Shown: piece by piece, positions 1 through 64,000 of the stretch | Layout of the letters: the number at the start of each line of letters is the position of its first letter | Numbering within the stretch: position 1 is the stretch's first letter | NCBI RefSeq assembly: GCF_000317895.1 | Contig: NC_019567.1 | Coordinates: 2,418,001-2,482,000, forward strand | Reading direction: 5' to 3' | Length of the DNA stretch: 64,000 nt | From: Bdellovibrio bacteriovorus str. Tiberius | GTDB lineage: Bacteria > Bdellovibrionota > Bdellovibrionia > Bdellovibrionales > Bdellovibrionaceae | Notes under the pieces: model-generated | What the model saw: only the letters and a program-made list of their open reading frames with translations | Told to the model about the DNA's origin: nothing | Databases searched by the model: none | Position numbers and translations under genes: made by a program

Positions 1-65
1 TGTCCCTGCCATCGCAGGTCCGCAAGGTGTCCGTGAGCATCGATCCAATAGCCAAATCCAACCAT
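1..65 (-). CDS. TatD-family hydrolase, N-terminal fragment
   Basis: Only the first 21 codons are inside the window; the gene runs off the left edge. The translation starts MVGFGYWIDAHGHLAD. The DAHGHL segment matches the metal-binding HxH motif at the start of TatD-type metal-dependent DNases, which form a TIM-barrel with two divalent metals. No clear ribosome binding site is visible before the ATG at 65. It diverges from the gene at 146, so the roughly 80 bases between them should hold promoters for both. The family call rests on one motif only. Confidence 0.5.
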   Translation of the reverse strand, partial: MVGFGYWIDAHGHLADLRWQG

Positions 66-145
66 AGGTCTAGGTTATATCCCGAAAACCCGGACTCGAA
101 CAAGGCCGCAGTTCAACCGATAACAACAGACATGTAGGAGTATGT

Positions 146-1204
146 ATGAAGCATAAAAGCTTGCGTTTGGGTTTTGACGTTACCATGGAAAAGGGTTCCA
201 CCTGGAAACCTGTGAAGGTTCAATTCTGGAATCAACCATCTGCTTACGATAAATTCAAAGCGTCTGAGCCATTCAAGTACATGTCTGACGCCTTGGTGGG
301 ATTGTCTCTGGTCAAATTGAATCATTACATCAAAAGCCCGGTGGCAACTCCCCACCTGGATTATAATTTTGCGAGCGAAGCCTGGAAGGCCCTGGATCCT
401 CACACCGAGCTTTACGAACGCTCTTTGCCACGCGTACGTGCATTGCAGTCTCACATCGCCGTTGTGAATCCGGATCTGTGTGCCGAGTTTGAAGCTAACT
501 TCAACGAACACTTTGAAACGGCATTGAAGCCCTGGGGCGTGGACCTGACGGCTTTGTGGCCGCTTCTGGACAGCTTCAGCTGGTTTGAAACAAAAATGGG
601 GCAGCCGTTGATGTACAACTTCGGTTTGAACTTCTCTAAACCGTTTGTCGACAAGCTTCAGTATCTTTATTCCTTCCTGTACAACCTGCGCAGCCTGGTG
701 GCGGTGGATCACAACGCTCACGTTGAAGACCCATCCCATGAAGGTGTTAAAGTGGATGCCATCACGGACTATCTGCCGCGCGCGGAATACGTGGTGAATG
801 ATGCTTTGCTGTACTGGAACTTCAAAAAGTTCTCTCAGCCGTTTGCGGGTCCTAAAACTCCGGACAGCCGTGTTGAAAAACTGCTAGTGAACCCGATGGA
901 AAAAGCCTTCCATAAGTATTCTCACAATGCCTGCCACCTGGTGGACAATCTGCCGAAAAACTTCATCGAATCTTTAAGCCCGATGGAGCTGGAAGAGGCC
1001 TTCTATCTTGTTCAGATGGACTGGTTGCTGGGTTCCCCTGCCGGTTTGTTGTTCAAAATCCGCGAAGAGATCTTTGCCCTGCAAAGTGGTTATGAGAAAA
1101 TCTTCTGGAAAGATGTCGAGCCTAAATTCCACTCGAAACCAGTCAGTCTGCACCTGTGCTGTGAGGTGACTCCGGAAGCGGTCTTCGGCAGCAATGCTGC
1201 TTAA
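146..1204 (+). CDS. Conserved-looking protein of unknown function (352 aa)
   Basis: I do not recognise the family. The protein starts MKHKSLRLGFDV after a GGAG ribosome site (positions 136-139, six bases before the ATG). It has no signal peptide, lipobox or membrane segment, so it is probably cytoplasmic. It is rich in aromatic residues and in long amphipathic helices, for example the segment around residues 165-205 (MGQPLMYNFGL onwards). No catalytic motif is obvious. It stands alone: a divergent TatD-type gene lies upstream and a bidirectional terminator follows. Codon use and base composition match its neighbours, so it looks like an established gene. Confidence 0.8.
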   Translation: MKHKSLRLGFDVTMEKGSTWKPVKVQFWNQPSAYDKFKASEPFKYMSDALVGLSLVKLNHYIKSPVATPHLDYNFASEAWKALDPHTELYERSLPRVRALQSHIAVVNPDLCAEFEANFNEHFETALKPWGVDLTALWPLLDSFSWFETKMGQPLMYNFGLNFSKPFVDKLQYLYSFLYNLRSLVAVDHNAHVEDPSHEGVKVDAITDYLPRAEYVVNDALLYWNFKKFSQPFAGPKTPDSRVEKLLVNPMEKAFHKYSHNACHLVDNLPKNFIESLSPMELEEAFYLVQMDWLLGSPAGLLFKIREEIFALQSGYEKIFWKDVEPKFHSKPVSLHLCCEVTPEAVFGSNAA

Positions 1205-1228
1205 TCTGAGTTCATGAATTAAAAACTA

Positions 1229-1260
1229 AAAAGCCCAGCTTCGAGCTGGGCTTTTCTTTT
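1229..1260. terminator. Bidirectional intrinsic terminator
   Basis: A perfect hairpin AAGCCCAGCT-TCG-AGCTGGGCTT lies between the convergent genes at 146-1204 and 1260-1931. It has A-rich sequence on the left and T-rich sequence on the right, so it can end transcription from both sides. Confidence 0.9.
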
Positions 1261-1931
1261 TAGCGACTGGCAGCGCGGGTCGACCAGCGCTGATGGATCT
1301 TCTTGGCAACAAAGTAAATAACTAAAAGACCGATGATTCCGAAAAGAACCAGTTTGAACTGACGCAGGTACTTCAGGATCGGCTCCCCGTAATGCGCCAA
1401 CAGGTAAATCTGGGTCGGCACGCTGATCAAAGCGGCAATACCGTCGATCACCAGGAACTTCCACACAGGATATCTCAGCATCCCGCAAGCCAAGTGACCT
1501 GGGAAACGCAAACCCGGAGTAAAACGGAAGATACCACAAGCATAGGCGCCGTATTTGTGAGTCCATTCTTCCACACGTTTCATCATGTGCTCAGGGAAGA
1601 ACTTGTGAACTCTGGGGTGATAAAGAAGCTTTCGTCCAAACACCCTGCCTATCACATAGATCAGGGTGTCACTGGCCACGACGGCCGTAAAGGCTATGAT
1701 GGCGGCGGTATGAACATTGACGACGGGAGCGCCCTCATAGGGGGGCGGAAAATGCGCAGGGTGGGCACCCATAAAGGCCAAAATACCCACGCTAATAAGG
1801 GTGACTTCTTCCGGCAGCGGGAAACCAACGGCAGACAATGCCATCATCGCGATCAAACCGGCGTAAACCATCCCCGGCTGATACGCAAACTGAGACATCC
1901 ATTGAAATATTGGCTCGTTAGCAAACTCCAA
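1260..1931 (-). CDS. DedA-family membrane protein
   Basis: This 223-residue integral membrane protein fits the DedA / SNARE-associated (VTT) superfamily, linked to lipid flipping and membrane homeostasis. Support: the segment SAVGFPLPEEVTLISVG near residue 33 with the conserved P-x-x-E re-entrant loop, the motif RFTPGLRFPGHLACG near residue 135 that matches the second conserved loop (R-F-x-P-G-x-R), and a C-terminal membrane helix (LVLFGIIGLLVIYFVAKK). The length is typical. The start appears to be TTG at 1931: an AAGGAG site at 1941-1946 sits nine bases upstream. An ATG lies closer to that site but in another frame, see the findings. The gene converges on the terminator before 1260. Confidence 0.88.
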   Translation of the reverse strand: MEFANEPIFQWMSQFAYQPGMVYAGLIAMMALSAVGFPLPEEVTLISVGILAFMGAHPAHFPPPYEGAPVVNVHTAAIIAFTAVVASDTLIYVIGRVFGRKLLYHPRVHKFFPEHMMKRVEEWTHKYGAYACGIFRFTPGLRFPGHLACGMLRYPVWKFLVIDGIAALISVPTQIYLLAHYGEPILKYLRQFKLVLFGIIGLLVIYFVAKKIHQRWSTRAASR

Positions 1932-1977
1932 ACTGCATCTCTCCTTGAGGACCTTACTATGGATGAAACTGTCTCAC

Positions 1978-2007
1978 TTGAACACCCTTGCTACACCGTG
2001 CTATGAG
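1978..2007 (+). promoter_or_regulatory. Possible sigma-70 promoter of the RluA-type gene
   Basis: TTGAAC (1978-1983) and TATGAG (2002-2007) are 18 bases apart and end 23 bases before the ATG at 2031. Read by eye; the -10 box is a weak match. Confidence 0.35.
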
Positions 2008-2030
2008 TGTTTCTAACAGAAGATTGAAAT

Positions 2031-2882
2031 ATGCAGAGTGCCAGAGGATTTGAATACGGAGTTAGACATATATTAAGCCCCCAGGCTGGTGGGCTTTGTG
2101 ATGTATTATTAGGCAATCTGGAACTTGATCGTGAACAAATTGAATTTCTTCTGCATCTGGGTGCCATTTACCACAATCATCAGCGCACGACAGAAGATTC
2201 CTCGGTTTCTGTTGGCGACTATATCAGGGTCCATACAAAACCACGCCGATTCACCGCCAACGACGGTCAATGGAGATCCCGTATCGTCTTTGAAAACGAA
2301 CACTTTGTGGTGGCCAACAAAATCTCGGGCCTGCCCGTTCACGCCAGCGTTGATAATCTGCATGAAAATCTTCAGTCGTATCTGCAACAGACCTTAAATC
2401 AAACCGTGTACGTGACTCACCGGCTGGATGTTCCCACGCGCGGGTTGATCGTCTATGCAAAGACGCCCGAATTCCAAAGCGAATTCAACAAACTGCTGAT
2501 CGCGCGCGAGATGAACAAGATCTATCGTGCCCGCGTGCAAGGACAGAATCTTTCCACCGGATTGTTGCAGCATTATATGGAACCGTCCCCGCGCGCCCCG
2601 AAAGTGGTCAGCAAAGAAATGCAACCCAAGTGGCAGGAATGCCTTCTTGAAATTCTTGAGTTTTCAAAACTGGAAAACGGTCTGGGCGAAGCGCGCATCA
2701 AACTTCACACCGGGCGCACGCATCAGATTCGTGCGCAGCTTTCAGCAGAAGGTCATCCAATTGTGGGTGATGTGGCGTATGGAGCTTTGAAAGTCTGGGA
2801 AGAAGAAAGAATCGAACTTGAAGCCTGTGAGCTGGCGTTTAAAAACCCGCTCACAGGGGAACATCACGAATTTAAAATCTAG
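2031..2882 (+). CDS. RluA-family RNA pseudouridine synthase
   Basis: The enzyme isomerises uridine to pseudouridine in rRNA or tRNA. The 283-residue protein carries the catalytic motif HRLDVPTRGLIVYAK near residue 130, where the Asp of HRLD is the family nucleophile, and the motif TGRTHQIRAQL followed by GHPIVGDVAYG near residue 228, both diagnostic of the RluA/RluC/RluD group. An S4-like N-terminal part is short (residues 15-70). The usual DTSG is PTRG here, a variation seen outside the best-studied RluA/C/D proteins. The target base cannot be told from sequence. Its stop overlaps the end of the convergent gene at 2879 by four bases. Confidence 0.9.
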   Translation: MQSARGFEYGVRHILSPQAGGLCDVLLGNLELDREQIEFLLHLGAIYHNHQRTTEDSSVSVGDYIRVHTKPRRFTANDGQWRSRIVFENEHFVVANKISGLPVHASVDNLHENLQSYLQQTLNQTVYVTHRLDVPTRGLIVYAKTPEFQSEFNKLLIAREMNKIYRARVQGQNLSTGLLQHYMEPSPRAPKVVSKEMQPKWQECLLEILEFSKLENGLGEARIKLHTGRTHQIRAQLSAEGHPIVGDVAYGALKVWEEERIELEACELAFKNPLTGEHHEFKI

Positions 2883-3799
2883 AACAAGAACGCATTCGTC
2901 ATTACGAAGTACTGAGTGTTCTCTGGCTGACCGAAGGCGATGTCTTTACCGCGATAGGAATTCAGAACTGTTGTATTCGTCGCGCCCACCAGGAAGCTAA
3001 CGCCACGAACCGGACGAATGCCCACACTCACCTGATAGAACGCTTTGGTCACGTGACGAGGCTCGATGCCTTCGATCGTGGAAGAATGGTACCAGTCTTC
3101 TTCAATACCGATACGTGGTTTGAAAGAGAAGTACTTGTTGATATCAGCAACAACCTCTACGAAATGCTCCAAGGAAGCCTGTTTGTTCGCCTGACGAGGA
3201 TCGGAAACATAGTTCCCGTCATCAAACTGAGGCATGTCATAATTGAAGCTCGCGGTGCGGCTCTGCCAGTAGTAATCAGGTTTGATACCGTAAGAGATCG
3301 AAGAGAATCGGCCGATGGAATATTCCAGATAAAGTTCCGCACGGAATTTTGCGATCAGACCGGAGTCTTGAGAGAACGTGCTGGTTGGAAGATAAACTTT
3401 CGCGTTACCGGAAAGATCGATGTCACCGATGTAGCCCAGATCGTACATGGAATAAACCGCGTGCACATCAGACAGCATCGTTTCAGATTTCACCTGGTCG
3501 CCGTATTCGTTCTGACCAGCAGTATTGAAGATGAACGGAACACGCAAAGAGAACTTTTCATCTGCATTCACTTTATAGTTCATGCTGATGTACGTGTAAG
3601 AGTCCTGAGAACGACCGTCAGTCTGTTTTTTACCCGGCTTCATGTTGGCTTGAGAAACCACGTTGAACAAAGTGAAGTTCCAGTTTCTGCGCAGGGAATC
3701 ACCTACGGACATGACCAGGCTTTCTTCACGCTCCTGAGCTTGAGCGAAAGGGGCAAGACAAGAGAAAACAAGGGACAGTGCCAGGGCCTTTTTAAACAT
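2879..3799 (-). CDS. Secreted outer-membrane barrel-like protein (306 aa)
   Basis: The protein begins with a clear signal peptide (MFKKALALSLVFSCLAPFAQAQ) and ends in NAFLF, a terminal phenylalanine typical of Bam-assembled outer-membrane beta-barrels. In between it has alternating polar/aromatic stretches consistent with beta strands (for example KFSLRVPFIFNTAG, LYLEYSIGRFSSISYG). I do not recognise a named family. An AAGGAG site five bases before the ATG supports the start. A possible promoter is TTGTGT with CATATT 17 bases later, around 3826-3854 on the minus strand. It is a single-gene unit, tail to tail with the RluA-type gene. Confidence 0.8.
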   Translation of the reverse strand: MFKKALALSLVFSCLAPFAQAQEREESLVMSVGDSLRRNWNFTLFNVVSQANMKPGKKQTDGRSQDSYTYISMNYKVNADEKFSLRVPFIFNTAGQNEYGDQVKSETMLSDVHAVYSMYDLGYIGDIDLSGNAKVYLPTSTFSQDSGLIAKFRAELYLEYSIGRFSSISYGIKPDYYWQSRTASFNYDMPQFDDGNYVSDPRQANKQASLEHFVEVVADINKYFSFKPRIGIEEDWYHSSTIEGIEPRHVTKAFYQVSVGIRPVRGVSFLVGATNTTVLNSYRGKDIAFGQPENTQYFVMTNAFLF

Positions 3800-3948
3800 G
3801 GAAGCTCCTTAGGGATCAAAATTCGCTGGAAATATGCCATAGTGCGCCACGTTACACAATAGCCAATATTTAGACAGTATGAGTCTCAATAAATTCCTAA
3901 AACTCTTTCAACTTGAGTCCCCTGTCCCCATCCCTTACAACTGAGGAC

Positions 3949-5136
3949 ATGAAAAATTTACTGCAACTTAAGAACCTGACCCTTGCTCTTCTTCTGTCCC
4001 TGCTAGTTGGTTGTGCCGTCACCTTCAAAAAGGCCGAGTTTAGCCTGCCACCGAAGGCCGCTGACGAGGTTTCCGTGATGTCGTTCAACGTCGAAAACCT
4101 GTTCGACACGACCCACGATGAAAACCGCAACGACTACACTTATATGCCTTTGGCGGTGAAACAGAAGGATCCAAAAATCGTTCAAGCCTGCAAAGACACC
4201 AACGACAGCGCTTACCGCGTGGGCGAGTGCCTTTCCACGGACTGGAGCGAGGAACAGCTGGATAAAAAGCTGCAAAACCTTTCCAAGGTGGTTCTGGGCG
4301 TTGACGGCGTGGGCCCTGACGTTTTGATGCTGATCGAAGTCGAAAACGAAAACGTTCTGAATATCTGGAACAAAAAATACCTTCAAAAAGCCGGCTACAG
4401 CACCGTGATCCTGATCGAGGGCCCGGACAAGCGTGGTATCGATCTGGGCTTGATGTCCCGTCTGCCTGTGGTTGGAAAACCGGTTCTGCACCCCATCCCT
4501 TGGAAGCCTAAAAACGACGAAGACAAAAAATGGATGGAAGCATCCCGTGGCGTCCTGGAAGTGACCCTGAAGGCTCCTAATGGCGATCCTATCACCTTCC
4601 TGACAGCCCACTTCCCGTCCCAGGCCAATCCGACTTACTGGCGTCAACAGGCTGCGGAGTTCGTGGCTAAATTGATCAAAGACAAGGGGCCGGACACCAT
4701 GGTTATTGCCGGCGGTGACTTGAACATCACCCACGAGGAAGAAAGCAAAGAACACATCTTCCGTGACACCTTCAGCCCGGTGGGTGACGTTTCCCACTTT
4801 GTAGGCTGCAAAGAGTGCCCGGGCACACATAACTATCGTAAGAGCTGGTCTTTCCTGGATGCGCACATCTATTCCAAAGCGCTTCTGGAAAAAGGTTCTG
4901 GCAGCTATAAAATGGAACCAAACACCATCGATGTGATCCGCTACGACGACGTTCACCTGAAAAAGGGCAAATACCCTCTTCGTTGGGATTACGACCGTCA
5001 GATCGGCGTGGCCGATCACTTCCCGCTGTATGTTCGTCTGAAACAGCGTGGCCCGGCGAAAACTCCTGTTAAGGATGAAGCCGCCGCAAAAGAAACAAAC
5101 CCCGCTAAAGACGCTAAAAAGACGAAAAAGAAGTAG
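3949..5136 (+). CDS. Lipoprotein with endonuclease/exonuclease/phosphatase (EEP) fold
   Basis: Residues 1-22 form a lipoprotein signal (MKNLLQLKNLTLALLLSLL then VGC, Cys 22). The body matches the DNase I-like EEP superfamily: VMSFNVENLFDT near residue 45 (family S-x-N-V-x-N-L start), LIEVENENVLN near 125 (catalytic Glu), GGDLNITHEEES near 255 (D-x-N), and VADHFPLYV near 365 (final D-H). All key residues seem present, so it may be an active membrane-anchored nuclease or phosphodiesterase; the substrate is unknown. The C-terminus is a Lys/Ala tail. ATG 3949 was chosen because it opens the signal peptide; an in-frame TTG at 3913 would bury it. The ribosome site (GAGG) is very close to the ATG. 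Confidence 0.83.
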   Translation: MKNLLQLKNLTLALLLSLLVGCAVTFKKAEFSLPPKAADEVSVMSFNVENLFDTTHDENRNDYTYMPLAVKQKDPKIVQACKDTNDSAYRVGECLSTDWSEEQLDKKLQNLSKVVLGVDGVGPDVLMLIEVENENVLNIWNKKYLQKAGYSTVILIEGPDKRGIDLGLMSRLPVVGKPVLHPIPWKPKNDEDKKWMEASRGVLEVTLKAPNGDPITFLTAHFPSQANPTYWRQQAAEFVAKLIKDKGPDTMVIAGGDLNITHEEESKEHIFRDTFSPVGDVSHFVGCKECPGTHNYRKSWSFLDAHIYSKALLEKGSGSYKMEPNTIDVIRYDDVHLKKGKYPLRWDYDRQIGVADHFPLYVRLKQRGPAKTPVKDEAAAKETNPAKDAKKTKKK

Positions 5137-5151
5137 TCTTCAGACGCTCAA

Positions 5152-5188
5152 AATAAAAAAGCCGCTGATCAAAGATCGCGGCTTTTTT
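5152..5188 (+). terminator. Intrinsic terminator of the EEP gene (copy A of a duplicated terminator)
   Basis: Hairpin GCCGC-TGATCAAAGATC-GCGGC followed by seven Ts. It is nearly identical to the terminator at 5832-5868, so the two copies flank the BrnT/BrnA genes as direct repeats. Confidence 0.85.
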
Positions 5189-5256
5189 TATTGCCGAATC
5201 ACGCACCATTCTGCTCCCCAAATCGAATCTATTCTTCCTCGCACTTCCCCCACTTC

Positions 5257-5308
5257 TTGCAAAATCTCCTTATTGAAAAAGTATATACATTGTATTACAC
5301 TAAGGAGG
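5257..5308 (+). promoter_or_regulatory. Promoter/operator region and ribosome site of brnT-brnA
   Basis: TTGCAA (5257-5262) and TATATA (5282-5287) could be -35/-10 boxes, though the 19-base spacing is long. An imperfect palindrome, AGTATATACA-T-TGTATTACACT (5280-5301), overlaps the -10 and is a natural site for autoregulation by BrnA, which represses its own operon in characterised systems. A strong AAGGAGG (5302-5308) sits five bases before the TTG start of brnT. The operator role is inferred. Confidence 0.45.
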
Positions 5309-5313
5309 TCGCT

Positions 5314-5595
5314 TTGGAATTCGAGTGGAACTCGTCCAAAGAGAGGATTAACCACAAAAAGCACGGCATCTGGTTTGACGAAGCGAAGACCTGCTGGTCA
5401 GACAGCCATTCACTGGAGTTCTATGACGAGCCTCACAGCCAATCCGAGGATCGCTTTTTAAAGCTAGGGTACTCATTAAAAGGACGCCTGCTGATGACAT
5501 CCTTTTGTGAGCGTGTACATGGCAATACAATTCGTCTTATCTCGTCCCGCAGGGCCACCGACAAGGAAAGAGGATTTTATGAAGAAAGAATATGA
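5314..5595 (+). CDS. brnT: BrnT-family type II toxin
   Basis: BrnT toxins are small RelE-superfamily ribonucleases that stop translation. The 93-residue translation, read from TTG 5314, starts LEFEWNSSKERINHKKHG, which matches the family opening (x-F-E-W-D-x-x-K-x-x-x-N-x-x-K-H-G), continues with F-D-E-A and ends with R-L-I-S-S-R-R-A and E-R-x-x-Y-E, the C-terminal family signature. The reading frame is open further upstream, but only TTG 5314 has a perfect ribosome site at the right distance. It overlaps brnA by 17 bases, the usual toxin-first order of brnTA. The cassette lies between two nearly identical terminators. Confidence 0.92.
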   Translation: MEFEWNSSKERINHKKHGIWFDEAKTCWSDSHSLEFYDEPHSQSEDRFLKLGYSLKGRLLMTSFCERVHGNTIRLISSRRATDKERGFYEERI

Positions 5596-5830
5596 TCTTA
5601 AAAATCTGAAACAAAAGAAAAGCCGTACTGTCTCCAAAGACGAGGTGGGCAAGACACTTATCAGCATGCGCATCAACACCAACGATCTGGTTGATCTTAA
5701 AACTGAAGCTGATCGGCTTGGTATCCCCTATCAAACTCTTATGGGAAGCATACTGCATCGATATATAACCGGAGAGCTCCTGGACAAAAAAGGCGCAGAA
5801 ATCCTAAAGATGATCAAAGACGTCTCTTAA
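5579..5830 (+). CDS. brnA: BrnA-family antitoxin (CopG/RHH-like)
   Basis: BrnA binds and neutralises BrnT, and the complex represses the operon. The 83-residue protein has a charged N-terminus (MKKEYDLKNLKQKKSR), the likely toxin-wrapping part, and a C-terminal ribbon-helix-helix-like segment: ISMRINTNDLVDLKTEA followed by G-I-P-Y-Q-T-L-M and L-H-R-Y, characteristic of CopG/BrnA antitoxins. The ATG at 5579 lies inside the 3' end of brnT and is preceded by an AAGAGGA site. Transcription probably ends at the terminator directly downstream. Confidence 0.9.
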   Translation: MKKEYDLKNLKQKKSRTVSKDEVGKTLISMRINTNDLVDLKTEADRLGIPYQTLMGSILHRYITGELLDKKGAEILKMIKDVS

Positions 5831-5831
5831 A

Positions 5832-5868
5832 AATAAAAAGCCGCAGATCAAAGATCGCGGCTTTTTTT
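5832..5868. terminator. Intrinsic terminator after brnA (copy B)
   Basis: Hairpin GCCGC-AGATCAAAGATC-GCGGC with A-rich left and T-rich right flanks. It separates brnA from the convergent small gene at 5878 and can work in both directions. By hand count it differs from the copy at 5152 at only two or three positions over 37 bases. Confidence 0.85.
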
Positions 5869-5877
5869 GTTCAGACT

Positions 5878-6111
5878 CTATTCCCAGCGAACCAGACTAT
5901 TGAGTTCTTGTATCGCCTTATTTACTGCAACCTGTAAATTTCCAGGTAAGGTATTAATATCAAGCGACTTTAAGACCACTTGAGCTTCGCCAACCAGTTC
6001 GCCCCCGGTTGAGGCTCCTTCAATGGCGTCCTTAAGAGACCGGGCTTCTGTCGACATCCCGGCCTTTTCCAGCAAGTCCACTATTGTGTAGAGATTCTTG
6101 ATATGTTGCAC
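5878..6111 (-). CDS. Small protein of unknown function (77 aa)
   Basis: The frame starts with GTG at 6111, four bases after the TAG of the upstream lipoprotein gene (6116-7069), which suggests translational coupling. The product has amphipathic helices (KNLYTIVDLLEKAGM; AVNKAIQELNSLVRWE), no signal peptide and no cysteine, so a small cytoplasmic helical protein is likely. The ribosome site is poor (AGG only). No family is recognised. It is listed because composition and placement look genic and because no longer overlapping frame explains the region. Confidence 0.55.
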   Translation of the reverse strand: MQHIKNLYTIVDLLEKAGMSTEARSLKDAIEGASTGGELVGEAQVVLKSLDINTLPGNLQVAVNKAIQELNSLVRWE

Positions 6112-6115
6112 GGAC

Positions 6116-7069
6116 CTAGTAGATAAGCATCAAAGAAAGATCAATCGTCGGACGCGCGCCACAAGCACCGTAAGTGGACTTGAAGCTGGACTGAGTTACT
6201 TCAATGCCTTCAGCTGTAGAGATCATGTTCTTCGGGTTTTTACCCTTCATCACGGTATCAAAGATCGCCACGTTACAAAGACCCTGAAGCTCAACAGACA
6301 TTTTTTCGGCCTTCATGGAGGAAGTCCAAGGTTTCTTGCCTTCTTCTTTGATGTAGTCCAGTTTCGCATCAGCCTTTTTAACTGTGGCCTTGCCCGCCAG
6401 AAGTTCTTCCAAAGAAACTTCCAGTTTTTCAGAGAACTCATACTGCTCGCGTGTCGCCGCGTTTTTCAGACGACCATTGATAACACCTTTAGCAGTGATG
6501 CTGACTTTCAGAACACCGTTTTCATTCAGGGCTTCAACAACTGCTTCGTCTTCGTTCATGTTCACGAAGGTTTTTTCCAGATTCTTCTGATCCAGAGAAT
6601 TGCGGGATTTTTTGGAAACAGCTTTCACCGTCGCCACCTGACCATCAACATAAGTCACATCGATGTCCCAGGTTTTAGTCAAAGTATTCGCGAATTCACC
6701 TTTGGATGTCGTGTAAGCTGTAACCACTTTATCAGCCACCAGTTTCACAGTGTCGCCACCGTCATCACGCTTGGTCACTTCCGCCTTGTAAACAGACTTG
6801 TTAACGTCCTGGGAATCCAGAGCGTAACGAAGCACTTCCAGACCTTCCAGCTGCTTACCTACGATAAGTGTGGTGCTGGAGAAAGAGCCGAACTGGAACT
6901 TGAAGCCCTGTTGGCCGGCTTTTTTGTTCTTATTGTTCTTGCGTTCGTTCTGCGCGATGATTTTTTTACGAACGGCATCAGAAGTAACCGCTTCGTCTTT
7001 CGGCGTACAGGCTGTCGTCAAAAGTGCAGATGAAATAAATAGGACTGAAAGTAGTTTGGCTGTTTTCAT
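6116..7069 (-). CDS. Putative lipoprotein of unknown function (317 aa)
   Basis: Starting at ATG 7069 gives a clear lipoprotein signal peptide: MKTAKLLSVLFISSALL, then lipobox TTAC with Cys 21. The in-frame TTG at 7141 would place the signal 24 residues inside, so it is rejected. The mature part begins with a basic stretch (residues 35-50, RKKIIAQNERKNNKNKK) and then looks beta-rich, with many alternating hydrophobic residues. No catalytic motif or named domain is visible. It probably sits in the outer or inner membrane facing the periplasm. A small 77-residue gene follows in the same direction. Confidence 0.78.
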   Translation of the reverse strand: MKTAKLLSVLFISSALLTTACTPKDEAVTSDAVRKKIIAQNERKNNKNKKAGQQGFKFQFGSFSSTTLIVGKQLEGLEVLRYALDSQDVNKSVYKAEVTKRDDGGDTVKLVADKVVTAYTTSKGEFANTLTKTWDIDVTYVDGQVATVKAVSKKSRNSLDQKNLEKTFVNMNEDEAVVEALNENGVLKVSITAKGVINGRLKNAATREQYEFSEKLEVSLEELLAGKATVKKADAKLDYIKEEGKKPWTSSMKAEKMSVELQGLCNVAIFDTVMKGKNPKNMISTAEGIEVTQSSFKSTYGACGARPTIDLSLMLIY

Positions 7070-7152
7070 GGAAAAGGAATGTAGCCGGAAAGGACCTTTT
7101 CCGCCAGTGGGTCCGTCGATTCCTTCAATAATTCTAACCAATTCCTGAAAAT

Positions 7153-8331
7153 TTACAGACGTGTCAAAACAGTGAACAGGCAGCGCAAGCCGCCATTGTT
7201 GATTTTAACCTCTTTAAGCAGTTTATAGCCTGCTGGCACCGTCCCAAGGCGCTCTTTTTCAGGGTAAAGAATACCCAGCTTCAGGGGATTATGACGCTCA
7301 CAGAGAAGCTTGGCCAGGGCCTTCAGGCCCCCGCTTCCAGCCACCGGAAGACGTTCTCCGTAGGGCGGATTTACCACCAGCCACGAAGCCCCGACATCCT
7401 CACTGACCTCCAAAGAATTGCCATGGATGAACTTGTGAGGCGCTTTCACAAATGCCGCCTTTTGCACGGCTTGAAGCTGACGCTCGACTTCACTGAAGTT
7501 TCCTTCCGCCGCCGGAATCATGTCGGCATCAATATCCAAGCCCACATAAGCCCTAAAAGGATGCGCTGCTGGCAGCTTGTAATTCAGAGCAAAACTGGAG
7601 GACTGGAAAAGCTTCGGGGCGCGCTTCCATTTTTTGAAAGCAAAGTCCCGGACAAACTGACCGGCCCACAGGGCGCGCGCCTCGCACAGGAAGGTGCCTG
7701 AACCCATCATTGGATCCAACAATGTGATCTGAGCTGTTTCCGCAGGGCTGCTGTTACCGATGATTTCTTTCAGCAGGATCGCCGCCAAAGTTTCACGCAA
7801 AGGAGCTTCACCTTTAAGTGTCGCCCAGCCGCGCTTGTGCAGATGCTCGCCCGTGGAATCAAGGCTGATCGTGCAGGTGTCATCATCCATGCGGATATAA
7901 ATGCTGGCGCAGGTTTCTTTGCCTTTAACACCTTTGAACAACTCTGTCAGGGCCGCTTCGGCACTTTCCTGCAGACGCTTTTCATTATTCAGACGACTTT
8001 TTTGCGCAGCCACTTCCCACTCGACATGGGCGTGCGGCAGGAAATCAATCCACGGCAGGGATTTGAATTTCTGATAGAACTTGGGCAGATCTTTCGCCTT
8101 AAACGAAGTCATGCGCAGTAAAATACGATTGGCCGTTTTCAGGAAAAAATTCAGCTGCAACCCAATGAACAACTCCGTCTCGAACTCGAAACCACCCTCA
8201 AGCACAGTGACTTCCGGGAACGGCAAAGAGTGAGGTTTGGCGTCTTTCCCCAACAGGAACGGCCAAACTTCTTTCATTTCAGCCAAAGCCAACTTTTCAA
8301 AATCCAATGGTGTTGCAACGAAAAATCTCAT
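7153..8331 (-). CDS. RNA N2-guanine methyltransferase, RlmL-N/UPF0020 (THUMP) type
   Basis: This 392-residue protein has the architecture of the THUMP-methyltransferase group that includes the RlmL N-terminal half and Trm14: an N-terminal part starting MRFFVATPLDFEKLALAEM (ferredoxin-like/THUMP region, to about residue 165), then a Rossmann methyltransferase domain. SAM-binding motif I is LLDPMMGSGTFLCEA near residue 205, and catalytic motif IV is VVNPPYGERLP near 325, the NPPY of N-methyltransferases. It most likely methylates a guanine in 23S rRNA. It lacks the second (RlmK-like) domain of the E. coli fusion. No strong ribosome site is visible before ATG 8331. Confidence 0.85.
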   Translation of the reverse strand: MRFFVATPLDFEKLALAEMKEVWPFLLGKDAKPHSLPFPEVTVLEGGFEFETELFIGLQLNFFLKTANRILLRMTSFKAKDLPKFYQKFKSLPWIDFLPHAHVEWEVAAQKSRLNNEKRLQESAEAALTELFKGVKGKETCASIYIRMDDDTCTISLDSTGEHLHKRGWATLKGEAPLRETLAAILLKEIIGNSSPAETAQITLLDPMMGSGTFLCEARALWAGQFVRDFAFKKWKRAPKLFQSSSFALNYKLPAAHPFRAYVGLDIDADMIPAAEGNFSEVERQLQAVQKAAFVKAPHKFIHGNSLEVSEDVGASWLVVNPPYGERLPVAGSGGLKALAKLLCERHNPLKLGILYPEKERLGTVPAGYKLLKEVKINNGGLRCLFTVLTRL

Positions 8332-8338
8332 GGGATCA

Positions 8339-8390
8339 ACCTACACTGGCCGACGCACCATCGCCAGAAAAAACAACCAGGCACCTTTTC
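8339..8390 (+). repeat. 52-bp dispersed element, copy 1
   Basis: This stretch matches the reverse complement of 59173-59224 at about 40 of 52 positions by hand count. The last 28 bases are nearly identical (GCCAGA-AAAACAACCAGGCACC). It lies just upstream of the methyltransferase start and directly abuts a palindromic repeat. Confidence 0.7.
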
Positions 8391-8500
8391 AAGGCCCCAG
8401 ATGCAAGGCGGAGGAGGCCCGCGCAGCGAAGGCGTGCTTTCGGCACGTCGTAGCGAGCAGGCCGAACGACAACGCCGTCAGATGGGGTCTTGGCTGCACT
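8385..8500. repeat. Large imperfect palindromic repeat, copy 1
   Basis: Outer arms CAAGGCCCCAGATG and CAGATGGGGTCTTG are complementary with a few mismatches. Inside are the blocks CAAGGCGGAGG, GCGTGC-TTTCG-GCACGTCG (a small hairpin) and CGACAACGCCG. The same blocks occur in the same order at 50455-50577 and, more diverged, at 11886-11966. It fills the gap between the barrel gene ending at 8500 and the methyltransferase gene. Confidence 0.75.
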
Positions 8501-9564
8501 CAGAAACGCCAGTAGGCATCGAATAAAAGGTAGTAGCCGTCTTCCGGGGCGTATTTTAGCGAGGTGATGTCGGTCGAGTTCAGCGAGAAGCTTAGATGGA
8601 ACTGGTCCCAGATCTTAACATAGCTGAGATAACCCCCGACAGCTTTGGATTCGAAGTTGTACGACGGCCCCAGCAAGACGCGATCCCAGTCGTCGAGAAT
8701 AAATTCATAGCCCGTCTGGAAAGAGCTTGTTCCCAGGGACTTGATCGCGGTGGCATTGGCGGCGTCTTCAAAGCTGAACAGGGCCACGGACAAAAGCGTG
8801 TGCGAAACCACACTTTCGGAAGAAATCGAATCCCAATAGATATTCAAGTTCAAGGTCGAACGGTTTTCATTCGGAATGCGCGCAAAGTTCAAACCGCCGG
8901 CAAAGTTGTTGGAAGCGGACTGATACAAGCGCGTTTTGATCGTGGCATTGTAGGCACCCAGAATGTCCGCCGGGATGATGGAAGAAACCGTCAGCCACTC
9001 TTTCCAGCCATAGTTCACCTGACCAAACCACGTGATCAGGAATTCATCCTCCCACAGGGTTTCGGCCGTCTCACCCACCGCAATACCTTGGGTGAACAAA
9101 GGCTTGTATTTGGACGAGGTTTCTTTCGTGCCCTTTTTGATAATCAGGTCGGTAGTGCCTTTATAACGATTGTTTTCAGAGCTTAAATCCAAATGCATGA
9201 CCTGATCGCCAATCTGGATAAAGTTCATGCGGGACTGGCGCTGAAGCTCGCAAATCAGCTCATAGGTGCCGTCTTGCTTGTTTTCGATACCGGTCACTTC
9301 AACAAAGCCCACGATGCCCACAGAAGGCGTCTGGGATTCAATGGCCACCATTTCACCGATATACCAGTCACTGGCGGTGGTAACCACACGCAGGGTCTTA
9401 TTATCTATGAAGGAATCAATGCGCCCGCGGGCTTCGGGCTGGGGCTTTGGCATTTCCATCGCGGGTTCGCGCAGAATAATAGGAACCTCTTCATCCATCG
9501 AGGATGAAGCCTGTGCCATAAAGGACACAAAACAGATTGTCAGCACCAGAATAAGCCGCAGCAT
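8500..9564 (-). CDS. Secreted outer-membrane barrel-like protein (354 aa)
   Basis: Residues 1-20 are a signal peptide (MLRLILVLTICFVSFMAQAS). Residues 30-140 look like a compact soluble beta domain (GRIDSFIDNKTLRVVT, GEMVAIES, V-G-I-V-G-F-V-E-V). From about residue 160 to the end, alternating strands and a final AYWRF fit an outer-membrane barrel with a terminal phenylalanine. No named family is recognised. It is the last gene of a three-gene minus-strand operon: barrel protein, EF-hand lipoprotein, this protein, with only 15 bases to the gene before it. Its stop touches a palindromic repeat. Confidence 0.8.
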   Translation of the reverse strand: MLRLILVLTICFVSFMAQASSSMDEEVPIILREPAMEMPKPQPEARGRIDSFIDNKTLRVVTTASDWYIGEMVAIESQTPSVGIVGFVEVTGIENKQDGTYELICELQRQSRMNFIQIGDQVMHLDLSSENNRYKGTTDLIIKKGTKETSSKYKPLFTQGIAVGETAETLWEDEFLITWFGQVNYGWKEWLTVSSIIPADILGAYNATIKTRLYQSASNNFAGGLNFARIPNENRSTLNLNIYWDSISSESVVSHTLLSVALFSFEDAANATAIKSLGTSSFQTGYEFILDDWDRVLLGPSYNFESKAVGGYLSYVKIWDQFHLSFSLNSTDITSLKYAPEDGYYLLFDAYWRF

Positions 9565-9579
9565 GTTCCGGAGCCTAAC

Positions 9580-11883
9580 CTAGTTTTCCACCTTGTTCAA
9601 TTGGTCCTTGAGGGTGCCGAAAAGACGGGCGATTTCCATGCGCTGGGCATCGTCGATGCCCCACATCTTTTTAAACTGGAAGCCAGCAATGCCGCCCGCC
9701 CCCGGAATTTCGCCATAGAACACCAAATGCGCAAAACCTTCCTTGATCAGGAACTCGTAGGTGCCCGGATTCACCTTTTTAAAGAAGGACATAAATCTTG
9801 GCGCCGAGGCATAAACTTCGTCGACGGACAGGCCCTGGTTGTTGTCAGTGTCGTAAATCACCATGATGGTTTCAATGTAGTGTAAAATCGTGACCATCGT
9901 GCGCACATTGGCGGTTTCAATAAGGCCCGGACGCTGAGTTGGCGTCACTGAAGCTGCCAGGACATAGTCAAAGAACTGCTTCCATTGCGCGGCATTCAAT
10001 CCGCGCACATAGTTCACCATGCCCGGCATGTTCGCGAAATACACGCCAATGTGTTTGCGCAATTGTTCACGGAAGCAGTCTTCTTTGTAGTAGTTAAATC
10101 CAAAGACGTCTTTTTCCTCAATCGCGCACTGAGCCAGCTTCATATGATCAGACACGGCATTGGACGTTCCAAGACCGGCCGAGAACAGCGTCGTCACAAA
10201 TTCAAAGGTCTCTTTCTGGTCCATGCCGTCGTTGCCGTTACCACTGAAGGTGAAGAAATTCGCCTCCAGGAAGCTGCGAGAACCGGAATTCGCTGAGCGC
10301 GGGTCAAAGGCCTTCAGATCCAAACCCAGTTCCTGGAAGTCTTCATACCAGGACACCAGACCTTTTTCGCTCATCTGGGACTGGCTAAGGCGGCCGCCGA
10401 CATTATCGGCATAACCCAGCATCAGCATACGCGACAAAACACGCATCAAGTTGAACTTGGTCAAAGCGGCCCAGCTTTGTTTTGTCTGATTGCCCGTGGC
10501 AGAAATGATCAAACGGCCGTCACCATTGAAATTCACCATGGTCGGATTCTTGATCAGGTCGCCAATGTCAGCCCACGCGTTTTCCAAAGCCTTTTGTTCA
10601 AAGGCGTCGTCGGTCAGACCTTTTTCAATCACATAGGATTTATTGAACTTGTTGTAGTATTCAATCAACTGCTTTTGCGTGACTCCACCACCCAGCTCTG
10701 CCATCGGAATATTGTCGATAAAGCTCTGATGCAGGCGGAAGATATTCAGTTCACGCTGGATGCTCATAATGTGCTTTTTCTCAAGCCCCAGCAAGCTGCG
10801 GGAATCCGCCACGCGCGCCGGATCCAGAATCTTCATCAGCACGGCTTTATAGGTCTTAATCAAAGACTTCGGCTGAATCATGTCGGTCGCGGAAGGCAGT
10901 ATCTGATTGATCAGATTGTCGATGTCTTCCACGGGAATGCGGCCCGAGGCCTTCATCTGGTGAGAGTTCAACAACAATCCCAGCCCTTGCGTCAGGAACT
11001 GGCTGGTCTGACGGACTTTGGCGGCATTCGTGAATTCAAAATCACCAATGACATAATGATATTTCAAAGCCAGCTCGTACAGATCCAATAAAGTATCAAG
11101 ACTTTCACTCCACTGATAAAGGCCGGCGAAATGCGCACGACGACCCATCAATACGACTTTAACGGATTCCACCATCGGAACCCACTGACTGTATTTCTGG
11201 TAAGGCGCAAAGGGTTCTTCACCGCGAATGAATTCGGCAAAGCCAGACAAGGCTTTTTTGGCATCTTCGAAGCTGTAATCAGACTTGGCGATCTGGGTTT
11301 TTTCCAGCAGACGCTGCAAAGATCTGCGCAACTGATCCACGGCCGCGGAAATCTGTTCCCACTCGGTTTTGTCAGACTGATTTTGATTCAACAGCAATTT
11401 TACGTGCGGCGACAGCTCGATGGATTCATCACGCAAAAGCCCCAGGATTTCAACCAGACGCACGATCTCGTCTTTGGTGATATGACTGGTGGATCCACCC
11501 AAAAGCGCACGTTTGATTTTCATCAGCTCGGCCGCAAATTCCGGGGTCACGTTGTTCTTTTTCAGGAAGTACTTGCCAAAGAACCGGCGCATTTCCTCGA
11601 CGGTATAAGCGTTTTCCAAAGAGCCAAAAGTTTTTTTATTAAAGTAATTCAAAGCATCCGTCATACAGTCAAAGCCCTGACGAATTTCTGATTCCTTGGC
11701 TTCACCGACCGAGAATTTTTCCAAATGCTGTGGAATCACCTGAAGACAGGCAAAACGAGTATCCGAGAATTCAATCACTTCCGGCTCAGCCTTCTTCCCA
11801 TTCAAGAAGTCACTACAGCCCACAGAAGACAGACCAAAAGAAGCAACCAAAACAAAACCAACCACACGCCAAGAAATGGCCAT
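9580..11883 (-). CDS. Large lipoprotein with EF-hand-like calcium loops (767 aa)
   Basis: From ATG 11883 the protein has a lipoprotein signal (MAISWRVVGFVLVASFGLSS, then VGC, Cys 23). The longer frame to 11988 reads through the palindromic repeat and is rejected. The mature part is mostly helical. Two calcium-binding-like loops are visible: DTDNNQGLSVDE at about residues 678-689, a good EF-hand loop, and SGNGNDGMDQKE around residue 560, a weaker match. The last 110 residues resemble those of the partial gene at 63486-64000 in spacing and motif order, so the two are probable paralogues. As the middle gene of an operon with two outer-membrane proteins it probably works with them at the cell surface or in the periplasm. 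Function unknown. Confidence 0.82.
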   Translation of the reverse strand: MAISWRVVGFVLVASFGLSSVGCSDFLNGKKAEPEVIEFSDTRFACLQVIPQHLEKFSVGEAKESEIRQGFDCMTDALNYFNKKTFGSLENAYTVEEMRRFFGKYFLKKNNVTPEFAAELMKIKRALLGGSTSHITKDEIVRLVEILGLLRDESIELSPHVKLLLNQNQSDKTEWEQISAAVDQLRRSLQRLLEKTQIAKSDYSFEDAKKALSGFAEFIRGEEPFAPYQKYSQWVPMVESVKVVLMGRRAHFAGLYQWSESLDTLLDLYELALKYHYVIGDFEFTNAAKVRQTSQFLTQGLGLLLNSHQMKASGRIPVEDIDNLINQILPSATDMIQPKSLIKTYKAVLMKILDPARVADSRSLLGLEKKHIMSIQRELNIFRLHQSFIDNIPMAELGGGVTQKQLIEYYNKFNKSYVIEKGLTDDAFEQKALENAWADIGDLIKNPTMVNFNGDGRLIISATGNQTKQSWAALTKFNLMRVLSRMLMLGYADNVGGRLSQSQMSEKGLVSWYEDFQELGLDLKAFDPRSANSGSRSFLEANFFTFSGNGNDGMDQKETFEFVTTLFSAGLGTSNAVSDHMKLAQCAIEEKDVFGFNYYKEDCFREQLRKHIGVYFANMPGMVNYVRGLNAAQWKQFFDYVLAASVTPTQRPGLIETANVRTMVTILHYIETIMVIYDTDNNQGLSVDEVYASAPRFMSFFKKVNPGTYEFLIKEGFAHLVFYGEIPGAGGIAGFQFKKMWGIDDAQRMEIARLFGTLKDQLNKVEN

Positions 11884-11885
11884 AA

Positions 11886-11966
11886 AGGCCTCAAATCCAA
11901 GGCGCAAGGAGAAAGCCGTACTCTTGTACGGCGCCGACGCAGCAACGCCGGAGTTGAGGTTTTTAG
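11886..11966. repeat. Large imperfect palindromic repeat, copy 2 (diverged)
   Basis: Outer arms GGCCTCAAATCCAAGGCG and CGCCGGAGTTGAGG pair with a few mismatches, and an inner perfect hairpin GCCGTAC-TCTT-GTACGGC sits at 11915-11932. The order of blocks (CAAGGCG...hairpin...GACG...CAACGCCG) matches the copies at 8385 and 50455. It lies between two genes of the same operon, so it would be transcribed. Confidence 0.65.
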
Positions 11967-11977
11967 GACCGTTTCGC

Positions 11978-13345
11978 TTAGAAGACATAAGCGGCTCCTA
12001 ACATCAGGCGGTCGTTGTTTTCGAATTGGGCGATATCGTTTTGATTTTCCTGGCTTGCGGGTTCCGCCTTCACCATCTGCATTTCGCCAATGAAGGACCA
12101 CAGGCCTGACAGGCGGAATCTGGCGCTGACACGGATCAGATCAAACTTGTTTTTCTCGGAATGAGTATAGCTGACCTTGGTGATCAGCTTCTTCGTGCGT
12201 TTGAAGCTGAAGTTCCCCATCAACGACAACTGCGTTGCCTGCTGATACGGGTAACGGGTCATCAATGGCGCGCGGTTTTCATTGGCAAGTTCACCCTCTT
12301 CAGTGACTTTGCCGCCATAGATTTCCAGGTGCTGCAAGGCCACGCCGAAATAAGAGTTCGTCCACTCGACAAACGGGCTGACCAAAACGGCGTCTTCAAA
12401 TGTCGGATGGGTCCACTTTTCTTCAAAAATCTCGTCTTTACTTGGCTTGTCGTACAGGCCGCTGATACCCACGCGCAAACGGTCGGACTTATAACTGATA
12501 TCGCCACCCACCAACGAGTGATAGAAGACCTGAGGCTGTAAATTCACCGCACCTTTAAGTTCGGCGACATTCAGATTTCCTTCATAACCGATGGCCAATT
12601 GATTGGATGGTTTATAGGTATAAGCCAGCTGTCCGCGCAGCCCTTGCGGGTCGCCAAAGGCCAGCTTCAGACCAAAGGAATTTTGCAAGACCACTTCAGT
12701 CTCTGACGGTTTTTCGAAAGTATAATCAATGGCGGTGGCTTCTTCCCAGATACGGATGCTTTCTGGCGGACGGCGGAACCATGGGTTCCCCTTCACGAAG
12801 CTGCCATTTTCAATATCAAAGCTAGGCCCCTGATCCGGAATATAAATGGGTGAAGCAAACAACAACAGTGTGTAATACGGCTTATCAACCTGCCAGAATA
12901 TTCCGGTCAGACCCTGGCTTTCGGCGTTCAATGGATTCCACTTGAATAAAGGTTCCCACACACCCAGATCCCAGCGGGCATCCAGCTCATTCCACAGCAT
13001 TTTTTTGCGACCCATATAGAAATTCTCAGTTTCACTGAGTCGCGTTTCCAGATAGAACTCGGAAATATTCAGGTAATTCAACAACGGAGCACCGATTGCC
13101 ACCCCACCAGAAACGTCCATTTTAAATGGCGCTTCGCTAAAGGTGTCGCTTTTTAACTGGGCTCCAACAAACTGATAATTGGTCTTTTCCGCGGCCTCAA
13201 AGGTCGGGCTGATGAAAGAATCCGAGAATAAACGCATCTCGGTCTGCACCTGCGCAGACGCAAAAAACGGGGTCAAAACCAGCAGCATGAACCCGATTAA
13301 AGATGTGTTAAGGGTCCCCAAAACGGGGACTTGTTTGAAAGCCAT
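11978..13345 (-). CDS. Outer-membrane porin-like protein (455 aa)
   Basis: The start at ATG 13345 opens a signal peptide (MAFKQVPVLGTLNTSLIGFM, cleaved after FFASAQ) and has GGGAGG three bases upstream; an in-frame start at 13381 lacks this. The mature protein is rich in alternating aromatic/polar strands and ends in AAYVF, a classic barrel C-terminus. The segment near residues 110-170 (YMGRKKMLWNELDARWDLG, NPLNAESQG) recalls long-chain or alginate-type porins, but I cannot assign a family. It is the first gene of a three-gene operon. A conserved-looking RRPPESIRIWEEA segment lies near residue 200. Confidence 0.8.
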   Translation of the reverse strand: MAFKQVPVLGTLNTSLIGFMLLVLTPFFASAQVQTEMRLFSDSFISPTFEAAEKTNYQFVGAQLKSDTFSEAPFKMDVSGGVAIGAPLLNYLNISEFYLETRLSETENFYMGRKKMLWNELDARWDLGVWEPLFKWNPLNAESQGLTGIFWQVDKPYYTLLLFASPIYIPDQGPSFDIENGSFVKGNPWFRRPPESIRIWEEATAIDYTFEKPSETEVVLQNSFGLKLAFGDPQGLRGQLAYTYKPSNQLAIGYEGNLNVAELKGAVNLQPQVFYHSLVGGDISYKSDRLRVGISGLYDKPSKDEIFEEKWTHPTFEDAVLVSPFVEWTNSYFGVALQHLEIYGGKVTEEGELANENRAPLMTRYPYQQATQLSLMGNFSFKRTKKLITKVSYTHSEKNKFDLIRVSARFRLSGLWSFIGEMQMVKAEPASQENQNDIAQFENNDRLMLGAAYVF

Positions 13346-13465
13346 GGGCCTCCCATCAATGAGCTTTACTTCAATGCCCATGCCCGGCCAGAACGCCTAT
13401 AGGCGAATACCCTTTCCACCTTTTAAACAAGTGACCTTTTTCGGCGCCTTTGATAGATTAGTCCC

Positions 13466-14512
13466 ATGTTGGTACGGGACCCTAATAGTGCTAAATTTTT
13501 AATCATTCGCTTTTCCAGCTTTGGAGATGTCGTTCAGACTTTGAGCGTTCCTTCGGCTATCAAAGAAACCTATCCGAATGCAGAGATCCACTGGGTCACT
13601 CGCAAGGACATGGCCCCTTTGCTAAAAAATCATCCCAACATCCAACGCATTTGGGAGTTTGACCGCAAGGCGGGCTTGTCAGGCCTGATCAAACTGTGCC
13701 TGCAAATGCGCAAGGAAGGCTTCACGCACATTTACGACGCTCACAACAACATGCGCTCACGCGTGATTTCCTGGATTTTGCGTCCCCTGGGAATCCTGGG
13801 CGTGGGTCCGAAATTCATCCGCCGTTCGATCCGTCGCTGGAAGCGTCTGCTGCTGTTTAAATTCCGCATCAACACTTTCGAAATGCCCTTCAATGGCCAG
13901 CGCGATTTGCTGGAACCACTTCAACCCTGGGGCATTTCTCGCAAAGCTCCGGCGGCTCCGCAAATCTTCCCCAGCGAAGAAAGTTTTCAAAAAGCGCGCG
14001 AGGTTCTGGGGCACTATGCCGGTTCCGTCGCATTAGCTCCGTCAGCGGCGTTTTTTTTAAAACGCTGGCCGAAAGAATACTGGCAGGAACTGATTCTGCT
14101 CTGCCCGGATCAGCGCTTTGTTCTGTTGGGAGGACCGGAAGATTCCTTTATCGAGGACATCAAAGCCGCCGCCCCGGAAAGAGTTTTGAATCTGGCCGGC
14201 AAATGCTCTTTGCAAGTCAGCTCCAGCGTTGTGGGCTTGTCTGCCGCGCTGATCAGTAACGACACAGGTCTTTTGCACGTGGCCGAACAACTGGGTCAAA
14301 AGACCATTGCGCTGATGGGCCCGGCTCCGTTTGGATTCCCGTCACGTCCATCCACCAAGATTCTTGAAATTGAACTGAAGTGCCGTCCATGCAGCAAGCA
14401 CGGTCAGGGCCCTTGCGTGAATAAATTCAAATATCACCAGTGTCTGGTCGACATCACACCACAACAAGTGGCGATGGAACTAAAACAACTGCTGCAGCGG
14501 AACCAGCCATGA
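13466..14512 (+). CDS. Glycosyltransferase family 9 (ADP-heptose:LPS heptosyltransferase-like)
   Basis: GT9 enzymes add heptose residues to the LPS inner core on the cytoplasmic face of the inner membrane. The 348-residue length is typical. Support: FLIIRFSSFGDVVQTLSV at residue 11 (family I-x-R-x-x-x-x-G-D), HWVTRKDMAPLL near 42, VALAPSAAFFLKRWP near 187 (family P-G-x-x-x-x-x-K-R-W), and the C-terminal motif LISNDTGLLHVAEQLG near 262 that binds the nucleotide sugar. It overlaps the Kdo transferase gene downstream by four bases (ATGA), so the two are co-translated LPS-core genes. The exact acceptor is unknown. Confidence 0.9.
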   Translation: MLVRDPNSAKFLIIRFSSFGDVVQTLSVPSAIKETYPNAEIHWVTRKDMAPLLKNHPNIQRIWEFDRKAGLSGLIKLCLQMRKEGFTHIYDAHNNMRSRVISWILRPLGILGVGPKFIRRSIRRWKRLLLFKFRINTFEMPFNGQRDLLEPLQPWGISRKAPAAPQIFPSEESFQKAREVLGHYAGSVALAPSAAFFLKRWPKEYWQELILLCPDQRFVLLGGPEDSFIEDIKAAAPERVLNLAGKCSLQVSSSVVGLSAALISNDTGLLHVAEQLGQKTIALMGPAPFGFPSRPSTKILEIELKCRPCSKHGQGPCVNKFKYHQCLVDITPQQVAMELKQLLQRNQP

Positions 14513-15801
14513 GCGTTTTGATTTTCTATTTCTATAAGTTCGCCATCGTGCCTCTGGCTTATTTGCTGTTACAGCTTTTGCGCCCGTTCCTGCAGGGTAA
14601 ACTGCGCGAGATGATCGAGGACAAGAACAAAGGCTTTTACAAAATCAAGATCAGCGGCAATGAAGCTGAAATTGCGAAACATCGCCCTTTCTGGATTCAC
14701 GCAGCCAGTGGCGAAATCGAATACGCCCGCCCGGTGATCCGTGAACTCAAGAAACAGCATCCCAACATTCCGGTGCTGGTGACGTATTCTTCCCCGTCAG
14801 CAAAAAAGATTCTGGAAAGCCTGCACGACGTTGACGTATGGTGCGCACTTCCGTGGGATCTGGATTTCCAGATGCAGGACTTTATCAAACGCTGGAACCC
14901 GCGCGTTTTGCTTTTCTCGCGCACGGACGTGTGGCCCGTACTGGTTTCTGTGACTCACAAAATGGGTATTCCATCGGCGCTGTTTTCGGCGACCTTTGCG
15001 GATAACTCTTCCCGCCTGAAAGGGATCACCCGTTATCTGACCCGTTATTCTTTGAATCATCTATCCGAAATTCACTGTGTGTCGGCTGAAGACATTCAGA
15101 ATCTGGATACGCTGGGCCTGAAAGTCCCGATGCTGGTCAGCGGCGACACACGTTTTGATCAGGTCTTTCACCGTCTAGAAAATCCAAAGGCCCTGAAAAA
15201 CCACCTGATCCCAAGCCCTGAAGATTTCGTCTTTATCGCAGGTTCCACCTGGGGTGAGGACGAACTGGTTCTGCTGCCAGCCCTGGAAAAGATGAAGGGC
15301 ATTTACATGCGCGTGATTCTAGCACCGCACGAAACCACCCCGGCTCACATGGAACATCTGGAAAATCAGATGAAGGCTTTGGGGCTTTCCTATGTCCGTT
15401 ATTCCCAGGCTGATGAATGGCCGGCAGGCAGTATTTTGCTGGTGGATCAAGTGGGCATTCTGGCTGAACTGTACACCTGGGCGGACATTGCCTTTATCGG
15501 CGGCTCTTTCAAAAAACAGGTGCACAGTGTGATGGAAGCACTGGCCGCAGGTTTACCTGTGATGGTTGGACCACACCACCGCAACAACCGCGAGGCTTTG
15601 TTCTATCAGAAAAAGAATTACTCCTCAGGCATGATCGTGCAGGTGGTTCATTCCTCAGCAGACATCGCAGTTCTGCTGCAAAGAATGAAAAAACAGCAGG
15701 AACAGATCCCGCACATCAAAGAGGAAATCAGATCCGAAATCGGCAAGAATCGAAACTCCACGCAACGAGTTCTTTCCGCCATTGAAAAAGTCATTTCCTG
15801 A
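14509..15801 (+). CDS. waaA: 3-deoxy-D-manno-octulosonic acid (Kdo) transferase
   Basis: WaaA (KdtA) transfers Kdo from CMP-Kdo to lipid A precursor at the inner membrane. The 430-residue protein starts with a membrane-anchoring helix (FYFYKFAIVPLAYLLLQLL), followed by WIHAASGEIEYARP near residue 65, which corresponds to the conserved H-x-x-S-x-G-E segment with the catalytic Glu, and RTDVWPVL near 143 (family E/R-x-D/E-x-W-P). The C-terminal half has FIAGSTWGEDE near 245 and AFIGGSFKKQVHSVMEAL near 330, the GT-B donor-binding region. ATG 14509 overlaps the stop of the GT9 gene. The third residue of the HAASGE motif is Ala where Ser-Val is common. Confidence 0.87.
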   Translation: MSVLIFYFYKFAIVPLAYLLLQLLRPFLQGKLREMIEDKNKGFYKIKISGNEAEIAKHRPFWIHAASGEIEYARPVIRELKKQHPNIPVLVTYSSPSAKKILESLHDVDVWCALPWDLDFQMQDFIKRWNPRVLLFSRTDVWPVLVSVTHKMGIPSALFSATFADNSSRLKGITRYLTRYSLNHLSEIHCVSAEDIQNLDTLGLKVPMLVSGDTRFDQVFHRLENPKALKNHLIPSPEDFVFIAGSTWGEDELVLLPALEKMKGIYMRVILAPHETTPAHMEHLENQMKALGLSYVRYSQADEWPAGSILLVDQVGILAELYTWADIAFIGGSFKKQVHSVMEALAAGLPVMVGPHHRNNREALFYQKKNYSSGMIVQVVHSSADIAVLLQRMKKQQEQIPHIKEEIRSEIGKNRNSTQRVLSAIEKVIS

Positions 15802-15825
15802 TAATCACACATTGACCACAACGCA

Positions 15826-15850
15826 GTCCGCCCTCGTAGCGATGGCGGAC
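15826..15850. repeat. 25-bp GTCCGCC hairpin repeat, copy 1
   Basis: GTCCGCC, an 11-base loop CTCGTAGCGAT, then GGCGGAC. The same stem and loop length occur at 29650-29674, where the centre of the loop is inverted. The preceding bases AACGCA are shared too. Confidence 0.7.
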
Positions 15851-15901
15851 CGCAGAATTCACTCATCACGAACCGGCTAAAATCAGAATTAGTACATCAA
15901 A

Positions 15902-15935
15902 AACAAAAAAAAGACCGAACATTGCTGTTGGTCTT
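15902..15935 (-). terminator. Intrinsic terminator of the ten-gene motility-like operon
   Basis: On the minus strand AAGACCAAC...GTTCGGTCTT forms a stem followed by eight Ts, downstream of the VWA gene. A second hairpin, AGACCCC-AGTAAGT-GGGGTCT (15957-15977), lies closer to the gene end and may add to termination. Confidence 0.75.
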
Positions 15936-15998
15936 AGTTTGTTCATGCATTTTAGAAAGACCCCAGTAAGTGGGGTCTATTACTTAATTTACGCAAGT

Positions 15999-17021
15999 CT
16001 ATTCAATGTCGATAGCTTCGAAATCAATCGACAAGCCAACGCCCGGCCCCTGATAGTCCCATTTGATACCTTCAGCCAGTAAAATGGAACGAGTCGCAGG
16101 TTCGTAAACCCAACCTTCCGTCACACTGTTTGGAATCACTTGAGTCCCGTATTTCACCACGATGGTTTTTTCATTCGGCGTGCGGCTTAGCTTCACAGTG
16201 CCCGCTGTACGGCGAACGATATCACGGGCGAATTCCGCCAGTTTCACACCATAGTCCGGAGCACAAAGACTCAGAACATTGGTTTGCGCTTTATCGCCGT
16301 TCACAACTGAACCCAGGAATTCTTCAAGTTTCCCGTCAAGATCCTCGCTGGAACGACAGATCTGTTGTTCAGCCAGTTTGTTGATAGCACCGTAAGCAAG
16401 AACTTTGTTCGGATCACCCTTCTTGGTGTTCAGGAACTGCTGGAAGTCCTTCGGCGAGAACGTCGACTGTTCTTTCGCATCCGTGATAAAGATCACCGCA
16501 AGGAAAGCGTCCTGACGATAGAAACCCGCATTGATGCCGGTCTCAAGTGGCGGGCTCAAGGCCGAGATCACCGGCGAGAACATCATCTCGTTATAATCCC
16601 CGTCTGTACCCACCATGATTTTGCGCGCCAGCGTGCTGACAAGGTCCGGCGTCGTGTTTTGCACGAAGGACGGAATCCCCACCAGTTTGCCGCAGGCATT
16701 GGGCTTATTGGTATAACTGCAGGACATGTCTGTCGTCAGAACACCGATGTGGTAATCCAGGATGGACACCTTGGAAATACCATCAGCAAAGGCTGCGGCA
16801 TTTCGGCTTAAGTTATTCTGAGCCCCGTCCATACTGCCGGAGTTATCAATGACAAACAGAATATCAACCTTCGGATTGAAGATCGCAAAGTCCGCCGGTT
16901 TTTCAGAGACTTCCTCTTTGTTGATTTTGGCCCTGGGCACCAGCTTCGTGGATTCGTTTCCACAAGCTGTTACCATTGCAAAAGCCATCAGCAGGCTCAA
17001 AGCCTTGATTGAAGACTTCAT
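15999..17021 (-). CDS. Lipoprotein with von Willebrand factor A (VWA) domain
   Basis: The signal ends in the lipobox TAC (Cys 20), so the protein is lipid-anchored. From about residue 50 it is a VWA domain: VDILFVIDNSGSMDGAQ contains the metal-ion-dependent adhesion site (D59-x-S-x-S), and AVIFITDAKEQSTF near residue 175 supplies a later MIDAS Asp. Such domains bind protein partners through a metal ion. It is the last gene of the ten-gene TolQR/TPR/PglI operon, two bases after the second TPR gene. A surface or periplasmic adhesion or scaffold role in that machine is an inference from position. Confidence 0.85.
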   Translation of the reverse strand: MKSSIKALSLLMAFAMVTACGNESTKLVPRAKINKEEVSEKPADFAIFNPKVDILFVIDNSGSMDGAQNNLSRNAAAFADGISKVSILDYHIGVLTTDMSCSYTNKPNACGKLVGIPSFVQNTTPDLVSTLARKIMVGTDGDYNEMMFSPVISALSPPLETGINAGFYRQDAFLAVIFITDAKEQSTFSPKDFQQFLNTKKGDPNKVLAYGAINKLAEQQICRSSEDLDGKLEEFLGSVVNGDKAQTNVLSLCAPDYGVKLAEFARDIVRRTAGTVKLSRTPNEKTIVVKYGTQVIPNSVTEGWVYEPATRSILLAEGIKWDYQGPGVGLSIDFEAIDIE

Positions 17022-17023
17022 CC

Positions 17024-18619
17024 TTACTCCTTCACGCTGTCTTTAGCACAGCCCTTTTTCACGTCGACTTTGAAATTGGAAAGTTCGTCGAACCAGATTT
17101 CCTTGTCGTTGGAGAAGCTCATCGCGTACTTGCCAGAAGCACCAGTGGAACCTTTTTTGGTTTCAACTGCACCGGCGTGTTTGATGAACTTGCTGGCAGA
17201 ATCCACCTGCTGGATCATCTCAACTTCCACAATGCGCAGACGCTGCATCACTTGTTTGGAATCTTCAAGCTCGGCTTTAGCCAGTTCCTGCACGCGCTGA
17301 TAACCCGCACCCTGGGTCATGTCTGCACGGGTTTTTACCTGATTTTTCAGGGTTTCAAACTGACCTTGCAGATTTCCGAAGGTCAAAGAACGCGCATACA
17401 GCTTTTCCGCCAGATCCGCCTCTTGATTCATGTACTGATGTCTTTTCACCAAAAGGTTCAAAACCTCATCGCGCGATGCCACTGATGGCAAAAGATGAGC
17501 GTCTTTACCCAGTTTCGCTGTACCCACCGGACCTTGCGCCAAAGCCTTCATCAGGTTTGCCACAGCCGGTTGATGAGGATCGGCACTTAGTTTTTCAAGT
17601 GCGATCAGGTGTTCGCCGAACTGACCTTTGATGGACTTCATTGTCGCCAGAACGCCCGTATAGTCACACACCTTCAGACTGGTGAAAGAGTTCAGCAGGT
17701 AAGACTCAATACCCACCCAGCCTTTGAAGTGCGGGTAAGTCAAAGTCTTGGTCAAAGCCATTGCGTTTTGCGGCTCGCCTTTTCTCATGTAAGCCCAGGC
17801 CATTTCTTCCTGTGCCTGGAACCAGTAATCCGATTTCTTGGTGATCTTTTCGTAGTACTTCAAAGATGCATCCAGGAATCCGTTTTGATAAAGCAAACGG
17901 CCCGCCGTCAGGGTCATCAGATCCTTGTCGATCGGGTTGTTTTTGGCTTTCATCAAATGTGCCAGAACCTGTGCGGCCTTGGAAGAGTCCCCTTTGATCC
18001 CAAGATTCAAAACCAGCTGCCATTGCAGGATGTTTCTTTCCTTGGAATCAACCGGGGTCTTCTTGATCAGCTCTGTCAAAGCTGCGATGTCTTCGGTGAC
18101 ATAGCTTTTTTGCAGAACCACAGCCATTTCCGCCGCCTGACCGAAAACTTGAGTCCAATAAGGGTTCCACGTCACCTGAGCCATGCCCCAGACCGGATCC
18201 TTGTCGTTCAGATTTTCTTTCCAAAGACTGATCACGGTGGCATCAATCTTTTCAGGATTGGAAATTGCCAAAAGGTTTTCCACGCCTGTCAGCTTCAGAC
18301 CGTTTTTGTAGTTCAGGAAAGCTTCAAGCGCCTTGCCTGTTTCCGTCATCTGGAAAGCGGACTGATTGAAAGCCTGGCTCCACTGGAACAGGGCTTTTTC
18401 ATAATTCTTTTCAACCAGGAACTGGAAGAAGATGTTCTGCTCAGCTGAAGACGGGTTCACCGCTTTTTTCAGCTTGGCCACTTCTTCGCTTTCCACGAAC
18501 TGAGCTTGGGCAGTGCTTGTTTTGCCTTCAAGGATGCTCATCAGGTCGTCTTCAGCAAGAGCGACGCTGTTCACACCCACCAGCAAAGAAGCCACTGTCA
18601 GGGATTTAATCAACATCAT
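17024..18619 (-). CDS. Periplasmic TPR-repeat protein (531 aa), second of the operon
   Basis: The protein has a signal peptide (MMLIKSLTVASLLVGVNSVALA) and no lipobox. Residues 60-330 consist of helical pairs that fit TPR/SEL-like repeats, for example DASLKYYEKITKKSDYWF followed by AQEEMAWAYMRKGEPQNA, a textbook TPR. A coiled-coil-like region covers about residues 385-460 (EADLAEKLYARSL, RVQELAKAELEDSKQ). The C-terminus has a Cys-containing tail. ATG 18619 overlaps the stop of the barrel gene before it, so the in-frame TTG at 18628 was not used. By position and repeats it may correspond to the GltE/AglT-type TPR component of gliding systems; this is inference. Confidence 0.8.
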   Translation of the reverse strand: MMLIKSLTVASLLVGVNSVALAEDDLMSILEGKTSTAQAQFVESEEVAKLKKAVNPSSAEQNIFFQFLVEKNYEKALFQWSQAFNQSAFQMTETGKALEAFLNYKNGLKLTGVENLLAISNPEKIDATVISLWKENLNDKDPVWGMAQVTWNPYWTQVFGQAAEMAVVLQKSYVTEDIAALTELIKKTPVDSKERNILQWQLVLNLGIKGDSSKAAQVLAHLMKAKNNPIDKDLMTLTAGRLLYQNGFLDASLKYYEKITKKSDYWFQAQEEMAWAYMRKGEPQNAMALTKTLTYPHFKGWVGIESYLLNSFTSLKVCDYTGVLATMKSIKGQFGEHLIALEKLSADPHQPAVANLMKALAQGPVGTAKLGKDAHLLPSVASRDEVLNLLVKRHQYMNQEADLAEKLYARSLTFGNLQGQFETLKNQVKTRADMTQGAGYQRVQELAKAELEDSKQVMQRLRIVEVEMIQQVDSASKFIKHAGAVETKKGSTGASGKYAMSFSNDKEIWFDELSNFKVDVKKGCAKDSVKE

Positions 18620-19323
18620 AGCATCCAACCCATTTGCACAGAGGCAACGTTTGTCATCATGTTTTCTGTTTTGTCGTAGTACTCAGCTTTGTACTGTTGA
18701 GCACGGTACTCGATACGAGTCGTCAGGTTGTTGCTCAGCCAGAAGCCGAAGCCCACACCCAAAGTCGCCGCTGGAGAAGTTCCGGTGGAAAGCTCCATCT
18801 GGCCATAACCCGCAGTCAGGTAGGTGTCGAAGTGCGCCACACCCAATCTTCCGAAGCTCAGCTTCCCCACAACCGGATACCAGTTCACAAGACCCAGCGT
18901 TTCAGACTTTGGATAAACAACCTGAGGGAACAGGTATTGTGGATCCTTCGGGTTGGCTGCCGCCGCCTGGTCGGCTTTGGAAACCATCGCCTTGCCTTCC
19001 GGAGTCAGAGTGTTGAAGGAATAGTTGTATTTCACACCCACACTCCAGCTTGGATTGATGTGGTAGTGAGCGTTCAGACCCACGTTGTTGGTTTTATTGT
19101 AAGAATCCCCGCCGAACACTCCGGAAAACTCCGGCGCCAGTTCCACACGCTTGGTGCGGTTGATGAAACGGTTTTGCACCACTTCATTTTCAACTTCCGG
19201 GTTCAGGGCTTTGGCTTTCATGTACAAAGCCTCGTTGCCACCAAAAGAATCCACTTCCTGCTCGACCTGAGCATAGGAAACAGAAGACAAAAGAAGAGCA
19301 AAGATAATGCTTACTGATTTCAT
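18616..19323 (-). CDS. Outer-membrane beta-barrel protein of the motility-like operon
   Basis: This 235-residue protein has a signal peptide (MKSVSIIFALLLSSVSYAQ) and matches the small outer-membrane barrel type found in Deltaproteobacterial/Bdellovibrio TolQR clusters: RFINRTKRVELAPEFSG near residue 52, SYNKTNNVGLNAHYHINP near 75, SVGVKYNYSFNT, and a final series of strands. In Myxococcus Glt systems barrels such as GltA, GltB and GltH occupy this role; which one this equals cannot be told. Its start overlaps the stop of the lipoprotein gene upstream by four bases, and its stop overlaps the TPR gene. Confidence 0.82.
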   Translation of the reverse strand: MKSVSIIFALLLSSVSYAQVEQEVDSFGGNEALYMKAKALNPEVENEVVQNRFINRTKRVELAPEFSGVFGGDSYNKTNNVGLNAHYHINPSWSVGVKYNYSFNTLTPEGKAMVSKADQAAAANPKDPQYLFPQVVYPKSETLGLVNWYPVVGKLSFGRLGVAHFDTYLTAGYGQMELSTGTSPAATLGVGFGFWLSNNLTTRIEYRAQQYKAEYYDKTENMMTNVASVQMGWML

Positions 19324-20480
19324 GGATTAGCCGCCTTTACGTTGATACGAAGATTGTGAGTGTTGGTTGCGGTCTGGATGGAGCGCGGGGAAACACTTTC
19401 GACCTTGATAGTCACAGTCAAAGTTTTTGCTGCCGTCGTCGCATCCGTTTTGATCAAACCAGCGCAATCCAGCTGAGAGCTGCTGCCATAAGCTTTTTTG
19501 CAGGTCAAAGAGCTGCCAGGCAAAGATGTTGCCACATCGTCCATGGAAACCAGGCGGATGTTGGCAAAGTTCGCCGGATCATAGATAGAGAACGCCACCT
19601 GCATGGATTCACCCGCAGTCAGGTTCGGAAGTGTTTCCATGGTCATTTTTGTCGGACGCAAACGCGGCTCAACAGTCACTTCACGTTTGTAGAAGTCAGA
19701 CGGCACGCCGTGCTTGGAAACCGCCACCAGGCCAAAGCAGTAAGTACCGTATGCCAGAGTGTCTGCGTTGTTCAGATTCACAACCACAGTGCCGGTGTAC
19801 TTGCCAGTGGAACCAGTCACATCCCTGATGTTCTTCACTTCAACAAAGTGAGAGATGGAATCAGTGGAATAGCTGACGGCACAGTCACGCACCTGTACGG
19901 ACACGTTTTCTTTTGCGTAAGCGTCGATATCTTCAAGGGTCACAGTCATTTCGTAGGTTTTGCCAGCGATCAAAACGCCCGTGCTGCCTTCGATCGTGTT
20001 CACGATCGGCTTGGTGTAAGTGTTTTCGATGAAGAAACGAACTTCATGATTTCTTACTGACACAGTCGGATGAGTCGGAGTGGAGTCGGTCGCCAGAACC
20101 ACCTTCAGGCTCATCGCCAGATTCGGCAGGCTGCCAAGCAAAGCTTTTGATGGAGTCCAGAAGAACTCTCCGGTGCTTTCATCAAATTTTGCACCCGGGA
20201 AATCCGCCAGATTCAGAACCATCATTTTGAAAGTCACGCCCGGAACCATCACGCGGCCGCCGACTTTGAACTGAACTTCAGAACCCACGCGAGCGTTCAC
20301 ACGTTCTGGCGCATCCACCAATAGTCCATCCTGCGGAATTGGTTTTTCCGGAACCGGTTTATTAGTGTCCGGCAGGTGTCCGTTACGAACCTGATCGGAA
20401 GCATTTGCCAATGGATCCTGCTGCATTTCGCAAGCAGTAAGGAACAAAACGCTGGTCAATAGTGCCAACAATACTTTCAT
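19320..20480 (-). CDS. Lipoprotein with Ig-like domains (386 aa) in the motility-like operon
   Basis: MKVLLALLTSVLFLTAC gives a lipobox with Cys 17. Residues 55-145 resemble a cadherin/Ig-like fold that uses a putative-Ig start (PERVNARVGSEVQFKVGG and KFDESTGEFFWTPSKALLG, typical of the D-x-x-T-G-x-F-x-W-T-P motif of bacterial Ig-like domains). Two further beta-rich units follow at about 150-275 and 280-386. It is likely anchored in the outer membrane facing the periplasm. Neighbours: three bases after the PglI/AgmX-like gene, and overlapping the barrel gene. A structural or adhesive part of the same machine is inferred. Confidence 0.8.
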   Translation of the reverse strand: MKVLLALLTSVLFLTACEMQQDPLANASDQVRNGHLPDTNKPVPEKPIPQDGLLVDAPERVNARVGSEVQFKVGGRVMVPGVTFKMMVLNLADFPGAKFDESTGEFFWTPSKALLGSLPNLAMSLKVVLATDSTPTHPTVSVRNHEVRFFIENTYTKPIVNTIEGSTGVLIAGKTYEMTVTLEDIDAYAKENVSVQVRDCAVSYSTDSISHFVEVKNIRDVTGSTGKYTGTVVVNLNNADTLAYGTYCFGLVAVSKHGVPSDFYKREVTVEPRLRPTKMTMETLPNLTAGESMQVAFSIYDPANFANIRLVSMDDVATSLPGSSLTCKKAYGSSSQLDCAGLIKTDATTAAKTLTVTIKVESVSPRSIQTATNTHNLRINVKAANP

Positions 20481-20483
20481 TTT

Positions 20484-21614
20484 TTACCCCTGACCTTGTC
20501 TGCGCAAAACAAATGGATAAGTTACTTTTACATCCACGCCCCCTTGAGGCAGTGGGAACTTCCAGGTTTTCAAACGCATGGTAATACAATCTTCAACACC
20601 TTTATTCGCCATGGAAGAGCTTTCCACAGACGCGGACTTCACCAAACCGTTGCCGCCGATGGTAAAGCCCATCGCCACACGACCACTTAAGCTTGGAGTC
20701 CCCTGCAGGGCCTGCTCGTAACAGAAACGAACCTGCCCCAGGTTGCGACGGATGACTTCATCAATCGCAGAACGATCCAGACCTTGTGCCACTTCAGCTT
20801 CGGCACCCAATGGAACCGGAGCACCGCCCGCAGATCCCACCAGAGACAAGCTGCCGTAACCAGCCTGACCGCCGCCTTTACCTTTGGTGCCGTAACCGCC
20901 ACCACCGGCAATGTTAGCTCCAGGGCCCAACGGAGCCGACGTGATGCCTTTGCCGTACAAAGACGTCTGCACACCACCGCTGCCGCCAGTGCCACCCAAG
21001 CCGACACCGGCTGTGGTGTTGACTGCACCCAGATTCAAACCGCCACGCTGCTTGCCGGAACGAAGGCTGCCCAAGGCAGACAAAGCACCGGAACGCTTCA
21101 CCAGTTCCGCACGTTTTACCGGCATCTTGGTTGCCGTTGGATCCGCCATCATATTCGTGGTCGGAGCCACAGTGCGTTTGTGCTGTTCTTTGGCCTGAAC
21201 GATCTTCACGACTTCCTGCTTTAGCTGTTCAGTCACCTTCGCGTTTTCTTTCGGAGCCAGCTTGAAGATGGAAAGAAGCAACAACAAGATGGCAATCGCC
21301 ATCATCACGGAAGCTTTCAGATCTTTTTTGTCGTCAGTGCGAACCAGCAGATCCGCGGGAACGGCTTTGACTTCCTTCACCAGGCGCATCGAACCGAATT
21401 TGCCCAGCTGGACCTTCTTGTCTTTCATTTCATCAAAATCAAGGTCGGCGATGACCGAGAACTTGATTTTGTTTTTATCCAGAGCCGCTGTGTTGGTCAC
21501 AACTTCCAGGCGTTTGGTGTCAAAGCGCTGAATCACCTGCGCTTTTTTCTCCGTCACCGGAATCTGGCGGGTCACATTGCCCAAATTGTCTTCAATTACC
21601 AGTCTTAAACTCAT
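20484..21614 (-). CDS. AgmX/PglI-type (GltG-like) trans-envelope protein
   Basis: The 376-residue protein has three parts. Residues 1-100 are charged and probably cytoplasmic. Residues 102-120 form a single membrane helix (MMAIAILLLLLSIFKLA). The periplasmic part has a Gly-rich linker (about 185-265) and a C-terminal TonB-like domain from about 285: IRRNLGQVRFCYEQAL, GRVAMGFTIGGNGLVKSA and TWKFPLPQGGVDVKVTYPF, the diagnostic AgmX/PglI C-terminal pattern. In Myxococcus such proteins link the inner-membrane Agl motor to outer-membrane Glt parts. Overlaps of four bases with the gene before it and three bases to the next show tight coupling. Confidence 0.88.
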   Translation of the reverse strand: MSLRLVIEDNLGNVTRQIPVTEKKAQVIQRFDTKRLEVVTNTAALDKNKIKFSVIADLDFDEMKDKKVQLGKFGSMRLVKEVKAVPADLLVRTDDKKDLKASVMMAIAILLLLLSIFKLAPKENAKVTEQLKQEVVKIVQAKEQHKRTVAPTTNMMADPTATKMPVKRAELVKRSGALSALGSLRSGKQRGGLNLGAVNTTAGVGLGGTGGSGGVQTSLYGKGITSAPLGPGANIAGGGGYGTKGKGGGQAGYGSLSLVGSAGGAPVPLGAEAEVAQGLDRSAIDEVIRRNLGQVRFCYEQALQGTPSLSGRVAMGFTIGGNGLVKSASVESSSMANKGVEDCITMRLKTWKFPLPQGGVDVKVTYPFVLRRQGQG

Positions 21615-21877
21615 GGATTTTTCACCTCACCAAGGGTCGCAGATTGTTTCATGCGATCCTTGAAGTCTGCTCTGACGCCGATAAGGCTGTTCAGAACTTT
21701 GTCCTCTTCCACCGTGGTCACAGCTTCATCAGAAAAGTGATACTGACCGCTGACCAGAAGGTCTTCGAAGTTCACGTCCTGATTCTTTTTGGGTGCCATT
21801 TTATCAGATGCTGCTTTTTCAGGAGCCGCCTGGACGGAGCCTGCCATCACAAGCATCATCAATACGTATTTCATCAT
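21611..21877 (-). CDS. Small secreted protein of the motility-like operon (88 aa)
   Basis: A signal peptide (MMKYVLMMLVMAGSVQAA) is followed by a short hydrophilic mature part containing NFEDLLVSGQYHFSDEA and a helical tail. It overlaps both neighbours by four bases (ATGA), so it is fixed between the large TPR gene and the PglI-like gene. No family is recognised. Its place suggests a periplasmic accessory to the PglI-like protein. Confidence 0.8.
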   Translation of the reverse strand: MMKYVLMMLVMAGSVQAAPEKAASDKMAPKKNQDVNFEDLLVSGQYHFSDEAVTTVEEDKVLNSLIGVRADFKDRMKQSATLGEVKNP

Positions 21878-24864
21878 TGCTGCTTCTCCTTCACTTCGGT
21901 GTCTTTCTTAGCCAGAGTCGCCAGACGGCCTTCCAGGTATTCCACCATGGATTTGCGCTGGGCTTTTTTCTCAAGAACCAGAGCCTCTTCGATGGCGCTG
22001 GCCACGAATGGATTCTGCTTCAAGTTGGTGCGGGCTTTTTCAAGCTCGACCAGAGTTGGTTTTGTTTGTGCGGATTCCTCCGCTTTGATCTGGGCTACCG
22101 CCGCAGTCCAGGTGGCTTTTTGAGCCTCTGGCGCGATTGCCGCTACGGCTTCCACTTCCTGGGAAGTGTACTGCGCCCACTCAGAGTTCTGAGTCGCAAA
22201 CGCTTTGTAAGATTCCAGGGAACCGCTTTGTGCCCAGAACTCTTTGACTTTGGTTTCAGCCATCATCGCCGTATTCTGATTCGGAGCCACCTGCTGGGAC
22301 AGGATCGTCAGGTATTCGTTTTCCTGTTCCGGAGTCAAACCCGCAGGCATTGGCAAAGACAGGGCTTCATTATAGAAGCGCGTGTTTTCTTTCGCCACCA
22401 TGTCCAGAGCCAGCAACTGAGAAGACCAATCACCCGTGTTGATCGCACGGTTCGCCAAAGCTTCGGCTTTTTCAAGCAGCTTCACGCGCGCCTTCAGGCC
22501 AAGCGCAATGGTGTTCTGGTTTTTGGTGTCAACAGTGTGTGCCGCCAACGGGGCACTCAACGCCTTCAGATCCGCCAGGAAGACAATCTTTTCGATCATC
22601 ACAAAGGCATCCTGTTTGGAGGCGCCTTTTTCCTTCAACGCCAGATCCAAAGCTTTGCGGTCTTTGGTGCGACCGTAAACTTCCAAAGCAGCACGGGCAT
22701 AAAGGCCGTTGTTGCTTTTAAAGTACAATTTGTAAGTCTCAAGATCCTTCACCGGATTTTTCGACAAACGAATCAGTTGGGACGCAATCAAAGGCTTTTT
22801 GCTGTCATCCTTGGACTGTTTCAAATACTGGGAATAGTACTGCTGCGGGTCTTTATCCGCCAGCTCGGAATACATCGCAAGCTTCAGGACTTTGTCATCC
22901 GCCGACAGACCGGCAAAATTCATTTGTTCTGCCGTCTTCAAAGCAGTCGCAAAATCCAGTTCCAGTTCTGCGAACCAGACTTTGCGGCCCAGGGCGAATT
23001 CACGCTCTTCTGCAGTCAAAGTCTTTTCACGCAAAAGATCCTCGATCGCCACGCGGGCTTCGGTGATCTTGTTCAGTTTTTCACTCAGAAGAATCTTGTT
23101 CTTCAGGTAAACCTTGCGGTCTTCAGCACTTGCCGAAGCCGCATGGAAAGAACCCAAAGCAGCCAAAGCCTGTTCCGGCTGGTTTTCCGCCAGTTTCGCA
23201 GACTGAGTCAGGATGGATTTTTGCTGGATTTGCTGGAAGTCCGCTTTTTTATCAGCAAACTTGCCCGCGTATTCTGCGGACCATGCCATAATGCGAGCGT
23301 CGTCTTTCAGCAATGCCAAAGCATCCAGAGAAAGTTCCGCAGCTTGTGTACGAATCGCAGCACTGCCTTGCGTGTTCAAAGCCAGTTGTTTCAACTGGTC
23401 CGCCGCAACGGCATAGTCGCCTTTCTGATAGATCGCATAGGTCTTCTGATATTGAACATCGAAGGACTTCTGTTTCAGAACCGAGTTCTGAAGATAGCCA
23501 TCCTGAGCCGCAACCAACAGACTTGCATCTTTGGATTTTTCAGCATTTTCGATGCCCAAAAGCAGGTTCTTCTCAAGCTTTTCAGCTTGGGATTTTTTAG
23601 CTGCCGCATCTTTTTCAACATTGTATTTAGCCAGGATCACTTTGTTCGCCAATGCAGTCCACTGCGCCGCCTGGGCATAGCTGCCTGCTGTCGCCGCGGC
23701 CTGAGCACCCCAAACATACATGTCTTCATCTTCAGCAAACACCTGGAAATATTCCTGGTACGCCGTCAAAAGCTCTGCACTTGGCTTGCTGTTTTCCAGA
23801 CGGTTCCAGCCCACGATGAATTGACGAAGACCTTTGGCTGATTCTTCGCAGGTCGCAGCCGTACAATCAGTAGCGCCCCAAAGGCCCAAAGCCGTCTGAT
23901 AGGATTTTGCCGCAGCTGAAGTGTTTTTAAGATCGAAGTTCAACTGCGCCATACGCACCTGGGCTTCCAGACGCATTTTTGGATCGCTTTGTTTTTGGTA
24001 AACATAGTCCCAGGTTTTCAAAGCCTGGTCTTTTTGTCCCAGACGCAAGCCTTCGCGGGCCAGCATCGTCACCTGTTGCAGCTTGAACTGTTCCGGAGAA
24101 AGGCTGTACAGAGTTTCTGCATCGCCGTCCTTGATTCCGCGCGCGGCCATGAAGGTCGCCATATCGCGGGAAACTTCTTCCAGGAACTGCACATCAGCCA
24201 CACCACGGGAAGCCGCCATGCGGGACTGCAATTTCGGATTCTTCAGAATAACCTGAAGCTGAGCGATAGAAGCATCCATGTTCCCCTGACGGAAAGAGCA
24301 CCAGGCACGGCGGTATGCCGCCAAACCTTGAGAGCTCGCCCCTTCAGTTGCCAGAACCTTGTCATACAAACCCGCAGCTTTTGCAAAGTCAGACTGACGG
24401 AAAGCCATTTCCGCCAAAGACAGATTGGCTTCAGCCATCTCAATTGCCGTGGTCATGCCAGCATTGGCAAGCATGGCCTGATAGCTTTTTTCCGCAAGGT
24501 CATTACGGCCTTGAAGCTCGTACAGGTGGCCCATTTGCAAGTGAACCTTCGCCACGGAAGTGGGAGGAACTTTGGCAAGTGCTTCTGTATAATAAGTCAG
24601 TGCTTTATCACGGTCTTTGCCACCGGCGGTACAAACCGTGCAGCCGTCAGCAAGTTCCTTCATGGAAAGCTGGCGACTGCGTTCAGCGTGAAGATCGGCC
24701 AGGCGCAAAAGCACAGCGGCCCGGGCCGGATCTGCCGGCGCCAAGCCCAATTGCACTTGAGTCAGTTTTTGGATCAGAAGGTCTTGAGTCGACCCCGAGG
24801 CCATGGCGTGAGGGGCCGCAGCCACCCCAACAGTCATGGAGAAAATTAAAAGTCCTTTTTTCAT
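21874..24864 (-). CDS. Large periplasmic TPR-repeat protein (996 aa), GltD/AgmU-like
   Basis: A signal peptide (MKKGLLIFSMTVGVAAAPHA, cleaved near MASG) precedes almost continuous TPR-like helical pairs. Clear examples are KALTYYTEALAKVPPTSVA, HLYELQGRNDLAEKSYQAM, and the pair around residues 155-200 (MAFRQSDFAKAAGLYDKVL, AWCSFRQGNMDASIAQLQ). Two CxxC-like Cys pairs occur near residues 75 and 325. Length and repeat content resemble the GltD/AgmU TPR protein of Myxococcus gliding clusters. It lies between two TolR-like genes and the small secreted protein. A periplasmic scaffold that moves with the motor is an inference. Confidence 0.85.
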   Translation of the reverse strand: MKKGLLIFSMTVGVAAAPHAMASGSTQDLLIQKLTQVQLGLAPADPARAAVLLRLADLHAERSRQLSMKELADGCTVCTAGGKDRDKALTYYTEALAKVPPTSVAKVHLQMGHLYELQGRNDLAEKSYQAMLANAGMTTAIEMAEANLSLAEMAFRQSDFAKAAGLYDKVLATEGASSQGLAAYRRAWCSFRQGNMDASIAQLQVILKNPKLQSRMAASRGVADVQFLEEVSRDMATFMAARGIKDGDAETLYSLSPEQFKLQQVTMLAREGLRLGQKDQALKTWDYVYQKQSDPKMRLEAQVRMAQLNFDLKNTSAAAKSYQTALGLWGATDCTAATCEESAKGLRQFIVGWNRLENSKPSAELLTAYQEYFQVFAEDEDMYVWGAQAAATAGSYAQAAQWTALANKVILAKYNVEKDAAAKKSQAEKLEKNLLLGIENAEKSKDASLLVAAQDGYLQNSVLKQKSFDVQYQKTYAIYQKGDYAVAADQLKQLALNTQGSAAIRTQAAELSLDALALLKDDARIMAWSAEYAGKFADKKADFQQIQQKSILTQSAKLAENQPEQALAALGSFHAASASAEDRKVYLKNKILLSEKLNKITEARVAIEDLLREKTLTAEEREFALGRKVWFAELELDFATALKTAEQMNFAGLSADDKVLKLAMYSELADKDPQQYYSQYLKQSKDDSKKPLIASQLIRLSKNPVKDLETYKLYFKSNNGLYARAALEVYGRTKDRKALDLALKEKGASKQDAFVMIEKIVFLADLKALSAPLAAHTVDTKNQNTIALGLKARVKLLEKAEALANRAINTGDWSSQLLALDMVAKENTRFYNEALSLPMPAGLTPEQENEYLTILSQQVAPNQNTAMMAETKVKEFWAQSGSLESYKAFATQNSEWAQYTSQEVEAVAAIAPEAQKATWTAAVAQIKAEESAQTKPTLVELEKARTNLKQNPFVASAIEEALVLEKKAQRKSMVEYLEGRLATLAKKDTEVKEKQQ

Positions 24865-24938
24865 TGTCGAGACCCCCTCTGTCTCTAAACTACTTGGCAG
24901 ATTTTACTGAATGCCTATTTCATGAATTACTTCATGAG

Positions 24939-25436
24939 TTACTTCATAACTACGGCAAACTTGATATCGCTGTAGCCCGCTTGATTCATGCCCAGAATAA
25001 TCTGGTTCAGGAAGTCGTACTTCACACGACGATCCGCCTGGATGGTCGCGGTTCCCGGGAACTCCGTATTCGGATGCAGCTCCTGGTACTTTTTGCGGAT
25101 TTCAAGCAGCTCGGCGGTGATCGTGTTGGCATTCACCAGTTTGTCCTCAATGAAGATTTTGCCGTCTTCAACTTTGATAACCGGATTTCTTTCCAGTACG
25201 TCAGCCATGTGCGCTTTAGGAAGTTCCTGCCCCTTGCCGATCATCAGAATGTCGCCCGTACTGGAGAAATTCATCAGAAGGAAGATCACAAGAATAGAGA
25301 AAGCATCAATCAGTGCAGTCAACAATAGATCCGCAGCGATCTGCCTTTTCATTTTGGCGCCGCGCGGACTGATCGTGGATTGCCCCTCGATCATTCCGGT
25401 CAGCACTGAATGTTTTAAAATTCCATCAGTAACCAC
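24939..25436 (-). CDS. ExbD/TolR-family proton-channel subunit, second copy
   Basis: ExbD/TolR proteins have one membrane helix with a proton-carrying Asp and a periplasmic domain. Here the helix is about residues 36-57 (DLLLTALIDAFSILVIFLLM) with the key Asp at 44. The periplasmic part contains NPVIKVEDGKIFIED and ends with ATIQADRRVKYDFLNQI, the usual ExbD C-terminal pattern. The N-terminal cytoplasmic tail of about 35 residues is longer than usual. GTG 25436 is chosen because GGGGG lies five bases upstream; a longer frame to 25466 overlaps the previous gene. It is ten bases after the first TolR copy, as in AglQ/AglS pairs. Confidence 0.88.
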   Translation of the reverse strand: MVTDGILKHSVLTGMIEGQSTISPRGAKMKRQIAADLLLTALIDAFSILVIFLLMNFSSTGDILMIGKGQELPKAHMADVLERNPVIKVEDGKIFIEDKLVNANTITAELLEIRKKYQELHPNTEFPGTATIQADRRVKYDFLNQIILGMNQAGYSDIKFAVVMK

Positions 25437-25446
25437 AAAACCCCCA

Positions 25447-25902
25447 CTATAATGGAGAAACGCCAAGATCTGTCATGCCGGTTTTCTTAAGCTTGTCCAT
25501 CACGTCGATGATTTCCTCGTACGCGGTGGAAGCTGTCGGCTGAATCAGTCCTGTGTTCAAAGATGGCTCGACCTGTTTCAGATTGGTCAAAGCCTTTTCC
25601 AACCCTGCCCAGTTCACTTGTTTGCCCTCGTGAGCAACGCGAAACTTGCGCAAAGATGCCGGCACCAGAGAGCTTTGCTGCACCTCCAGATCCAGATCTC
25701 CGGTGGCCGTCATGCGAACCCAGACCAGAGGACTTTTCTTAGTGTCCTCCTGAGCCTGCCCGCCAACCGCCTGTTTCACGTTCATCGATCCGACGTTCAA
25801 CCACACAGCGGTGATCAAAAGAAAACAGATCGATACCGACAGCAAGTCGATGAACGGAATAAGGTTGACCTCAAAATCCAGATGCTTCTTGGAGTGTTTC
25901 AT
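25447..25902 (-). CDS. ExbD/TolR-family proton-channel subunit, first copy
   Basis: The 151-residue protein starts with a charged cytoplasmic tail and one membrane helix, VNLIPFIDLLSVSICFLLI, with the conserved Asp at residue 19 that carries protons in ExbD/TolR/MotB-type stators. The periplasmic domain is short and includes a Gln-rich-like stretch (GGQAQEDTKKS) and the C-terminal NTGLIQPTASTAYEEIID. It lies between the TolQ-like gene (16 bases upstream) and the second TolR-like gene. The two differ in tail length and sequence, so they are probably non-redundant partners, as AglQ and AglS are in Myxococcus. Confidence 0.88.
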   Translation of the reverse strand: MKHSKKHLDFEVNLIPFIDLLSVSICFLLITAVWLNVGSMNVKQAVGGQAQEDTKKSPLVWVRMTATGDLDLEVQQSSLVPASLRKFRVAHEGKQVNWAGLEKALTNLKQVEPSLNTGLIQPTASTAYEEIIDVMDKLKKTGMTDLGVSPL

Positions 25903-25918
25903 TGAACCCCCTTAAAAA

Positions 25919-26623
25919 CTAAGCATCCAGCTCAGCAGCGCGCTCGGATTTGGAAGTTTTGATGTTGTAGGAAGTCATTGGCTCGTAAGAGTAGCTCAGC
26001 CAATTGTAAACTTTTAGCCCCGCCTGATTCAGGTCTTCTGCCAGACGATTTGCACGGTTCTGAAGGATTGCGTAAGCAACCAGAGCCGGAATCGCAGTGA
26101 TCAGACCGTAAGCAGTCGCATTCATCGCCTCAGAGATACCCGCAGAAAGCAAAGATGCTTTTTCAGCAGGATTGGCAAACGCCACGGCTGCGAAAGATGC
26201 GATCATACCAGAGATCGTACCCAACAAACCCGTCAGGGTCGCCACGTTACCGAACATTGTCAGGAAGCCTGTGCGGTGATCCAAAGCTGCGTTTTCCTGA
26301 ATAAGAACTTCATCCATTTTACCCTGGATTTCTTCTTTGCCACCCAGGTTGCGAGCCGCAGTTGCACCTGCTGCAATCGCGCGAGCCACTGGATTTGTTG
26401 CCATAGCCGCTTGGGATTTGGAAATCACGGCATCCATTTCACCGCGACGGATGGACTCTTCAAAGCCCATTGCAAAGTCAAATTGAGTGATTTTACGACG
26501 AACGAACAAAGCGTAAGCTCTTTCGATCATGATTGCGATAGACGCGACTTGAATAAGCAAGATTGGCCACATCCAGAAACCACCGTGTTCGAATGCTACT
26601 GCCATTTTTGTCAGAAACTCCAT
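25919..26623 (-). CDS. MotA/TolQ/ExbB-family proton-channel protein
   Basis: This 234-residue inner-membrane protein has the TolQ/ExbB layout: a first helix near residues 15-35 (GFWMWPILLIQVASIAIMI then ERAYALF, the typical E-R), a cytoplasmic loop (residues 45-120), and two further helices in FLTMFGNVATLTGLLGTISG and SEAMNATAYGLITAIPALV, which hold the conserved Gly/Thr pore residues. It forms a proton channel with ExbD/TolR proteins. As first gene of the ten-gene operon it supplies the motor, comparable to AglR. A GAGGGGG site six bases before ATG supports the start. Its C-terminal tail (YNIKTSKSERAAELDA) is cytoplasmic and charged. Confidence 0.92.
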   Translation of the reverse strand: MEFLTKMAVAFEHGGFWMWPILLIQVASIAIMIERAYALFVRRKITQFDFAMGFEESIRRGEMDAVISKSQAAMATNPVARAIAAGATAARNLGGKEEIQGKMDEVLIQENAALDHRTGFLTMFGNVATLTGLLGTISGMIASFAAVAFANPAEKASLLSAGISEAMNATAYGLITAIPALVAYAILQNRANRLAEDLNQAGLKVYNWLSYSYEPMTSYNIKTSKSERAAELDA

Positions 26624-27013
26624 GTGTTACCCCCTCATTAATGTAACGTTTCAATTACAGACCATGGTCGAGCAAATCGTAAAGAGACAAATGCAAGATG
26701 ACACAACACAATATTATTTTTAGGTCAGGGAATAGTTGGCGAAACGAACGATTTACTCCTCCAAGCAAGTCGCGATCCTCTTACTGTACAAACAAGTTTC
26801 TCGAATGAAAAATTGCTTTTATGCAGTTTCCGATTTCACGCTTCTCCACCCCCAAGCCCTCGCCACACATGGCGGAACAAAATTATTTTTATGTTGGTGC
26901 ATATTATAGATATAAATCCATGACACACCGTTTCGATGCAAAGCCTCATGCATTGACCCCTCACAGTGACAGGCGGAAGTTCTGTCGCACTGTCTGACCG
27001 CCTGGGAGTTTTA
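26624..27013. other. 390-bp divergent intergenic region
   Basis: This AT-rich stretch separates the ten-gene minus-strand operon from the ClC gene and should hold promoters for both. Two similar AT tracts (around 26713 and 26879, each containing ATTATTTTTA) are visible. I could not find a convincing -35/-10 pair in either direction, and no open frame or stable hairpin stands out. Confidence 0.4.
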
Positions 27014-28342
27014 GTGTATTCAAATGAGTTGAAGCAACGTCGTCGTATTCTGTTAATCTGTGTTTTGAGCTGTCTGGTGGCTATCGCCAGTGTTCTGGTG
27101 GCAAAGCTGCTGCTTTTGGGAATTGCCCTGTTCACAAACCTTTTCTATTTCCAAACATTCTCTGTGGCAGAAAGCAATCCCGCAGACAACACCCTTGGAG
27201 CCTGGGCTGTCGTGGTGCCGGTCATCGGTGGTTTGATTGTCGGAGCCATGGCAAGATTTGGATCTGCCAGCATCCGCGGTCATGGCATTCCTGAAGCCAT
27301 GGAAAACATCCTGCAAAAAGAAAGTCGCATCCCCCGTCGCATCACATTCCTAAAGCCCTTGTCATCAGCCATCGCCATTGGCTCCGGCGGCCCTTTCGGC
27401 GCTGAAGGCCCGATCATCGCCACCGGCGGCGCCCTGGGATCCTGGCTGGGACAGATTGTGCCGGTCAGCGCTTACGAACGAAAAATCATACTGGCCTCCG
27501 GCGCGGCGGCAGGGATGACTGCGATCTTTGGCACACCGTTGTCGGCAGTCTTGCTGGCAATCGAACTGCTCCTTTTTGAATACCGTCCCAAATCTTTTGT
27601 TCCCGTGGCGCTGGCGACCGCGGTGGCGGCGACTTTGCGTTCAGCCTTTATGCACACGGAAGCTTTCTTCACCATGCCACCTATTCAGGCCCCGGACATG
27701 ACCGGGCTGCTGACATATCTGGCGTTTGGCGCGGTCATGGGATTGCTGGCGGTCGTTGTCACGAAGTCCATTTACTGGGTGGAAGACCACTTTGAAAAAA
27801 TCCCGGTTCACTGGATGTGGTGGCCCGCACTGGGCGGACTGGCGGTGGGCATTATCGGCCTGATTGAGCCACGCTCTTTGGGTGTGGGCTATGGCAATAT
27901 CTCGCTGAGTCTTGCTGGCAGTCTTACTGTTGGCGCCGCCGCAAGTATCTTTGTATGGAAGTTCCTTGCCTGGGCCATTGCACTGGGAAGCGGAACATCC
28001 GGCGGGACCCTGGCGCCACTGCTGACTTTGGGCGCCGCTTTCGGATTTATCATTGGAACGCTGCTGGCTCGATTCGCTCCCGAACTGCACACGGATGTAA
28101 ACACCATGGCCCTGATTGGAATGGCCGCCCTGTTTGCCGGATCTTCACGTGCACTCTTGGCATCCGTCCTGTTCGCCCTGGAAGGAACCAAACAACCCGT
28201 GGGTCTGGTTCCGTTGCTGGGGTGCTGTTGTATTGCTTATTTGATTTCCACCGTGATTATGAAAAACTCTATCATGACTGAAAAAATCGCACGCCGGGGC
28301 CTTAAGGTTCCCCATGAATACTACGGAGGATCCCACTCATGA
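27014..28342 (+). CDS. ClC-family chloride channel or H+/Cl- antiporter
   Basis: ClC proteins move chloride, or exchange it for protons, as membrane dimers. Support: SIRGHGIPEAMENIL near residue 78 (first selectivity region), GSGGPFGAEGPIIATGGALG near residue 118 (family G-K/R-E-G-P, with the gating Glu), GMTAIFGTPLSAVLLAIE near 165 and GSGTSGGTLAPLLTLGAAFG near 335. At least ten membrane helices can be read. The selectivity region reads G-x-G-I-P-E in place of G-S-G-I-P. GTG 27014 has GGGAG five bases upstream; a GTG at 26966 is the alternative and would add 16 residues. The C-terminus lacks CBS domains. It overlaps the next gene by four bases. Confidence 0.9.
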   Translation: MYSNELKQRRRILLICVLSCLVAIASVLVAKLLLLGIALFTNLFYFQTFSVAESNPADNTLGAWAVVVPVIGGLIVGAMARFGSASIRGHGIPEAMENILQKESRIPRRITFLKPLSSAIAIGSGGPFGAEGPIIATGGALGSWLGQIVPVSAYERKIILASGAAAGMTAIFGTPLSAVLLAIELLLFEYRPKSFVPVALATAVAATLRSAFMHTEAFFTMPPIQAPDMTGLLTYLAFGAVMGLLAVVVTKSIYWVEDHFEKIPVHWMWWPALGGLAVGIIGLIEPRSLGVGYGNISLSLAGSLTVGAAASIFVWKFLAWAIALGSGTSGGTLAPLLTLGAAFGFIIGTLLARFAPELHTDVNTMALIGMAALFAGSSRALLASVLFALEGTKQPVGLVPLLGCCCIAYLISTVIMKNSIMTEKIARRGLKVPHEYYGGSHS

Positions 28343-28710
28343 GTCAGCAACGCATTCAAGCCACCGCCGGCAGCGATCATGTCGAGTACGGCACCGCCGA
28401 CATCCGCTCGTACTCCCCGCGTGAAGTTCTGATCAAGTCATTGCAAAAGTTAGGAATGTTCTGGGGCCTGGCGATTTTCAGTATTCTGCTTCCAGTGGCG
28501 CACTTTGTTCTGACGCCTTTGTTTTTTATTCTGGGAATTTATCTGTCTGTGCGCGCGCGTAAATTCCGTCACGAGATCTTGTCGGGCTCGATCCACTGCC
28601 CGCATTGCAGGACGCCGGTGACAATTGGCAAAGCCGCTTTTTTTGAGGAACACACGGAAATCTGCCAGAACTGCGCATCGGTTGTCCGTATTTCAATACC
28701 TGAAGCCTAG
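28339..28710 (+). CDS. Small membrane protein with zinc-ribbon motif
   Basis: The 123-residue protein has one long hydrophobic region or two close helices at about residues 40-70 (GMFWGLAIFSILLPVAHFV, LTPLFFILGIYLSV) and then a C-terminal pair of CxxC motifs, C-P-H-C near 87 and C-Q-N-C near 112, which fits a zinc ribbon facing the cytoplasm. It overlaps the ClC gene by four bases (ATGA), so they are co-translated. A role in assembly or control of the transporter is possible but not shown by the sequence. Confidence 0.8.
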   Translation: MSQQRIQATAGSDHVEYGTADIRSYSPREVLIKSLQKLGMFWGLAIFSILLPVAHFVLTPLFFILGIYLSVRARKFRHEILSGSIHCPHCRTPVTIGKAAFFEEHTEICQNCASVVRISIPEA

Positions 28711-28738
28711 CTAGCCATAAAACGTCACTGGCATTATA

Positions 28739-28760
28739 AAAATTCACCTTGCTGAATTTT
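28739..28760. terminator. AT-rich hairpin after the zinc-ribbon gene
   Basis: AAAATTCA-CCTTGC-TGAATTTT is a perfect 8-bp stem but AT-rich with only four Ts at its end, so it is a weak terminator candidate. Confidence 0.4.
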
Positions 28761-28800
28761 CACGGGCACCATGGGGGCGACTTTGATAGATTTTGCCCTT

Positions 28801-29271
28801 ATGGCAAAAATCCTGATCGCCCTTATCATCAGCCTTTCTTCTGTTGCGCAAGCAGCAGACCCACTCTGCTATCAAAAAGAGCGCAACCCGAACACCCGTC
28901 AGGCCTTTGCCAGCGCTGATGAATACGATGCGTTCCGTTCTGACTGGGCTGACCAGAATCCTGGTGCTGGAAACCCGTTTTCTTTGATCAAGGCCTACAA
29001 CGTTTACAAGAGCGAAAAAACCAAGGCCGAAAAGATGGGCACAGACAAACTGGCTCATTGTTACATTGGTTGCCGTATTTCTCAGGAAACCAGCTATCAC
29101 ACAGCGGACTATGTGGGCTGGCTGAAAGAAGACCGCGACATCACCGACTGCAATTATAAAACCCGCTTTGATGAAGACGACTACAAGGCCACCGCTCGTG
29201 GTGCACAGTTTGGCGAATCCGCCAGAGACGCAGCGGCCTGCGAGAGCTCTTGCAAGCAGGTCTATAAGTAA
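28801..29271 (+). CDS. Small secreted cysteine-containing protein (156 aa)
   Basis: ATG 28801 opens a signal peptide (MAKILIALIISLSSVAQAA); the in-frame start at 28771 would precede it by ten residues. The mature protein has six cysteines, including H-C-Y-I-G-C and a final C-E-S-S-C, so disulfides are likely. The stretch TDKLAHCYIGCRISQET resembles the D-K-x-x-H-C-x-x-x-C segment seen at the C-termini of some Rhs/polymorphic toxin and related secreted proteins, but no toxin context is present. Exported to the periplasm or beyond; function unknown. Confidence 0.75.
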   Translation: MAKILIALIISLSSVAQAADPLCYQKERNPNTRQAFASADEYDAFRSDWADQNPGAGNPFSLIKAYNVYKSEKTKAEKMGTDKLAHCYIGCRISQETSYHTADYVGWLKEDRDITDCNYKTRFDEDDYKATARGAQFGESARDAAACESSCKQVYK

Positions 29272-29343
29272 AAATAGAACTGGAAAATTATTGTCCTTCA
29301 GAGCTTACTTACTTCTATTTTCCTAAGAGCTCTTCAGTACAAC

Positions 29344-30345
29344 CTATATCTTGGCTTTGATGCCAATTCCCATCCGTCTGGCTTCCGCCAGATTATGCGT
29401 GCGACAAAGCACCCTCAAGTTTTCAGCTCTATCGCTTCCACCCAGCGCAACAGGAATGCGGTGGTCAATTTGAAGCTGATAGCTGCTTTGGCATTTCTTC
29501 CCGCTGAAGGTGTCTCTGTATTCACAGCGATATTGTGCTTTTTTGAACAGTTCACGCCGCAGCCCTCGGGGCAGATAACTCCGGCTCCTTTTTACCCCGG
29601 TTTCTCTGGGCTCTTTAGGTTCGTCGTCCTCAGCTCCATTCCCAACGCAGTCCGCCGCCGCTACGATGGCGGACTGAGTCACGGCGATCCTCCCTTCCAA
29701 CTTCTTTTTATTAAAAACTTCAGCGAGCTTTCCGATAACTTGAGCCCAGGTTCCTTCTATGCAGACATGACTTAGCAGACTTTTTGACAATTCCAGTTGG
29801 GAAAAATGTTCTTTCGTTAGCGTGACTAAGAGTCGAACGGAGTCATCCCGCTGTGGAGTTAACATTTCATAACTCTCAATGGGCACATTCATCTCTTGAG
29901 CCAAAGTCTTTTCTGTTTCAAATGTGTTTTTATCTTCAATTTTTTGAAGGACCTCCAAAGTCTTGGTCACCGTCAGGATTTCGCCCCTGTCCTCGCTTTT
30001 AGCAAGGCACTTTTGCATCTTGGTCAATTGGCTCAGGTTCAGACTGCCGCTCTCAATTTTATTTGCGATCTGCGGAACCTGCGCCAGCAGCCGTGCAGAG
30101 TGCAAGCGACGATAAGCCGAGCCTTCAGAATAACCCAAACCACGGGTAAGGTAGGGAAACATTCCGTCATACCCCAATTCCGCATAAAGTTTACGGGCTT
30201 CAATTTCGGCAATATGCAAAAGAATCAAATGAGTGATTTTCCGCTCCGTCCTTACAAGATTCTGCATCCTGGACAAAAGCTCACTGTTGGAAATAAGGCT
30301 GAGATTGATTTGCGAGGCTCCCACTGCAGCTACGACTTCGTTCAT
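29344..30345 (-). CDS. HNH endonuclease of the DUF222-like type
   Basis: The 333-residue protein has a helical N-terminal domain (residues 1-190; RKITHLILLHIAEIEARKLY and GYDGMFPYLTRGLGYSEGSA) and a C-terminal HNH nuclease domain: CEYRDTFSGKKCQSS near 275 (metal or zinc Cys), QIDHRIPVALGGSDRAENL (catalytic His, then Asn) and LCRTHNLAEARRMG. The Asp-His before I-P-V is the nuclease active site. ATG 30345 follows a GGGGGAGA ribosome site. The linker between the domains contains a 25-bp hairpin repeat at 29650-29674 that reads as codons for S-A-I-V-A-A-A-D. Such multi-copy HNH proteins in Bdellovibrio have no known target. Confidence 0.88.
   Translation of the reverse strand: MNEVVAAVGASQINLSLISNSELLSRMQNLVRTERKITHLILLHIAEIEARKLYAELGYDGMFPYLTRGLGYSEGSAYRRLHSARLLAQVPQIANKIESGSLNLSQLTKMQKCLAKSEDRGEILTVTKTLEVLQKIEDKNTFETEKTLAQEMNVPIESYEMLTPQRDDSVRLLVTLTKEHFSQLELSKSLLSHVCIEGTWAQVIGKLAEVFNKKKLEGRIAVTQSAIVAAADCVGNGAEDDEPKEPRETGVKRSRSYLPRGLRRELFKKAQYRCEYRDTFSGKKCQSSYQLQIDHRIPVALGGSDRAENLRVLCRTHNLAEARRMGIGIKAKI
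29650..29674. repeat. 25-bp GTCCGCC hairpin repeat, copy 2, inside the HNH gene
   Basis: GTCCGCC, loop GCCGCTACGAT, GGCGGAC. Against the copy at 15826-15850 the stem, the loop length and the flank AACGCA agree, and the loop centre is inverted (CGTAGCG against CGCTACG). It keeps the reading frame of the HNH gene. Confidence 0.7.
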
Positions 30346-30598
30346 TTCTCCCCCAAAGAACTTCAACGGTGCAAAGGGGCTTTCTCTCTCCGAAACACCT
30401 TAGTGTCATTTACACTTATCCGAATTCGCTTCCCGGACCCTTTTCCTGATTGTGAGCCCTTGTTGGCTTTTTTACCTGGCTGTGACAATTGAGGGCACAC
30501 TGTCCAAGGCCTTTCTATTAAGTCTTATATCTTTGAAATGGTAACGCCAAACCCGCGCACGGAACTTGAAATGATGTGGGTAGGAATATGGGGTTGGC

Positions 30599-31732
30599 AT
30601 GAAAAGAACTGCATTATCAACACTTTGTCTCATTCTGATACTGACGGCGCAAAGCTATGCGCAAAGTCAGATCAGCGCAGCTATGCCTGAGACCAAAGAA
30701 AGCAGCCGCTTCGATGCCGAGTGGAGACTGCGCCTTGCAGGCTCTGACGTGCACGATGAACGCAGCCAATCCAAAGTCGTTGATATCCGTACCGATATCA
30801 AAGCCAAATACCTTCTAAGCCGTTCCCTGCAACTGGATATCCAGCCTTCTTTGCGCCTGCAATCAGGCCAGACTCAAAGTGTGGATGGTGCTGACAGAGC
30901 TGAAAATAAAATCATTCTGAACCAGGCGGCAGCTCATTATCTGCCATTCTCTTTCCTGCGTCTTTCCGCAGGGGCATTGAATCAGCGCCACATGCATACA
31001 AATCTTCTGGTGGACGGCATTGCATTCCCGGCAGCACGCCTGGAAGCCCTGATGAAGGCAGGCCTTACTAAAACAAGCCTTTCTGTGGAATCCGCAATCC
31101 CCACTTCAACTTCTTTGAGCACAAACACCAAGGAGCTTGAAAAGACCCCGTCCTTGAACACAGCGGCCCTGAAGTTCCAGGTGCAAGCTGCTCAGAATCT
31201 ATTCTGGAAATCCTCGGTTGGATACTTCATGTATAACAACCTGCCGTCGGCGGTGGCTCAGCAGTCCAATCTGCTGGGGAATGAAGTTGAAAAGCTTTCT
31301 GAGGCCCAGTACGCATTCATGTATAAATACGAAGGCATCGAGGCCGCGACTGAATTTGAATTCCCGGTGTTTTCTCTGTTTGATTTCAGAGCTGGTGGCG
31401 AGTATCTGCAAAACACCAAAGCTCCATCTGATCAGAACACCGCAACCCGTTACTTTGCCGCTGGTGAGTTCCACTTCGGCAAAAACACAGATCTTGTTAT
31501 TGAAGGCAGTTATTTCTCCATCGCTCCGGAAGCAGCGGTGGCTTACTTTAACGCTGGGGGTTTTGAAACCAACCGCGTTGGCTATTCCGCTGAAAGCTAC
31601 CTGTCCTTTAAAAAGGAAGGTTTCAATATCGGCGTGAAATACACGGATTCTGAAGTGATGTTTAATCGCGATCCCCAATCCCGCGAAAAGACTTTGATGA
31701 TCAAGCTGGAGACTTTCTATGCAAACATCTAA
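30599..31732 (+). CDS. Outer-membrane barrel-like protein (377 aa)
   Basis: A signal peptide (MKRTALSTLCLILILTAQSYAQ) is followed by many amphipathic strands, for example SLQLDIQPSLRLQSGQTQ, AAHYLPFSFLRLSAGALNQ, GFNIGVKYTDSEVMFNRD, and an N-terminal strand start DAEWRLRLAGSD that resembles porin-like barrels. The C-terminus (LETFYANI) lacks the terminal Phe. No named family is recognised. It overlaps the start of the giant lipoprotein gene by 14 bases, so the two are made together and may form one complex. The upstream 250 bases after the HNH gene hold its promoter, which I could not pinpoint. Confidence 0.78.
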   Translation: MKRTALSTLCLILILTAQSYAQSQISAAMPETKESSRFDAEWRLRLAGSDVHDERSQSKVVDIRTDIKAKYLLSRSLQLDIQPSLRLQSGQTQSVDGADRAENKIILNQAAAHYLPFSFLRLSAGALNQRHMHTNLLVDGIAFPAARLEALMKAGLTKTSLSVESAIPTSTSLSTNTKELEKTPSLNTAALKFQVQAAQNLFWKSSVGYFMYNNLPSAVAQQSNLLGNEVEKLSEAQYAFMYKYEGIEAATEFEFPVFSLFDFRAGGEYLQNTKAPSDQNTATRYFAAGEFHFGKNTDLVIEGSYFSIAPEAAVAYFNAGGFETNRVGYSAESYLSFKKEGFNIGVKYTDSEVMFNRDPQSREKTLMIKLETFYANI

Positions 31733-34700
31733 ACTGACAATCCTTAAAGCCATCTTAAGTCTTTACGCTTTGTCACTGGCAGGATGTAATCTTCCTTCTC
31801 CGCAGGACAAAGAAAGCACGGGCACGGGTGCCGCGACTTTCACGGCGCAACCAATGGCTGACAAATCCAAAGCTTTGGAAGTCAGTGTCCAGGGCGACTT
31901 TGCCCTGCCTTCTTCCAAAGTTTTCAACCTTCAGGCCTGTATCAAAGACGTTGCTTACGACAAGGTCGTGGCTGGTCATGATTTCATGGTGGAAGAAACT
32001 CAGCAGAAAGTTACAACTGATAAAGCCGGCTGCCTGACTTGGGCAGAACGCGTGAGCTTTAACTTCCTGGCAGAATCCCAGTACATCCGCATCGAAAGAA
32101 CTATCAAAGGCACGGGCGTTCACCGTGGTTCTCAAAAAGTCGCTTATGCGATCAACCCGTGGTCCCATGGCGAAACTTTGACTCCGGTTTTGAATCCGGA
32201 TGATGGCAACAACATCCCTCGCCTGGTGGACAACCAGGAACAGGGCAAATTGGCTTTGAAAGGCCTTTCTGCTGACAACGCTCAAGCAACACGCCCTTTG
32301 TGGGTGGAAGATGGCCGTCTGTTCGTAACAGAACAGAAAATGACTGCGGAGGGAGTGACCCTGCTGGTGGAAATGCGCCCGAATCCATCCATTCAACTGA
32401 CTAAAATGAACGGTGAAATGTTCCTGCGCGCCCTGACGGCGGGATCTTTCAAAGCGCGCATGAAGCTGATCCATATCTATCAGCACGACAACCAGGAAAT
32501 CCGTCGTCAGATGTCTGAAACATCCCTGATGGATGTAAAGATGGAAAACGGCTCTTTGGCGATCAAATCCCCAATGCACCTTCCGGCTTTGCCAACTCGC
32601 GGTCAGATCATGCTGGGTCTGGAGCTTTCTCCAGTAAACGGTCCTCAAGGCCTGACAGCATTTGATGGCGTTTACTTTCTGGGTGAATACGATCAGATCA
32701 AAGGTTCTTCCTTCCTGAAACTGAACACGATTGTGGCTCAAACCAAGGGCTTCAAGATCAGCAACTATGTAAATGCTCAGATGCAGGAAGTGGCGCAAGT
32801 CACTCCGGCTGGCAAAATGAACGAAGACACTTACCAGAAACCAAAAATTGAAGTGTCCCAGCTTGAGTTCCGCTTTATCCGCGTGGGTTCTGAAACGACA
32901 TCCACTCGTGAAGTGTTCTATAATATCAAGGCCTGCGTAAGAAACGGCCTGGATCAGAAGAACACGCGCGCTCACACCTTCAAAGTCACGAAGTTCCGTC
33001 AAAATGAAGCCGAGACCTCTTCTTCTGTGTCCTTGAAAACGGACAACAACTCGTGCCTGAGCTGGGATGAAAGCATTTCTTTCAAGTACTTCGATTGCCA
33101 GCGCTATTTGAAGGGCTATGTTCAGATCGAAAACGAAGACCTCGGCATGAAGGAAAAACTGGAAATCATCGTGAACCCATGGGAATCCTGGGGTCAGGTG
33201 GCTCGTGACATGCGTTATGTGGATCCAACTGAAAAGCTGATCCTGAGCTGCGAAAAAGAAAGCCGTCCCCGCACACAAATCCTGCTGGATAGCTTCAGCT
33301 ACAACACTTTGTCCTATAACTACAACGTGGATGCTCAGCTGAATCTGACTGTGACCAAGAAGATCCAGTTCAAGATGGACCCGCGTCTTTTGATCTATTC
33401 CAGTCTGGCCAACGGCCGCGCGGAAGCTCAGAAACTGCGAGATGGTGTTTACCTGATGAAACTGGCGATCGTGCAAAACCGCGACTATGACCAGAAGAAC
33501 ACTTATGTTACATCCGCAGACCGCTTCGTAAATGTGATGAACGGCCTGATCAACACGGACGTGACTTTCCAAACTCAGGATCTTAAAGCGCTGGGTAACC
33601 GCAACAACATCCTGGTGGAACTGCATCCGGTTGATGAATCCAAAGTCGTTATTGAAAAAGGCGAAGTGCGCCTGAAAGACGCTTCCCAGAACGTGGACTC
33701 TGCAATTGATGCAGGTTCTGTTTTGGAAAATCCGACTTTCATCGGTCCGATCACTTTGAATATCGACGAAACCACTCGCCCGCTGAGAATCATGGACCCG
33801 GCAGCGATCAGCACTTACCTGCTGAAGGGTAAAGGTGAAAACAACACGTCTGAAAAGAACGTGGTGGCTCGCATTGTGGCGGAAGGTTTTAAGGTAAAAG
33901 CAGAAATCACCAGCAACATCAAGAACCGCTCTCAGGCGGCGAACTTTGCCAAAGAAAACAACCTGGATCTGCTGGCTTTGCCACACCTTGAAAAAGAACA
34001 GCCACTGGTAAAAGCGCTGGTGGGTTCTACCAACCTGGCGGACCGCCTGATTGTGACGAAGTCTGATTTGTATTCACTGGTTTCCACAGGCAAGTTGTCC
34101 AACGAGGCCGCGCAAAGAATGTGTGCCTTCTGGGCCAGCGATTACATGAGAAAAATGTACGCTGCCAAAGGCGGCGCGATCATGCCTAATATCGCTCCGG
34201 CGTTTGGTATGGACTGCTTCCACGCAGTTAAAAAAGACGCTTCCAGGTTCTTCATGGTTGAAAAACAGATGCTGATCAAAGAAGTCGGCAACACTCAATA
34301 TGTAAAAGGTCTGAATCAGGGTCTGACTGTGGGCACAAGCTTCTCTTTGAGCGCCTCCCACTCTAAATCCGTAACGACTTCCACCAGTGTGTCTGCGAAG
34401 ATTGGTCTGTCCAAGAAGTTCATGGATCTTTTGTCTGTCAGTGCGGATCTGGGTTACACCATGTCCTGGGCCACAACGGACGCGAAAGCTTCCAGCAACT
34501 CGATTTCTGTGAATGGTTCCACTTCCATGACGGTTCAACAGAGCCAGATGAAAGTTCGCGTGAACAAATACGAGCAGTGCGCGATCGTGCGCCTGAACCC
34601 GACGTTGTTCATAAAGGACACGAAATCCTGGTTCGGTCGCAAAGACTATCTGTCTGTTCTGAATTCCCAGCTGACCGAGGCTGAAAAAGCGGCGGCAGTC

Positions 34701-35015
34701 ACTCGCGGTATCATGGTGTGTGACGGTGTGACTCACACTGAGCCAGTGGATATCACTGAAAACTACTATCTGATCGCGCAGGAAACCAGCAGCTCTCAGA
34801 TGCAGGACAGTGGTGATTCCCGCAACCGTAACTTCTTTATCGCGCTTAGATCCACGCAAGACTTCAACCGCTTCGTGATCGCAATGCGCGGTAACGCTGG
34901 AATGCCTCAGGGTGCGGAAAAAGACGAAGATCCCCAGGTTCAGGCGACCAAGATGATGGAGCAGCTGTTCCAGATGCCCGCTCCAAGCTATCCGGGCATG
35001 TACCTGGTTAAATAG
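31719..35015 (+). CDS. Large lipoprotein with an internal domain duplication (1098 aa)
   Basis: A lipobox (LAGC, Cys 23) anchors the protein. Two homologous regions are visible, at about residues 45-155 and 385-495: both read F-N-(L/I)-x-A-C, then H-x-F-x-V, then T-D-x-x-x-C-L-x-W-x-E-x-x-S-F, then I/V-N-P-W-x-x-(G/W). The C-terminal part (residues 870-960) has a run of alternating Ser/Thr strands (SFSLSASHSKSVTTSTSVSA, ASSNSISVNGSTSMTVQQSQ), a pattern like a beta-hairpin or pore-type insertion region. A conserved-looking CAFWASDYMRKMYAAKGG is near 805. No named family is recognised. It is coupled to the barrel gene upstream and ends at a strong terminator. Confidence 0.82.
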   Translation: MQTSKLTILKAILSLYALSLAGCNLPSPQDKESTGTGAATFTAQPMADKSKALEVSVQGDFALPSSKVFNLQACIKDVAYDKVVAGHDFMVEETQQKVTTDKAGCLTWAERVSFNFLAESQYIRIERTIKGTGVHRGSQKVAYAINPWSHGETLTPVLNPDDGNNIPRLVDNQEQGKLALKGLSADNAQATRPLWVEDGRLFVTEQKMTAEGVTLLVEMRPNPSIQLTKMNGEMFLRALTAGSFKARMKLIHIYQHDNQEIRRQMSETSLMDVKMENGSLAIKSPMHLPALPTRGQIMLGLELSPVNGPQGLTAFDGVYFLGEYDQIKGSSFLKLNTIVAQTKGFKISNYVNAQMQEVAQVTPAGKMNEDTYQKPKIEVSQLEFRFIRVGSETTSTREVFYNIKACVRNGLDQKNTRAHTFKVTKFRQNEAETSSSVSLKTDNNSCLSWDESISFKYFDCQRYLKGYVQIENEDLGMKEKLEIIVNPWESWGQVARDMRYVDPTEKLILSCEKESRPRTQILLDSFSYNTLSYNYNVDAQLNLTVTKKIQFKMDPRLLIYSSLANGRAEAQKLRDGVYLMKLAIVQNRDYDQKNTYVTSADRFVNVMNGLINTDVTFQTQDLKALGNRNNILVELHPVDESKVVIEKGEVRLKDASQNVDSAIDAGSVLENPTFIGPITLNIDETTRPLRIMDPAAISTYLLKGKGENNTSEKNVVARIVAEGFKVKAEITSNIKNRSQAANFAKENNLDLLALPHLEKEQPLVKALVGSTNLADRLIVTKSDLYSLVSTGKLSNEAAQRMCAFWASDYMRKMYAAKGGAIMPNIAPAFGMDCFHAVKKDASRFFMVEKQMLIKEVGNTQYVKGLNQGLTVGTSFSLSASHSKSVTTSTSVSAKIGLSKKFMDLLSVSADLGYTMSWATTDAKASSNSISVNGSTSMTVQQSQMKVRVNKYEQCAIVRLNPTLFIKDTKSWFGRKDYLSVLNSQLTEAEKAAAVTRGIMVCDGVTHTEPVDITENYYLIAQETSSSQMQDSGDSRNRNFFIALRSTQDFNRFVIAMRGNAGMPQGAEKDEDPQVQATKMMEQLFQMPAPSYPGMYLVK

Positions 35016-35024
35016 TCTCATTTT

Positions 35025-35069
35025 GGGAATTCCCTCACGACTGCTTTGCCGTCTTAGGGAATTCCTTTT
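35025..35069 (+). terminator. Intrinsic terminator after the large lipoprotein gene
   Basis: GGAATTCCCT and AGGGAATTCC form a long stem, with extra pairing of GAC and GTC inside, and TTTT follows directly. The next gene starts only 12 bases later. Confidence 0.75.
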
Positions 35070-35080
35070 ATCCTGAAATC

Positions 35081-35692
35081 ATGAAAATAGTTCTGTTTGC
35101 CGGCATGTTCATGTTTGGAATACACGCTTCTGCGTCCCAGGAGCTTTCGCAAGTCATCGCCTGCCACGAAGCGCTGGACGGCAAATCTGACGCCCGCACC
35201 TTTAAACTGGAAACCACGTCCCCCACACCGTTCACTCTTATTTCCGGAAAAAGAATCTATTTCATCACGGATCATTCCGTCAGTGTTCTGGATCACAAAT
35301 ACGCCAACCAAAGCATGACTGTGAAACTGGAAGAAAAAGGTCAGCCCTTCTATCGCACCATCAACTTCCAAAAAGACGGCACGGTCGGCAACGTTTCTTT
35401 CGAGGATACCACCAAGGAAGCCAAGGCCCAGGCGGTAACCCCGAAAGCTCAGCTGGATCCGGATTCCATTGCGTTGATCAAAAAAGAGCTGTTGCGCCAG
35501 ATGAACAGCGTCACCGGCGAATATCAGAACAAGTACGATCCGGAAGATACCCTGCACGCGCTGAACATATGCCGTCAAGTTGAGTCCAAAGAGCTTGCCG
35601 CCAGCATCGACAAACAGAGTGCCTTTTATGAAAAGCTGCTGCATCGAAAGGCTTCCTACAAATACCAAAAAGCCAAAGCCGGCCACAAATAA
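35081..35692 (+). CDS. Secreted protein of unknown function (203 aa)
   Basis: MKIVLFAGMFMFGIHASAS is a signal peptide. The mature protein is beta-rich in its first half (ISGKRIYFITDHSVSVLDH) and helical near the end (ALNICRQVESKELAASID). Two cysteines, near residues 28 and 163, could form a disulfide. No family recognised. It begins right after a terminator, so it probably has its own promoter overlapping that hairpin, or depends on read-through; its ribosome site is weak. A terminator follows. Confidence 0.72.
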   Translation: MKIVLFAGMFMFGIHASASQELSQVIACHEALDGKSDARTFKLETTSPTPFTLISGKRIYFITDHSVSVLDHKYANQSMTVKLEEKGQPFYRTINFQKDGTVGNVSFEDTTKEAKAQAVTPKAQLDPDSIALIKKELLRQMNSVTGEYQNKYDPEDTLHALNICRQVESKELAASIDKQSAFYEKLLHRKASYKYQKAKAGHK

Positions 35693-35719
35693 AAAAACCC
35701 GCGAAGTTCGCGGGTTTTT
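35690..35719. terminator. Bidirectional intrinsic terminator
   Basis: AAACCCGCGAA-GTTCGCGGGTTT with seven As before and a T-run after. It separates the secreted protein gene from the convergent PhoD-like gene. Confidence 0.9.
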
Positions 35720-35737
35720 AGTTTCAGGCCTTCAAAT

Positions 35738-36841
35738 TTACAGACTCAGCTTCATTTCCTGCGCGGTCTTACCACTTTCATCCACCAGTTTCAGGTGAAC
35801 TGTTTTGGCTTTCCAGTCCCATTCCAGCAGACCGAAGTTAAAGGCTTCCAAAGCACCACCCACATAGTGGAAGTCTTTTTCGCGCGGGCTGGTTTCACCG
35901 TTCATCGGCCCCACGGTCAGATCATACAGAGGACCATACCCTTCCAGCAGATCCACTTTCCCGACAGAGCCAAAACCACGATTGCCGCTGACGATCACCA
36001 CTTTTTGGGCGTTAGTGGCGCGTAAAGTATCAAAGAACTTCTGACGATCCAATGGGAACAAGCCCCAACGTTCCTGGCCACCAGTGTTGGCTGCCATCTG
36101 CAGCGGAGACACGATCACGCGGTATTCAGCCTCTTTACGAAGTTCGCTTTCAAGCCAGCTCCACTGCCCGGTTCCCAACAAGGAATCTGAACGGTTCCAG
36201 TTTTTCTTAAACTCGCCATCCACGCCAGTGTCCAGCCACGGAGTCGCATAGAAACGCGTGTCCAGCATGATAATCTGCACGCGCTGACCTGGAGCGCCCA
36301 AAATCACCGAGTGTTCAACACCCTTGGCGGATTTAGGCTGAAGTTTCGGGATGTAATTCCAATAGTTCAGGAAAGCTTCGCGGCTTTCGTATTTGCCTTC
36401 AAAGCCCGAGTCCCCGTGACGAAGACCGAAATCCAGTCCGTCCCACACCGCCATGAAAGGCGCTTTGCCACGCAGTTGACGGTAACCTTCAATTTGATCC
36501 AGCTTTTTGTACTGGGCACCCAGTGGTTTTTCGTCATAGCGAACCGCACTGACGCTGTTGCCGGTAAAGACCACGACATCGGGATTTTTCGCCGAAACCT
36601 GCTGCCACAGATTTTGTTCCTGTTGTTGATGCGCGCAGCAGACAAAGGCCACACGCTGAACTTTTTTAACTGATTTCAGATCTTTTTGCGCAAGCTCGGA
36701 CTGATAATTGGTTTCAGCCTGCATTCGCATCATTTTTAAGGTCAAAGATTCCGGCGCCTGGCTTTTTTCAGCACATGAAGCCGTAAGAATAGTTGTCAAA
36801 GCCAGCATTGAAGCCCGGGCAGTCACAGAAGATACAGTCAT
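35738..36841 (-). CDS. PhoD-like phosphatase-fold lipoprotein with altered metal site
   Basis: A lipobox (TASC, Cys 23) and the body order match the PhoD / metallophosphatase group: VAFVCCAHQQQEQNLW near residue 65 (family A-S-C-Q), DVVVFTGNSVSAV near 90 (family L-G-D), WDGLDFGLRHGDSG near 135 (family W-D-D-H-D-Y-G-x-N-D), IIMLDTRFYATPW near 190, LGTGQWSWLESEL near 220 and VIVSGNRGFGSVG near 285 (family S-G-D-x-H). Several metal ligands are replaced: Asp by Asn in TGN, D-H by G-L, and Asp/His by Asn/Gly in SGNRG. It is therefore likely inactive as a classic PhoD enzyme. ATG 36841 follows an AAGGAA site. Confidence 0.78.
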   Translation of the reverse strand: MTVSSVTARASMLALTTILTASCAEKSQAPESLTLKMMRMQAETNYQSELAQKDLKSVKKVQRVAFVCCAHQQQEQNLWQQVSAKNPDVVVFTGNSVSAVRYDEKPLGAQYKKLDQIEGYRQLRGKAPFMAVWDGLDFGLRHGDSGFEGKYESREAFLNYWNYIPKLQPKSAKGVEHSVILGAPGQRVQIIMLDTRFYATPWLDTGVDGEFKKNWNRSDSLLGTGQWSWLESELRKEAEYRVIVSPLQMAANTGGQERWGLFPLDRQKFFDTLRATNAQKVVIVSGNRGFGSVGKVDLLEGYGPLYDLTVGPMNGETSPREKDFHYVGGALEAFNFGLLEWDWKAKTVHLKLVDESGKTAQEMKLSL

Positions 36842-36922
36842 TACAGTTCCTTCCAATAAATCGTGAGATTTTATTGTATATCAACAACTGCAACTGTCAC
36901 TGAGAACTCGAAAACACCAGAC

Positions 36923-37663
36923 CTACTTCTGGAGATAGGCTTCCTTCAAAAACTCGATACTGCGAACACCGAACCAGGAATAAGACTCCCCGTTGACGAT
37001 GGCGCCATCAATATCCAGAGCTTTCAGATCCGCGATCTTTTTTTGGAAGGGGAACGGTTCAGAAGAAAACAAATAGAAGGCATTGCCGAAGTCTTCCAGT
37101 TCCACCACCGGGTACTTATCGCCCTCGGGAAATGCGGCCACCTTGGCGCCCAGCTTTTCCAGCACCGAACCAATGTAGGTTTCGCGGCTGACACTCATCC
37201 AGGGTTTTTTCCAGATCAGATAAAGGACCTCGTCATAGCTTTTTCCCGGCGGGCGCACCCACTCCAAAAAGCCCGGGATCTTTTGCATATCCCATTTCAG
37301 CGGTGGCGCCTCGACCAGATCCAAAGCCTCCACGGACATCTCCATCAACTGCGAATTTTGAAAGTGCTCCCCTAGGCGGGCCAGCTCTTTTTGCAGGGAT
37401 TCCAGAGAATGCACATGGGTCGCCAGATAAGGCACCGGGCATTCTTCGGCCATTTCCAGGGGGTTTTCTTCCTGATCCAGCAGAACTAAATCAGGCTTTA
37501 AATCCGCCACCAGATCCCATGACACATCCTTGGTGCCCCCCACGATCGGAATATTGGTGATCTGCTTCGGGGGATGAATGCAAAAACGCGTGCGTCCAAC
37601 AACCTGAACGCCGGCTTTTAAAAGTGTCTCGGTCCATGACGGAACCATACTAACAACTCGCAC
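36923..37663 (-). CDS. BtuF/FhuD-like substrate-binding protein without signal peptide
   Basis: The fold is that of helical-backbone metal-receptor (BtuF-like) proteins: VRVVSMVPSWTETLLKAGV at the N-terminus (family S-L-x-P-S-x-T-E), VVGRTRFCIHPP (family V-G-x-T-x-x-C), PIVGGTKDVSWDLVADLKPD (family G-G-x-x-x-P-x-x-E-x-I-x-x-L-x-P-D) and LVLLDQEENP. BtuF captures vitamin B12 in the periplasm. GTG 37663 has a perfect GGAGGA site, and starting there the protein begins with the fold itself and has no signal peptide. The longer frame to 37738 adds a hydrophobic stretch but no ribosome site. No transporter genes are nearby, so its ligand is open. Confidence 0.75.
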   Translation of the reverse strand: MRVVSMVPSWTETLLKAGVQVVGRTRFCIHPPKQITNIPIVGGTKDVSWDLVADLKPDLVLLDQEENPLEMAEECPVPYLATHVHSLESLQKELARLGEHFQNSQLMEMSVEALDLVEAPPLKWDMQKIPGFLEWVRPPGKSYDEVLYLIWKKPWMSVSRETYIGSVLEKLGAKVAAFPEGDKYPVVELEDFGNAFYLFSSEPFPFQKKIADLKALDIDGAIVNGESYSWFGVRSIEFLKEAYLQK

Positions 37664-37830
37664 AATATTCCTCCGAAAACGCCATTCTAAACGCCCCCCA
37701 GCGCCCAAAGCAATAAAAACGGCCCACAACATAAGCACCCTGCGGTGTATTTTGAACTGCCTCTAGTCAAAACTTGACCCCGCTGGCAGAGAGGACAAGT
37801 ATGTTTTTTTTCTATTTGAGTGAGGTATTT

Positions 37831-39123
37831 ATGACGCAACTTTTCCCTCTGAACGAGAAGCCATCCCTGAGCCCGTACAAAAAAGGCGATGTCCTGGTCT
37901 TGTTCGGCGAACTATTCACTCGCGGATATGCCAATGGTTTGGTTGAAGAAGCTGAACGCCGTGGAATGACCATTGTCCGTGCCACTGTCGGCCGCCGTGA
38001 AAAAGACGGTTCTTTGCGCGCTTTAAATGCAGAAGAAACTGCCAACATCCCTCGTCCATTCATCAACGTGCCGATGGAAGCCGGTTTTGACATGGAACCA
38101 GACTCCAAAGGCGTGACTCCTTGCCAGCAATTGGAAGGCGTTAAAATGAGCGAATGGGACAAGGTCAACTTGGACTGGGCTTCCATTGAAGAATCCCAGA
38201 AAAACGGCACCGCTCGCTTCAAAAAGAACACCGAACTTTTCCTTAAAGAGCTGGAACAGTACATCCCGGCAGGTGCCAATGTGTTGTTTGCACACTTGAT
38301 GGCCGGCGGCGTTCCGCGCACAAAAGTGATCATGCCAGTTTTGAACCGCGTTGCCAAAGGCACCGGGGACCGCCACATTTCATCCCAGGCTTTGATGGAT
38401 TCTGAAATCGGCAAGCTTTGCCTGAAGAACTTCCAGGACGTCACCGCGGATACCTTCAAGCACCTGATTGATCTTTCCACCCCGTTGCGCAAAAAACTGG
38501 AAGCTTCCGGCAGCCACGTTTCTTACACAGCTTACGGATACCATGGCGCCGAAGTCCTGATCCGTGGTCAGTACAAGTGGCAAACTTACACGTGCTACTT
38601 CCAGGGTTGGGCAAAAATGGCGCTTGAAAAACACGCCGAAGACTTCGCCAAACAAGGCGTTCACTGCTGCGTTTACAACTGCCCAGAGATTTTGACGAAC
38701 TCAAGCTCGATCTTCCAGGGTGTTGAAGTATCACTTTACCCTTTGATCGCAGCTATCCATAAAGACGCTGGCGACAAGAAACACGCTGAGCAGGTTCTGA
38801 ACGACTGCAAAGCGCTTCTAAAAGATGACGTAACACTTGAACAAATCATCAAAACCACTGACGACTACTTGACCAATGATCTGACTTTGGAATTCACCAA
38901 GTTCGACAAATGGCCTCAGCATTCCCGTCAGGATCAAATGGAGTACATGCTGAAAAATTCAGATGCATTGTTTGATATGCACAAAGATCCAAAGAATCTG
39001 CTGACCGCAGTTTTGTCTGAAGTGGTGTTTAAATCCTGTGGTTATGTGATGCTTCACGACTCCTGGGCTCCAAAAGCTCCGGTGGCGTGGATTGGTCACG
39101 ACCTCGTAGCCCGCTGCATGTAA
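37831..39123 (+). CDS. Probable FabMG-type enoyl-ACP reductase
   Basis: The 430-residue protein begins YKKGDVLVLFGELFTRGYAN near residue 16, a Rossmann-like start, then GLVEEAERRGMTIVRATVGR. I associate this pattern with the FabMG-type enoyl-ACP reductase family (NAD(P)H-dependent reduction of enoyl-ACP in fatty-acid synthesis) from memory, not by search. A conserved-looking YTAYGYHGAEVLIRGQYKW near 250 contains Y-x-x-x-Y/H residues like a dehydrogenase active site. ATG 37831 is preceded by GAGG five bases upstream; the frame is open to 37774. No other fatty-acid genes are next to it. The MBL gene starts four bases after its stop. Confidence 0.6.
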   Translation: MTQLFPLNEKPSLSPYKKGDVLVLFGELFTRGYANGLVEEAERRGMTIVRATVGRREKDGSLRALNAEETANIPRPFINVPMEAGFDMEPDSKGVTPCQQLEGVKMSEWDKVNLDWASIEESQKNGTARFKKNTELFLKELEQYIPAGANVLFAHLMAGGVPRTKVIMPVLNRVAKGTGDRHISSQALMDSEIGKLCLKNFQDVTADTFKHLIDLSTPLRKKLEASGSHVSYTAYGYHGAEVLIRGQYKWQTYTCYFQGWAKMALEKHAEDFAKQGVHCCVYNCPEILTNSSSIFQGVEVSLYPLIAAIHKDAGDKKHAEQVLNDCKALLKDDVTLEQIIKTTDDYLTNDLTLEFTKFDKWPQHSRQDQMEYMLKNSDALFDMHKDPKNLLTAVLSEVVFKSCGYVMLHDSWAPKAPVAWIGHDLVARCM

Positions 39124-39127
39124 TCGT

Positions 39128-39970
39128 ATGTCAGTTCAAGCCGGAGAGAGTTGGAGTTACAACAAGTACAAGTTCCATGGACTGTCGCTGTCAGGAATCC
39201 GCACGGCGATTTCCATGCCCGAACTCTCTTTGAGCTTTGATGTCGCACAAGGCTATCCGTTCCTGATAAACTTAAAGCAATTCTTTATCAGTCACGGCCA
39301 TCTAGACCATGCGGCTGGGATTCCGTACATCATCTCGCAGAAAGCGATGAACTCGATGCCACCCGGAAAATTCTATATGCCGGGCACGCTGGTGGAACCT
39401 TTGGATAAGATCATGAAACTCTGGGAGCAGATTGAAAACCACCAGTACAAGTACGAGTTCATCCCGGTTAAAGCCGATGACGAAATCCCGCTGAACCCGC
39501 AGGCCTTTATCAAGGTCTTCCCGACCACCCACCGCATCGAGTCCTACGGCTACACTCTGTTTGAAGTTCACAAGAAACTGAAAAAAGAATATCTGGGCTT
39601 GAAACAGGACGAGATCGTGGACCTGCGCCGTCAGGGTCTTGAGGTCAACGAAACCACCAACATCCCGGTGGTCAGCTTTACCGGTGACACCCAGATCGAA
39701 TTTTTGGATTCCCGCCCCTGGGTTCGCCAAAGCAAAGTCCTGATCATGGAATCAACTTATCTGGACGACAAAAAGTCCGTCGAGCACGCCAGAACCTGGG
39801 GTCACACCCATATTGACGAAATCATCCCGCGCCTTAAAGACATCGAGAGCGAAAAAATCGTTATTATTCATGCATCCAGCAGATATTCAGACAAAGAGGC
39901 TTTACGCCTGCTTCAAGAAAAAATCCCGGCAGAATACCGGGATCGTGTCGAACTGTTTCCAGGTCGTTAA
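39128..39970 (+). CDS. MBL-fold hydrolase, RNase Z-like
   Basis: The metallo-beta-lactamase motif H-x-H-x-D-H is FISHGHLDHAAGIPYI near residue 55, and the later motifs VSFTGDTQIEFLDS (metal-bridging Asp) near 185, ESTYLDD near 212 and GHTHIDEI with VIIHASSRYS near 245 complete the RNase Z / ElaC layout. The 280-residue size fits. RNase Z trims tRNA 3' ends, but many paralogues have other substrates; the exosite arm region is not clear here (KKLKKEYLGLKQDE near 148 may be it). It is four bases downstream of the FabMG-like gene, and ends exactly where the convergent gene ends. Confidence 0.8.
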   Translation: MSVQAGESWSYNKYKFHGLSLSGIRTAISMPELSLSFDVAQGYPFLINLKQFFISHGHLDHAAGIPYIISQKAMNSMPPGKFYMPGTLVEPLDKIMKLWEQIENHQYKYEFIPVKADDEIPLNPQAFIKVFPTTHRIESYGYTLFEVHKKLKKEYLGLKQDEIVDLRRQGLEVNETTNIPVVSFTGDTQIEFLDSRPWVRQSKVLIMESTYLDDKKSVEHARTWGHTHIDEIIPRLKDIESEKIVIIHASSRYSDKEALRLLQEKIPAEYRDRVELFPGR

Positions 39971-40699
39971 CTAGAACAAGTCACCCAGATCAAGCCACAG
40001 CTTGCGGGTTTTCAACTTCTTGCTGCGGAAGTGCTCCACCCACTCAGAAGACGTGCGCTTTTGCCAGTTGCTGGCCAAGTTTGCAGTGAAAATCAGCGGG
40101 CTGTAACCCTGCCCCACGATATCGCGCGGAGCACGCAAAGCCGTCAGCATTTCCGGGCCATAGAACCCGATCACTGGGAACAAGCGGTCTCTTTCACCCA
40201 GCTCGCCGATGATCAATGCACCATGAACCTGCCCCAGGACAGTACGACTCAACGGACTGGAAACCTCCGCAGGGCCCGGGCCACCGGCAGCACCCACGAC
40301 AACAAGACCCGAATCGGCTTTCTTATTCAGAAATTCGACCAGTTCTTTGTTGGCTTCGTTGGCTCTCATGTTGAAATCAAAGAAAACAAAAGCGGCGTTG
40401 TCCGGCAGGGATTCCACACGATCTTGCAGGGAAGCCATGTCGACTTCGCCTTCTTTAGTATAAGGAGTGTAATTCAGAATCTCGCAGGATTTGCAGGACT
40501 TCACAAAGTCAGCAAATACAGGCTTAATCTTCAATTCGAAATCTTCAGCCTTATTCTGACCGAAATAGATCACCGTGGTTTTAGAGGACGGCAAAGCAGC
40601 CTGAGCCCATGTTGCCCCGCAGGAGGCAAGGACCAGAAGACTTCCCGTCAGGAATTTTTTAAGACTTTTGATGTCCAGAGATATGTTGCTTAATGCCAT
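39971..40699 (-). CDS. Secreted protein of unknown function (242 aa)
   Basis: From ATG 40699 the protein has a signal peptide (KKFLTGSLLVLASCGATWAQ, with the cysteine too early for a good lipobox). The mature part looks alpha/beta: TTVIYFGQNKAEDFE, AAFVFFDFNMRANEANKEL, GLVVVGAAGGPGPAEVSSPL and GALIIGELGERDRLFPVIG. This order resembles a subtilase- or response-like alpha/beta sandwich, but no catalytic triad is visible. A C-K-S-C pair lies near residue 70. The frame extends to 40768 but that would bury the signal. It diverges from the PLD gene, with the promoters in about 70 bases. Confidence 0.7.
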   Translation of the reverse strand: MALSNISLDIKSLKKFLTGSLLVLASCGATWAQAALPSSKTTVIYFGQNKAEDFELKIKPVFADFVKSCKSCEILNYTPYTKEGEVDMASLQDRVESLPDNAAFVFFDFNMRANEANKELVEFLNKKADSGLVVVGAAGGPGPAEVSSPLSRTVLGQVHGALIIGELGERDRLFPVIGFYGPEMLTALRAPRDIVGQGYSPLIFTANLASNWQKRTSSEWVEHFRSKKLKTRKLWLDLGDLF

Positions 40700-40768
40700 A
40701 AAGTGAGTGTGCCCTCCCCCTTGCTTTGCTGTCGACTTTTTTAATAATTTAATGAACAATTGCGACAT

Positions 40769-41911
40769 ATGGAGTCATGGAGCCAAGTTCAAATTTTTCA
40801 CTCAGGTGACGACTTTTTTTTAAGTCTCTCCCAAGATATAAGACAGGCTCGTCGTAGCGTCACTATTGAATCGTACATCTTTGCTGAAGATAAGCTGACC
40901 AAGGCCATTTTGCAGGAATTGACAAACGCGCGCGAGCGCGGCTGCACCGTTAAAATCGTTGTCGATGGTTTTGGTTCCTACACCACAATCCCTTATCTGG
41001 ACCGCTTTTGCACGGACAACGGCCTGGAGCTTCGGGTTTTTCATCCGCTGCCGTATCCGCTGATTTGGGCACATCAGTTTGTACTGAAATATTCCTGGCG
41101 CGGGTCTTTGCTTTTCAAACGCCTGAATCGCCGCACCCACCGCAAGATTGCGATCGTCGATGAAAAACGCGCCTATCTGGGCAGCATGAATTTCACCCAG
41201 GAACATTGCGCAAGCTTCGTCGGCGACAAAGCCTGGCGGGATACCGGCGTTTGGGTCGAAGGCGAACCGGTGAAGCGCCTGGTTTTGGCTTTTCAAATTT
41301 CATATTTGCGCACCTTTATGAAAGGCCTTTTGACGTGGGTCGGACGCTGGCGCATCAATGAAGATATCGCCCACAGTGTGCTTCGATTAAACACCACCCA
41401 GCGCACGCGCAAAAAACTTTATCGCGACCTGCTTCGCCGGATCAGCCATGCTGAAAACCGCATTTACCTGACCACGGCCTATTTCCTGCCACGACGATCC
41501 CTGCTGCGTGCTTTACTGAAGGCCGCGCACCGAGGGGTCGATGTGCAGCTGCTGATTCCCGGAAAGTCTGACGTCCCGATGGTTAAATGGGCGGCATTCT
41601 ATATCGTCCGCCTGCTGATCCAGCGCCAGATCCCGATTTTTGAGTATCAAAAATCCATTCTGCACGCCAAAACGATGATCATCGACAACGAAGCGTTTGT
41701 GGGCTCATTCAACCTGAATCATCGCAGTATCCTGCATGATCTTGAGGTCGAAGTGATTCTGAAAGACCCGGCGCTTTTACAAAACATGCTGGAGCAATGG
41801 CATATGGACATCGAAAATTCCAAACCTGCCTCAGAAAAGGATTTTGCCACTCCTTCATGGCTGACCAGAATCCTGTACAAGATCGCCTTCCGATTGCGTT
41901 ATATGCTCTAG
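40769..41911 (+). CDS. Phospholipase D / cardiolipin synthase-like protein
   Basis: Two HKD motifs mark a PLD-superfamily enzyme: THRKIAIVDEKRAYLGSMN near residue 128 and LHAKTMIIDNEAFVGSFNLN near 300. Each supplies His and Lys for the phospho-His intermediate. The opening (FHSGDDFFLSLSQDIRQAR, VTIESYIF) matches bacterial cardiolipin synthases (ClsA/B/C), and the absence of N-terminal membrane helices points to the ClsB-like form. Such enzymes join two phosphatidylglycerols, or phosphatidylglycerol and phosphatidylethanolamine. The 380-residue size fits ClsB. ATG 40769 was chosen over an in-frame TTG at 40760. No clear ribosome site is visible. Confidence 0.88.
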   Translation: MESWSQVQIFHSGDDFFLSLSQDIRQARRSVTIESYIFAEDKLTKAILQELTNARERGCTVKIVVDGFGSYTTIPYLDRFCTDNGLELRVFHPLPYPLIWAHQFVLKYSWRGSLLFKRLNRRTHRKIAIVDEKRAYLGSMNFTQEHCASFVGDKAWRDTGVWVEGEPVKRLVLAFQISYLRTFMKGLLTWVGRWRINEDIAHSVLRLNTTQRTRKKLYRDLLRRISHAENRIYLTTAYFLPRRSLLRALLKAAHRGVDVQLLIPGKSDVPMVKWAAFYIVRLLIQRQIPIFEYQKSILHAKTMIIDNEAFVGSFNLNHRSILHDLEVEVILKDPALLQNMLEQWHMDIENSKPASEKDFATPSWLTRILYKIAFRLRYML

Positions 41912-41956
41912 TTTTTTGTTTTGACCTAAGGACCGTTTATTAGGGACCATAGAGGT

Positions 41957-42562
41957 ATGAATTCATACGTCAAAGTCGCGATCACCGGAGGCCCTTCAGG
42001 GGGAAAAACCACACTTATCGAAGCTCTGAAAAAAGAGCTGGGCCAGCGCTGTGCCATCGTGCCGGAAGCGGCCAGTATTTTGTATCGCGGAGGTTTCCCC
42101 CGTTACAAAGATCCACAGACTGTCGTGCATGCACAAAAAGCGATCTATGCAACTCAGTTCGAACTGGAAGCGATGATTTCTTACGTCAGCCAAAAAAGCC
42201 TGATCGTCTGTGACCGTGGGTCTTTGGACAGTGCTGCTTACTGGCCGACATCTTTGGGAAGTGATTTTTTCACCAGCATGAACACCACCAAAGAAAAAGA
42301 ACTTGCCCGTTATGACTGGGTTATCCATCTGGATACTGCGGCGGCTGATGACTATGACGGTTCAAATCCCATCCGCACCGAAACCTATCAGGAAGCCTGG
42401 GACCTGAATGATCGCATTAAAAACGCCTGGGACGGACATCCCCGCCGCGTGGTGATCACTCACAACGCCGACTTCCTTTCCAAGATGACAACTTCCTTAG
42501 CTGTGATCAAAGCGATCATGGCCCATAAAAGCGCTGAAGAAATCAAGAAGGAGCTACTGTAA
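41957..42562 (+). CDS. AAA_28-type P-loop NTPase (NadR/kinase-like)
   Basis: The 201-residue protein has a Walker A at residues 9-18 (TGGPSGGKTTLIEAL), then VPEAASILYRGGFPR, typical for the AAA_28 family related to NadR and thymidylate-type kinases, and SLIVCDRGSLDSAAYWP near 88 (Walker B Asp with the D-R-G lid-like motif). It looks soluble. Related proteins act as nucleotide or nicotinamide-riboside kinases, but the substrate here is unknown. It overlaps the next gene by one base (TAATG), so this cytoplasmic NTPase is co-translated with a secreted protein. Confidence 0.82.
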   Translation: MNSYVKVAITGGPSGGKTTLIEALKKELGQRCAIVPEAASILYRGGFPRYKDPQTVVHAQKAIYATQFELEAMISYVSQKSLIVCDRGSLDSAAYWPTSLGSDFFTSMNTTKEKELARYDWVIHLDTAAADDYDGSNPIRTETYQEAWDLNDRIKNAWDGHPRRVVITHNADFLSKMTTSLAVIKAIMAHKSAEEIKKELL

Positions 42563-44340
42563 TGAAATCCGCCCTGCTTGCATTGTTAAGTCTTTCAATT
42601 GCCCTTCCGGTGGCGGCACAAACCCGCACAAGCCGCCTGAAGCCCATGTATTTTCAGGCCGACAAAAACAATCTGCAGGTTCTGCCTCAGCGCTTTGAAT
42701 ACACCTTGATGGATGAAAACCGCCTGAAGGTCGGCGACATCCTGATTGATACAACCGAAGTCACTTTTCAGGTGGAACCATCTCCGTCTAAAAAAGGCTC
42801 TTACCGTATTCGCTTCTCTTGGCCCGCAGGATTAATCAAGGATGGCGAGCTGGCGGTAAAAAATAATTCCGGCAAAGCCATCTTTAACGCCGTTCTGGAC
42901 AAGAACAACGTCAAAGTCACCACCGACACCCTGCCTGCCGAAGAAGGAGACCTTCGTTCGGAAAAAGCAGAATTCGTGGTGGAGGAAATCGAAAACAATC
43001 TTGTCGACGACATGAAGTATCTGCCGTTCATGACGTTCTGTATTTACCGTGAAAGTGAAGAGACTCGTTTGTATCTTTGCTCGAACGAACTTTACCTCAG
43101 TTCACAGCAAGGCCAGATGGCGGTGAAAGCCCGCACCAGCACCAAGAAAGCTTCACAAATTGAAATCAATGGCAAGGTCGTGGGCAATCAGGGGATCATC
43201 TATCTGAATGATCGCAGCGAAAACGTGGCGTTTAAAGCGGCCACCCGATCTGGAGCCTTCCTGGAAATTGAAACCCGTAAAAAAGACGTGGACTTCAAAG
43301 ACGTGGTTGTTTCTGATGATGGTGAAAATCTGATTCTGACCGCTTCCGGTGCCGAACCCGTGGATGCCAAGAAAGTGAAAAAGCTTTCTGCGACCGACTG
43401 GCAGATCTCTTTGCCAAAATCCCGACCGGTTTTATATTTGAAAGGCGATGGCGACATCCCAATGCGCCAGGAATTCTATATCCGTGGTCAGTTGCCACGT
43501 GAAAAGAACCGTCCTTATCTTTCCAACCGTTCGGCCGTGCGCACTTACTCTTCGTCCCTGAGCTTTGCAGGGGTGGCACCAGAAGGTGTCACGGTGAAAG
43601 TACTTGATTCCGACAAGGCCGCAAAATTGGAAGGCACTAAGAAGAATCAATTTGCTTGGACCATTGATGACATCCCAGCCGGGGTTGAAAACCGCCGCTA
43701 TCTTTCTGTGACTGCCGACAGCCACACGTTTGTTGCCGGCAATGACGTCTTCCGTGGTCAGCCTTTCGGTTTGGGCTTGGGGGCTCGATATCAAACTCCG
43801 TCTGGTATTGCCTTTGGCACTATTGAGTTCCAGTGGTGGATTGAAAACTTCCTATGGATGAATTCAGACTGGTCAAGGTTCCACTGGGGCTTGTCCATCG
43901 AGCGCCAGCAGCATTTGACTGAAAACGACGATACCGCCAAGGTCGATCTGACGACAGTGGAATTGATGTGGCGTGCTCAGGAAGGTTTTAACCTGGTTGA
44001 TGCCACTTGGGGCCTTACGGTGCCGCTGCAAATGGTGGCGGGTGAAAGCTCCAGTGCCACAGCATACGGGCTGGGGGCTTATATCATCAAAAAGCCGGGC
44101 CGCTGGTTGCGACCATTCATGGACTGGTCTGAATACAAGGTGCAATACTATGCAGGTTCTTCCGGAAGCGATTTCAAAGTGAAGTCCGCTTACAATCTGA
44201 AGGCGCAGGCTTATTTGCAGTTCGCGAACCAGTGGTTCTGGCGCTATGGCGTGGATGTTTCGGATTATAAGTTCGACCCATCTGCCGGCAAGGAAGACAT
44301 GCAAATCGGCCTGTCGACAAGTCTTTACTGGAAGTTTTAG
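42562..44340 (+). CDS. Secreted multidomain protein with C-terminal barrel (592 aa)
   Basis: The signal peptide is MKSALLALLSLSIALPVAAQ. Residues 25-400 are beta-rich and probably periplasmic, with ETRLYLCSNELYLSSQQG near 170. From residue 395 (GQPFGLGLGARYQTPSGIAF) to the final SLYWKF, alternating strands and a terminal Phe fit an outer-membrane barrel of about ten strands. So a soluble N-terminal domain appears joined to a C-terminal membrane barrel. No named family is recognised. It is coupled by one base to the AAA_28-type gene. Confidence 0.78.
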   Translation: MKSALLALLSLSIALPVAAQTRTSRLKPMYFQADKNNLQVLPQRFEYTLMDENRLKVGDILIDTTEVTFQVEPSPSKKGSYRIRFSWPAGLIKDGELAVKNNSGKAIFNAVLDKNNVKVTTDTLPAEEGDLRSEKAEFVVEEIENNLVDDMKYLPFMTFCIYRESEETRLYLCSNELYLSSQQGQMAVKARTSTKKASQIEINGKVVGNQGIIYLNDRSENVAFKAATRSGAFLEIETRKKDVDFKDVVVSDDGENLILTASGAEPVDAKKVKKLSATDWQISLPKSRPVLYLKGDGDIPMRQEFYIRGQLPREKNRPYLSNRSAVRTYSSSLSFAGVAPEGVTVKVLDSDKAAKLEGTKKNQFAWTIDDIPAGVENRRYLSVTADSHTFVAGNDVFRGQPFGLGLGARYQTPSGIAFGTIEFQWWIENFLWMNSDWSRFHWGLSIERQQHLTENDDTAKVDLTTVELMWRAQEGFNLVDATWGLTVPLQMVAGESSSATAYGLGAYIIKKPGRWLRPFMDWSEYKVQYYAGSSGSDFKVKSAYNLKAQAYLQFANQWFWRYGVDVSDYKFDPSAGKEDMQIGLSTSLYWKF

Positions 44341-44358
44341 TTTCTGACGAAGGACCTT

Positions 44359-45090
44359 ATGAAAAGCACACTTTTGATTTTTACAGTTTTGCTTTCATGC
44401 TCATCGGCCTTTGCCGAAGGTCCTTCGCGCGTTTTGCTGTTGGGCGATTCCCACGCTTACGGCCGCTATGGTTCGGTGCTGGATGCGCACTTTAGAAAGG
44501 GCGACACTCAGGTCACATCTTTATCCAGCTGTGGCTCGTCCCCGTCCACGTGGACAACCAGTTCTGAAAACTTTAAAAGCACCAACTGTGGTTTTTGGAA
44601 AAAGAACGCCAAAGGACAAGAAACCCGCGTGACCAGTCACCGCCTGCCCTCGTTCGGCGAAGAACTTGCCGCTACGAAACCCGATCTGACCGTGATCACA
44701 CTGGGAACGAATTTCCTGGCAAGCCCTGGCAACATCAAAAGCGAAAAAGCCCACGTTGAAAAGATGATGAAGCAGATCCATGCCGCGGGTTCTGCGTGCA
44801 TCTGGGTGGGGCCTCCAGATCTGAAAAAAGATCCTTTCAAAAAGAATCTTGAACTGGGTGTGAAGGAACTGAAATCCTGGGCTGACGCCAACAACTGTCA
44901 GTTCATTGATTCCACCAAGTTGACGAAATATCCCGGTGGCAAATCCGACGGCATTCATTATGGCCCGAAAGACTCGGCCACCTGGGGCGAATCGGTGGTG
45001 AAAGAAATCAGTAAATTGAAGGTCCATCCCCCAGCCAAAGCTGCTGCCCCTAAAGGCGCGGAAGCTCAGAAAAAGACCGGGACCAAGTAA
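44359..45090 (+). CDS. Secreted SGNH/GDSL-type hydrolase
   Basis: The protein has a signal peptide (MKSTLLIFTVLLSCSSAFAE). The SGNH blocks are present: block I VLLLGDSHAYGRYG near residue 25 (Ser nucleophile, with GDSH in place of GDSL), a block III-like LTVITLGTNFLASPG near 115 (Gly-x-Asn), and block V KSDGIHYGPKD near 198 (Asp-x-x-His). The family comprises esterases, lipases and peptidoglycan O-acetyl esterases; the target here is unknown, but a periplasmic enzyme acting on cell wall or prey polymers is plausible. Ala/Lys-rich tail (residues 225-243). It starts 18 bases after the barrel gene. Confidence 0.85.
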   Translation: MKSTLLIFTVLLSCSSAFAEGPSRVLLLGDSHAYGRYGSVLDAHFRKGDTQVTSLSSCGSSPSTWTTSSENFKSTNCGFWKKNAKGQETRVTSHRLPSFGEELAATKPDLTVITLGTNFLASPGNIKSEKAHVEKMMKQIHAAGSACIWVGPPDLKKDPFKKNLELGVKELKSWADANNCQFIDSTKLTKYPGGKSDGIHYGPKDSATWGESVVKEISKLKVHPPAKAAAPKGAEAQKKTGTK

Positions 45091-45240
45091 AGGTCCCTTT
45101 CGTCCGAATTCCCAGAATTCAGAATCCACAACCGGACAATCCGGACGCTAGATCGATTTTAAGCGGTTTATAGCCCATAAACCTGCCGGCACGGAACACG
45201 CAATACCTCCTCGCAACAACACTTTCCTGAGGAGGAAAAC

Positions 45241-45474
45241 ATGAAATCCAAAGCTATCTTTTTCGCATTTATCGGTCTTTTGCTGGCTTCCAACGCTCAG
45301 GCTGCTGACTTGGAGCTGATCAACAAGCCTGAACAAAGCCAAAAGCTTGCTGCCAACTCTTGGAGCCAAGCTGATGCCCACGACAACAAACGCCTGGAAC
45401 AAAAAGAATCAGAAGAGATTCCAGACGATCGCAAGGAAAAGTTCTATTCCCCGCGCGAACACGCTTGGTTCTAA
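45241..45474 (+). CDS. Small secreted acidic/charged peptide (77 aa)
   Basis: A strong GAGGAGGAA site and the signal peptide MKSKAIFFAFIGLLLASNAQ (cleaved after QAA) define it. The mature part is about 55 residues, rich in Lys, Glu, Asp and Gln, without cysteine, ending in PREHAWF. No family is recognised. The stop overlaps the ATG of the GNAT gene by one base (TAATG). Two inverted repeats lie upstream (GAATTC...GAATTC at 45110-45119 and GTCCG...CGGAC near 45133-45147). Confidence 0.8.
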   Translation: MKSKAIFFAFIGLLLASNAQAADLELINKPEQSQKLAANSWSQADAHDNKRLEQKESEEIPDDRKEKFYSPREHAWF

Positions 45475-46013
45475 TGAAATCCGCTAAGTTCTTCCCCCTG
45501 CCACCGGCGGATATTCATTTCGGTCATTCTGGTATCTCTGTTCGAAAGCAAGACGCACGACACGCTAAAATTGTTTTTGAAAAAGTACAGGCACAAAAAG
45601 AAAGACTGCAAGAGTTCCTAAGTTGGCCGGTACAGATTAACAGCCTAAAGGACCAAACGAACTTTTCACAGAAAGCCGACATGCTGTGGGCTGCTGGACA
45701 GGCTTATCATTTTCAGATTTTTAAGGACGAAGAATTCGCAGGAGCTATATCCATCCATTCACTGAACTACCTAGCCCGCAGTTTTGAATTCGGATACTGG
45801 GTGGATTCAGAGTCAGAAGGTAAAGGTTTGGTAAAAGAAAGCCTCCAAATTCTGATGATGGCCATGGCGGACAGAGGTTGGAAGCAAGTCAAAATCAGAA
45901 CCACCCATCGAAACATACGGTCGCAAAAGGTAGCAGAAAAGATCGGAATGACCCCTGACTCGCAAACCGAACACTTTAAAACTTATAGCAAAGCATTGAA
46001 CCCGCGGTCCTAG
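45474..46013 (+). CDS. GNAT-family acetyltransferase (RimJ/RimL-like)
   Basis: GNAT enzymes transfer acetyl from acetyl-CoA to amines. This 179-residue protein shows the RimL/RimJ pattern: KDEEFAGAISIHSLNY near 80 (first strands), FEFGYWVDSESEGKGLV near 105, which replaces the usual Q/R-G-x-G-x-A/G CoA-binding loop with EGKGLVKESLQIL, and KVAEKIGM near 155 with the final ILxxxGF-like end. ATG 45474 is coupled to the small secreted peptide. The next gene encodes a lipoprotein, eight bases downstream, so the enzyme could modify one of these, or something unrelated; the substrate is unknown. Confidence 0.85.
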   Translation: MKSAKFFPLPPADIHFGHSGISVRKQDARHAKIVFEKVQAQKERLQEFLSWPVQINSLKDQTNFSQKADMLWAAGQAYHFQIFKDEEFAGAISIHSLNYLARSFEFGYWVDSESEGKGLVKESLQILMMAMADRGWKQVKIRTTHRNIRSQKVAEKIGMTPDSQTEHFKTYSKALNPRS

Positions 46014-46021
46014 GAGAAAAT

Positions 46022-46669
46022 ATGAAATCCAAATCTATTCTTTACGCTCTTATAAGTCTTACGCTGGCCGCATGCGCCCCAACGACTGAAGAACTGGCTG
46101 ATATCAAAAAATCTTACTCTGGTCCCAAGGTTGGGATTTCAGGCCTGGTCGTCGTTCGACATGCAGCCGTCAATCGAAGATCTCCGGATCTGCCCAAGCA
46201 GATTTCAGTGGAATTTGAACGTGAATCAAGCCCGGGAAATCACCTCATACTGACAGGGTCCCTAGTCCACCTTCGAAACTTTAGCGCAAACGAAGGCATC
46301 GTGTCCTTCGGCTGCAATGAAGACACCGACATCACACAGCTGCCAGCCAAGTTGACCGTGGACACCCTGAAAATTTGTGGCAAGCACAAGATCGAACATA
46401 CAAGCGTTGTCATTAACGCGAAAACCGTCATTATGGATAATACCACGTTGGAGTTCATTCCCCATAAAACCCTGCAACTTGAAGAACAGATTGAATTCAT
46501 TTCTGATGAGTTCTTAATTGAGGGGGAAAATAATATCACGATTCAAGGAGCTGCCACCGCCGGAGGCCGCGAATTGGCGCCGACGTTGTACTTGGATACT
46601 GGACCTGTCAGAGGCGCGGGACATTTGAAAGTGTATTCCAAAGCGAGCATTTACACGGTGAAGCTCTAA
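46022..46669 (+). CDS. Putative lipoprotein (215 aa)
   Basis: MKSKSILYALISLTLAAC gives a lipobox with Cys 18. The rest is beta-rich, with two cysteines near residues 98 and 120 (IVSFGCNED, LKICGKHK) and a repetitive end (TLEFIPHKTLQLEEQIEFIS) that resembles a small beta-helix or jelly roll. No named family. The signal opening resembles that of the small peptide gene at 45241 (MKSK-I), perhaps coincidence. It is the last gene of the peptide-GNAT-lipoprotein operon. Confidence 0.75.
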   Translation: MKSKSILYALISLTLAACAPTTEELADIKKSYSGPKVGISGLVVVRHAAVNRRSPDLPKQISVEFERESSPGNHLILTGSLVHLRNFSANEGIVSFGCNEDTDITQLPAKLTVDTLKICGKHKIEHTSVVINAKTVIMDNTTLEFIPHKTLQLEEQIEFISDEFLIEGENNITIQGAATAGGRELAPTLYLDTGPVRGAGHLKVYSKASIYTVKL

Positions 46670-46682
46670 TTTTTTTGGCTTA

Positions 46683-47396
46683 CTATTGCCCCGCTTGAAG
46701 CATCGCGGATTCACCCAGATTGCTTTCATGCTGATGTTTTACGTTCGCCCAGATCTTCTGACTGACGGGGCCAGGAAGAAGGCTGTTGATACTGGATTCC
46801 GCGGAGGGATCTGCGGCCGCCCAGTTGTGAAGAGCTTCTGCCTTCACCCCTGCCAGCACTTTGCGATCCATTTCATTCACAGCGCTGTTTTCCACAGTCG
46901 CATCAGCCACCACGTTTTTTAGCACTTCAATCGCGGCGGATTTCATATCGGTGTTCAGGGCTTCGAACACAAAGTCCAAAGCCGAGTTTTGCATCTGCTG
47001 GGATTCTTCATCGTTAGGAGCAGTCTTTAACAAAGCCTCCAGGCTTTTCAGAAAGTCTTCGTCTTTTAGCAGACGTCGTTTGACGATCTTGTCAGGCTCA
47101 AGCAACAGGGCCTTGCGGCTCAGATCCGCATATTTCTTAAGATCTCTGGCCTGCTTGAATTCCTTAAACACCACCGGCATCGGCTGGGAAGAAGTAATCA
47201 CGTCCATCGCAGCAGGTTTTGTCCCTGCTGCGATGGCGGTCTCTTTTTCAGTTTCAACGGGGTTTGCCGCCGGAGCTTCCTGAGTCGGAGCCGCTTGGGA
47301 CTCCGTCTCTGGTTTGCTCTTTTCAGTCATCACGGTCAAACCCACACCCAGGACAGTTATCGCACCTGATAGCATCACTAGTGTTCTGATTCTCAT
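46683..47396 (-). CDS. Membrane-anchored helical protein of unknown function (237 aa)
   Basis: Residues 7-23 (VMLSGAITVLGVGLTVM) form an N-terminal anchor or uncleaved signal. A low-complexity linker rich in Pro, Ala, Glu and Thr follows (residues 25-70), then a helical C-terminal domain with HEAT- or TPR-like helices (FLKSLEALLKTAPNDEESQ, MKSAAIEVLKNVVADATV). No family is recognised. It overlaps the PKD/Hint lipoprotein gene by four bases (ATGA) and is the second gene of that operon, so it may process, anchor or bind that protein in the periplasm. Confidence 0.75.
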   Translation of the reverse strand: MRIRTLVMLSGAITVLGVGLTVMTEKSKPETESQAAPTQEAPAANPVETEKETAIAAGTKPAAMDVITSSQPMPVVFKEFKQARDLKKYADLSRKALLLEPDKIVKRRLLKDEDFLKSLEALLKTAPNDEESQQMQNSALDFVFEALNTDMKSAAIEVLKNVVADATVENSAVNEMDRKVLAGVKAEALHNWAAADPSAESSINSLLPGPVSQKIWANVKHQHESNLGESAMLQAGQ

Positions 47397-50134
47397 TTGC
47401 CAAACACTCCACGGGTCATGTTGTTACGGAAGATGGTTCTGTTCATTTCCTTCGCACCGGCATTCTGGAAGAATGCCGATCCGTTCAGGTATCCATTGAT
47501 CAGCACCACGTTTTTATGAGGCGCATTGGACTGAACAAACACGTTGTACACCTTACCGAAGTACTTGATCTCGTTGATGGAAACAATCGCATCCAGTGTT
47601 CCACCGCTTTGAACCAGGGACTCGCCAACTTTGAATTCTTCAGCCACTTTCATGGAACCGTCCTGGCTCAGGACCGGGTGATTTTTCGTCACACGCAGTT
47701 CACGACCGGACTTCATTTTGAAGACCAGAATCTCGTGGTCGCCGTCCACCAGCTCTGTCACCCACTGATCCACTTTGGTTTTCACAACCGCATTCTTGTT
47801 CAAAGAATCCGCGGACTGCATTGTACCAACATAAGGGGACTGGGAAGTCAGAGCATCAAAGAAGGACATGTATTTCAGCTTTTTGCTAACGACCTCTTCA
47901 GCCAGGATCTGTTGTTCTGGAGTCGCGCATGAAGACACGCACACTGTCGCCACGTAAGCCGTCGCAGGCATTGTACATGGAGCATTGGCTTTCTTCGGAG
48001 CGATCCATGCTTTTTCAGGACTGTATGCACGATCCATGAAGGTCGCATAGATTTCCTGACCCGCAGAACCCAAGCCCACTTTTTTACCACCGACAGTCAC
48101 TGTCACATTGGCAAAGTTGGTCAGGAACTCCTTGATTACTGGCAACTCGTTTTGACATTTCACCATCCAGTCATAACGGCCTTTGGCTTCGGTATTGCTC
48201 AAGCTGTCGTGAGAACAGCGTCTAGCCACGTAGTCACGGCAGTACTTTTCCTCAACCCAGGCACCTGGAACCGCCACTTCGCTTTCCAACTGAACAGAGT
48301 GTTGGATACAAGCCATGGTCTTGGTCGTGACAACCTCACGGGTTTTAACAATCACACCAATTTGGTTTGCCGGACAGGTCGCAGATGAATTGGCTTCTTC
48401 GATGGTTGTTACAGAAGACTGGCTGCGAACCGCTTCAGGGTTTGCGTCACACAGACGCTCTTCCACTGGTTTCACCTGGTCCGCACAACGGCTGTCATCA
48501 ACCGTCACACCTTTATCATCCACGCAGACAAAGATACGGTTCTGCTTGCCGCCACAATCCGCGGTACAAGCTGTGAACTTGTCAGTAGGAACATATTTGT
48601 AAACCGGACATTTACCGGCTTCTTTCATCGTGCCCTGACGAGTGTTAGAGCTGATGATCTGACCATCGGTACAAGTCTGATCCGAGATTTCATTATAAAG
48701 GTCAAAGAATCCTTCTTCATTGAAGGAACATTTCAATGGAACTTTCGTTTCACCTGTGATCACACCGGTTTTCACAGTGCCATGGGAACCGAAGCTGCCG
48801 CAACCCTCGTGACAAGTCACCTGGTTGTGAGTGCTGGAACCGGACAGAACACCGTTAGTACAAGTGCGGGATTCGCTGACGCTCGCGCAAGAACCCACTG
48901 GAGTCGAACTGGAATAAAGAACCTGGGAAGCCCCGTGCGCCAGCAGACTGCCATCAGGCAATTTACAAGACTGGCCTTCACAAGAACCTTCGTTGGTGAT
49001 CTCTTTGGTACGAGACACTTCCACCCAGTTCAGTTTTTCAACCACAAGCTTACATTCTTCAACCACACGGTCACGGTAAGAAACAACCTTTTTACCATTC
49101 ACACCGCAGGCCACTTCTTCAGAGCTCAGCTCACCCTGGGATTCACGTGTTGCACCCGCAACAGTACAAGCCATCGGATCCACTGGAACCTCTGGTTCCG
49201 GTTCAACATCAAGATCCTCGATCACTCGAATGGAATGATCCAAAGTCACCCAAGGTTCCTGATTGTCACCCAAATACAAAGTCGCCGTCACAGCATAAGT
49301 GCCCACCGCCTGATAAGCATGAGTCACAGACTGATTAGCCGCCGTACCACCGTCACCGAAGTTCCAGCGAACAGCACCGACTTTATTTACCAGACACACT
49401 GGCAGATAAACGTGCATCATCGTAGCAATTTTAACTTTCGCTTCGTTGGCACCGGAAATACGCAAGTCTTCCAAGCAGTCCATATCATCAATCACCGTCA
49501 TCACGGTCACACGATGACTGGCCACTGTGACCTTGCCATCAGCATCAGTCACTGTGGCCTGAACCTGATATGTACCAACATTAAAGAAAGAGTGTTCAAC
49601 TGTTCTGACGTTGCTGACAGTCGCAGTGCCGTCATTAAAGTTCCAAACGATGGACTGAGCATCCAAACCGGAAGGAATCACAAGTTCAAAACTCATAGGA
49701 TTAAAAACAAAACCGGCTTGTGGCCCAGAGATCTTTAGATCCTCTTTCACAACCGTCGTCACCAAAGAAAGGGAGATATCTTCAGATCCAGCAGTTTTTT
49801 CCTGCGCCGTCACCACGTAGGTACCAGCCAACTTAAACGTCGACGTCATCCCGGACGAAGAAGTTTTAGTGCGACTGACCCCAGCCACCTTCCATGTGAC
49901 ATCAGAACTGCTGACGCAGTTCCCGGCCTGATCCAAGGAGTAGCTGACAGTGCTTCCTGCCTCTGTAGCTGATTTACCGACGATGCGAACGTCTTCACTG
50001 GATGCTTTTGAAAGCTGACCCGCACAATAGCTTGCCGCCTCCATAGTATCTGCTGAACCTTCACTCAAAGCGCTTTTCTGACATCCTGCTAGAACGACTA
50101 AACTCAGGGACAGTAAGACTCTTCCGTAGTTCAT
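47393..50134 (-). CDS. Lipoprotein with PKD-like, TSP1-like and C-terminal Hint-like domains (913 aa)
   Basis: A lipobox (LAGC, Cys 18) is followed by two clear PKD-like units and a possible third: VWNFNDGTATVSNVRTVEHS with NVGTYQVQATVTD near 165, and VRWNFGDGGTAANQSVTHAY with GTYAVTATL near 260, the family W-x-F-G-D-G and H-x-Y...G-x-Y-x-V. A Cys-rich middle (320-730) includes FTACTADCGGKQNRIFVC near 530, like a thrombospondin type 1 repeat. From about 730 the protein looks like a Hint (hedgehog/intein) domain: C-V-S-S-C-A-T-P-E, LRVTKNHPVLSQDGSMKVAE (T-x-x-H-P), FKVGESLV, and KYFGKVYNVFV. A tail of about 30 residues follows. No terminal His-Asn-nucleophile is seen, so full splicing is unlikely. 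Confidence 0.83.
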   Translation of the reverse strand: MNYGRVLLSLSLVVLAGCQKSALSEGSADTMEAASYCAGQLSKASSEDVRIVGKSATEAGSTVSYSLDQAGNCVSSSDVTWKVAGVSRTKTSSSGMTSTFKLAGTYVVTAQEKTAGSEDISLSLVTTVVKEDLKISGPQAGFVFNPMSFELVIPSGLDAQSIVWNFNDGTATVSNVRTVEHSFFNVGTYQVQATVTDADGKVTVASHRVTVMTVIDDMDCLEDLRISGANEAKVKIATMMHVYLPVCLVNKVGAVRWNFGDGGTAANQSVTHAYQAVGTYAVTATLYLGDNQEPWVTLDHSIRVIEDLDVEPEPEVPVDPMACTVAGATRESQGELSSEEVACGVNGKKVVSYRDRVVEECKLVVEKLNWVEVSRTKEITNEGSCEGQSCKLPDGSLLAHGASQVLYSSSTPVGSCASVSESRTCTNGVLSGSSTHNQVTCHEGCGSFGSHGTVKTGVITGETKVPLKCSFNEEGFFDLYNEISDQTCTDGQIISSNTRQGTMKEAGKCPVYKYVPTDKFTACTADCGGKQNRIFVCVDDKGVTVDDSRCADQVKPVEERLCDANPEAVRSQSSVTTIEEANSSATCPANQIGVIVKTREVVTTKTMACIQHSVQLESEVAVPGAWVEEKYCRDYVARRCSHDSLSNTEAKGRYDWMVKCQNELPVIKEFLTNFANVTVTVGGKKVGLGSAGQEIYATFMDRAYSPEKAWIAPKKANAPCTMPATAYVATVCVSSCATPEQQILAEEVVSKKLKYMSFFDALTSQSPYVGTMQSADSLNKNAVVKTKVDQWVTELVDGDHEILVFKMKSGRELRVTKNHPVLSQDGSMKVAEEFKVGESLVQSGGTLDAIVSINEIKYFGKVYNVFVQSNAPHKNVVLINGYLNGSAFFQNAGAKEMNRTIFRNNMTRGVFGK

Positions 50135-50454
50135 CGTGCGACTCCTTGCTTACGTTCATGTTTACAAGTCGCAACTAAAATCTCCATACTTTTACAACAT
50201 TCGCGTCATAATGATTGAGCGTCTTATCAACGCTTTAGACACTTTAAAGAACATTTTTTGAATGTTCCTTTTTCTGTAAAATATTTGATCATTTCCCTCA
50301 GAGAAAAGCTTTAATCCCAATGCATCTTTCAACTGCGAAACCCACTGACAGAGACCTCAGTTGTTTCGGGATTCTTTAAAGAGAAAAGTCGACTGAAAAC
50401 AATTGCCGGACTGAGGGCCTTAAGACTCTGCCCTTCAAAAATACATCGAAGGAA
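50135..50454. other. 320-bp upstream region of the PKD/Hint operon
   Basis: AT-rich sequence that should contain the minus-strand promoter of the lipoprotein gene at 50134. An AAGGAG ribosome site lies just before its start. I could not identify a convincing promoter or operator. No open frame stands out. A large palindromic repeat begins at 50455. Confidence 0.35.
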
Positions 50455-50577
50455 GATTGGTCAAAAGTGTCCAGGCGCAAGGCGGAGGGGTCCCTTTGAA
50501 GCGCAGGCGTGCTCCAAGCACGTCGGAGCGAAAAAGGTCCCCCGACAACGCAGTCGAATGGGCGCTTTTCACCAATC
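50455..50577. repeat. Large imperfect palindromic repeat, copy 3 (longest)
   Basis: The ends GATTGGTCAAAAGTG and CGCTTTTCACCAATC pair almost fully. Inside, GGGGTCCCTTT pairs with AAAGGTCCCC, and the centre is CGTGCT-CCA-AGCACG. Conserved blocks CAAGGCGGAGG, GCAGGCGTGC, GCACGTCG and CGACAACGC match the copy at 8385-8500. It abuts the stop codon of the receiver-PATAN gene. Confidence 0.8.
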
Positions 50578-52505
50578 TATTTTTTCTTGAAGAAGCCTGA
50601 AACGACTTGCTTGAGGTCGACGTTGAACACGTCTTGTTTTTTATTGGCAGCCGCCAACACAGAGATTTCCCGACGAGCAGGAATGAAGGAAGGATCCAGT
50701 GCCACGCTCTTCTCGAAGGATTTGCGCGCGGCCACCATATCGCCTTTGGTTTTATTGAACAGACCAATCACAAACGGGAAAAGCGTGTCATAACGTTCAT
50801 CCGGTGGAACCTGCATCAGCTCCAGTTCCACTTCTTTCAGAACGAAGTTCTTTTTGGCCACTTCGACCGAACCCAGTTTTGCCCAAGAGCTGTACAAGTG
50901 CAGCTGCTGGGTTTGAGGGTTCAGCTTACTCACCTCGGCAAGCAGCTCCAGCGCTTTCGCGAACTGGGTGTATTGCAGGGCTTTTTTAACTTCTTCCATC
51001 AAGGAATTGGCGCGAAGTTTTGCTTCAGCTTCATTTCTTTGAGTTGCCTGACGGATTTGATCGATTTTATTGGTGTCTTTGGAGGCGTTCATGGCGTCTT
51101 CCGCCAATGTGCGCACCTTTTGCCATTGGGTGTAGACTTCCGAAGCTGTATCGCCCGGCTCATCCCCCAGCAAAGTCATAAAGTCAGACAGCATGGATTC
51201 AGCAGAACCGCCCCCGGTCCCCGTTTCCATGTATGCCACGATTTCGTATGAGTTCTTGTTTTCAAGTTCAGCAGCGATCTTCTTGATGACTTTCAACTGC
51301 TCAGCCGGGCTTGCAAAGGCCGCACGCTGGGCAAAGACAATCAATCCTTTGGTTAAAAGGAAGTGGATGGCCTTATAGACCGCCACTTCATTATAACCTT
51401 TGATGTCCAGAAGCTGCGTCAGAGTGATCTGATTGTTCAGCTTCACCGGCAGGCCTTCCAGGGATTTCACCAAAGACATGCTCAGGGCCGGATGATCATC
51501 ACGGAAAGTCGGACTTTTCACGATGATGTTACCGGACCACATCACATACAGGGACTTCAGCCAGTTAATAGAGATCTTGGAAGCGATCCAGTCATGCAGA
51601 TAGTACGACAGACTGTCAGCATCGATACTTGGATTGCTCATCTCAACTTCCGCGGATGCAAAATTCACGCGGATTTTCTGATCAACAATCGTGCGCACCA
51701 GACGGATGTTCATTTGCTCCATCAGGATCAGATCAAAGGCATGGGGGCTTAGCTGGTTGTTCTGAATCAGATAGTCACCGATACGGCGGTTATTTTTAAC
51801 ACGCAGAGCCTCCTGCACGTCTTGCGGGGTCGCATAACCACTCTGGATCAGCATCTCCCCCAGGAAGGTGGTTTTGTCATCCACGTCCACACCCACGATA
51901 TTCCCGTTACAGAACGAGATACCGGACACGGAACCATCGGCATTATAGATATTCAGATAACCACCGCTCTTGGTTTCCACCAGCAGAGAATACAGGAATG
52001 GCAAGTCAAAGCCGCTCACCTCTTCAATGGACTCAATCACCTTTCTTTTCTGGCGGTTGGTCACTGTTGGGTTGGCGAACATCTGATAAAGCAGCTTACG
52101 CGCGCTGGATTCTTCGCGGCGTGGAGCCTCTTCTTTTTTCACGATTTTCAGCACCTGCTCCATATCGAATGGCTTTTTCATGAAAGCCACGGCCTGGGTG
52201 CTTTGAGTCGCTTCCTGAATGAAGGATTTGTCGGTATAAATACCGCTCATCAGAACGACTTTGAATTTGGCATTGGGATAATTGGCGCGGGCTTGTTTGA
52301 TGAAATCAAGGCCCGTCATCTGTGGCAGCAAGCAGTCACAGAACAGGAATTCGATATTGGAATTGCTGGCGAAAATGCTATTGGCCTCGTCCGGACGGGA
52401 CGCGACAAAAACGGCGTGGCCAGCGCGGCTTAAAATTTCTTTTAAGGCCGATCTGACCGACTCGTCGTCTTCCAATATCAAGATCTTAGATTTGCCTGAT
52501 TCCAC
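50577..52505 (-). CDS. Response regulator: receiver, PATAN (DUF4388) and TPR domains
   Basis: Residues 1-125 form a receiver domain: ILILEDDESVRSALKEIL (acidic pocket), phosphorylatable Asp 57 in FLFCDCLLP, Ser in LMSG and Lys in AFMKKPFD near 110. A PATAN/DUF4388-like region covers about 165-400: GGYLNIYNADGSVSGISFCN near 180, GNIVGVDVDDKTTFLGEML, and LITKGLIVF-like segment near 385. The C-terminal part (480-642) contains TPR-like helices (LEVKKALQYTQFAKALELLA-like repeat and SFEKSVALDPSFIPA). Such proteins act as signalling scaffolds; the output is not DNA binding. GTG 52505 is the start, with AAGGAA upstream. It is followed by a palindromic repeat. Confidence 0.85.
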   Translation of the reverse strand: MESGKSKILILEDDESVRSALKEILSRAGHAVFVASRPDEANSIFASNSNIEFLFCDCLLPQMTGLDFIKQARANYPNAKFKVVLMSGIYTDKSFIQEATQSTQAVAFMKKPFDMEQVLKIVKKEEAPRREESSARKLLYQMFANPTVTNRQKRKVIESIEEVSGFDLPFLYSLLVETKSGGYLNIYNADGSVSGISFCNGNIVGVDVDDKTTFLGEMLIQSGYATPQDVQEALRVKNNRRIGDYLIQNNQLSPHAFDLILMEQMNIRLVRTIVDQKIRVNFASAEVEMSNPSIDADSLSYYLHDWIASKISINWLKSLYVMWSGNIIVKSPTFRDDHPALSMSLVKSLEGLPVKLNNQITLTQLLDIKGYNEVAVYKAIHFLLTKGLIVFAQRAAFASPAEQLKVIKKIAAELENKNSYEIVAYMETGTGGGSAESMLSDFMTLLGDEPGDTASEVYTQWQKVRTLAEDAMNASKDTNKIDQIRQATQRNEAEAKLRANSLMEEVKKALQYTQFAKALELLAEVSKLNPQTQQLHLYSSWAKLGSVEVAKKNFVLKEVELELMQVPPDERYDTLFPFVIGLFNKTKGDMVAARKSFEKSVALDPSFIPARREISVLAAANKKQDVFNVDLKQVVSGFFKKK

Positions 52506-52547
52506 GCTTCCTTGTCGGCTCTAAAGGCCCTTCCATTTAGGATAAAA

Positions 52548-52580
52548 GCAAAAAGCGGGGCTGTTATACAGCACCCGCCC
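52548..52580 (-). terminator. Intrinsic terminator after the STAS-like gene
   Basis: On the minus strand GCGGGTGCTGT...ACAGCCCCGC forms a stem followed by TTTTTGCTTTT, just downstream of the gene at 52606. It separates that gene from the receiver-PATAN gene. Confidence 0.75.
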
Positions 52581-52605
52581 CAAGAACTGGACCTTTGTCG
52601 GTGGA

Positions 52606-53076
52606 TTACTTCTTAATAAATTTGAAATACTTCGACTCAATGACGTCCATTTCCATTTCGTTCCCCTCTTCATCTTTTACGGATGCTGGAGGATTCACGT
52701 TGCCTTCGCTGAACTCTGTCCCATAACGGAACAGGACGTTCTTTTCAGACCCGGAGTCATCGTTGTAATAAGGGACAAAGAATGAGCTCACTTTGCCGGA
52801 AGCTGGCAGGAAGCCATCAACCATGTTGATCTGATCCACAATCACCTTCGGGCAATTGCTGAAGCTGATTTGAGCCGGGCCCGCTGTGCCCATCCACTTG
52901 ATCCATTCACGGATACCGCAGGAGTTGATGCTCTTCAGTCCGCTCAGCTCCACTTCAATCTGTGGATTGCCGCCAAGGCTGAACTGAGAAAAATCAACGT
53001 CCTCATCAATAGTGCCTGCCATCTGGACAGTCAGCTTATCTGCGGCTTTGTTCATTTTCACATCGAGTTTACCCAT
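52606..53076 (-). CDS. STAS-like (anti-anti-sigma type) protein
   Basis: The 156-residue protein resembles STAS-domain proteins used in partner switching: KLTVQMAGTIDEDVDF at residues 14-29 is like the first strands of SpoIIAA-type folds, and VELSGLKSINSCGIREWIKW near 43 is the place of the conserved D-S-S-G phosphosite, with N-S-C-G instead. PKVIVDQINMVDGFL then matches the strand-helix end. A Ser is kept (NSCG), so phosphorylation is possible. It lies next to a SpoIIE-type phosphatase gene, which is the classic partner. A GAGGAG ribosome site precedes ATG. Confidence 0.75.
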   Translation of the reverse strand: MGKLDVKMNKAADKLTVQMAGTIDEDVDFSQFSLGGNPQIEVELSGLKSINSCGIREWIKWMGTAGPAQISFSNCPKVIVDQINMVDGFLPASGKVSSFFVPYYNDDSGSEKNVLFRYGTEFSEGNVNPPASVKDEEGNEMEMDVIESKYFKFIKK

Positions 53077-53108
53077 AGTTCCAATCTCCTCGTTCGCAAA
53101 ATCTAACT

Positions 53109-54947
53109 TTAACTAAGACCTTCATTTTTCACTACAAAAAACGTGACGTCATCGATTAAGGGCGCGCCTTGACGATGGGCTTGGAAGCTCATCGCGAAAC
53201 GCTCTACCGAGTCATTTACGCCCGGGAAATCCTTATTAGCCGCAATCAGGGCCTTGATGAATTCACGCTCGCCCCAGGCCTCTTTACCGGGGTTCTGGAT
53301 ATCTGGAATACCGTCTGTATAGAAGAATACCAGATCTCCCGGCTCAACCTGAATGGTTGTTTGTTCGTACACCGAATCACGGGCCTGTCCCAGTCTGGGA
53401 TTGTTCACTTCATTTAATGGAACAAGGTCTTTCTTTTTAAGTGTGCCGCCCTCATTTTTCTTCATCAGGAACGGCGCCTCGTGCGAAGCATTGCAGTAAG
53501 CAAGCTCGCCTGTCTCCAGATCAAAAGACGCCAGGAAGAACGTCATCATGATGCGGCCCTTGGACACATCATAGATCGAACGATTCAACAGCTCCAGCGC
53601 TTTGGCCGGAGTGATATTCAGACGCTCGATAATTGTGGAGGCAGATTTCGCCGCACTGGTGATCAATGCTGCCGGCGCCCCGTGCCCCGTCGCATCCCCG
53701 ATCCACAGGAAGATTTTGTTGCCAATCTGACAATAGTGCCACCAGTCGCCACCGCACTCACTGGCCGGTTCATAGTAACCCGCAATCGACAACGGACCGA
53801 TCTTGGCCTGCGTTTCCGGGAACAGGGTTTCCTGCACGGTTTTTGCGGTTTGCAGCTCGGATTCCATTCGCGCTTTTTCTGCCGTCTGATCCAGCAGGCG
53901 GGAAACTTCCGCCGCCATGATATTGAAATTGTCAGCCAGACTTCCGACTTCATCATTGGACTTCACGTCAACGCGGATGTTGAAGTCCCCTTCCGCCACC
54001 TTTTTGGTCGCATCAAACAATTGTGTTAAAGCTTGAGTCAAACCGCTGGAAGCAAACAGACTCAAAATCACCGTCACGGAAATCAGAATACCGAAGAAGA
54101 TCAAAGATTTTCGGATCAGAATCTGAACGGCCCCCAGGGCTTTTTCCTTTTCCACTGTGGTCACGACAATCAAGTCACCAAATCCCGCGCGCGAGAAAGA
54201 AACCAAAAGCTCTTTGCCATCAACCGAACGATCGGTCTCGGCCCCTTGCGCGATTTGTTTGTTGGTGCCTTCCAGGAACTGCGGACTGACGGTGGATTGA
54301 AGCTTCTGCCCCGGCATTCCATCCGGACCAAACAAAACGGTCCCGTCAGAGGAAATCAGATACATTTTCTGAGACATCGCTGCACGGAACATCTCGGACG
54401 CTTCGCTCATCTTCACGATAACCAAAAACACTGTGTTGCGGGTATTGGTTTCATCGCTGACTTTTTCCATGATGAACACACGGTCGTCACTGAATGGCAC
54501 CTTCACCACACGTCGGGTGGCTTCGACTTCGGCAAAGTAGCCGGACATCTGGGCTTGCAGGCTGCTCAGCACCCCGTCTGTCTGATTCGGAACTTTCTCA
54601 AGCACCGCGGCCTTTTCATAGGCACCCGTTGCAGAAGGCTTAAAGACCACAATGGATTCCAGATTAAATTCGTTCTGGAAGATGGACTCGCCCACGGAAG
54701 AAAATTTCTGCTGACTCAGGTAATCCTGAAAGATCGGCTTGGTCGTTCCAAGCACGGCATTCAACTGTGTCTTAATTTGAGCCGCCATGGTTCCGGACAT
54801 GCTGCTGGAAGAATCAAAGACGTAAGCGATCTTATCGTCTTCAAAAATTTTCAGCGCCAAAACCAAATACACTGTAAGTGTAATAAGTGGCAACGAAGTG
54901 AGTAACAGAAGAATCTTGTATCTAATTGATAATCCACGTTTTTTCAC
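53109..54947 (-). CDS. HAMP-SpoIIE (PP2C) phosphatase with extracytoplasmic sensor
   Basis: Residues 9-31 are a first membrane helix (YKILLLLTSLPLITLTVYLV), 35-280 a periplasmic double-Cache-like sensor, then a second helix (ILIRKSLIFFGILISVTVIL), a HAMP region (KVAEGDFNIRVDVKSNDEVG near 325) and a C-terminal PP2C SpoIIE domain: LQTAKTVQETLFPET, ECGGDWWHYCQIG (first metal-binding Asp), FLWIGDATGHGAPAAL, VFFYTDGIPDIQ and PLIDDVTFFVV. The second Asp of the usual G-G-D-x-x-D is His here. It should dephosphorylate an STAS partner; the STAS-like gene follows 32 bases downstream. GTG 54947 is the start. Confidence 0.88.
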   Translation of the reverse strand: MKKRGLSIRYKILLLLTSLPLITLTVYLVLALKIFEDDKIAYVFDSSSSMSGTMAAQIKTQLNAVLGTTKPIFQDYLSQQKFSSVGESIFQNEFNLESIVVFKPSATGAYEKAAVLEKVPNQTDGVLSSLQAQMSGYFAEVEATRRVVKVPFSDDRVFIMEKVSDETNTRNTVFLVIVKMSEASEMFRAAMSQKMYLISSDGTVLFGPDGMPGQKLQSTVSPQFLEGTNKQIAQGAETDRSVDGKELLVSFSRAGFGDLIVVTTVEKEKALGAVQILIRKSLIFFGILISVTVILSLFASSGLTQALTQLFDATKKVAEGDFNIRVDVKSNDEVGSLADNFNIMAAEVSRLLDQTAEKARMESELQTAKTVQETLFPETQAKIGPLSIAGYYEPASECGGDWWHYCQIGNKIFLWIGDATGHGAPAALITSAAKSASTIIERLNITPAKALELLNRSIYDVSKGRIMMTFFLASFDLETGELAYCNASHEAPFLMKKNEGGTLKKKDLVPLNEVNNPRLGQARDSVYEQTTIQVEPGDLVFFYTDGIPDIQNPGKEAWGEREFIKALIAANKDFPGVNDSVERFAMSFQAHRQGAPLIDDVTFFVVKNEGLS

Positions 54948-55059
54948 GACTCCAGTATGCCTGTTCCGTAACTGGCCGAAAACAAATTCTCACATAACTT
55001 AGCCTAAGGTCTGTAAATCTCTTGTCATTTCCAACCGATAAGGTTTGAGCAGGAGTCTT

Positions 55060-57228
55060 ATGTCGCGCTTTGGACGAACAGAAAAAATGATCTTCACCGG
55101 AGCCCTGCTTGTGCTCATGGTCTTCTCGTACTTCCTGTACGATGACTCTTTGCTATTCCCGAAATCAAATACCGGCGAACTGGAACTGATTGGCTCCGTT
55201 GCTGTTTCTCAGAACGACGTGCGCCGAAAAAATCTGGATACTTTCAGCTGGCTTCCGGCATCGCGCAAAGACAATGTCTTCCAAAATGATTCTATTTTCA
55301 CAGGTGATCGTTCCGAAGCCACTATTCAGTTGCAGGATGGAACCCAGATTCGCATCGAACCAAATTCTTTGATCACTTTGAATCTTAAAAACGGTCAGAT
55401 GAATCTGGATCTGCGTTACGGAAACCTGGTCGGTGAACTGGCGCAAGGCTCGTCCCTGACAATCAAATCCGGCACCGAAGAATTCAAACTGGAAGGCTCG
55501 GCTACAAACACACAGGAAAAGCCTAAAATCAAATTCAACAAAGCCCACAGCGGCACGGTTGATTTGAAACTGCTTTCCGGTGACGTCAAGTATACGGACA
55601 AGAAAAAACAGGCCGTTAAAGAACTGCCTAAAAATGCTGTCGTCGCTGTAAAAAAAGACGGCGACATCAAACCGGTTGAAAAACCAACCTTGCTTGTGAA
55701 AACTCCGGACAACATGAATTGGCTTCGTGTGAATCCGGACGATCCACTGCCATTTGAATGGCAGGGCAAAGGTGATATCGCCCGTTATGAACTGGAAGTT
55801 TCCCCGACGGAAGACTTCAGCTCTGTGGCCCTTTCAAAAATGACCAACGAACAAAGAGTCGCGGTGACAGAACCTCTGCAACCGGGTCCTTATTTCTGGC
55901 GTTTGAAAACCTATGATCGCAATGGCGAAGTGGGCGTTGTTTCCCAAGCCCAGCGCATGAGCATCACTCACCTGGCCGGTCCACAGATTGTGACCCCGGT
56001 TCAATCCGCCCAAATCAATCTGGAACTGAAAGTGAAACCTCAGGAAGAACTGGCCTCCACCACGGAAGTTCAGTGGAAAGCCATGGCCCAGCTAAAACAC
56101 TTCACCTGGCAGGTGGCAGCCGATCCGGAATTCCAGCAGATCATTAAAGATGGTCAGACGGATTCTTTGGCGGCAGTGACTCCTCGTCTGCCAAGCGGAA
56201 CTTACTGGGTGCGTGTTCAGGGCCAAACAGCCGCGAACAATGTTTCCCCTTGGTCTGAGCCTGTGTCCTTCACATTGAATCTGGCCGCCCATAAAGAAGA
56301 GCGCCCAAACAAGCCAGTGCTGATCACTAAAAAGGTCGATTTCAAGGCACCCACCGGCGAAAGAAATCCAGCATCGCCGGAAGCTCCGAAGCTTGCGTGG
56401 AAGCCGGTTCTTAGAAGCAAAGGGTATCAACTGCAGATTTCCAAGGACATGAACTTTGCCGAAGCCGAAAAGTACGACATCACCCAAAATCAGGTGGCGT
56501 GGTCTCAGTTCCGCCCGGGTAAACACTATTACCGCGTTCAAGCCAAAGGCATCAACGGACTTAACAGCGACTTCAGTGAAGTGGGAACGATCGACGTCAG
56601 CGTCGGCGGCCTGACTTTGAATCCATTAAAAACCATCAACGCCATCGGCCAGGCTGCGGGACCAAAAGAAACCCCGATCAGCTGGAGCGAAGTGCCGTTT
56701 GCTAAAGCCTATTTAGTACAAGTGGACAAATCAAAAGAGTTCACGGCTCCTCAACAACTGGAATACTCCGCCACGGGTGGCAGTCTGACGCTGCAGGATC
56801 CGGGCAACTATGTGGTGCGTGTGCAGGCTTTGGATGAAGCCAACAAACCACTGACAGAGTTCTCAAATATTCAGGAAGTTCTTTACACCTTCCGCACCCC
56901 ACTGGTGGCACCACCTTTGATGGAGCCATTCAACAACGCCTCTATTTTCCTGCAGACCGAGATGGAACCCTTCATCTGGCTGGAATGGAAAAAGGTGGAA
57001 GGCGCAACTTCCTATCGCATCGAGATTTCCGACAAACCGGATTTCTCGCGCACACTGATTGCAAAATCTTTGGCTGGCAACCGCTTCCTGATCAAGGAAA
57101 AGGTTCCACTGGGGAAAATCTACTGGAGAGTTCGTGCCGAAGCCAAAGGCGATGCCGAAATGTCCGAGTGGGCGGAAAAACGTGAGTTCACCCTTTATCA
57201 CCAGAAGAATGAGACCTTCGTAAAATGA
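55060..57228 (+). CDS. FecR-domain membrane protein with FN3-like repeats (722 aa)
   Basis: After a short cytoplasmic tail there is one membrane helix (MIFTGALLVLMVFSYFLYD). Residues 35-180 are a FecR-type domain: NDSIFTGDRSEATIQLQDGT, RIEPNSLITLNLK and GTVDLKLLSGDVKYTDKK, the usual order. A series of about five Ig/FN3-like units follows (residues 200-715), marked by G-x-Y-x-W-R-x-x-(A/T) motifs, for example LQPGPYFWRLKTYDR, LPSGTYWVRVQGQT, RPGKHYYRVQAKG and LGKIYWRVRAEAKG. FecR domains usually sense or transmit envelope signals, but no sigma factor gene is nearby. ATG 55060 follows AGGAG. It overlaps the kinase gene by four bases. Confidence 0.85.
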   Translation: MSRFGRTEKMIFTGALLVLMVFSYFLYDDSLLFPKSNTGELELIGSVAVSQNDVRRKNLDTFSWLPASRKDNVFQNDSIFTGDRSEATIQLQDGTQIRIEPNSLITLNLKNGQMNLDLRYGNLVGELAQGSSLTIKSGTEEFKLEGSATNTQEKPKIKFNKAHSGTVDLKLLSGDVKYTDKKKQAVKELPKNAVVAVKKDGDIKPVEKPTLLVKTPDNMNWLRVNPDDPLPFEWQGKGDIARYELEVSPTEDFSSVALSKMTNEQRVAVTEPLQPGPYFWRLKTYDRNGEVGVVSQAQRMSITHLAGPQIVTPVQSAQINLELKVKPQEELASTTEVQWKAMAQLKHFTWQVAADPEFQQIIKDGQTDSLAAVTPRLPSGTYWVRVQGQTAANNVSPWSEPVSFTLNLAAHKEERPNKPVLITKKVDFKAPTGERNPASPEAPKLAWKPVLRSKGYQLQISKDMNFAEAEKYDITQNQVAWSQFRPGKHYYRVQAKGINGLNSDFSEVGTIDVSVGGLTLNPLKTINAIGQAAGPKETPISWSEVPFAKAYLVQVDKSKEFTAPQQLEYSATGGSLTLQDPGNYVVRVQALDEANKPLTEFSNIQEVLYTFRTPLVAPPLMEPFNNASIFLQTEMEPFIWLEWKKVEGATSYRIEISDKPDFSRTLIAKSLAGNRFLIKEKVPLGKIYWRVRAEAKGDAEMSEWAEKREFTLYHQKNETFVK

Positions 57229-59174
57229 GAATCCAGTACTCCCTCTTCGACACCCTTTTAGAGCCCGTCTTTGTTCTGACCGCAGATCAAAAGGTTGTCT
57301 ATTGCAATGAAACCGCCGCCATTGTGGCCGGCCTTTCCATCCGCAAGATCACAAGAGGCATGAAGTTCAATGAATTGTTCCAATTCAGCGAACCCATTGA
57401 AGCTCTGGACAATCTGATTGGTGTATCGGATGCGACTCCGTATAAAGAGGTTAATTTCAAAGCCCTTCACGCAGAAGAAGGAAAGGTGCAGATCACACTG
57501 CAGCCGATCTTTGATTCCATGGGTGACAAGAACTGGATTGTCTTTGTGCGTGACGTGACTTTGGAAGAACGTCTACAGAAGAAATACCGCGCTGAACTGG
57601 AACAAAAAGAAGGCGTCATTTCCGCCCTTGAAGAAGCCAAAGTTCAGCTTGAAAACTACAGTAAAAACCTGGAACAGATGGTGGCCGAGCGCACGCGCGA
57701 GTTGTCCCGTCTGAATCAAACCATGTCCGCCCTGCTGGACAGTCTGGGCCAGGGCTTCTTTATATTTAATGCTGAAGGAAAAATCCTGGATGTGTCCTCG
57801 AAGGCCTGTGAAGCCACGGTGGAATGCAAACCGGACGGTCAGCTGATCTGGGATGTGCTGAAACTTCCAGAAAACAAAGTTGAAGGCTTCAAAAAATGGA
57901 TGCAGACCCTGTTCATGGAAATGCTGCCCTTTGAAGACCTGTCCTGCCTTGGACCTGAAACCTACCCGCACACCAAAGAGCGCAACATCGCCCTTGAATA
58001 CCATCCCCTTCGCAGCAACGAAGGCACGATGGAAGGTGTTGTTGTTGTAGCTTCTGATATCACTTCGCTGGTCGAAGCTCAGAAACAAGCCGAACGCGAA
58101 AAAGAACACGCAAAATTGATCATCCACATGATCAAATCCAAACGTGAAATTCACCGCTTCATCCAGGAAGCTCAAGGCTTGCTGGGTGAGGTGCGTGATG
58201 AAGTCAGCAAGGACAACGGTCCTTACGACACCGAAGAGCTGTTCCGCAGCCTGCACACGCTCAAAGGCGGCGCCGCGCTGTTTTCGATCAAAGATGTTGC
58301 CGAAGCCTGCCATCAGGCCGAGGGACTGCTGGCCGAACTGAAACAGTCCTGGACTCACCCCGCCTTTATCGCCCTTCGTGGCAAATGCTTTGAAGTGGAA
58401 GAGTTCTTCCACAAGTTCCTGGATCAGACCAAAGAGATTCTGGGAAGCTCGAACCTGCCGGAAGAGCGTCAGATCGAAGTCGCTATCAGCAAACTAAACC
58501 ACATCGCCCGCAAAGTGGGCTCACTGCCTGGAGGCGGTGCCGTGGCGCAGGAACTGTTGCTGGAACTTGCGATGGAGCCTGTCACTGGATTTATCGAGCC
58601 TTACAGTGATGTGATGCTGCGAGTGGCAGAACAAACAGACAAAATGGTTTCGCCACTGAAGATTCATAACGGAAACCTGATGGTCATTCCGGAAATTTAC
58701 AGCGGTTTGTTCTCGACATTTGTGCATGCTTTCAGAAATGCTGTCGATCACGGTATCGAAATGCCGGATCACCGCGTGGATATCGGCAAACCTGCCGAAG
58801 GCCAGGTGGATGTTACTTTCAGTCTGAATCACAATTCCCAAGGGTCTTGGTTGCTGGTGCAAATCAAAGATGACGGCGGTGGTATTGACCCGGCCCGCAT
58901 TCGCGAAAAGCTTGCCGGCAAGGGCTTGGATGTGTCCGCTGAAACCGATCAGCAGATCATTCAGCATATCTTCGACAGTCAGTTCTCGACCCGCGAACAA
59001 GTCACGGACATCTCGGGCCGAGGCGTGGGTATGGACGCCATCAAAGTCGCCGCTGAAGAGCTGGCCGGCCGCGTATGGGTTGAATCCACCGTAGGACAAG
59101 GCTCCACCCTGTTCGTCGAAGTCCCGTACATCACCGAATTCCAAAAAGACAAAAAACTCCCTTCCGCAGCCTAA
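57225..59174 (+). CDS. Soluble PAS-HPt-HATPase histidine kinase (CheA-like, no CheW domain)
   Basis: Two PAS-like domains cover about 1-115 (YSLFDTLLEPVFVLTADQK, VYCNETAAIV) and 165-290 (ALLDSLGQGFFIFNAEGK), with a coiled coil between. An HPt domain follows with the phospho-His in LFRSLHTLKGGAALFSI near 344. The ATPase is from about 490: HAFRNAVDHGIEMPDH (N box), LVQIKDDGGGIDPARI (G1) and DISGRGVGMDAIKVAAEELA (G2). This is the CheA-type HPt plus HATPase set, but a CheW/P5 domain is missing and the protein ends soon after the ATPase. It is co-translated with the FecR protein. A likely partner is the single-domain CheY at 60559 or the receiver-PATAN protein, by inference. Confidence 0.87.
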   Translation: MRIQYSLFDTLLEPVFVLTADQKVVYCNETAAIVAGLSIRKITRGMKFNELFQFSEPIEALDNLIGVSDATPYKEVNFKALHAEEGKVQITLQPIFDSMGDKNWIVFVRDVTLEERLQKKYRAELEQKEGVISALEEAKVQLENYSKNLEQMVAERTRELSRLNQTMSALLDSLGQGFFIFNAEGKILDVSSKACEATVECKPDGQLIWDVLKLPENKVEGFKKWMQTLFMEMLPFEDLSCLGPETYPHTKERNIALEYHPLRSNEGTMEGVVVVASDITSLVEAQKQAEREKEHAKLIIHMIKSKREIHRFIQEAQGLLGEVRDEVSKDNGPYDTEELFRSLHTLKGGAALFSIKDVAEACHQAEGLLAELKQSWTHPAFIALRGKCFEVEEFFHKFLDQTKEILGSSNLPEERQIEVAISKLNHIARKVGSLPGGGAVAQELLLELAMEPVTGFIEPYSDVMLRVAEQTDKMVSPLKIHNGNLMVIPEIYSGLFSTFVHAFRNAVDHGIEMPDHRVDIGKPAEGQVDVTFSLNHNSQGSWLLVQIKDDGGGIDPARIREKLAGKGLDVSAETDQQIIQHIFDSQFSTREQVTDISGRGVGMDAIKVAAEELAGRVWVESTVGQGSTLFVEVPYITEFQKDKKLPSAA

Positions 59175-59224
59175 AAAGGTGCCTGGTTGTTTTATCTGGC
59201 TACACAGCGTCGCCTGATGTAGGC
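59173..59224 (-). repeat. 52-bp dispersed element, copy 2 (inverted)
   Basis: Its reverse complement matches 8339-8390 at about 40 of 52 positions by hand count. It overlaps the stop codon of the kinase gene and lies in the 175-base gap before sodB. Confidence 0.7.
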
Positions 59225-59241
59225 ATTTTAGCGTCATTTCC

Positions 59242-59269
59242 GCCAATATATCGTCCCTTTGCCAATATA
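59242..59269 (+). promoter_or_regulatory. Tandem GCCAATATA motifs upstream of sodB
   Basis: GCCAATATA occurs at 59242-59250 and again at 59261-59269, 19 bases apart start to start and about 80 bases before the sodB start. They could be a regulator site or part of the promoter; this is pattern only. Confidence 0.3.
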
Positions 59270-59348
59270 AAGACCAAAGGGTTCCTCAACCCCCGCCCGA
59301 CCTCTATTCTGATCATGGAATTTCAACCTGAACGACAAGGAGAACTCT

Positions 59349-59933
59349 ATGATGAACTTCGAACTTCCAGCACTTCCCTACGCAAAAGACGCCCTGATTC
59401 CTCACATGTCCGCTGAGACATTGGAATACCACCACGGCAAACACCACAAAACGTACGTTGATAACCTGAACAAACTTGTTCCCGGCACTGAACACGAAGG
59501 CAAAACTTTAGAGCAAATCATTATGACAAGTTCTGGCGGCGTGTTTAACAACGCAGCTCAGATCTGGAACCACACGTTCTTCTGGAACTGCCTGTCCCCG
59601 AATGGCGGCGGCGAACCTGCCGGCGAGCTGGCGCAAGCCATCGTTCGCGATTTCGGTTCCATCGAAAAATTCAAAGAACTGTTTGCTGATGCCAGCATCA
59701 AACAATTCGGCTCGGGCTGGGGTTGGCTTGTAAAAAACAAAGAAGGCAAACTGGAAATTCTTAGCACCAGCAATGCTGAAACCCCAATGACCAAAGGTCA
59801 TACGGCTATTTTGACTTGTGATGTGTGGGAACATGCTTACTATATCGACTATCGCAACAGCCGCCCGAATTTTCTGGCAGCGTTCTGGAAGCTGGTGAAC
59901 TGGGAATTTGCCGCGAAGAACTTTAAGGCCTAA
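59349..59933 (+). CDS. sodB: Superoxide dismutase [Fe]
   Basis: Converts superoxide to oxygen and hydrogen peroxide in the cytoplasm. The 194-residue protein has all metal ligands: His 28 ([17 protein letters not shown]), His 75 ([10 protein letters not shown]), Asp 158 and His 162 ([13 protein letters not shown]). Gln 71 in NNAAQIWNH is the residue typical of Fe-type rather than Mn-type enzymes. ATG 59349 is preceded by AAGGAGA at five bases; a second ATG is the next codon. The 3' end overlaps the convergent XRE-cupin gene by four bases, so the transcripts would overlap. Confidence 0.95.
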
Positions 59934-60496
59934 TACCTTGGTGTCATCGTCACGACACTCAGGCCGATGGCTTTTGTAGCGCCCGTGTTAACATAGTTAT
60001 GGGCTGAATCCCCCGGGAATGCCAAAACATCTCCGGGCTTCAGCTCAAAACTTTCCCCGCTGACCACCACGGTCATCTGCCCCTGCACACAGTGCAAATA
60101 CTCTTTCGTACCGCTGGAATGCGGAATCCCACCCATACGAGCGCCCACTTCAAGCTCCATGCGATCAATGGCCATCCCCGGAATGGGATCCGGTAAAAGT
60201 TTGTAAACAGTGACGTTGCCTTTGGCTTTTTTATTGGCGGGGATTTCATCCTTGCGAATCAACTTTGTCTGGGATCTGGGCGTTGCCAGCAGCTCTTCGA
60301 ATGAAACCTGCAAAGCCGCGCAAACCTTGGCCAGATTCACCAGCGAGGGATTGCCCATCCCGCTTTCCATATTGGTCAGTGTGGATCGCGGCACCCCGGC
60401 CAGTTTCGCCAAGGCAGCCTGAGTCAGTTGACGTTTTTTACGAAGTTCAGTGATTTGAGCGGCAAGGTTCTGGGCCAATACATCGAAAGAAGTCAT
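59930..60496 (-). CDS. XRE-family regulator with cupin sensor domain
   Basis: Residues 10-65 are a helix-turn-helix ([40 protein letters not shown]) of the XRE type. Residues 100-188 form a cupin: [18 protein letters not shown] (first cupin motif) and [20 protein letters not shown] then AHNY (second motif). Such HTH-cupin proteins usually repress or activate nearby metabolic or stress genes upon ligand binding. It converges on sodB with a four-base overlap and has no co-transcribed neighbour. Target genes are unknown. Confidence 0.88.
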
Positions 60497-60519
60497 GCCC
60501 TATGGTAGATGCTTGAACG

Positions 60520-60551
60520 AAAGAGTGCAACGCACGCGCGCAGCACTCTTT
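60520..60551 (-). terminator. Hairpin between the CheY and XRE-cupin genes
   Basis: AAAGAGTGC and GCACTCTTT form a perfect nine-base-pair stem just after the CheY stop (minus strand). No long T-run follows, so termination is probable but weak. Confidence 0.5.
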
Positions 60552-60558
60552 AAAGAAT

Positions 60559-60963
60559 CTATTTGTTGTGTTTGCTGTAAGCAGCTTTCAATTTGTCTTC
60601 AAAGATCTTTGCCGAGAATGGCTTCACGATATACTGGGACACACCCGCAAGAACCGCTTCGGTGACCTGATCACGCTCAGACTCTGACGTCAAAAGCACG
60701 AATGGCAGATTCGCAAACTCCGCCGTGGCGCGGACTTGCTTCAAAAGTTCCAGACCCTTCATTTTCGGCATGTTCCAGTCGGAAATCACCAGTTGAATCT
60801 GAGTGCCCGGAGTGTTGTTTTGAATAAGGATTTTAAGACCGGCTTCCCCGTCTTCAGCTTCCTGCAGGTTTTTATAGCCCATGGCTTTTAACGTGTTCTT
60901 CACCAGATCACGAATGGAGGGCATGTCATCAATAACTAGGATGCGGGTCTCTGGGGGGAACAT
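60559..60963 (-). CDS. Single-domain response regulator (CheY-like)
   Basis: The 134-residue protein is a bare receiver domain: ILVIDDMPSIRDLVKNTL with the acidic pair (Asp 12, Asp 13), phosphorylatable Asp 62 in VISDWNMPKMKGLELL, Thr 92 in VLLTSESERDQV and Lys 114 in YIVKPFSAKIFEDKL. The K-P-F, T-S/T-E spacing and lack of an output domain match CheY proteins. A possible phosphodonor is the CheA-like kinase 1.4 kb away (57225-59174), although other chemotaxis genes are not in this window. A GGAGAC ribosome site precedes ATG 60963. Confidence 0.92.
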   Translation of the reverse strand: MFPPETRILVIDDMPSIRDLVKNTLKAMGYKNLQEAEDGEAGLKILIQNNTPGTQIQLVISDWNMPKMKGLELLKQVRATAEFANLPFVLLTSESERDQVTEAVLAGVSQYIVKPFSAKIFEDKLKAAYSKHNK

Positions 60964-61039
60964 AGACGAGGTCTCCTCTATTCCCCTATTCTAGAAAACC
61001 TGTGGTGAATCTCAAAGATTCTTTACAATGCTGGACCTA

Positions 61040-61921
61040 TTACTGGCCTGCCGCTGGACTGGCGGGTGCCAACCACAGGTAATCAGCACGGGGTCCGTCC
61101 TGAGTGCCTGGGTTGATTTCAGTCGCAATTTCGTCCTCAGTCAGACCTGAGGTATTCACTTGAGAATAGGTCAGTACTGGGAACTCGGCCCCGCGCACAC
61201 GCAAACGATCCGGCAGACCACCCCCATACTGCACATGGAAATCCCCGACCACAATCACCAGAACCTGCTCGGGATGGGATCGCATGAATTCCACCGCCTG
61301 CCACGCCATCGTGTCATCCCAGATGGACTGAGACGTAAAGTAACGCTCGCCCGCTTCCGGATTCGGCAAATGCGGCATCATGGAAAGGAAACGGCGTTTG
61401 TAGCCATCATTACCCACCGTAAACTGAGGCGGCATCAACTTCAGATCATCCGGAGTCAGCGCCTGCAGGCCCCCTTTGGAAACCTTGCCCGTCAAAGAGC
61501 GCGGCGCATTCAACGCGATCGTCTTTGAACCCTCTGACAGGTTCGGGAACACGCTTTGCGCGCGATAGTAATCATAAGAGGGATTGCCCCATTTGATTTG
61601 AGAGAGGAAGTCAGCTTCGCTCAAAAGCCCCTGACGATAAGAGTCCACGGCCGGCTGATCAGTATATGTAAAAAATTCCATCCCGACAGAGACCTTCAAG
61701 CCTTTTGCCCGAAGCGCCTGCATAATAGCGACTTGCTGGTTTTGGTGTTCTTTGAAACCGTGATTTTCACCGATAACTACGATAGAACCCGGAGTGACTG
61801 GACCGACGGTTTCGGCCAAATCGACCGGTTGGAGGTCATTTCCACGCAAAATGCCACTAGTTTGAGCATGTGCGCAGGCCAACATGAGCAGGGAACTTAA
61901 AAAAAGGCCGAAAGTCTTCAC
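61040..61921 (-). CDS. ChaN-like haem-uptake-type lipoprotein or secreted protein
   Basis: Started at GTG 61921 (GGAGGA four bases upstream), the protein has a signal ending near LMLACAHAQ. Motifs fit the ChaN/Tiki family: SIVVIGENHGFKEHQNQQVA near 45 (E-N-H metal motif), VGMEFFTYTDQPAVDSY near 75 (M-E-F), and VIVVGDFHVQYGGGLPDRLR near 240 (G-x-x-H-x-x-x-G). Such proteins are linked to haem uptake or to peptide cleavage in the envelope. LAC near residue 16 could be a lipobox. No TonB or haem transport genes are in the window. The frame to 62005 is rejected because it buries the signal. Confidence 0.8.
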   Translation of the reverse strand: MKTFGLFLSSLLMLACAHAQTSGILRGNDLQPVDLAETVGPVTPGSIVVIGENHGFKEHQNQQVAIMQALRAKGLKVSVGMEFFTYTDQPAVDSYRQGLLSEADFLSQIKWGNPSYDYYRAQSVFPNLSEGSKTIALNAPRSLTGKVSKGGLQALTPDDLKLMPPQFTVGNDGYKRRFLSMMPHLPNPEAGERYFTSQSIWDDTMAWQAVEFMRSHPEQVLVIVVGDFHVQYGGGLPDRLRVRGAEFPVLTYSQVNTSGLTEDEIATEINPGTQDGPRADYLWLAPASPAAGQ

Positions 61922-61987
61922 GATTCCTCCTCTAGACGCGAATTTGTCTGTTGAAGTTTCCTTTTTCCTTTGATACCTTGAGCCCCT

Positions 61988-62017
61988 TTGAAAAGGTATT
62001 GTCATTTTTTCTATACA
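61988..62017 (+). promoter_or_regulatory. Probable sigma-70 promoter of rpmG
   Basis: TTGAAA (61988-61993) and TATACA (62012-62017), 18 bases apart, lie 41 bases upstream of the rpmG ATG. Confidence 0.5.
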
Positions 62018-62058
62018 ACGCGTGGCAGTACAAATGGTTCAATTTAAGGGGTATCGCA

Positions 62059-62238
62059 ATGGCTAAAAAGACAGGAAGAATCATCGTAACTCTTGAGTGC
62101 ACTGAAGCTCGTGCTGAAGGCAAACCTGTTTCTCGTTACACTACTACAAAAAACAAAACTAAGACTCCAAGCCGTCTTGAGAAGAAGAAATACAATCCGA
62201 ATCTTAAGCGCCACACTGTCCACAGAGAAACGAAGTAA
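62059..62238 (+). CDS. rpmG: 50S ribosomal protein L33
   Basis: The 59-residue basic protein starts [18 protein letters not shown] and continues [20 protein letters not shown] with [14 protein letters not shown], the typical L33 sequence, including the T-x-K-N-K and K-K-Y/F-x-P segments. It contains a single Cys, so it is a zinc-independent form (the zinc type has CxxC pairs). ATG 62059 follows AAGGGG. It is six bases before dcd, so both are probably one transcript. Confidence 0.95.
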
Positions 62239-62244
62239 TTCGTA

Positions 62245-62781
62245 ATGATTCTGACGGATCAGCAAATTCTGGATTTCATGAAGGAAGGCTCCATTAAAGT
62301 GGAACCTTTCCGCAGAGAGTGCCTGGGTACGAACTCTTATGATGTTCACCTGGGTAAAACTCTAGCTGTCTATGAAGACAAAGTGCTGGACGCCAAGAAG
62401 CATAACAAAATTCGTACCTTTGAAATTCCAGAAGAGGGTTTCGTGCTAATGCCGGATACTCTCTATTTGGGCGTTACTTTTGAGTACACTGAGACTCTGA
62501 AGCATGTCCCATTTTTGGAAGGCAAATCGAGCGTAGGCCGTCTCGGAATCGACATCCATGCCACTGCTGGCAAAGGAGACGTCGGTTTCTGCAACTATTG
62601 GACTCTGGAAATTTCCGTGAAACAGCCTGTGCGTGTTTACACTGGAATGCCGGTTGGTCAGTTGATATACTTTGAAGTGAAGGGTGACATTTTAACTCCT
62701 TATAATGTCAAACCATCAGCAAAATATAACGACAAACAACCAATCCCGGTAGAGTCCATGATGTGGAAAAATTCATTCTAA
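62245..62781 (+). CDS. dcd: dCTP deaminase
   Basis: Dcd deaminates dCTP to dUTP for thymidylate synthesis. The 178-residue protein starts MILTDQQILDFMKEGSIKVE and carries the family motif FLEGKSSVGRLGIDIHATAG near 92 followed by GFCNYWTLEISVKQP, where the Glu of TLE is catalytic, plus VGQLIYFEVKG near 142. Length is close to that of family members. It follows rpmG by six bases. The 3' end overlaps a lipoprotein gene by 19 bases. Confidence 0.92.
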   Translation: MILTDQQILDFMKEGSIKVEPFRRECLGTNSYDVHLGKTLAVYEDKVLDAKKHNKIRTFEIPEEGFVLMPDTLYLGVTFEYTETLKHVPFLEGKSSVGRLGIDIHATAGKGDVGFCNYWTLEISVKQPVRVYTGMPVGQLIYFEVKGDILTPYNVKPSAKYNDKQPIPVESMMWKNSF

Positions 62782-63410
62782 AATCCCTACTCATACTTGG
62801 TTTCCTGGCTAGCGCCGCCTGCTCATCGGGTGGCGATGTCGAAGACATTTCTGGTTTAGACAGTTACACTGTCGTATCCGGTTCGTTCAGCCAGGCTGAC
62901 TCGACTGCGCTGCATATCGCAGGCACCACCGGCGTTGTTCGCTTCACTTCTACACTGCCCGGCGTCAGATCTTCCCGCTCTATTTCTCTGAAAGCTTCTT
63001 TAAATAACGTCACTTTAAGTGATGTCAGCGCCGTTTTCTATGCGAGCGACTCCAGCGTGTCAGGTTCAACGGGTATCGTGGTGACCTTCAGTCGCACGGG
63101 CGCCAGCGTGAACGCTTCGATCACATTTAATGGCCAAACTCGCACCGTCACCAGTGCTGATATGGGCTTTTACATCCCCAACAACATTGATGTGGTGATT
63201 GACCTTCACAACGTCGGCACTAAATCCCGCGTCTATATCTGGAGACGTGATAATCTGGTCTATGCACCGACCAGCGCTGATGTGGATTCAAATTCGGATG
63301 TTTCTTCGGCACTGCCAACTGCCGTTGGCCCCGGGGTCTTTGCCGGGTTGATTCTGAACTATGCGACCGTCACGGCAGCACAAGTTTCAACACCTAAAGT
63401 GCTCGATTAA
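62763..63410 (+). CDS. Putative lipoprotein (215 aa)
   Basis: GTG 62763 starts inside the dcd end. MEKFILKSLLILGFLASAAC gives a lipobox with Cys 20. The mature part is a beta-rich domain of the jelly-roll or lectin-like type (SYTVVSGSFSQAD, SISLKASLNNVTLSDVSAVF, TGIVVTFSRTGASVNASITF), almost without helices or Cys. No named family. It may be surface exposed. The 19-base overlap with dcd means it is translated with that gene. A terminator follows. Confidence 0.78.
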   Translation: MEKFILKSLLILGFLASAACSSGGDVEDISGLDSYTVVSGSFSQADSTALHIAGTTGVVRFTSTLPGVRSSRSISLKASLNNVTLSDVSAVFYASDSSVSGSTGIVVTFSRTGASVNASITFNGQTRTVTSADMGFYIPNNIDVVIDLHNVGTKSRVYIWRRDNLVYAPTSADVDSNSDVSSALPTAVGPGVFAGLILNYATVTAAQVSTPKVLD

Positions 63411-63435
63411 GAAATCTCACCACTGATTTAAGCAA

Positions 63436-63468
63436 TAAAAAAGCCCCTGTTCGGGGCTTTTGTTTTTT
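63436..63468. terminator. Bidirectional intrinsic terminator
   Basis: AAAAGCCCC-TGTTC-GGGGCTTTT with A-run before and T-run after, between the lipoprotein gene and the convergent EF-hand gene. Confidence 0.9.
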
Positions 63469-63485
63469 CTGATTTTAATTCTGAA

Positions 63486-64000
63486 TTAAAGCTGGCTTGC
63501 GGCTTTTTCAAGAGCGTCCTGGGAGGCTGGCTCTTGAATGATCTTGGCACTTGGGCTTTTAGCGACCTGTTCGGCGATATAACCCAGGATCTGAGCCAGC
63601 TGCACGCGGTCCGCCCAGACGTCCCACTTGTCTTGTTTGCCCTTCCACTTGAACATGAACCTTGCCTGCTCCATCAACGTTGTTGGCGGTTTGCCGTAAC
63701 GAAGAATGAACGTGAACACATCCAGCAGGTCTTTTTCTTTCAGCACACCACTTTTCAACTGATCCGCAGCAAGTTCTTTCAACAGACCTTTAAAGGCCGG
63801 ATAAGCTTTAATGGCTTCGCTGGTGGAAATAATGTTGTCTTTGTTCTTATCAAAGCGGGCAAAGACCATTTCCACGTACTGAATCACGTGCGGAGTCAGG
63901 GCAATATCGCCCATCTTCGCCAGATTCTTGTCATTCGGAACGTAACCGGCCGCCATAAAGACATTGTTCATATAATAAGCCCACTCGTCGGCCGAGGCCT
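63486..64000 (-). CDS. EF-hand-like protein, C-terminal part (gene cut by window edge)
   Basis: The frame stays open to base 64000 (translation before MNNVFMAAG reads ASADEWAYY), so the start lies outside the window. About 170 residues are visible. The segment YVEMVFARFDKNKDNIISTS carries an EF-hand-like calcium loop (D-K-N-K-D-N-I-I-S-x-x-E). The order and spacing of this loop, the following helices with VFTFILRYGKPP and FMFKWKGKQDKWD, and the ending RVQLAQILGYIAE parallel the end of the lipoprotein at 9580-11883 (YDTDNNQGLSVDE, LVFYGEIPG, KKMWGIDD, EIARLFGTL). The two are probably paralogues. Function unknown. Confidence 0.75.
   Translation of the reverse strand, partial: ASADEWAYYMNNVFMAAGYVPNDKNLAKMGDIALTPHVIQYVEMVFARFDKNKDNIISTSEAIKAYPAFKGLLKELAADQLKSGVLKEKDLLDVFTFILRYGKPPTTLMEQARFMFKWKGKQDKWDVWADRVQLAQILGYIAEQVAKSPSAKIIQEPASQDALEKAASQL

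Follow-up and report, generated by a model that had tools for sequence, protein, structure and literature searches.

Results

Three copies of a palindromic element adjoin stop codons

The stretch of DNA analysed here (the window, 64,000 nucleotides) contains three copies of a palindromic element, all located between tandem minus-strand genes and directly behind the stop codon of the first gene. The focal copy, of the long class (about 126 nt), occupies positions 50453–50578 and folds best on the plus strand. It scores 82.2 bits with covariance model R2 (built from 61 copies from other phyla and three from the host genome) and 135.7 bits with model R1 (built from 20 copies), and its RNA fold has a z-score of −7.29. 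By sequence and fold, the left outer arm GATTGGT (50455–50461) pairs with the right outer arm ACCAATC (50571–50577). A conserved C.C mismatch (50462/50570) lies directly inside the arms, followed by an A-tract/T-tract stem in which AAAAGTGTCCA (50463–50473) pairs with TGGGCGCTTTT (50559–50569), again by sequence and fold. Further inward are two conserved core segments: CAAGGCG (50478–50484), which is present in alignments A1, A2 and A3, its conservation in A3 owing partly to ascertainment, and CAACGC (50546–50551), recognized from the sequence and from conservation in A1. GCG of the former pairs with CGC of the latter, and the flanking As are unpaired on both strands. The inner hairpin GGCGTGCTCCAAGCACGTC (50506–50524; helix 4), evident in sequence and fold, includes a conserved G.U pair. 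The last arm base overlaps the stop codon TAG (50577–50579, minus strand) of the upstream gene (50577–52505).

The other two copies also match R2 and are written on the plus strand. The second (8390–8492; its covariance-model match spans 8391–8491) is of the long class, has arms CAAGGCCCCA/TGGGGTCTTG without the A/T tract, and lies 7 nt from the stop codon TGA of the minus-strand gene 8500–9564. The third (11873–11974), of the short class with inner hairpin GCCGTACTCTTGTACGGC, adjoins the stop codon TAA (11978–11980) of the minus-strand gene 11978–13381. The R2 scores of the three copies are 82, 66 and 54 bits, and nothing else in the 64 kb matched. The plus strand of each folds better than all 200 dinucleotide shuffles (z −7.3, −3.8 and −4.6). 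An earlier note on this DNA had placed copies at 8385–8500, 11886–11966 and 50455–50577; they are present as placed and on the same strand, with the correction that the 11886 copy, a true family member, belongs to the shorter class. The note's location at gene borders holds in a stronger form: the copies lie immediately 3′ of a stop codon and in fixed orientation to the upstream gene.

Other repeats were seen at these sites. In two sister genomes (L104 and L120), the stop codon that the focal copy adjoins here (window 50455–50620) carries another palindrome instead, about 200 bp long, and the flank of the focal copy, GGGCAGAGTCTTAAGGCCCTCAG in minus-strand reading, resembles a leftover of it. 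Beside the 8390 copy, positions 8370–8390 (minus strand) hold a piece (GAAAAGGTGCCTGGTTGTTTT) of a second, unrelated stop-adjacent repeat, (T)AAAAGGTGCCTGGTTGTTTTTTCTGGC, which also occurs at L042 (1138–1772) and in the flanks of L061, L063, L106 and L128. As 37-bp inverted repeats of 97% complementarity, this second repeat flanks a gene resembling Y1 (HUH) transposases at about 588.5 kb of the host genome; gene and repeats form a TIRYT-like unit in Bdellovibrio.

The element family extends over many bacterial phyla

Further copies in the genome, on which the earlier note had made its reading depend, were readily found. BLAST with the 8385 copy gave 27 matches in the host genome, whose chromosome is complete (3,988,594 bp), and R1 detected about 30 long and 8 short copies there. 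The covariance-model search of Bdellovibrio genomes that the note had proposed was performed on 60 relatives: 20 of the 23 other Bdellovibrio genomes carry 1–57 copies, and some other families of the order also carry copies. With R2, 39 of 114 genomes of the host's own phylum were positive.

A pattern scan of 84,980 species genomes returned at least 120 stretches from many phyla, a set in which the exact core letters are partly forced by the search pattern, many genomes are MAGs and contamination may account for a few of the placements. Among the pattern matches listed are Deltaproteobacteria, Nitrospirae, Acidobacteria, Beta- and Gammaproteobacteria, Chlorobi, Omnitrophota, Elusimicrobia, Bacteroidota, Methylomirabilota, Chloroflexi and Kuenenia, together with Bacillota represented by Lachnospiraceae, Selenomonadales and Peptococcaceae. 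The phyla of the family include Desulfobacterota, Nitrospirota, Methylomirabilota, Pseudomonadota, Bacillota, Acidobacteriota and others. Among 24 pattern-positive genomes searched with R2, a Methylomirabilota genome (G163) and a Selenomonadales genome (G160) each contain at least 147 copies, and the isolate Geothermobacter hydrogeniphilus HR-1 contains 142. Within the purH-purD pair of several Pseudomonas genomes, and of a few other bins, a copy adjoins the 3′ end of purH (L146, L149, L152, L155, L194, L220, L233 and L238).

A/T-tract hairpins are common at gene ends, and the copies could in principle be unrelated ordinary bidirectional terminators that look alike by chance. This is hardly conceivable and is refuted by covariance-model E-values reaching 1e-27 per genome and by an unpaired core common to many phyla. 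Carriage by phages was also rejected, the element being nearly absent from viral contigs, of which one matched. No Rfam family was found at gathering score in the window or at the elements of 15 other loci (weaker matches were meaningless), and a literature search by sequence strings of the core and ends returned no relevant paper. A family that spans many phyla, exceeds 100 copies in some genomes and has neither an Rfam entry nor a mention in the literature searched affects the annotation of intergenic hairpins, terminators and 3′ UTRs.

The fold of one strand is conserved by compensatory changes

On the folding strand, the first half of the element consists of an outer arm, the C.C mismatch, an A4–5 tract with its stem, an internal loop with conserved letters (CAGATGCAAGGCG) and a variable stem. 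The inner hairpin with the conserved G.U pair (GGCGTGC...GCACGTC) forms the middle, and the second half runs through a variable stem, CAACGCNG(T)CAGATG, and a stem with a T tract to the outer arm. In A2, an alignment of 95 Bdellovibrio copies fitted to the covariance model, 97.9% of structure cells pair compared with 81.9% in shuffled controls, two-sided changes number 662 compared with 167, and 30 of 41 pairs show such changes; slid controls reduce pairing to 34–46%. The MAFFT alignments A1 (unfitted) and A3 (cross-phylum) show two-sided changes in 26 of 41 and 21 of 28 pairs, respectively. The excess of pairing and of two-sided changes over the shuffles establishes that the covarying arms are real. 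Within the core, the letters outside the stems are retained, whereas the stems themselves covary.

These data bear out the earlier note's description of a conserved core with compensatory arms, and its expectation that the arms would pair when many copies were aligned: across the 95 copies, 98.9% of helix 1 cells are paired and 15 of its 21 pairs show two-sided changes. The arms do differ between copies and still pair, as the note had it, but they are not random; Bdellovibrio arms follow the consensus GGYYGNT...ANCRRCC and differ mostly by compensated transitions. The origin of the arms in a hairpin at the target site was considered, as the arms vary faster than the interior, and was rejected on account of this consensus and these transitions. 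At L047 and L053, for instance, the interiors are 95% identical and the arms 43%, and the differing arms remain complementary.

The pairing also distinguishes the two strands. G.T pairs outnumber A.C pairs on the folding strand by 339 to 19 in the 95 Bdellovibrio copies and by 163 to 28 across phyla, and therefore the fold of that strand is what is kept. The better-folding strand is antisense to the upstream gene; its RNA fold is the better one in 88% of 101 cross-phylum copies and in all 40 copies examined from Methylomirabilota G163. The selection for a folded RNA suggested earlier is thereby supported for one strand, with covariation far above shuffles. Mutation bias was rejected as the cause of the G.T excess, since deamination on the lagging-strand template would be expected to give the opposite sign. 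A K-turn or another named RNA motif, suggested by the internal loop, did not fit the geometry.

Some copies in the host genome have additional features. At L046, L047, L054 and L066, a further copy of the left arm and a T run lie downstream of the right arm. Two alternative pairings are therefore open to the right arm, one with the left arm and one, terminator-like, with the downstream copy, in the fashion of an attenuator. The copy at L072/L021 (G000:C1 580034–580165) is interrupted by another palindromic insert, CAAAAATAGCAGGATGCTATTTTTGCGCG....

Most copies follow a stop codon in fixed orientation

A long ORF stops at the element start, in the sense of the upstream gene, in 75 of 95 Bdellovibrio copies, almost always at offsets of −5 to +2; at the opposite side, stops occur in 16 of 95 with scattered offsets. 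Across phyla, 29 of 61 stops fall into a single 10-nt bin on the upstream-gene side and the other side is flat. At L045 and L060 the native stop codon is lost and a TGA from the element serves instead.

Orientation relative to replication is the same for 70 of 72 copies (28/30, 20/20 and 22/22) in three Bdellovibrio genomes, although only 197 of 349 genes (56%) in a 10% gene sample are on the leading strand (p 1e-15 against gene strand, an optimistic value because copies in tandem arrays or at shared sites partly depend on one another). The replichores are supported by GC skew in the host genome, and the boundary was assumed in the other two. Both exceptions, in the host genome at 1669083 and 2513163, still obey the stop-codon rule. 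Copies at the ends of leading- and lagging-strand genes number 61 and 2. Orientation arising solely from retention relative to replication was rejected, as it predicts copies at the ends of lagging-strand genes, where hardly any occur.

One reading of this pattern, which we advance tentatively as improbable, is that insertion or survival of a structured element shared across phyla is confined to the 3′ ends of leading-strand genes, where its folding strand points head-on to the replication fork. If true, the element would be a one-way insulator against head-on transcription that has spread as a mobile cassette or, alternatively, would reveal a mode of transposition responsive to both replication direction and stop codons.

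The element may instead be primarily a functional RNA, a one-way intrinsic terminator or other 3′ structured RNA, selectively maintained at gene ends, that acts on antisense (head-on) transcripts, its mobility being incidental. We regard this as a less likely alternative. Two-sided changes and G.U pairs keep the fold on the antisense strand only, T tracts flank the hairpin on both sides in many lineages, and the uniform orientation to replication among genes only slightly biased to the leading strand fits such a role. However, a gene runs in from the antisense side in only 16 of 95 copies, so antisense transcripts would not be anticipated as a rule. Some lineages lack T tracts (the Pseudomonas purH copies), a separate terminator follows some copies (15 of 95 with a strict finder), and a terminator scan flags only a weak hairpin.

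Orientation also bears on a mechanism of the REP/RAYT type, in which a Y1 HUH transposase moves single-stranded DNA on the lagging-strand template and inserts it 3′ of a TAR-containing tetranucleotide. Such a mechanism would account at once for three features, in that copies keep one orientation, are confined to leading-strand genes and are scarce at lagging-strand ends; many REPs lie within 20 bp of an ORF 3′ end and GTAG REPs often supply a TAG stop (PMC3733652), and Y1 transposases are present in most element-bearing genomes. We nevertheless consider it unlikely. Two genomes with 45 and 19 copies (G012 and G016) have no Y1 match; no element lies near the 22 Y1 loci scanned, the lone neighbour in G011 belonging to the end of the lgt gene; the better-folding strand is the wrong one (the leading-strand template); and the terminal repeats equal an IS5 end. 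A Y1/RAYT transposase was rejected as the driver, since copy number does not track Y1 and Y1 is not adjacent.

Full-length copies in a high-copy genome have IS5-type ends

In Methylomirabilota G163 the full unit reads (Y)TAR, CAGGCTGCTGAAAAA, the core, CAGCCTG-GGCGAAAGCGGG-TTTTTCAGCAGCCTG and CTAR. Its ends match those of ISPst12-like IS5 transposons (CAGGCTG.TGAAAAA), as compared with L422 and with plasmid insertion sequences. A search for the G163 end in viral contigs retrieved an insertion sequence with that end at both sides and a 365-aa transposase, which is assigned to the IS5 family by NCBIfam NF033581 (269.6 bits, cut-off 140). Plasmid relatives, some annotated as ISPst12, have such ends together with direct duplications of CTAG, TTAA, TTAA and TTAG; YTAR is the target of IS5 (PMC10359306). 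Two full-length G163 copies are flanked by non-palindromic direct duplications, CTAA/CTAA (L383) and TTAG/TTAG (L475). Other G163 flanks are CTAG pairs, which are palindromic and hence uninformative, or in several cases mismatched, and no duplication is visible at the window copies. Viral contigs L421, L426, L427 and L428 contain other short palindromes with a TAGCAGGCTG(C/T)TGAAAAA end and a different interior, and more MITE types seem to use such ends.

The IS5-type end is clear in 10 of 120 cross-phylum copies and degenerate in Bdellovibrio. A close transposase is absent from 20 of the 21 element-rich genomes searched, distant relatives being present in one, and protein clustering around the 120 cross-phylum loci yielded housekeeping genes only and no transposase. 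With the end clear in so few copies and no close transposase in element-rich genomes, the sequence comparison argues with only moderate strength for an IS5 link.

Empty and altered sites in sister genomes

The comparison of genomes with and without the element that the earlier note had proposed revealed empty sites in sister genomes for L051, L064 and L059. In the 3,782,950-bp sister genome, which we take to be HD100, the L051 and L064 sites are empty and a native terminator lies directly at the stop codon. Sister genomes also contain remnants, different palindromes occupying the same stop codon, and copies whose arms have changed: the arms at the L046 site are GGTGGGT/ACCCACC or GGCTGGT/ACCAGCC, depending on the genome. 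Strains differ in the inner stems at the L044 site, where the gene end is 97–99% identical. Exchange of interiors between copies would explain both the L044 differences and the mismatch between arms and interiors. Two or three elements follow one another in tandem, with spacings of about 10–20 nt, at L283, L289, L293, L295 and L296 (G012) and at L343 (G011); the arm sequence is common to the members of such an array though the interiors can differ in subtype.

Together with the many copies, the IS5-like ends of full-length copies and the YTAR target, the empty sites indicate MITE-like dispersal, in line with the mobile palindrome of REP/MITE type that the note had suggested. Both halves of its interpretation, folded RNA and mobile palindrome, are supported. 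The breadth over phyla, the stop-codon position, the replication bias and the resemblance to insertion sequences go beyond what it had seen.

Discussion

The reading we favour, at somewhat better than even chances, is that a palindromic MITE-like family, to which the window copies belong as old members, arrived by IS5-type insertion on stop codons, after which the fold was kept by selection. An IS5-type DDE transposase, acting in trans, would insert the element at YTAR. Because YTAR overlaps stop codons of the form Y+TAA/TAG, such insertion would explain the position of the copies; YTAR is present at 44 of 64 element-bearing stops compared with 143 of 349 (41%) ordinary stops in Bdellovibrio (p 7e-6). 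Insertion at a C/T-TAA or C/T-TAG stop would restore the stop codon, so that insertions survive. Selection would then maintain the hairpin that is antisense to the host gene, probably as transcribed RNA, its A/U-tract form presumably stopping transcription that enters from downstream better than transcription leaving the gene. A testable rule follows from the position, namely that IS5-type YTAR targets are harmless on TAA/TAG stops.

Several observations stand against IS5-type insertion. Compensatory change in the arms is unlike selection for sequence-specific binding by a DDE transposase, and other lineages, Bdellovibrio included, have changed arms. The fixed orientation and the replication bias are not explained by a strand-symmetric target, as YTAR reads alike on both strands.

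Comparison with known systems

The family is a known sort of element that works like a MITE or a REP. As in MITEs, its copies are short, non-coding and dispersed, present or absent between relatives, and bounded in full-length G163 copies by IS-like terminal inverted repeats. A search for an autonomous partner in the same genome, typical of MITEs, found none, with no close transposase in 20 of 21 element-rich genomes; a partner may have been lost or be more divergent. As in structured RNAs, covariation exceeds that of shuffled controls.

REP/BIME elements of the GTAG and CGTC superfamilies, with their RAYT/TIRYT systems, are like the present family palindromic, high in copy number and often within 20 bp of an ORF 3′ end (PMC3733652); G.T pairs on one strand and a wide distribution over phyla are further likenesses (PMC3733652). 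The present family differs in being three to four times longer, in its core and in a copy number independent of Y1. No GTAG/CGTC tag is present in the A1–A3 consensus (length about 125), and no Y1 transposase is associated.

IS5-family elements of the ISPst12-like type share with the full-length copies the ends CAGGC(C/T)G(G/T/C)TGAAAAA and the YTAR target. In contrast to these insertion sequences, the repeat is without a protein product, and the IS ends lack its inner core.

Chunjie of Geobacter uraniireducens is likewise short, non-coding and present in many copies per genome, with terminal inverted repeats, as in the full-length copies here, and with target duplication, to which the direct duplications at two full-length G163 copies may correspond. 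The Chunjie MITE of Geobacter may belong to the present family, which is marked by a core common to many phyla, covarying stems and a fixed orientation.
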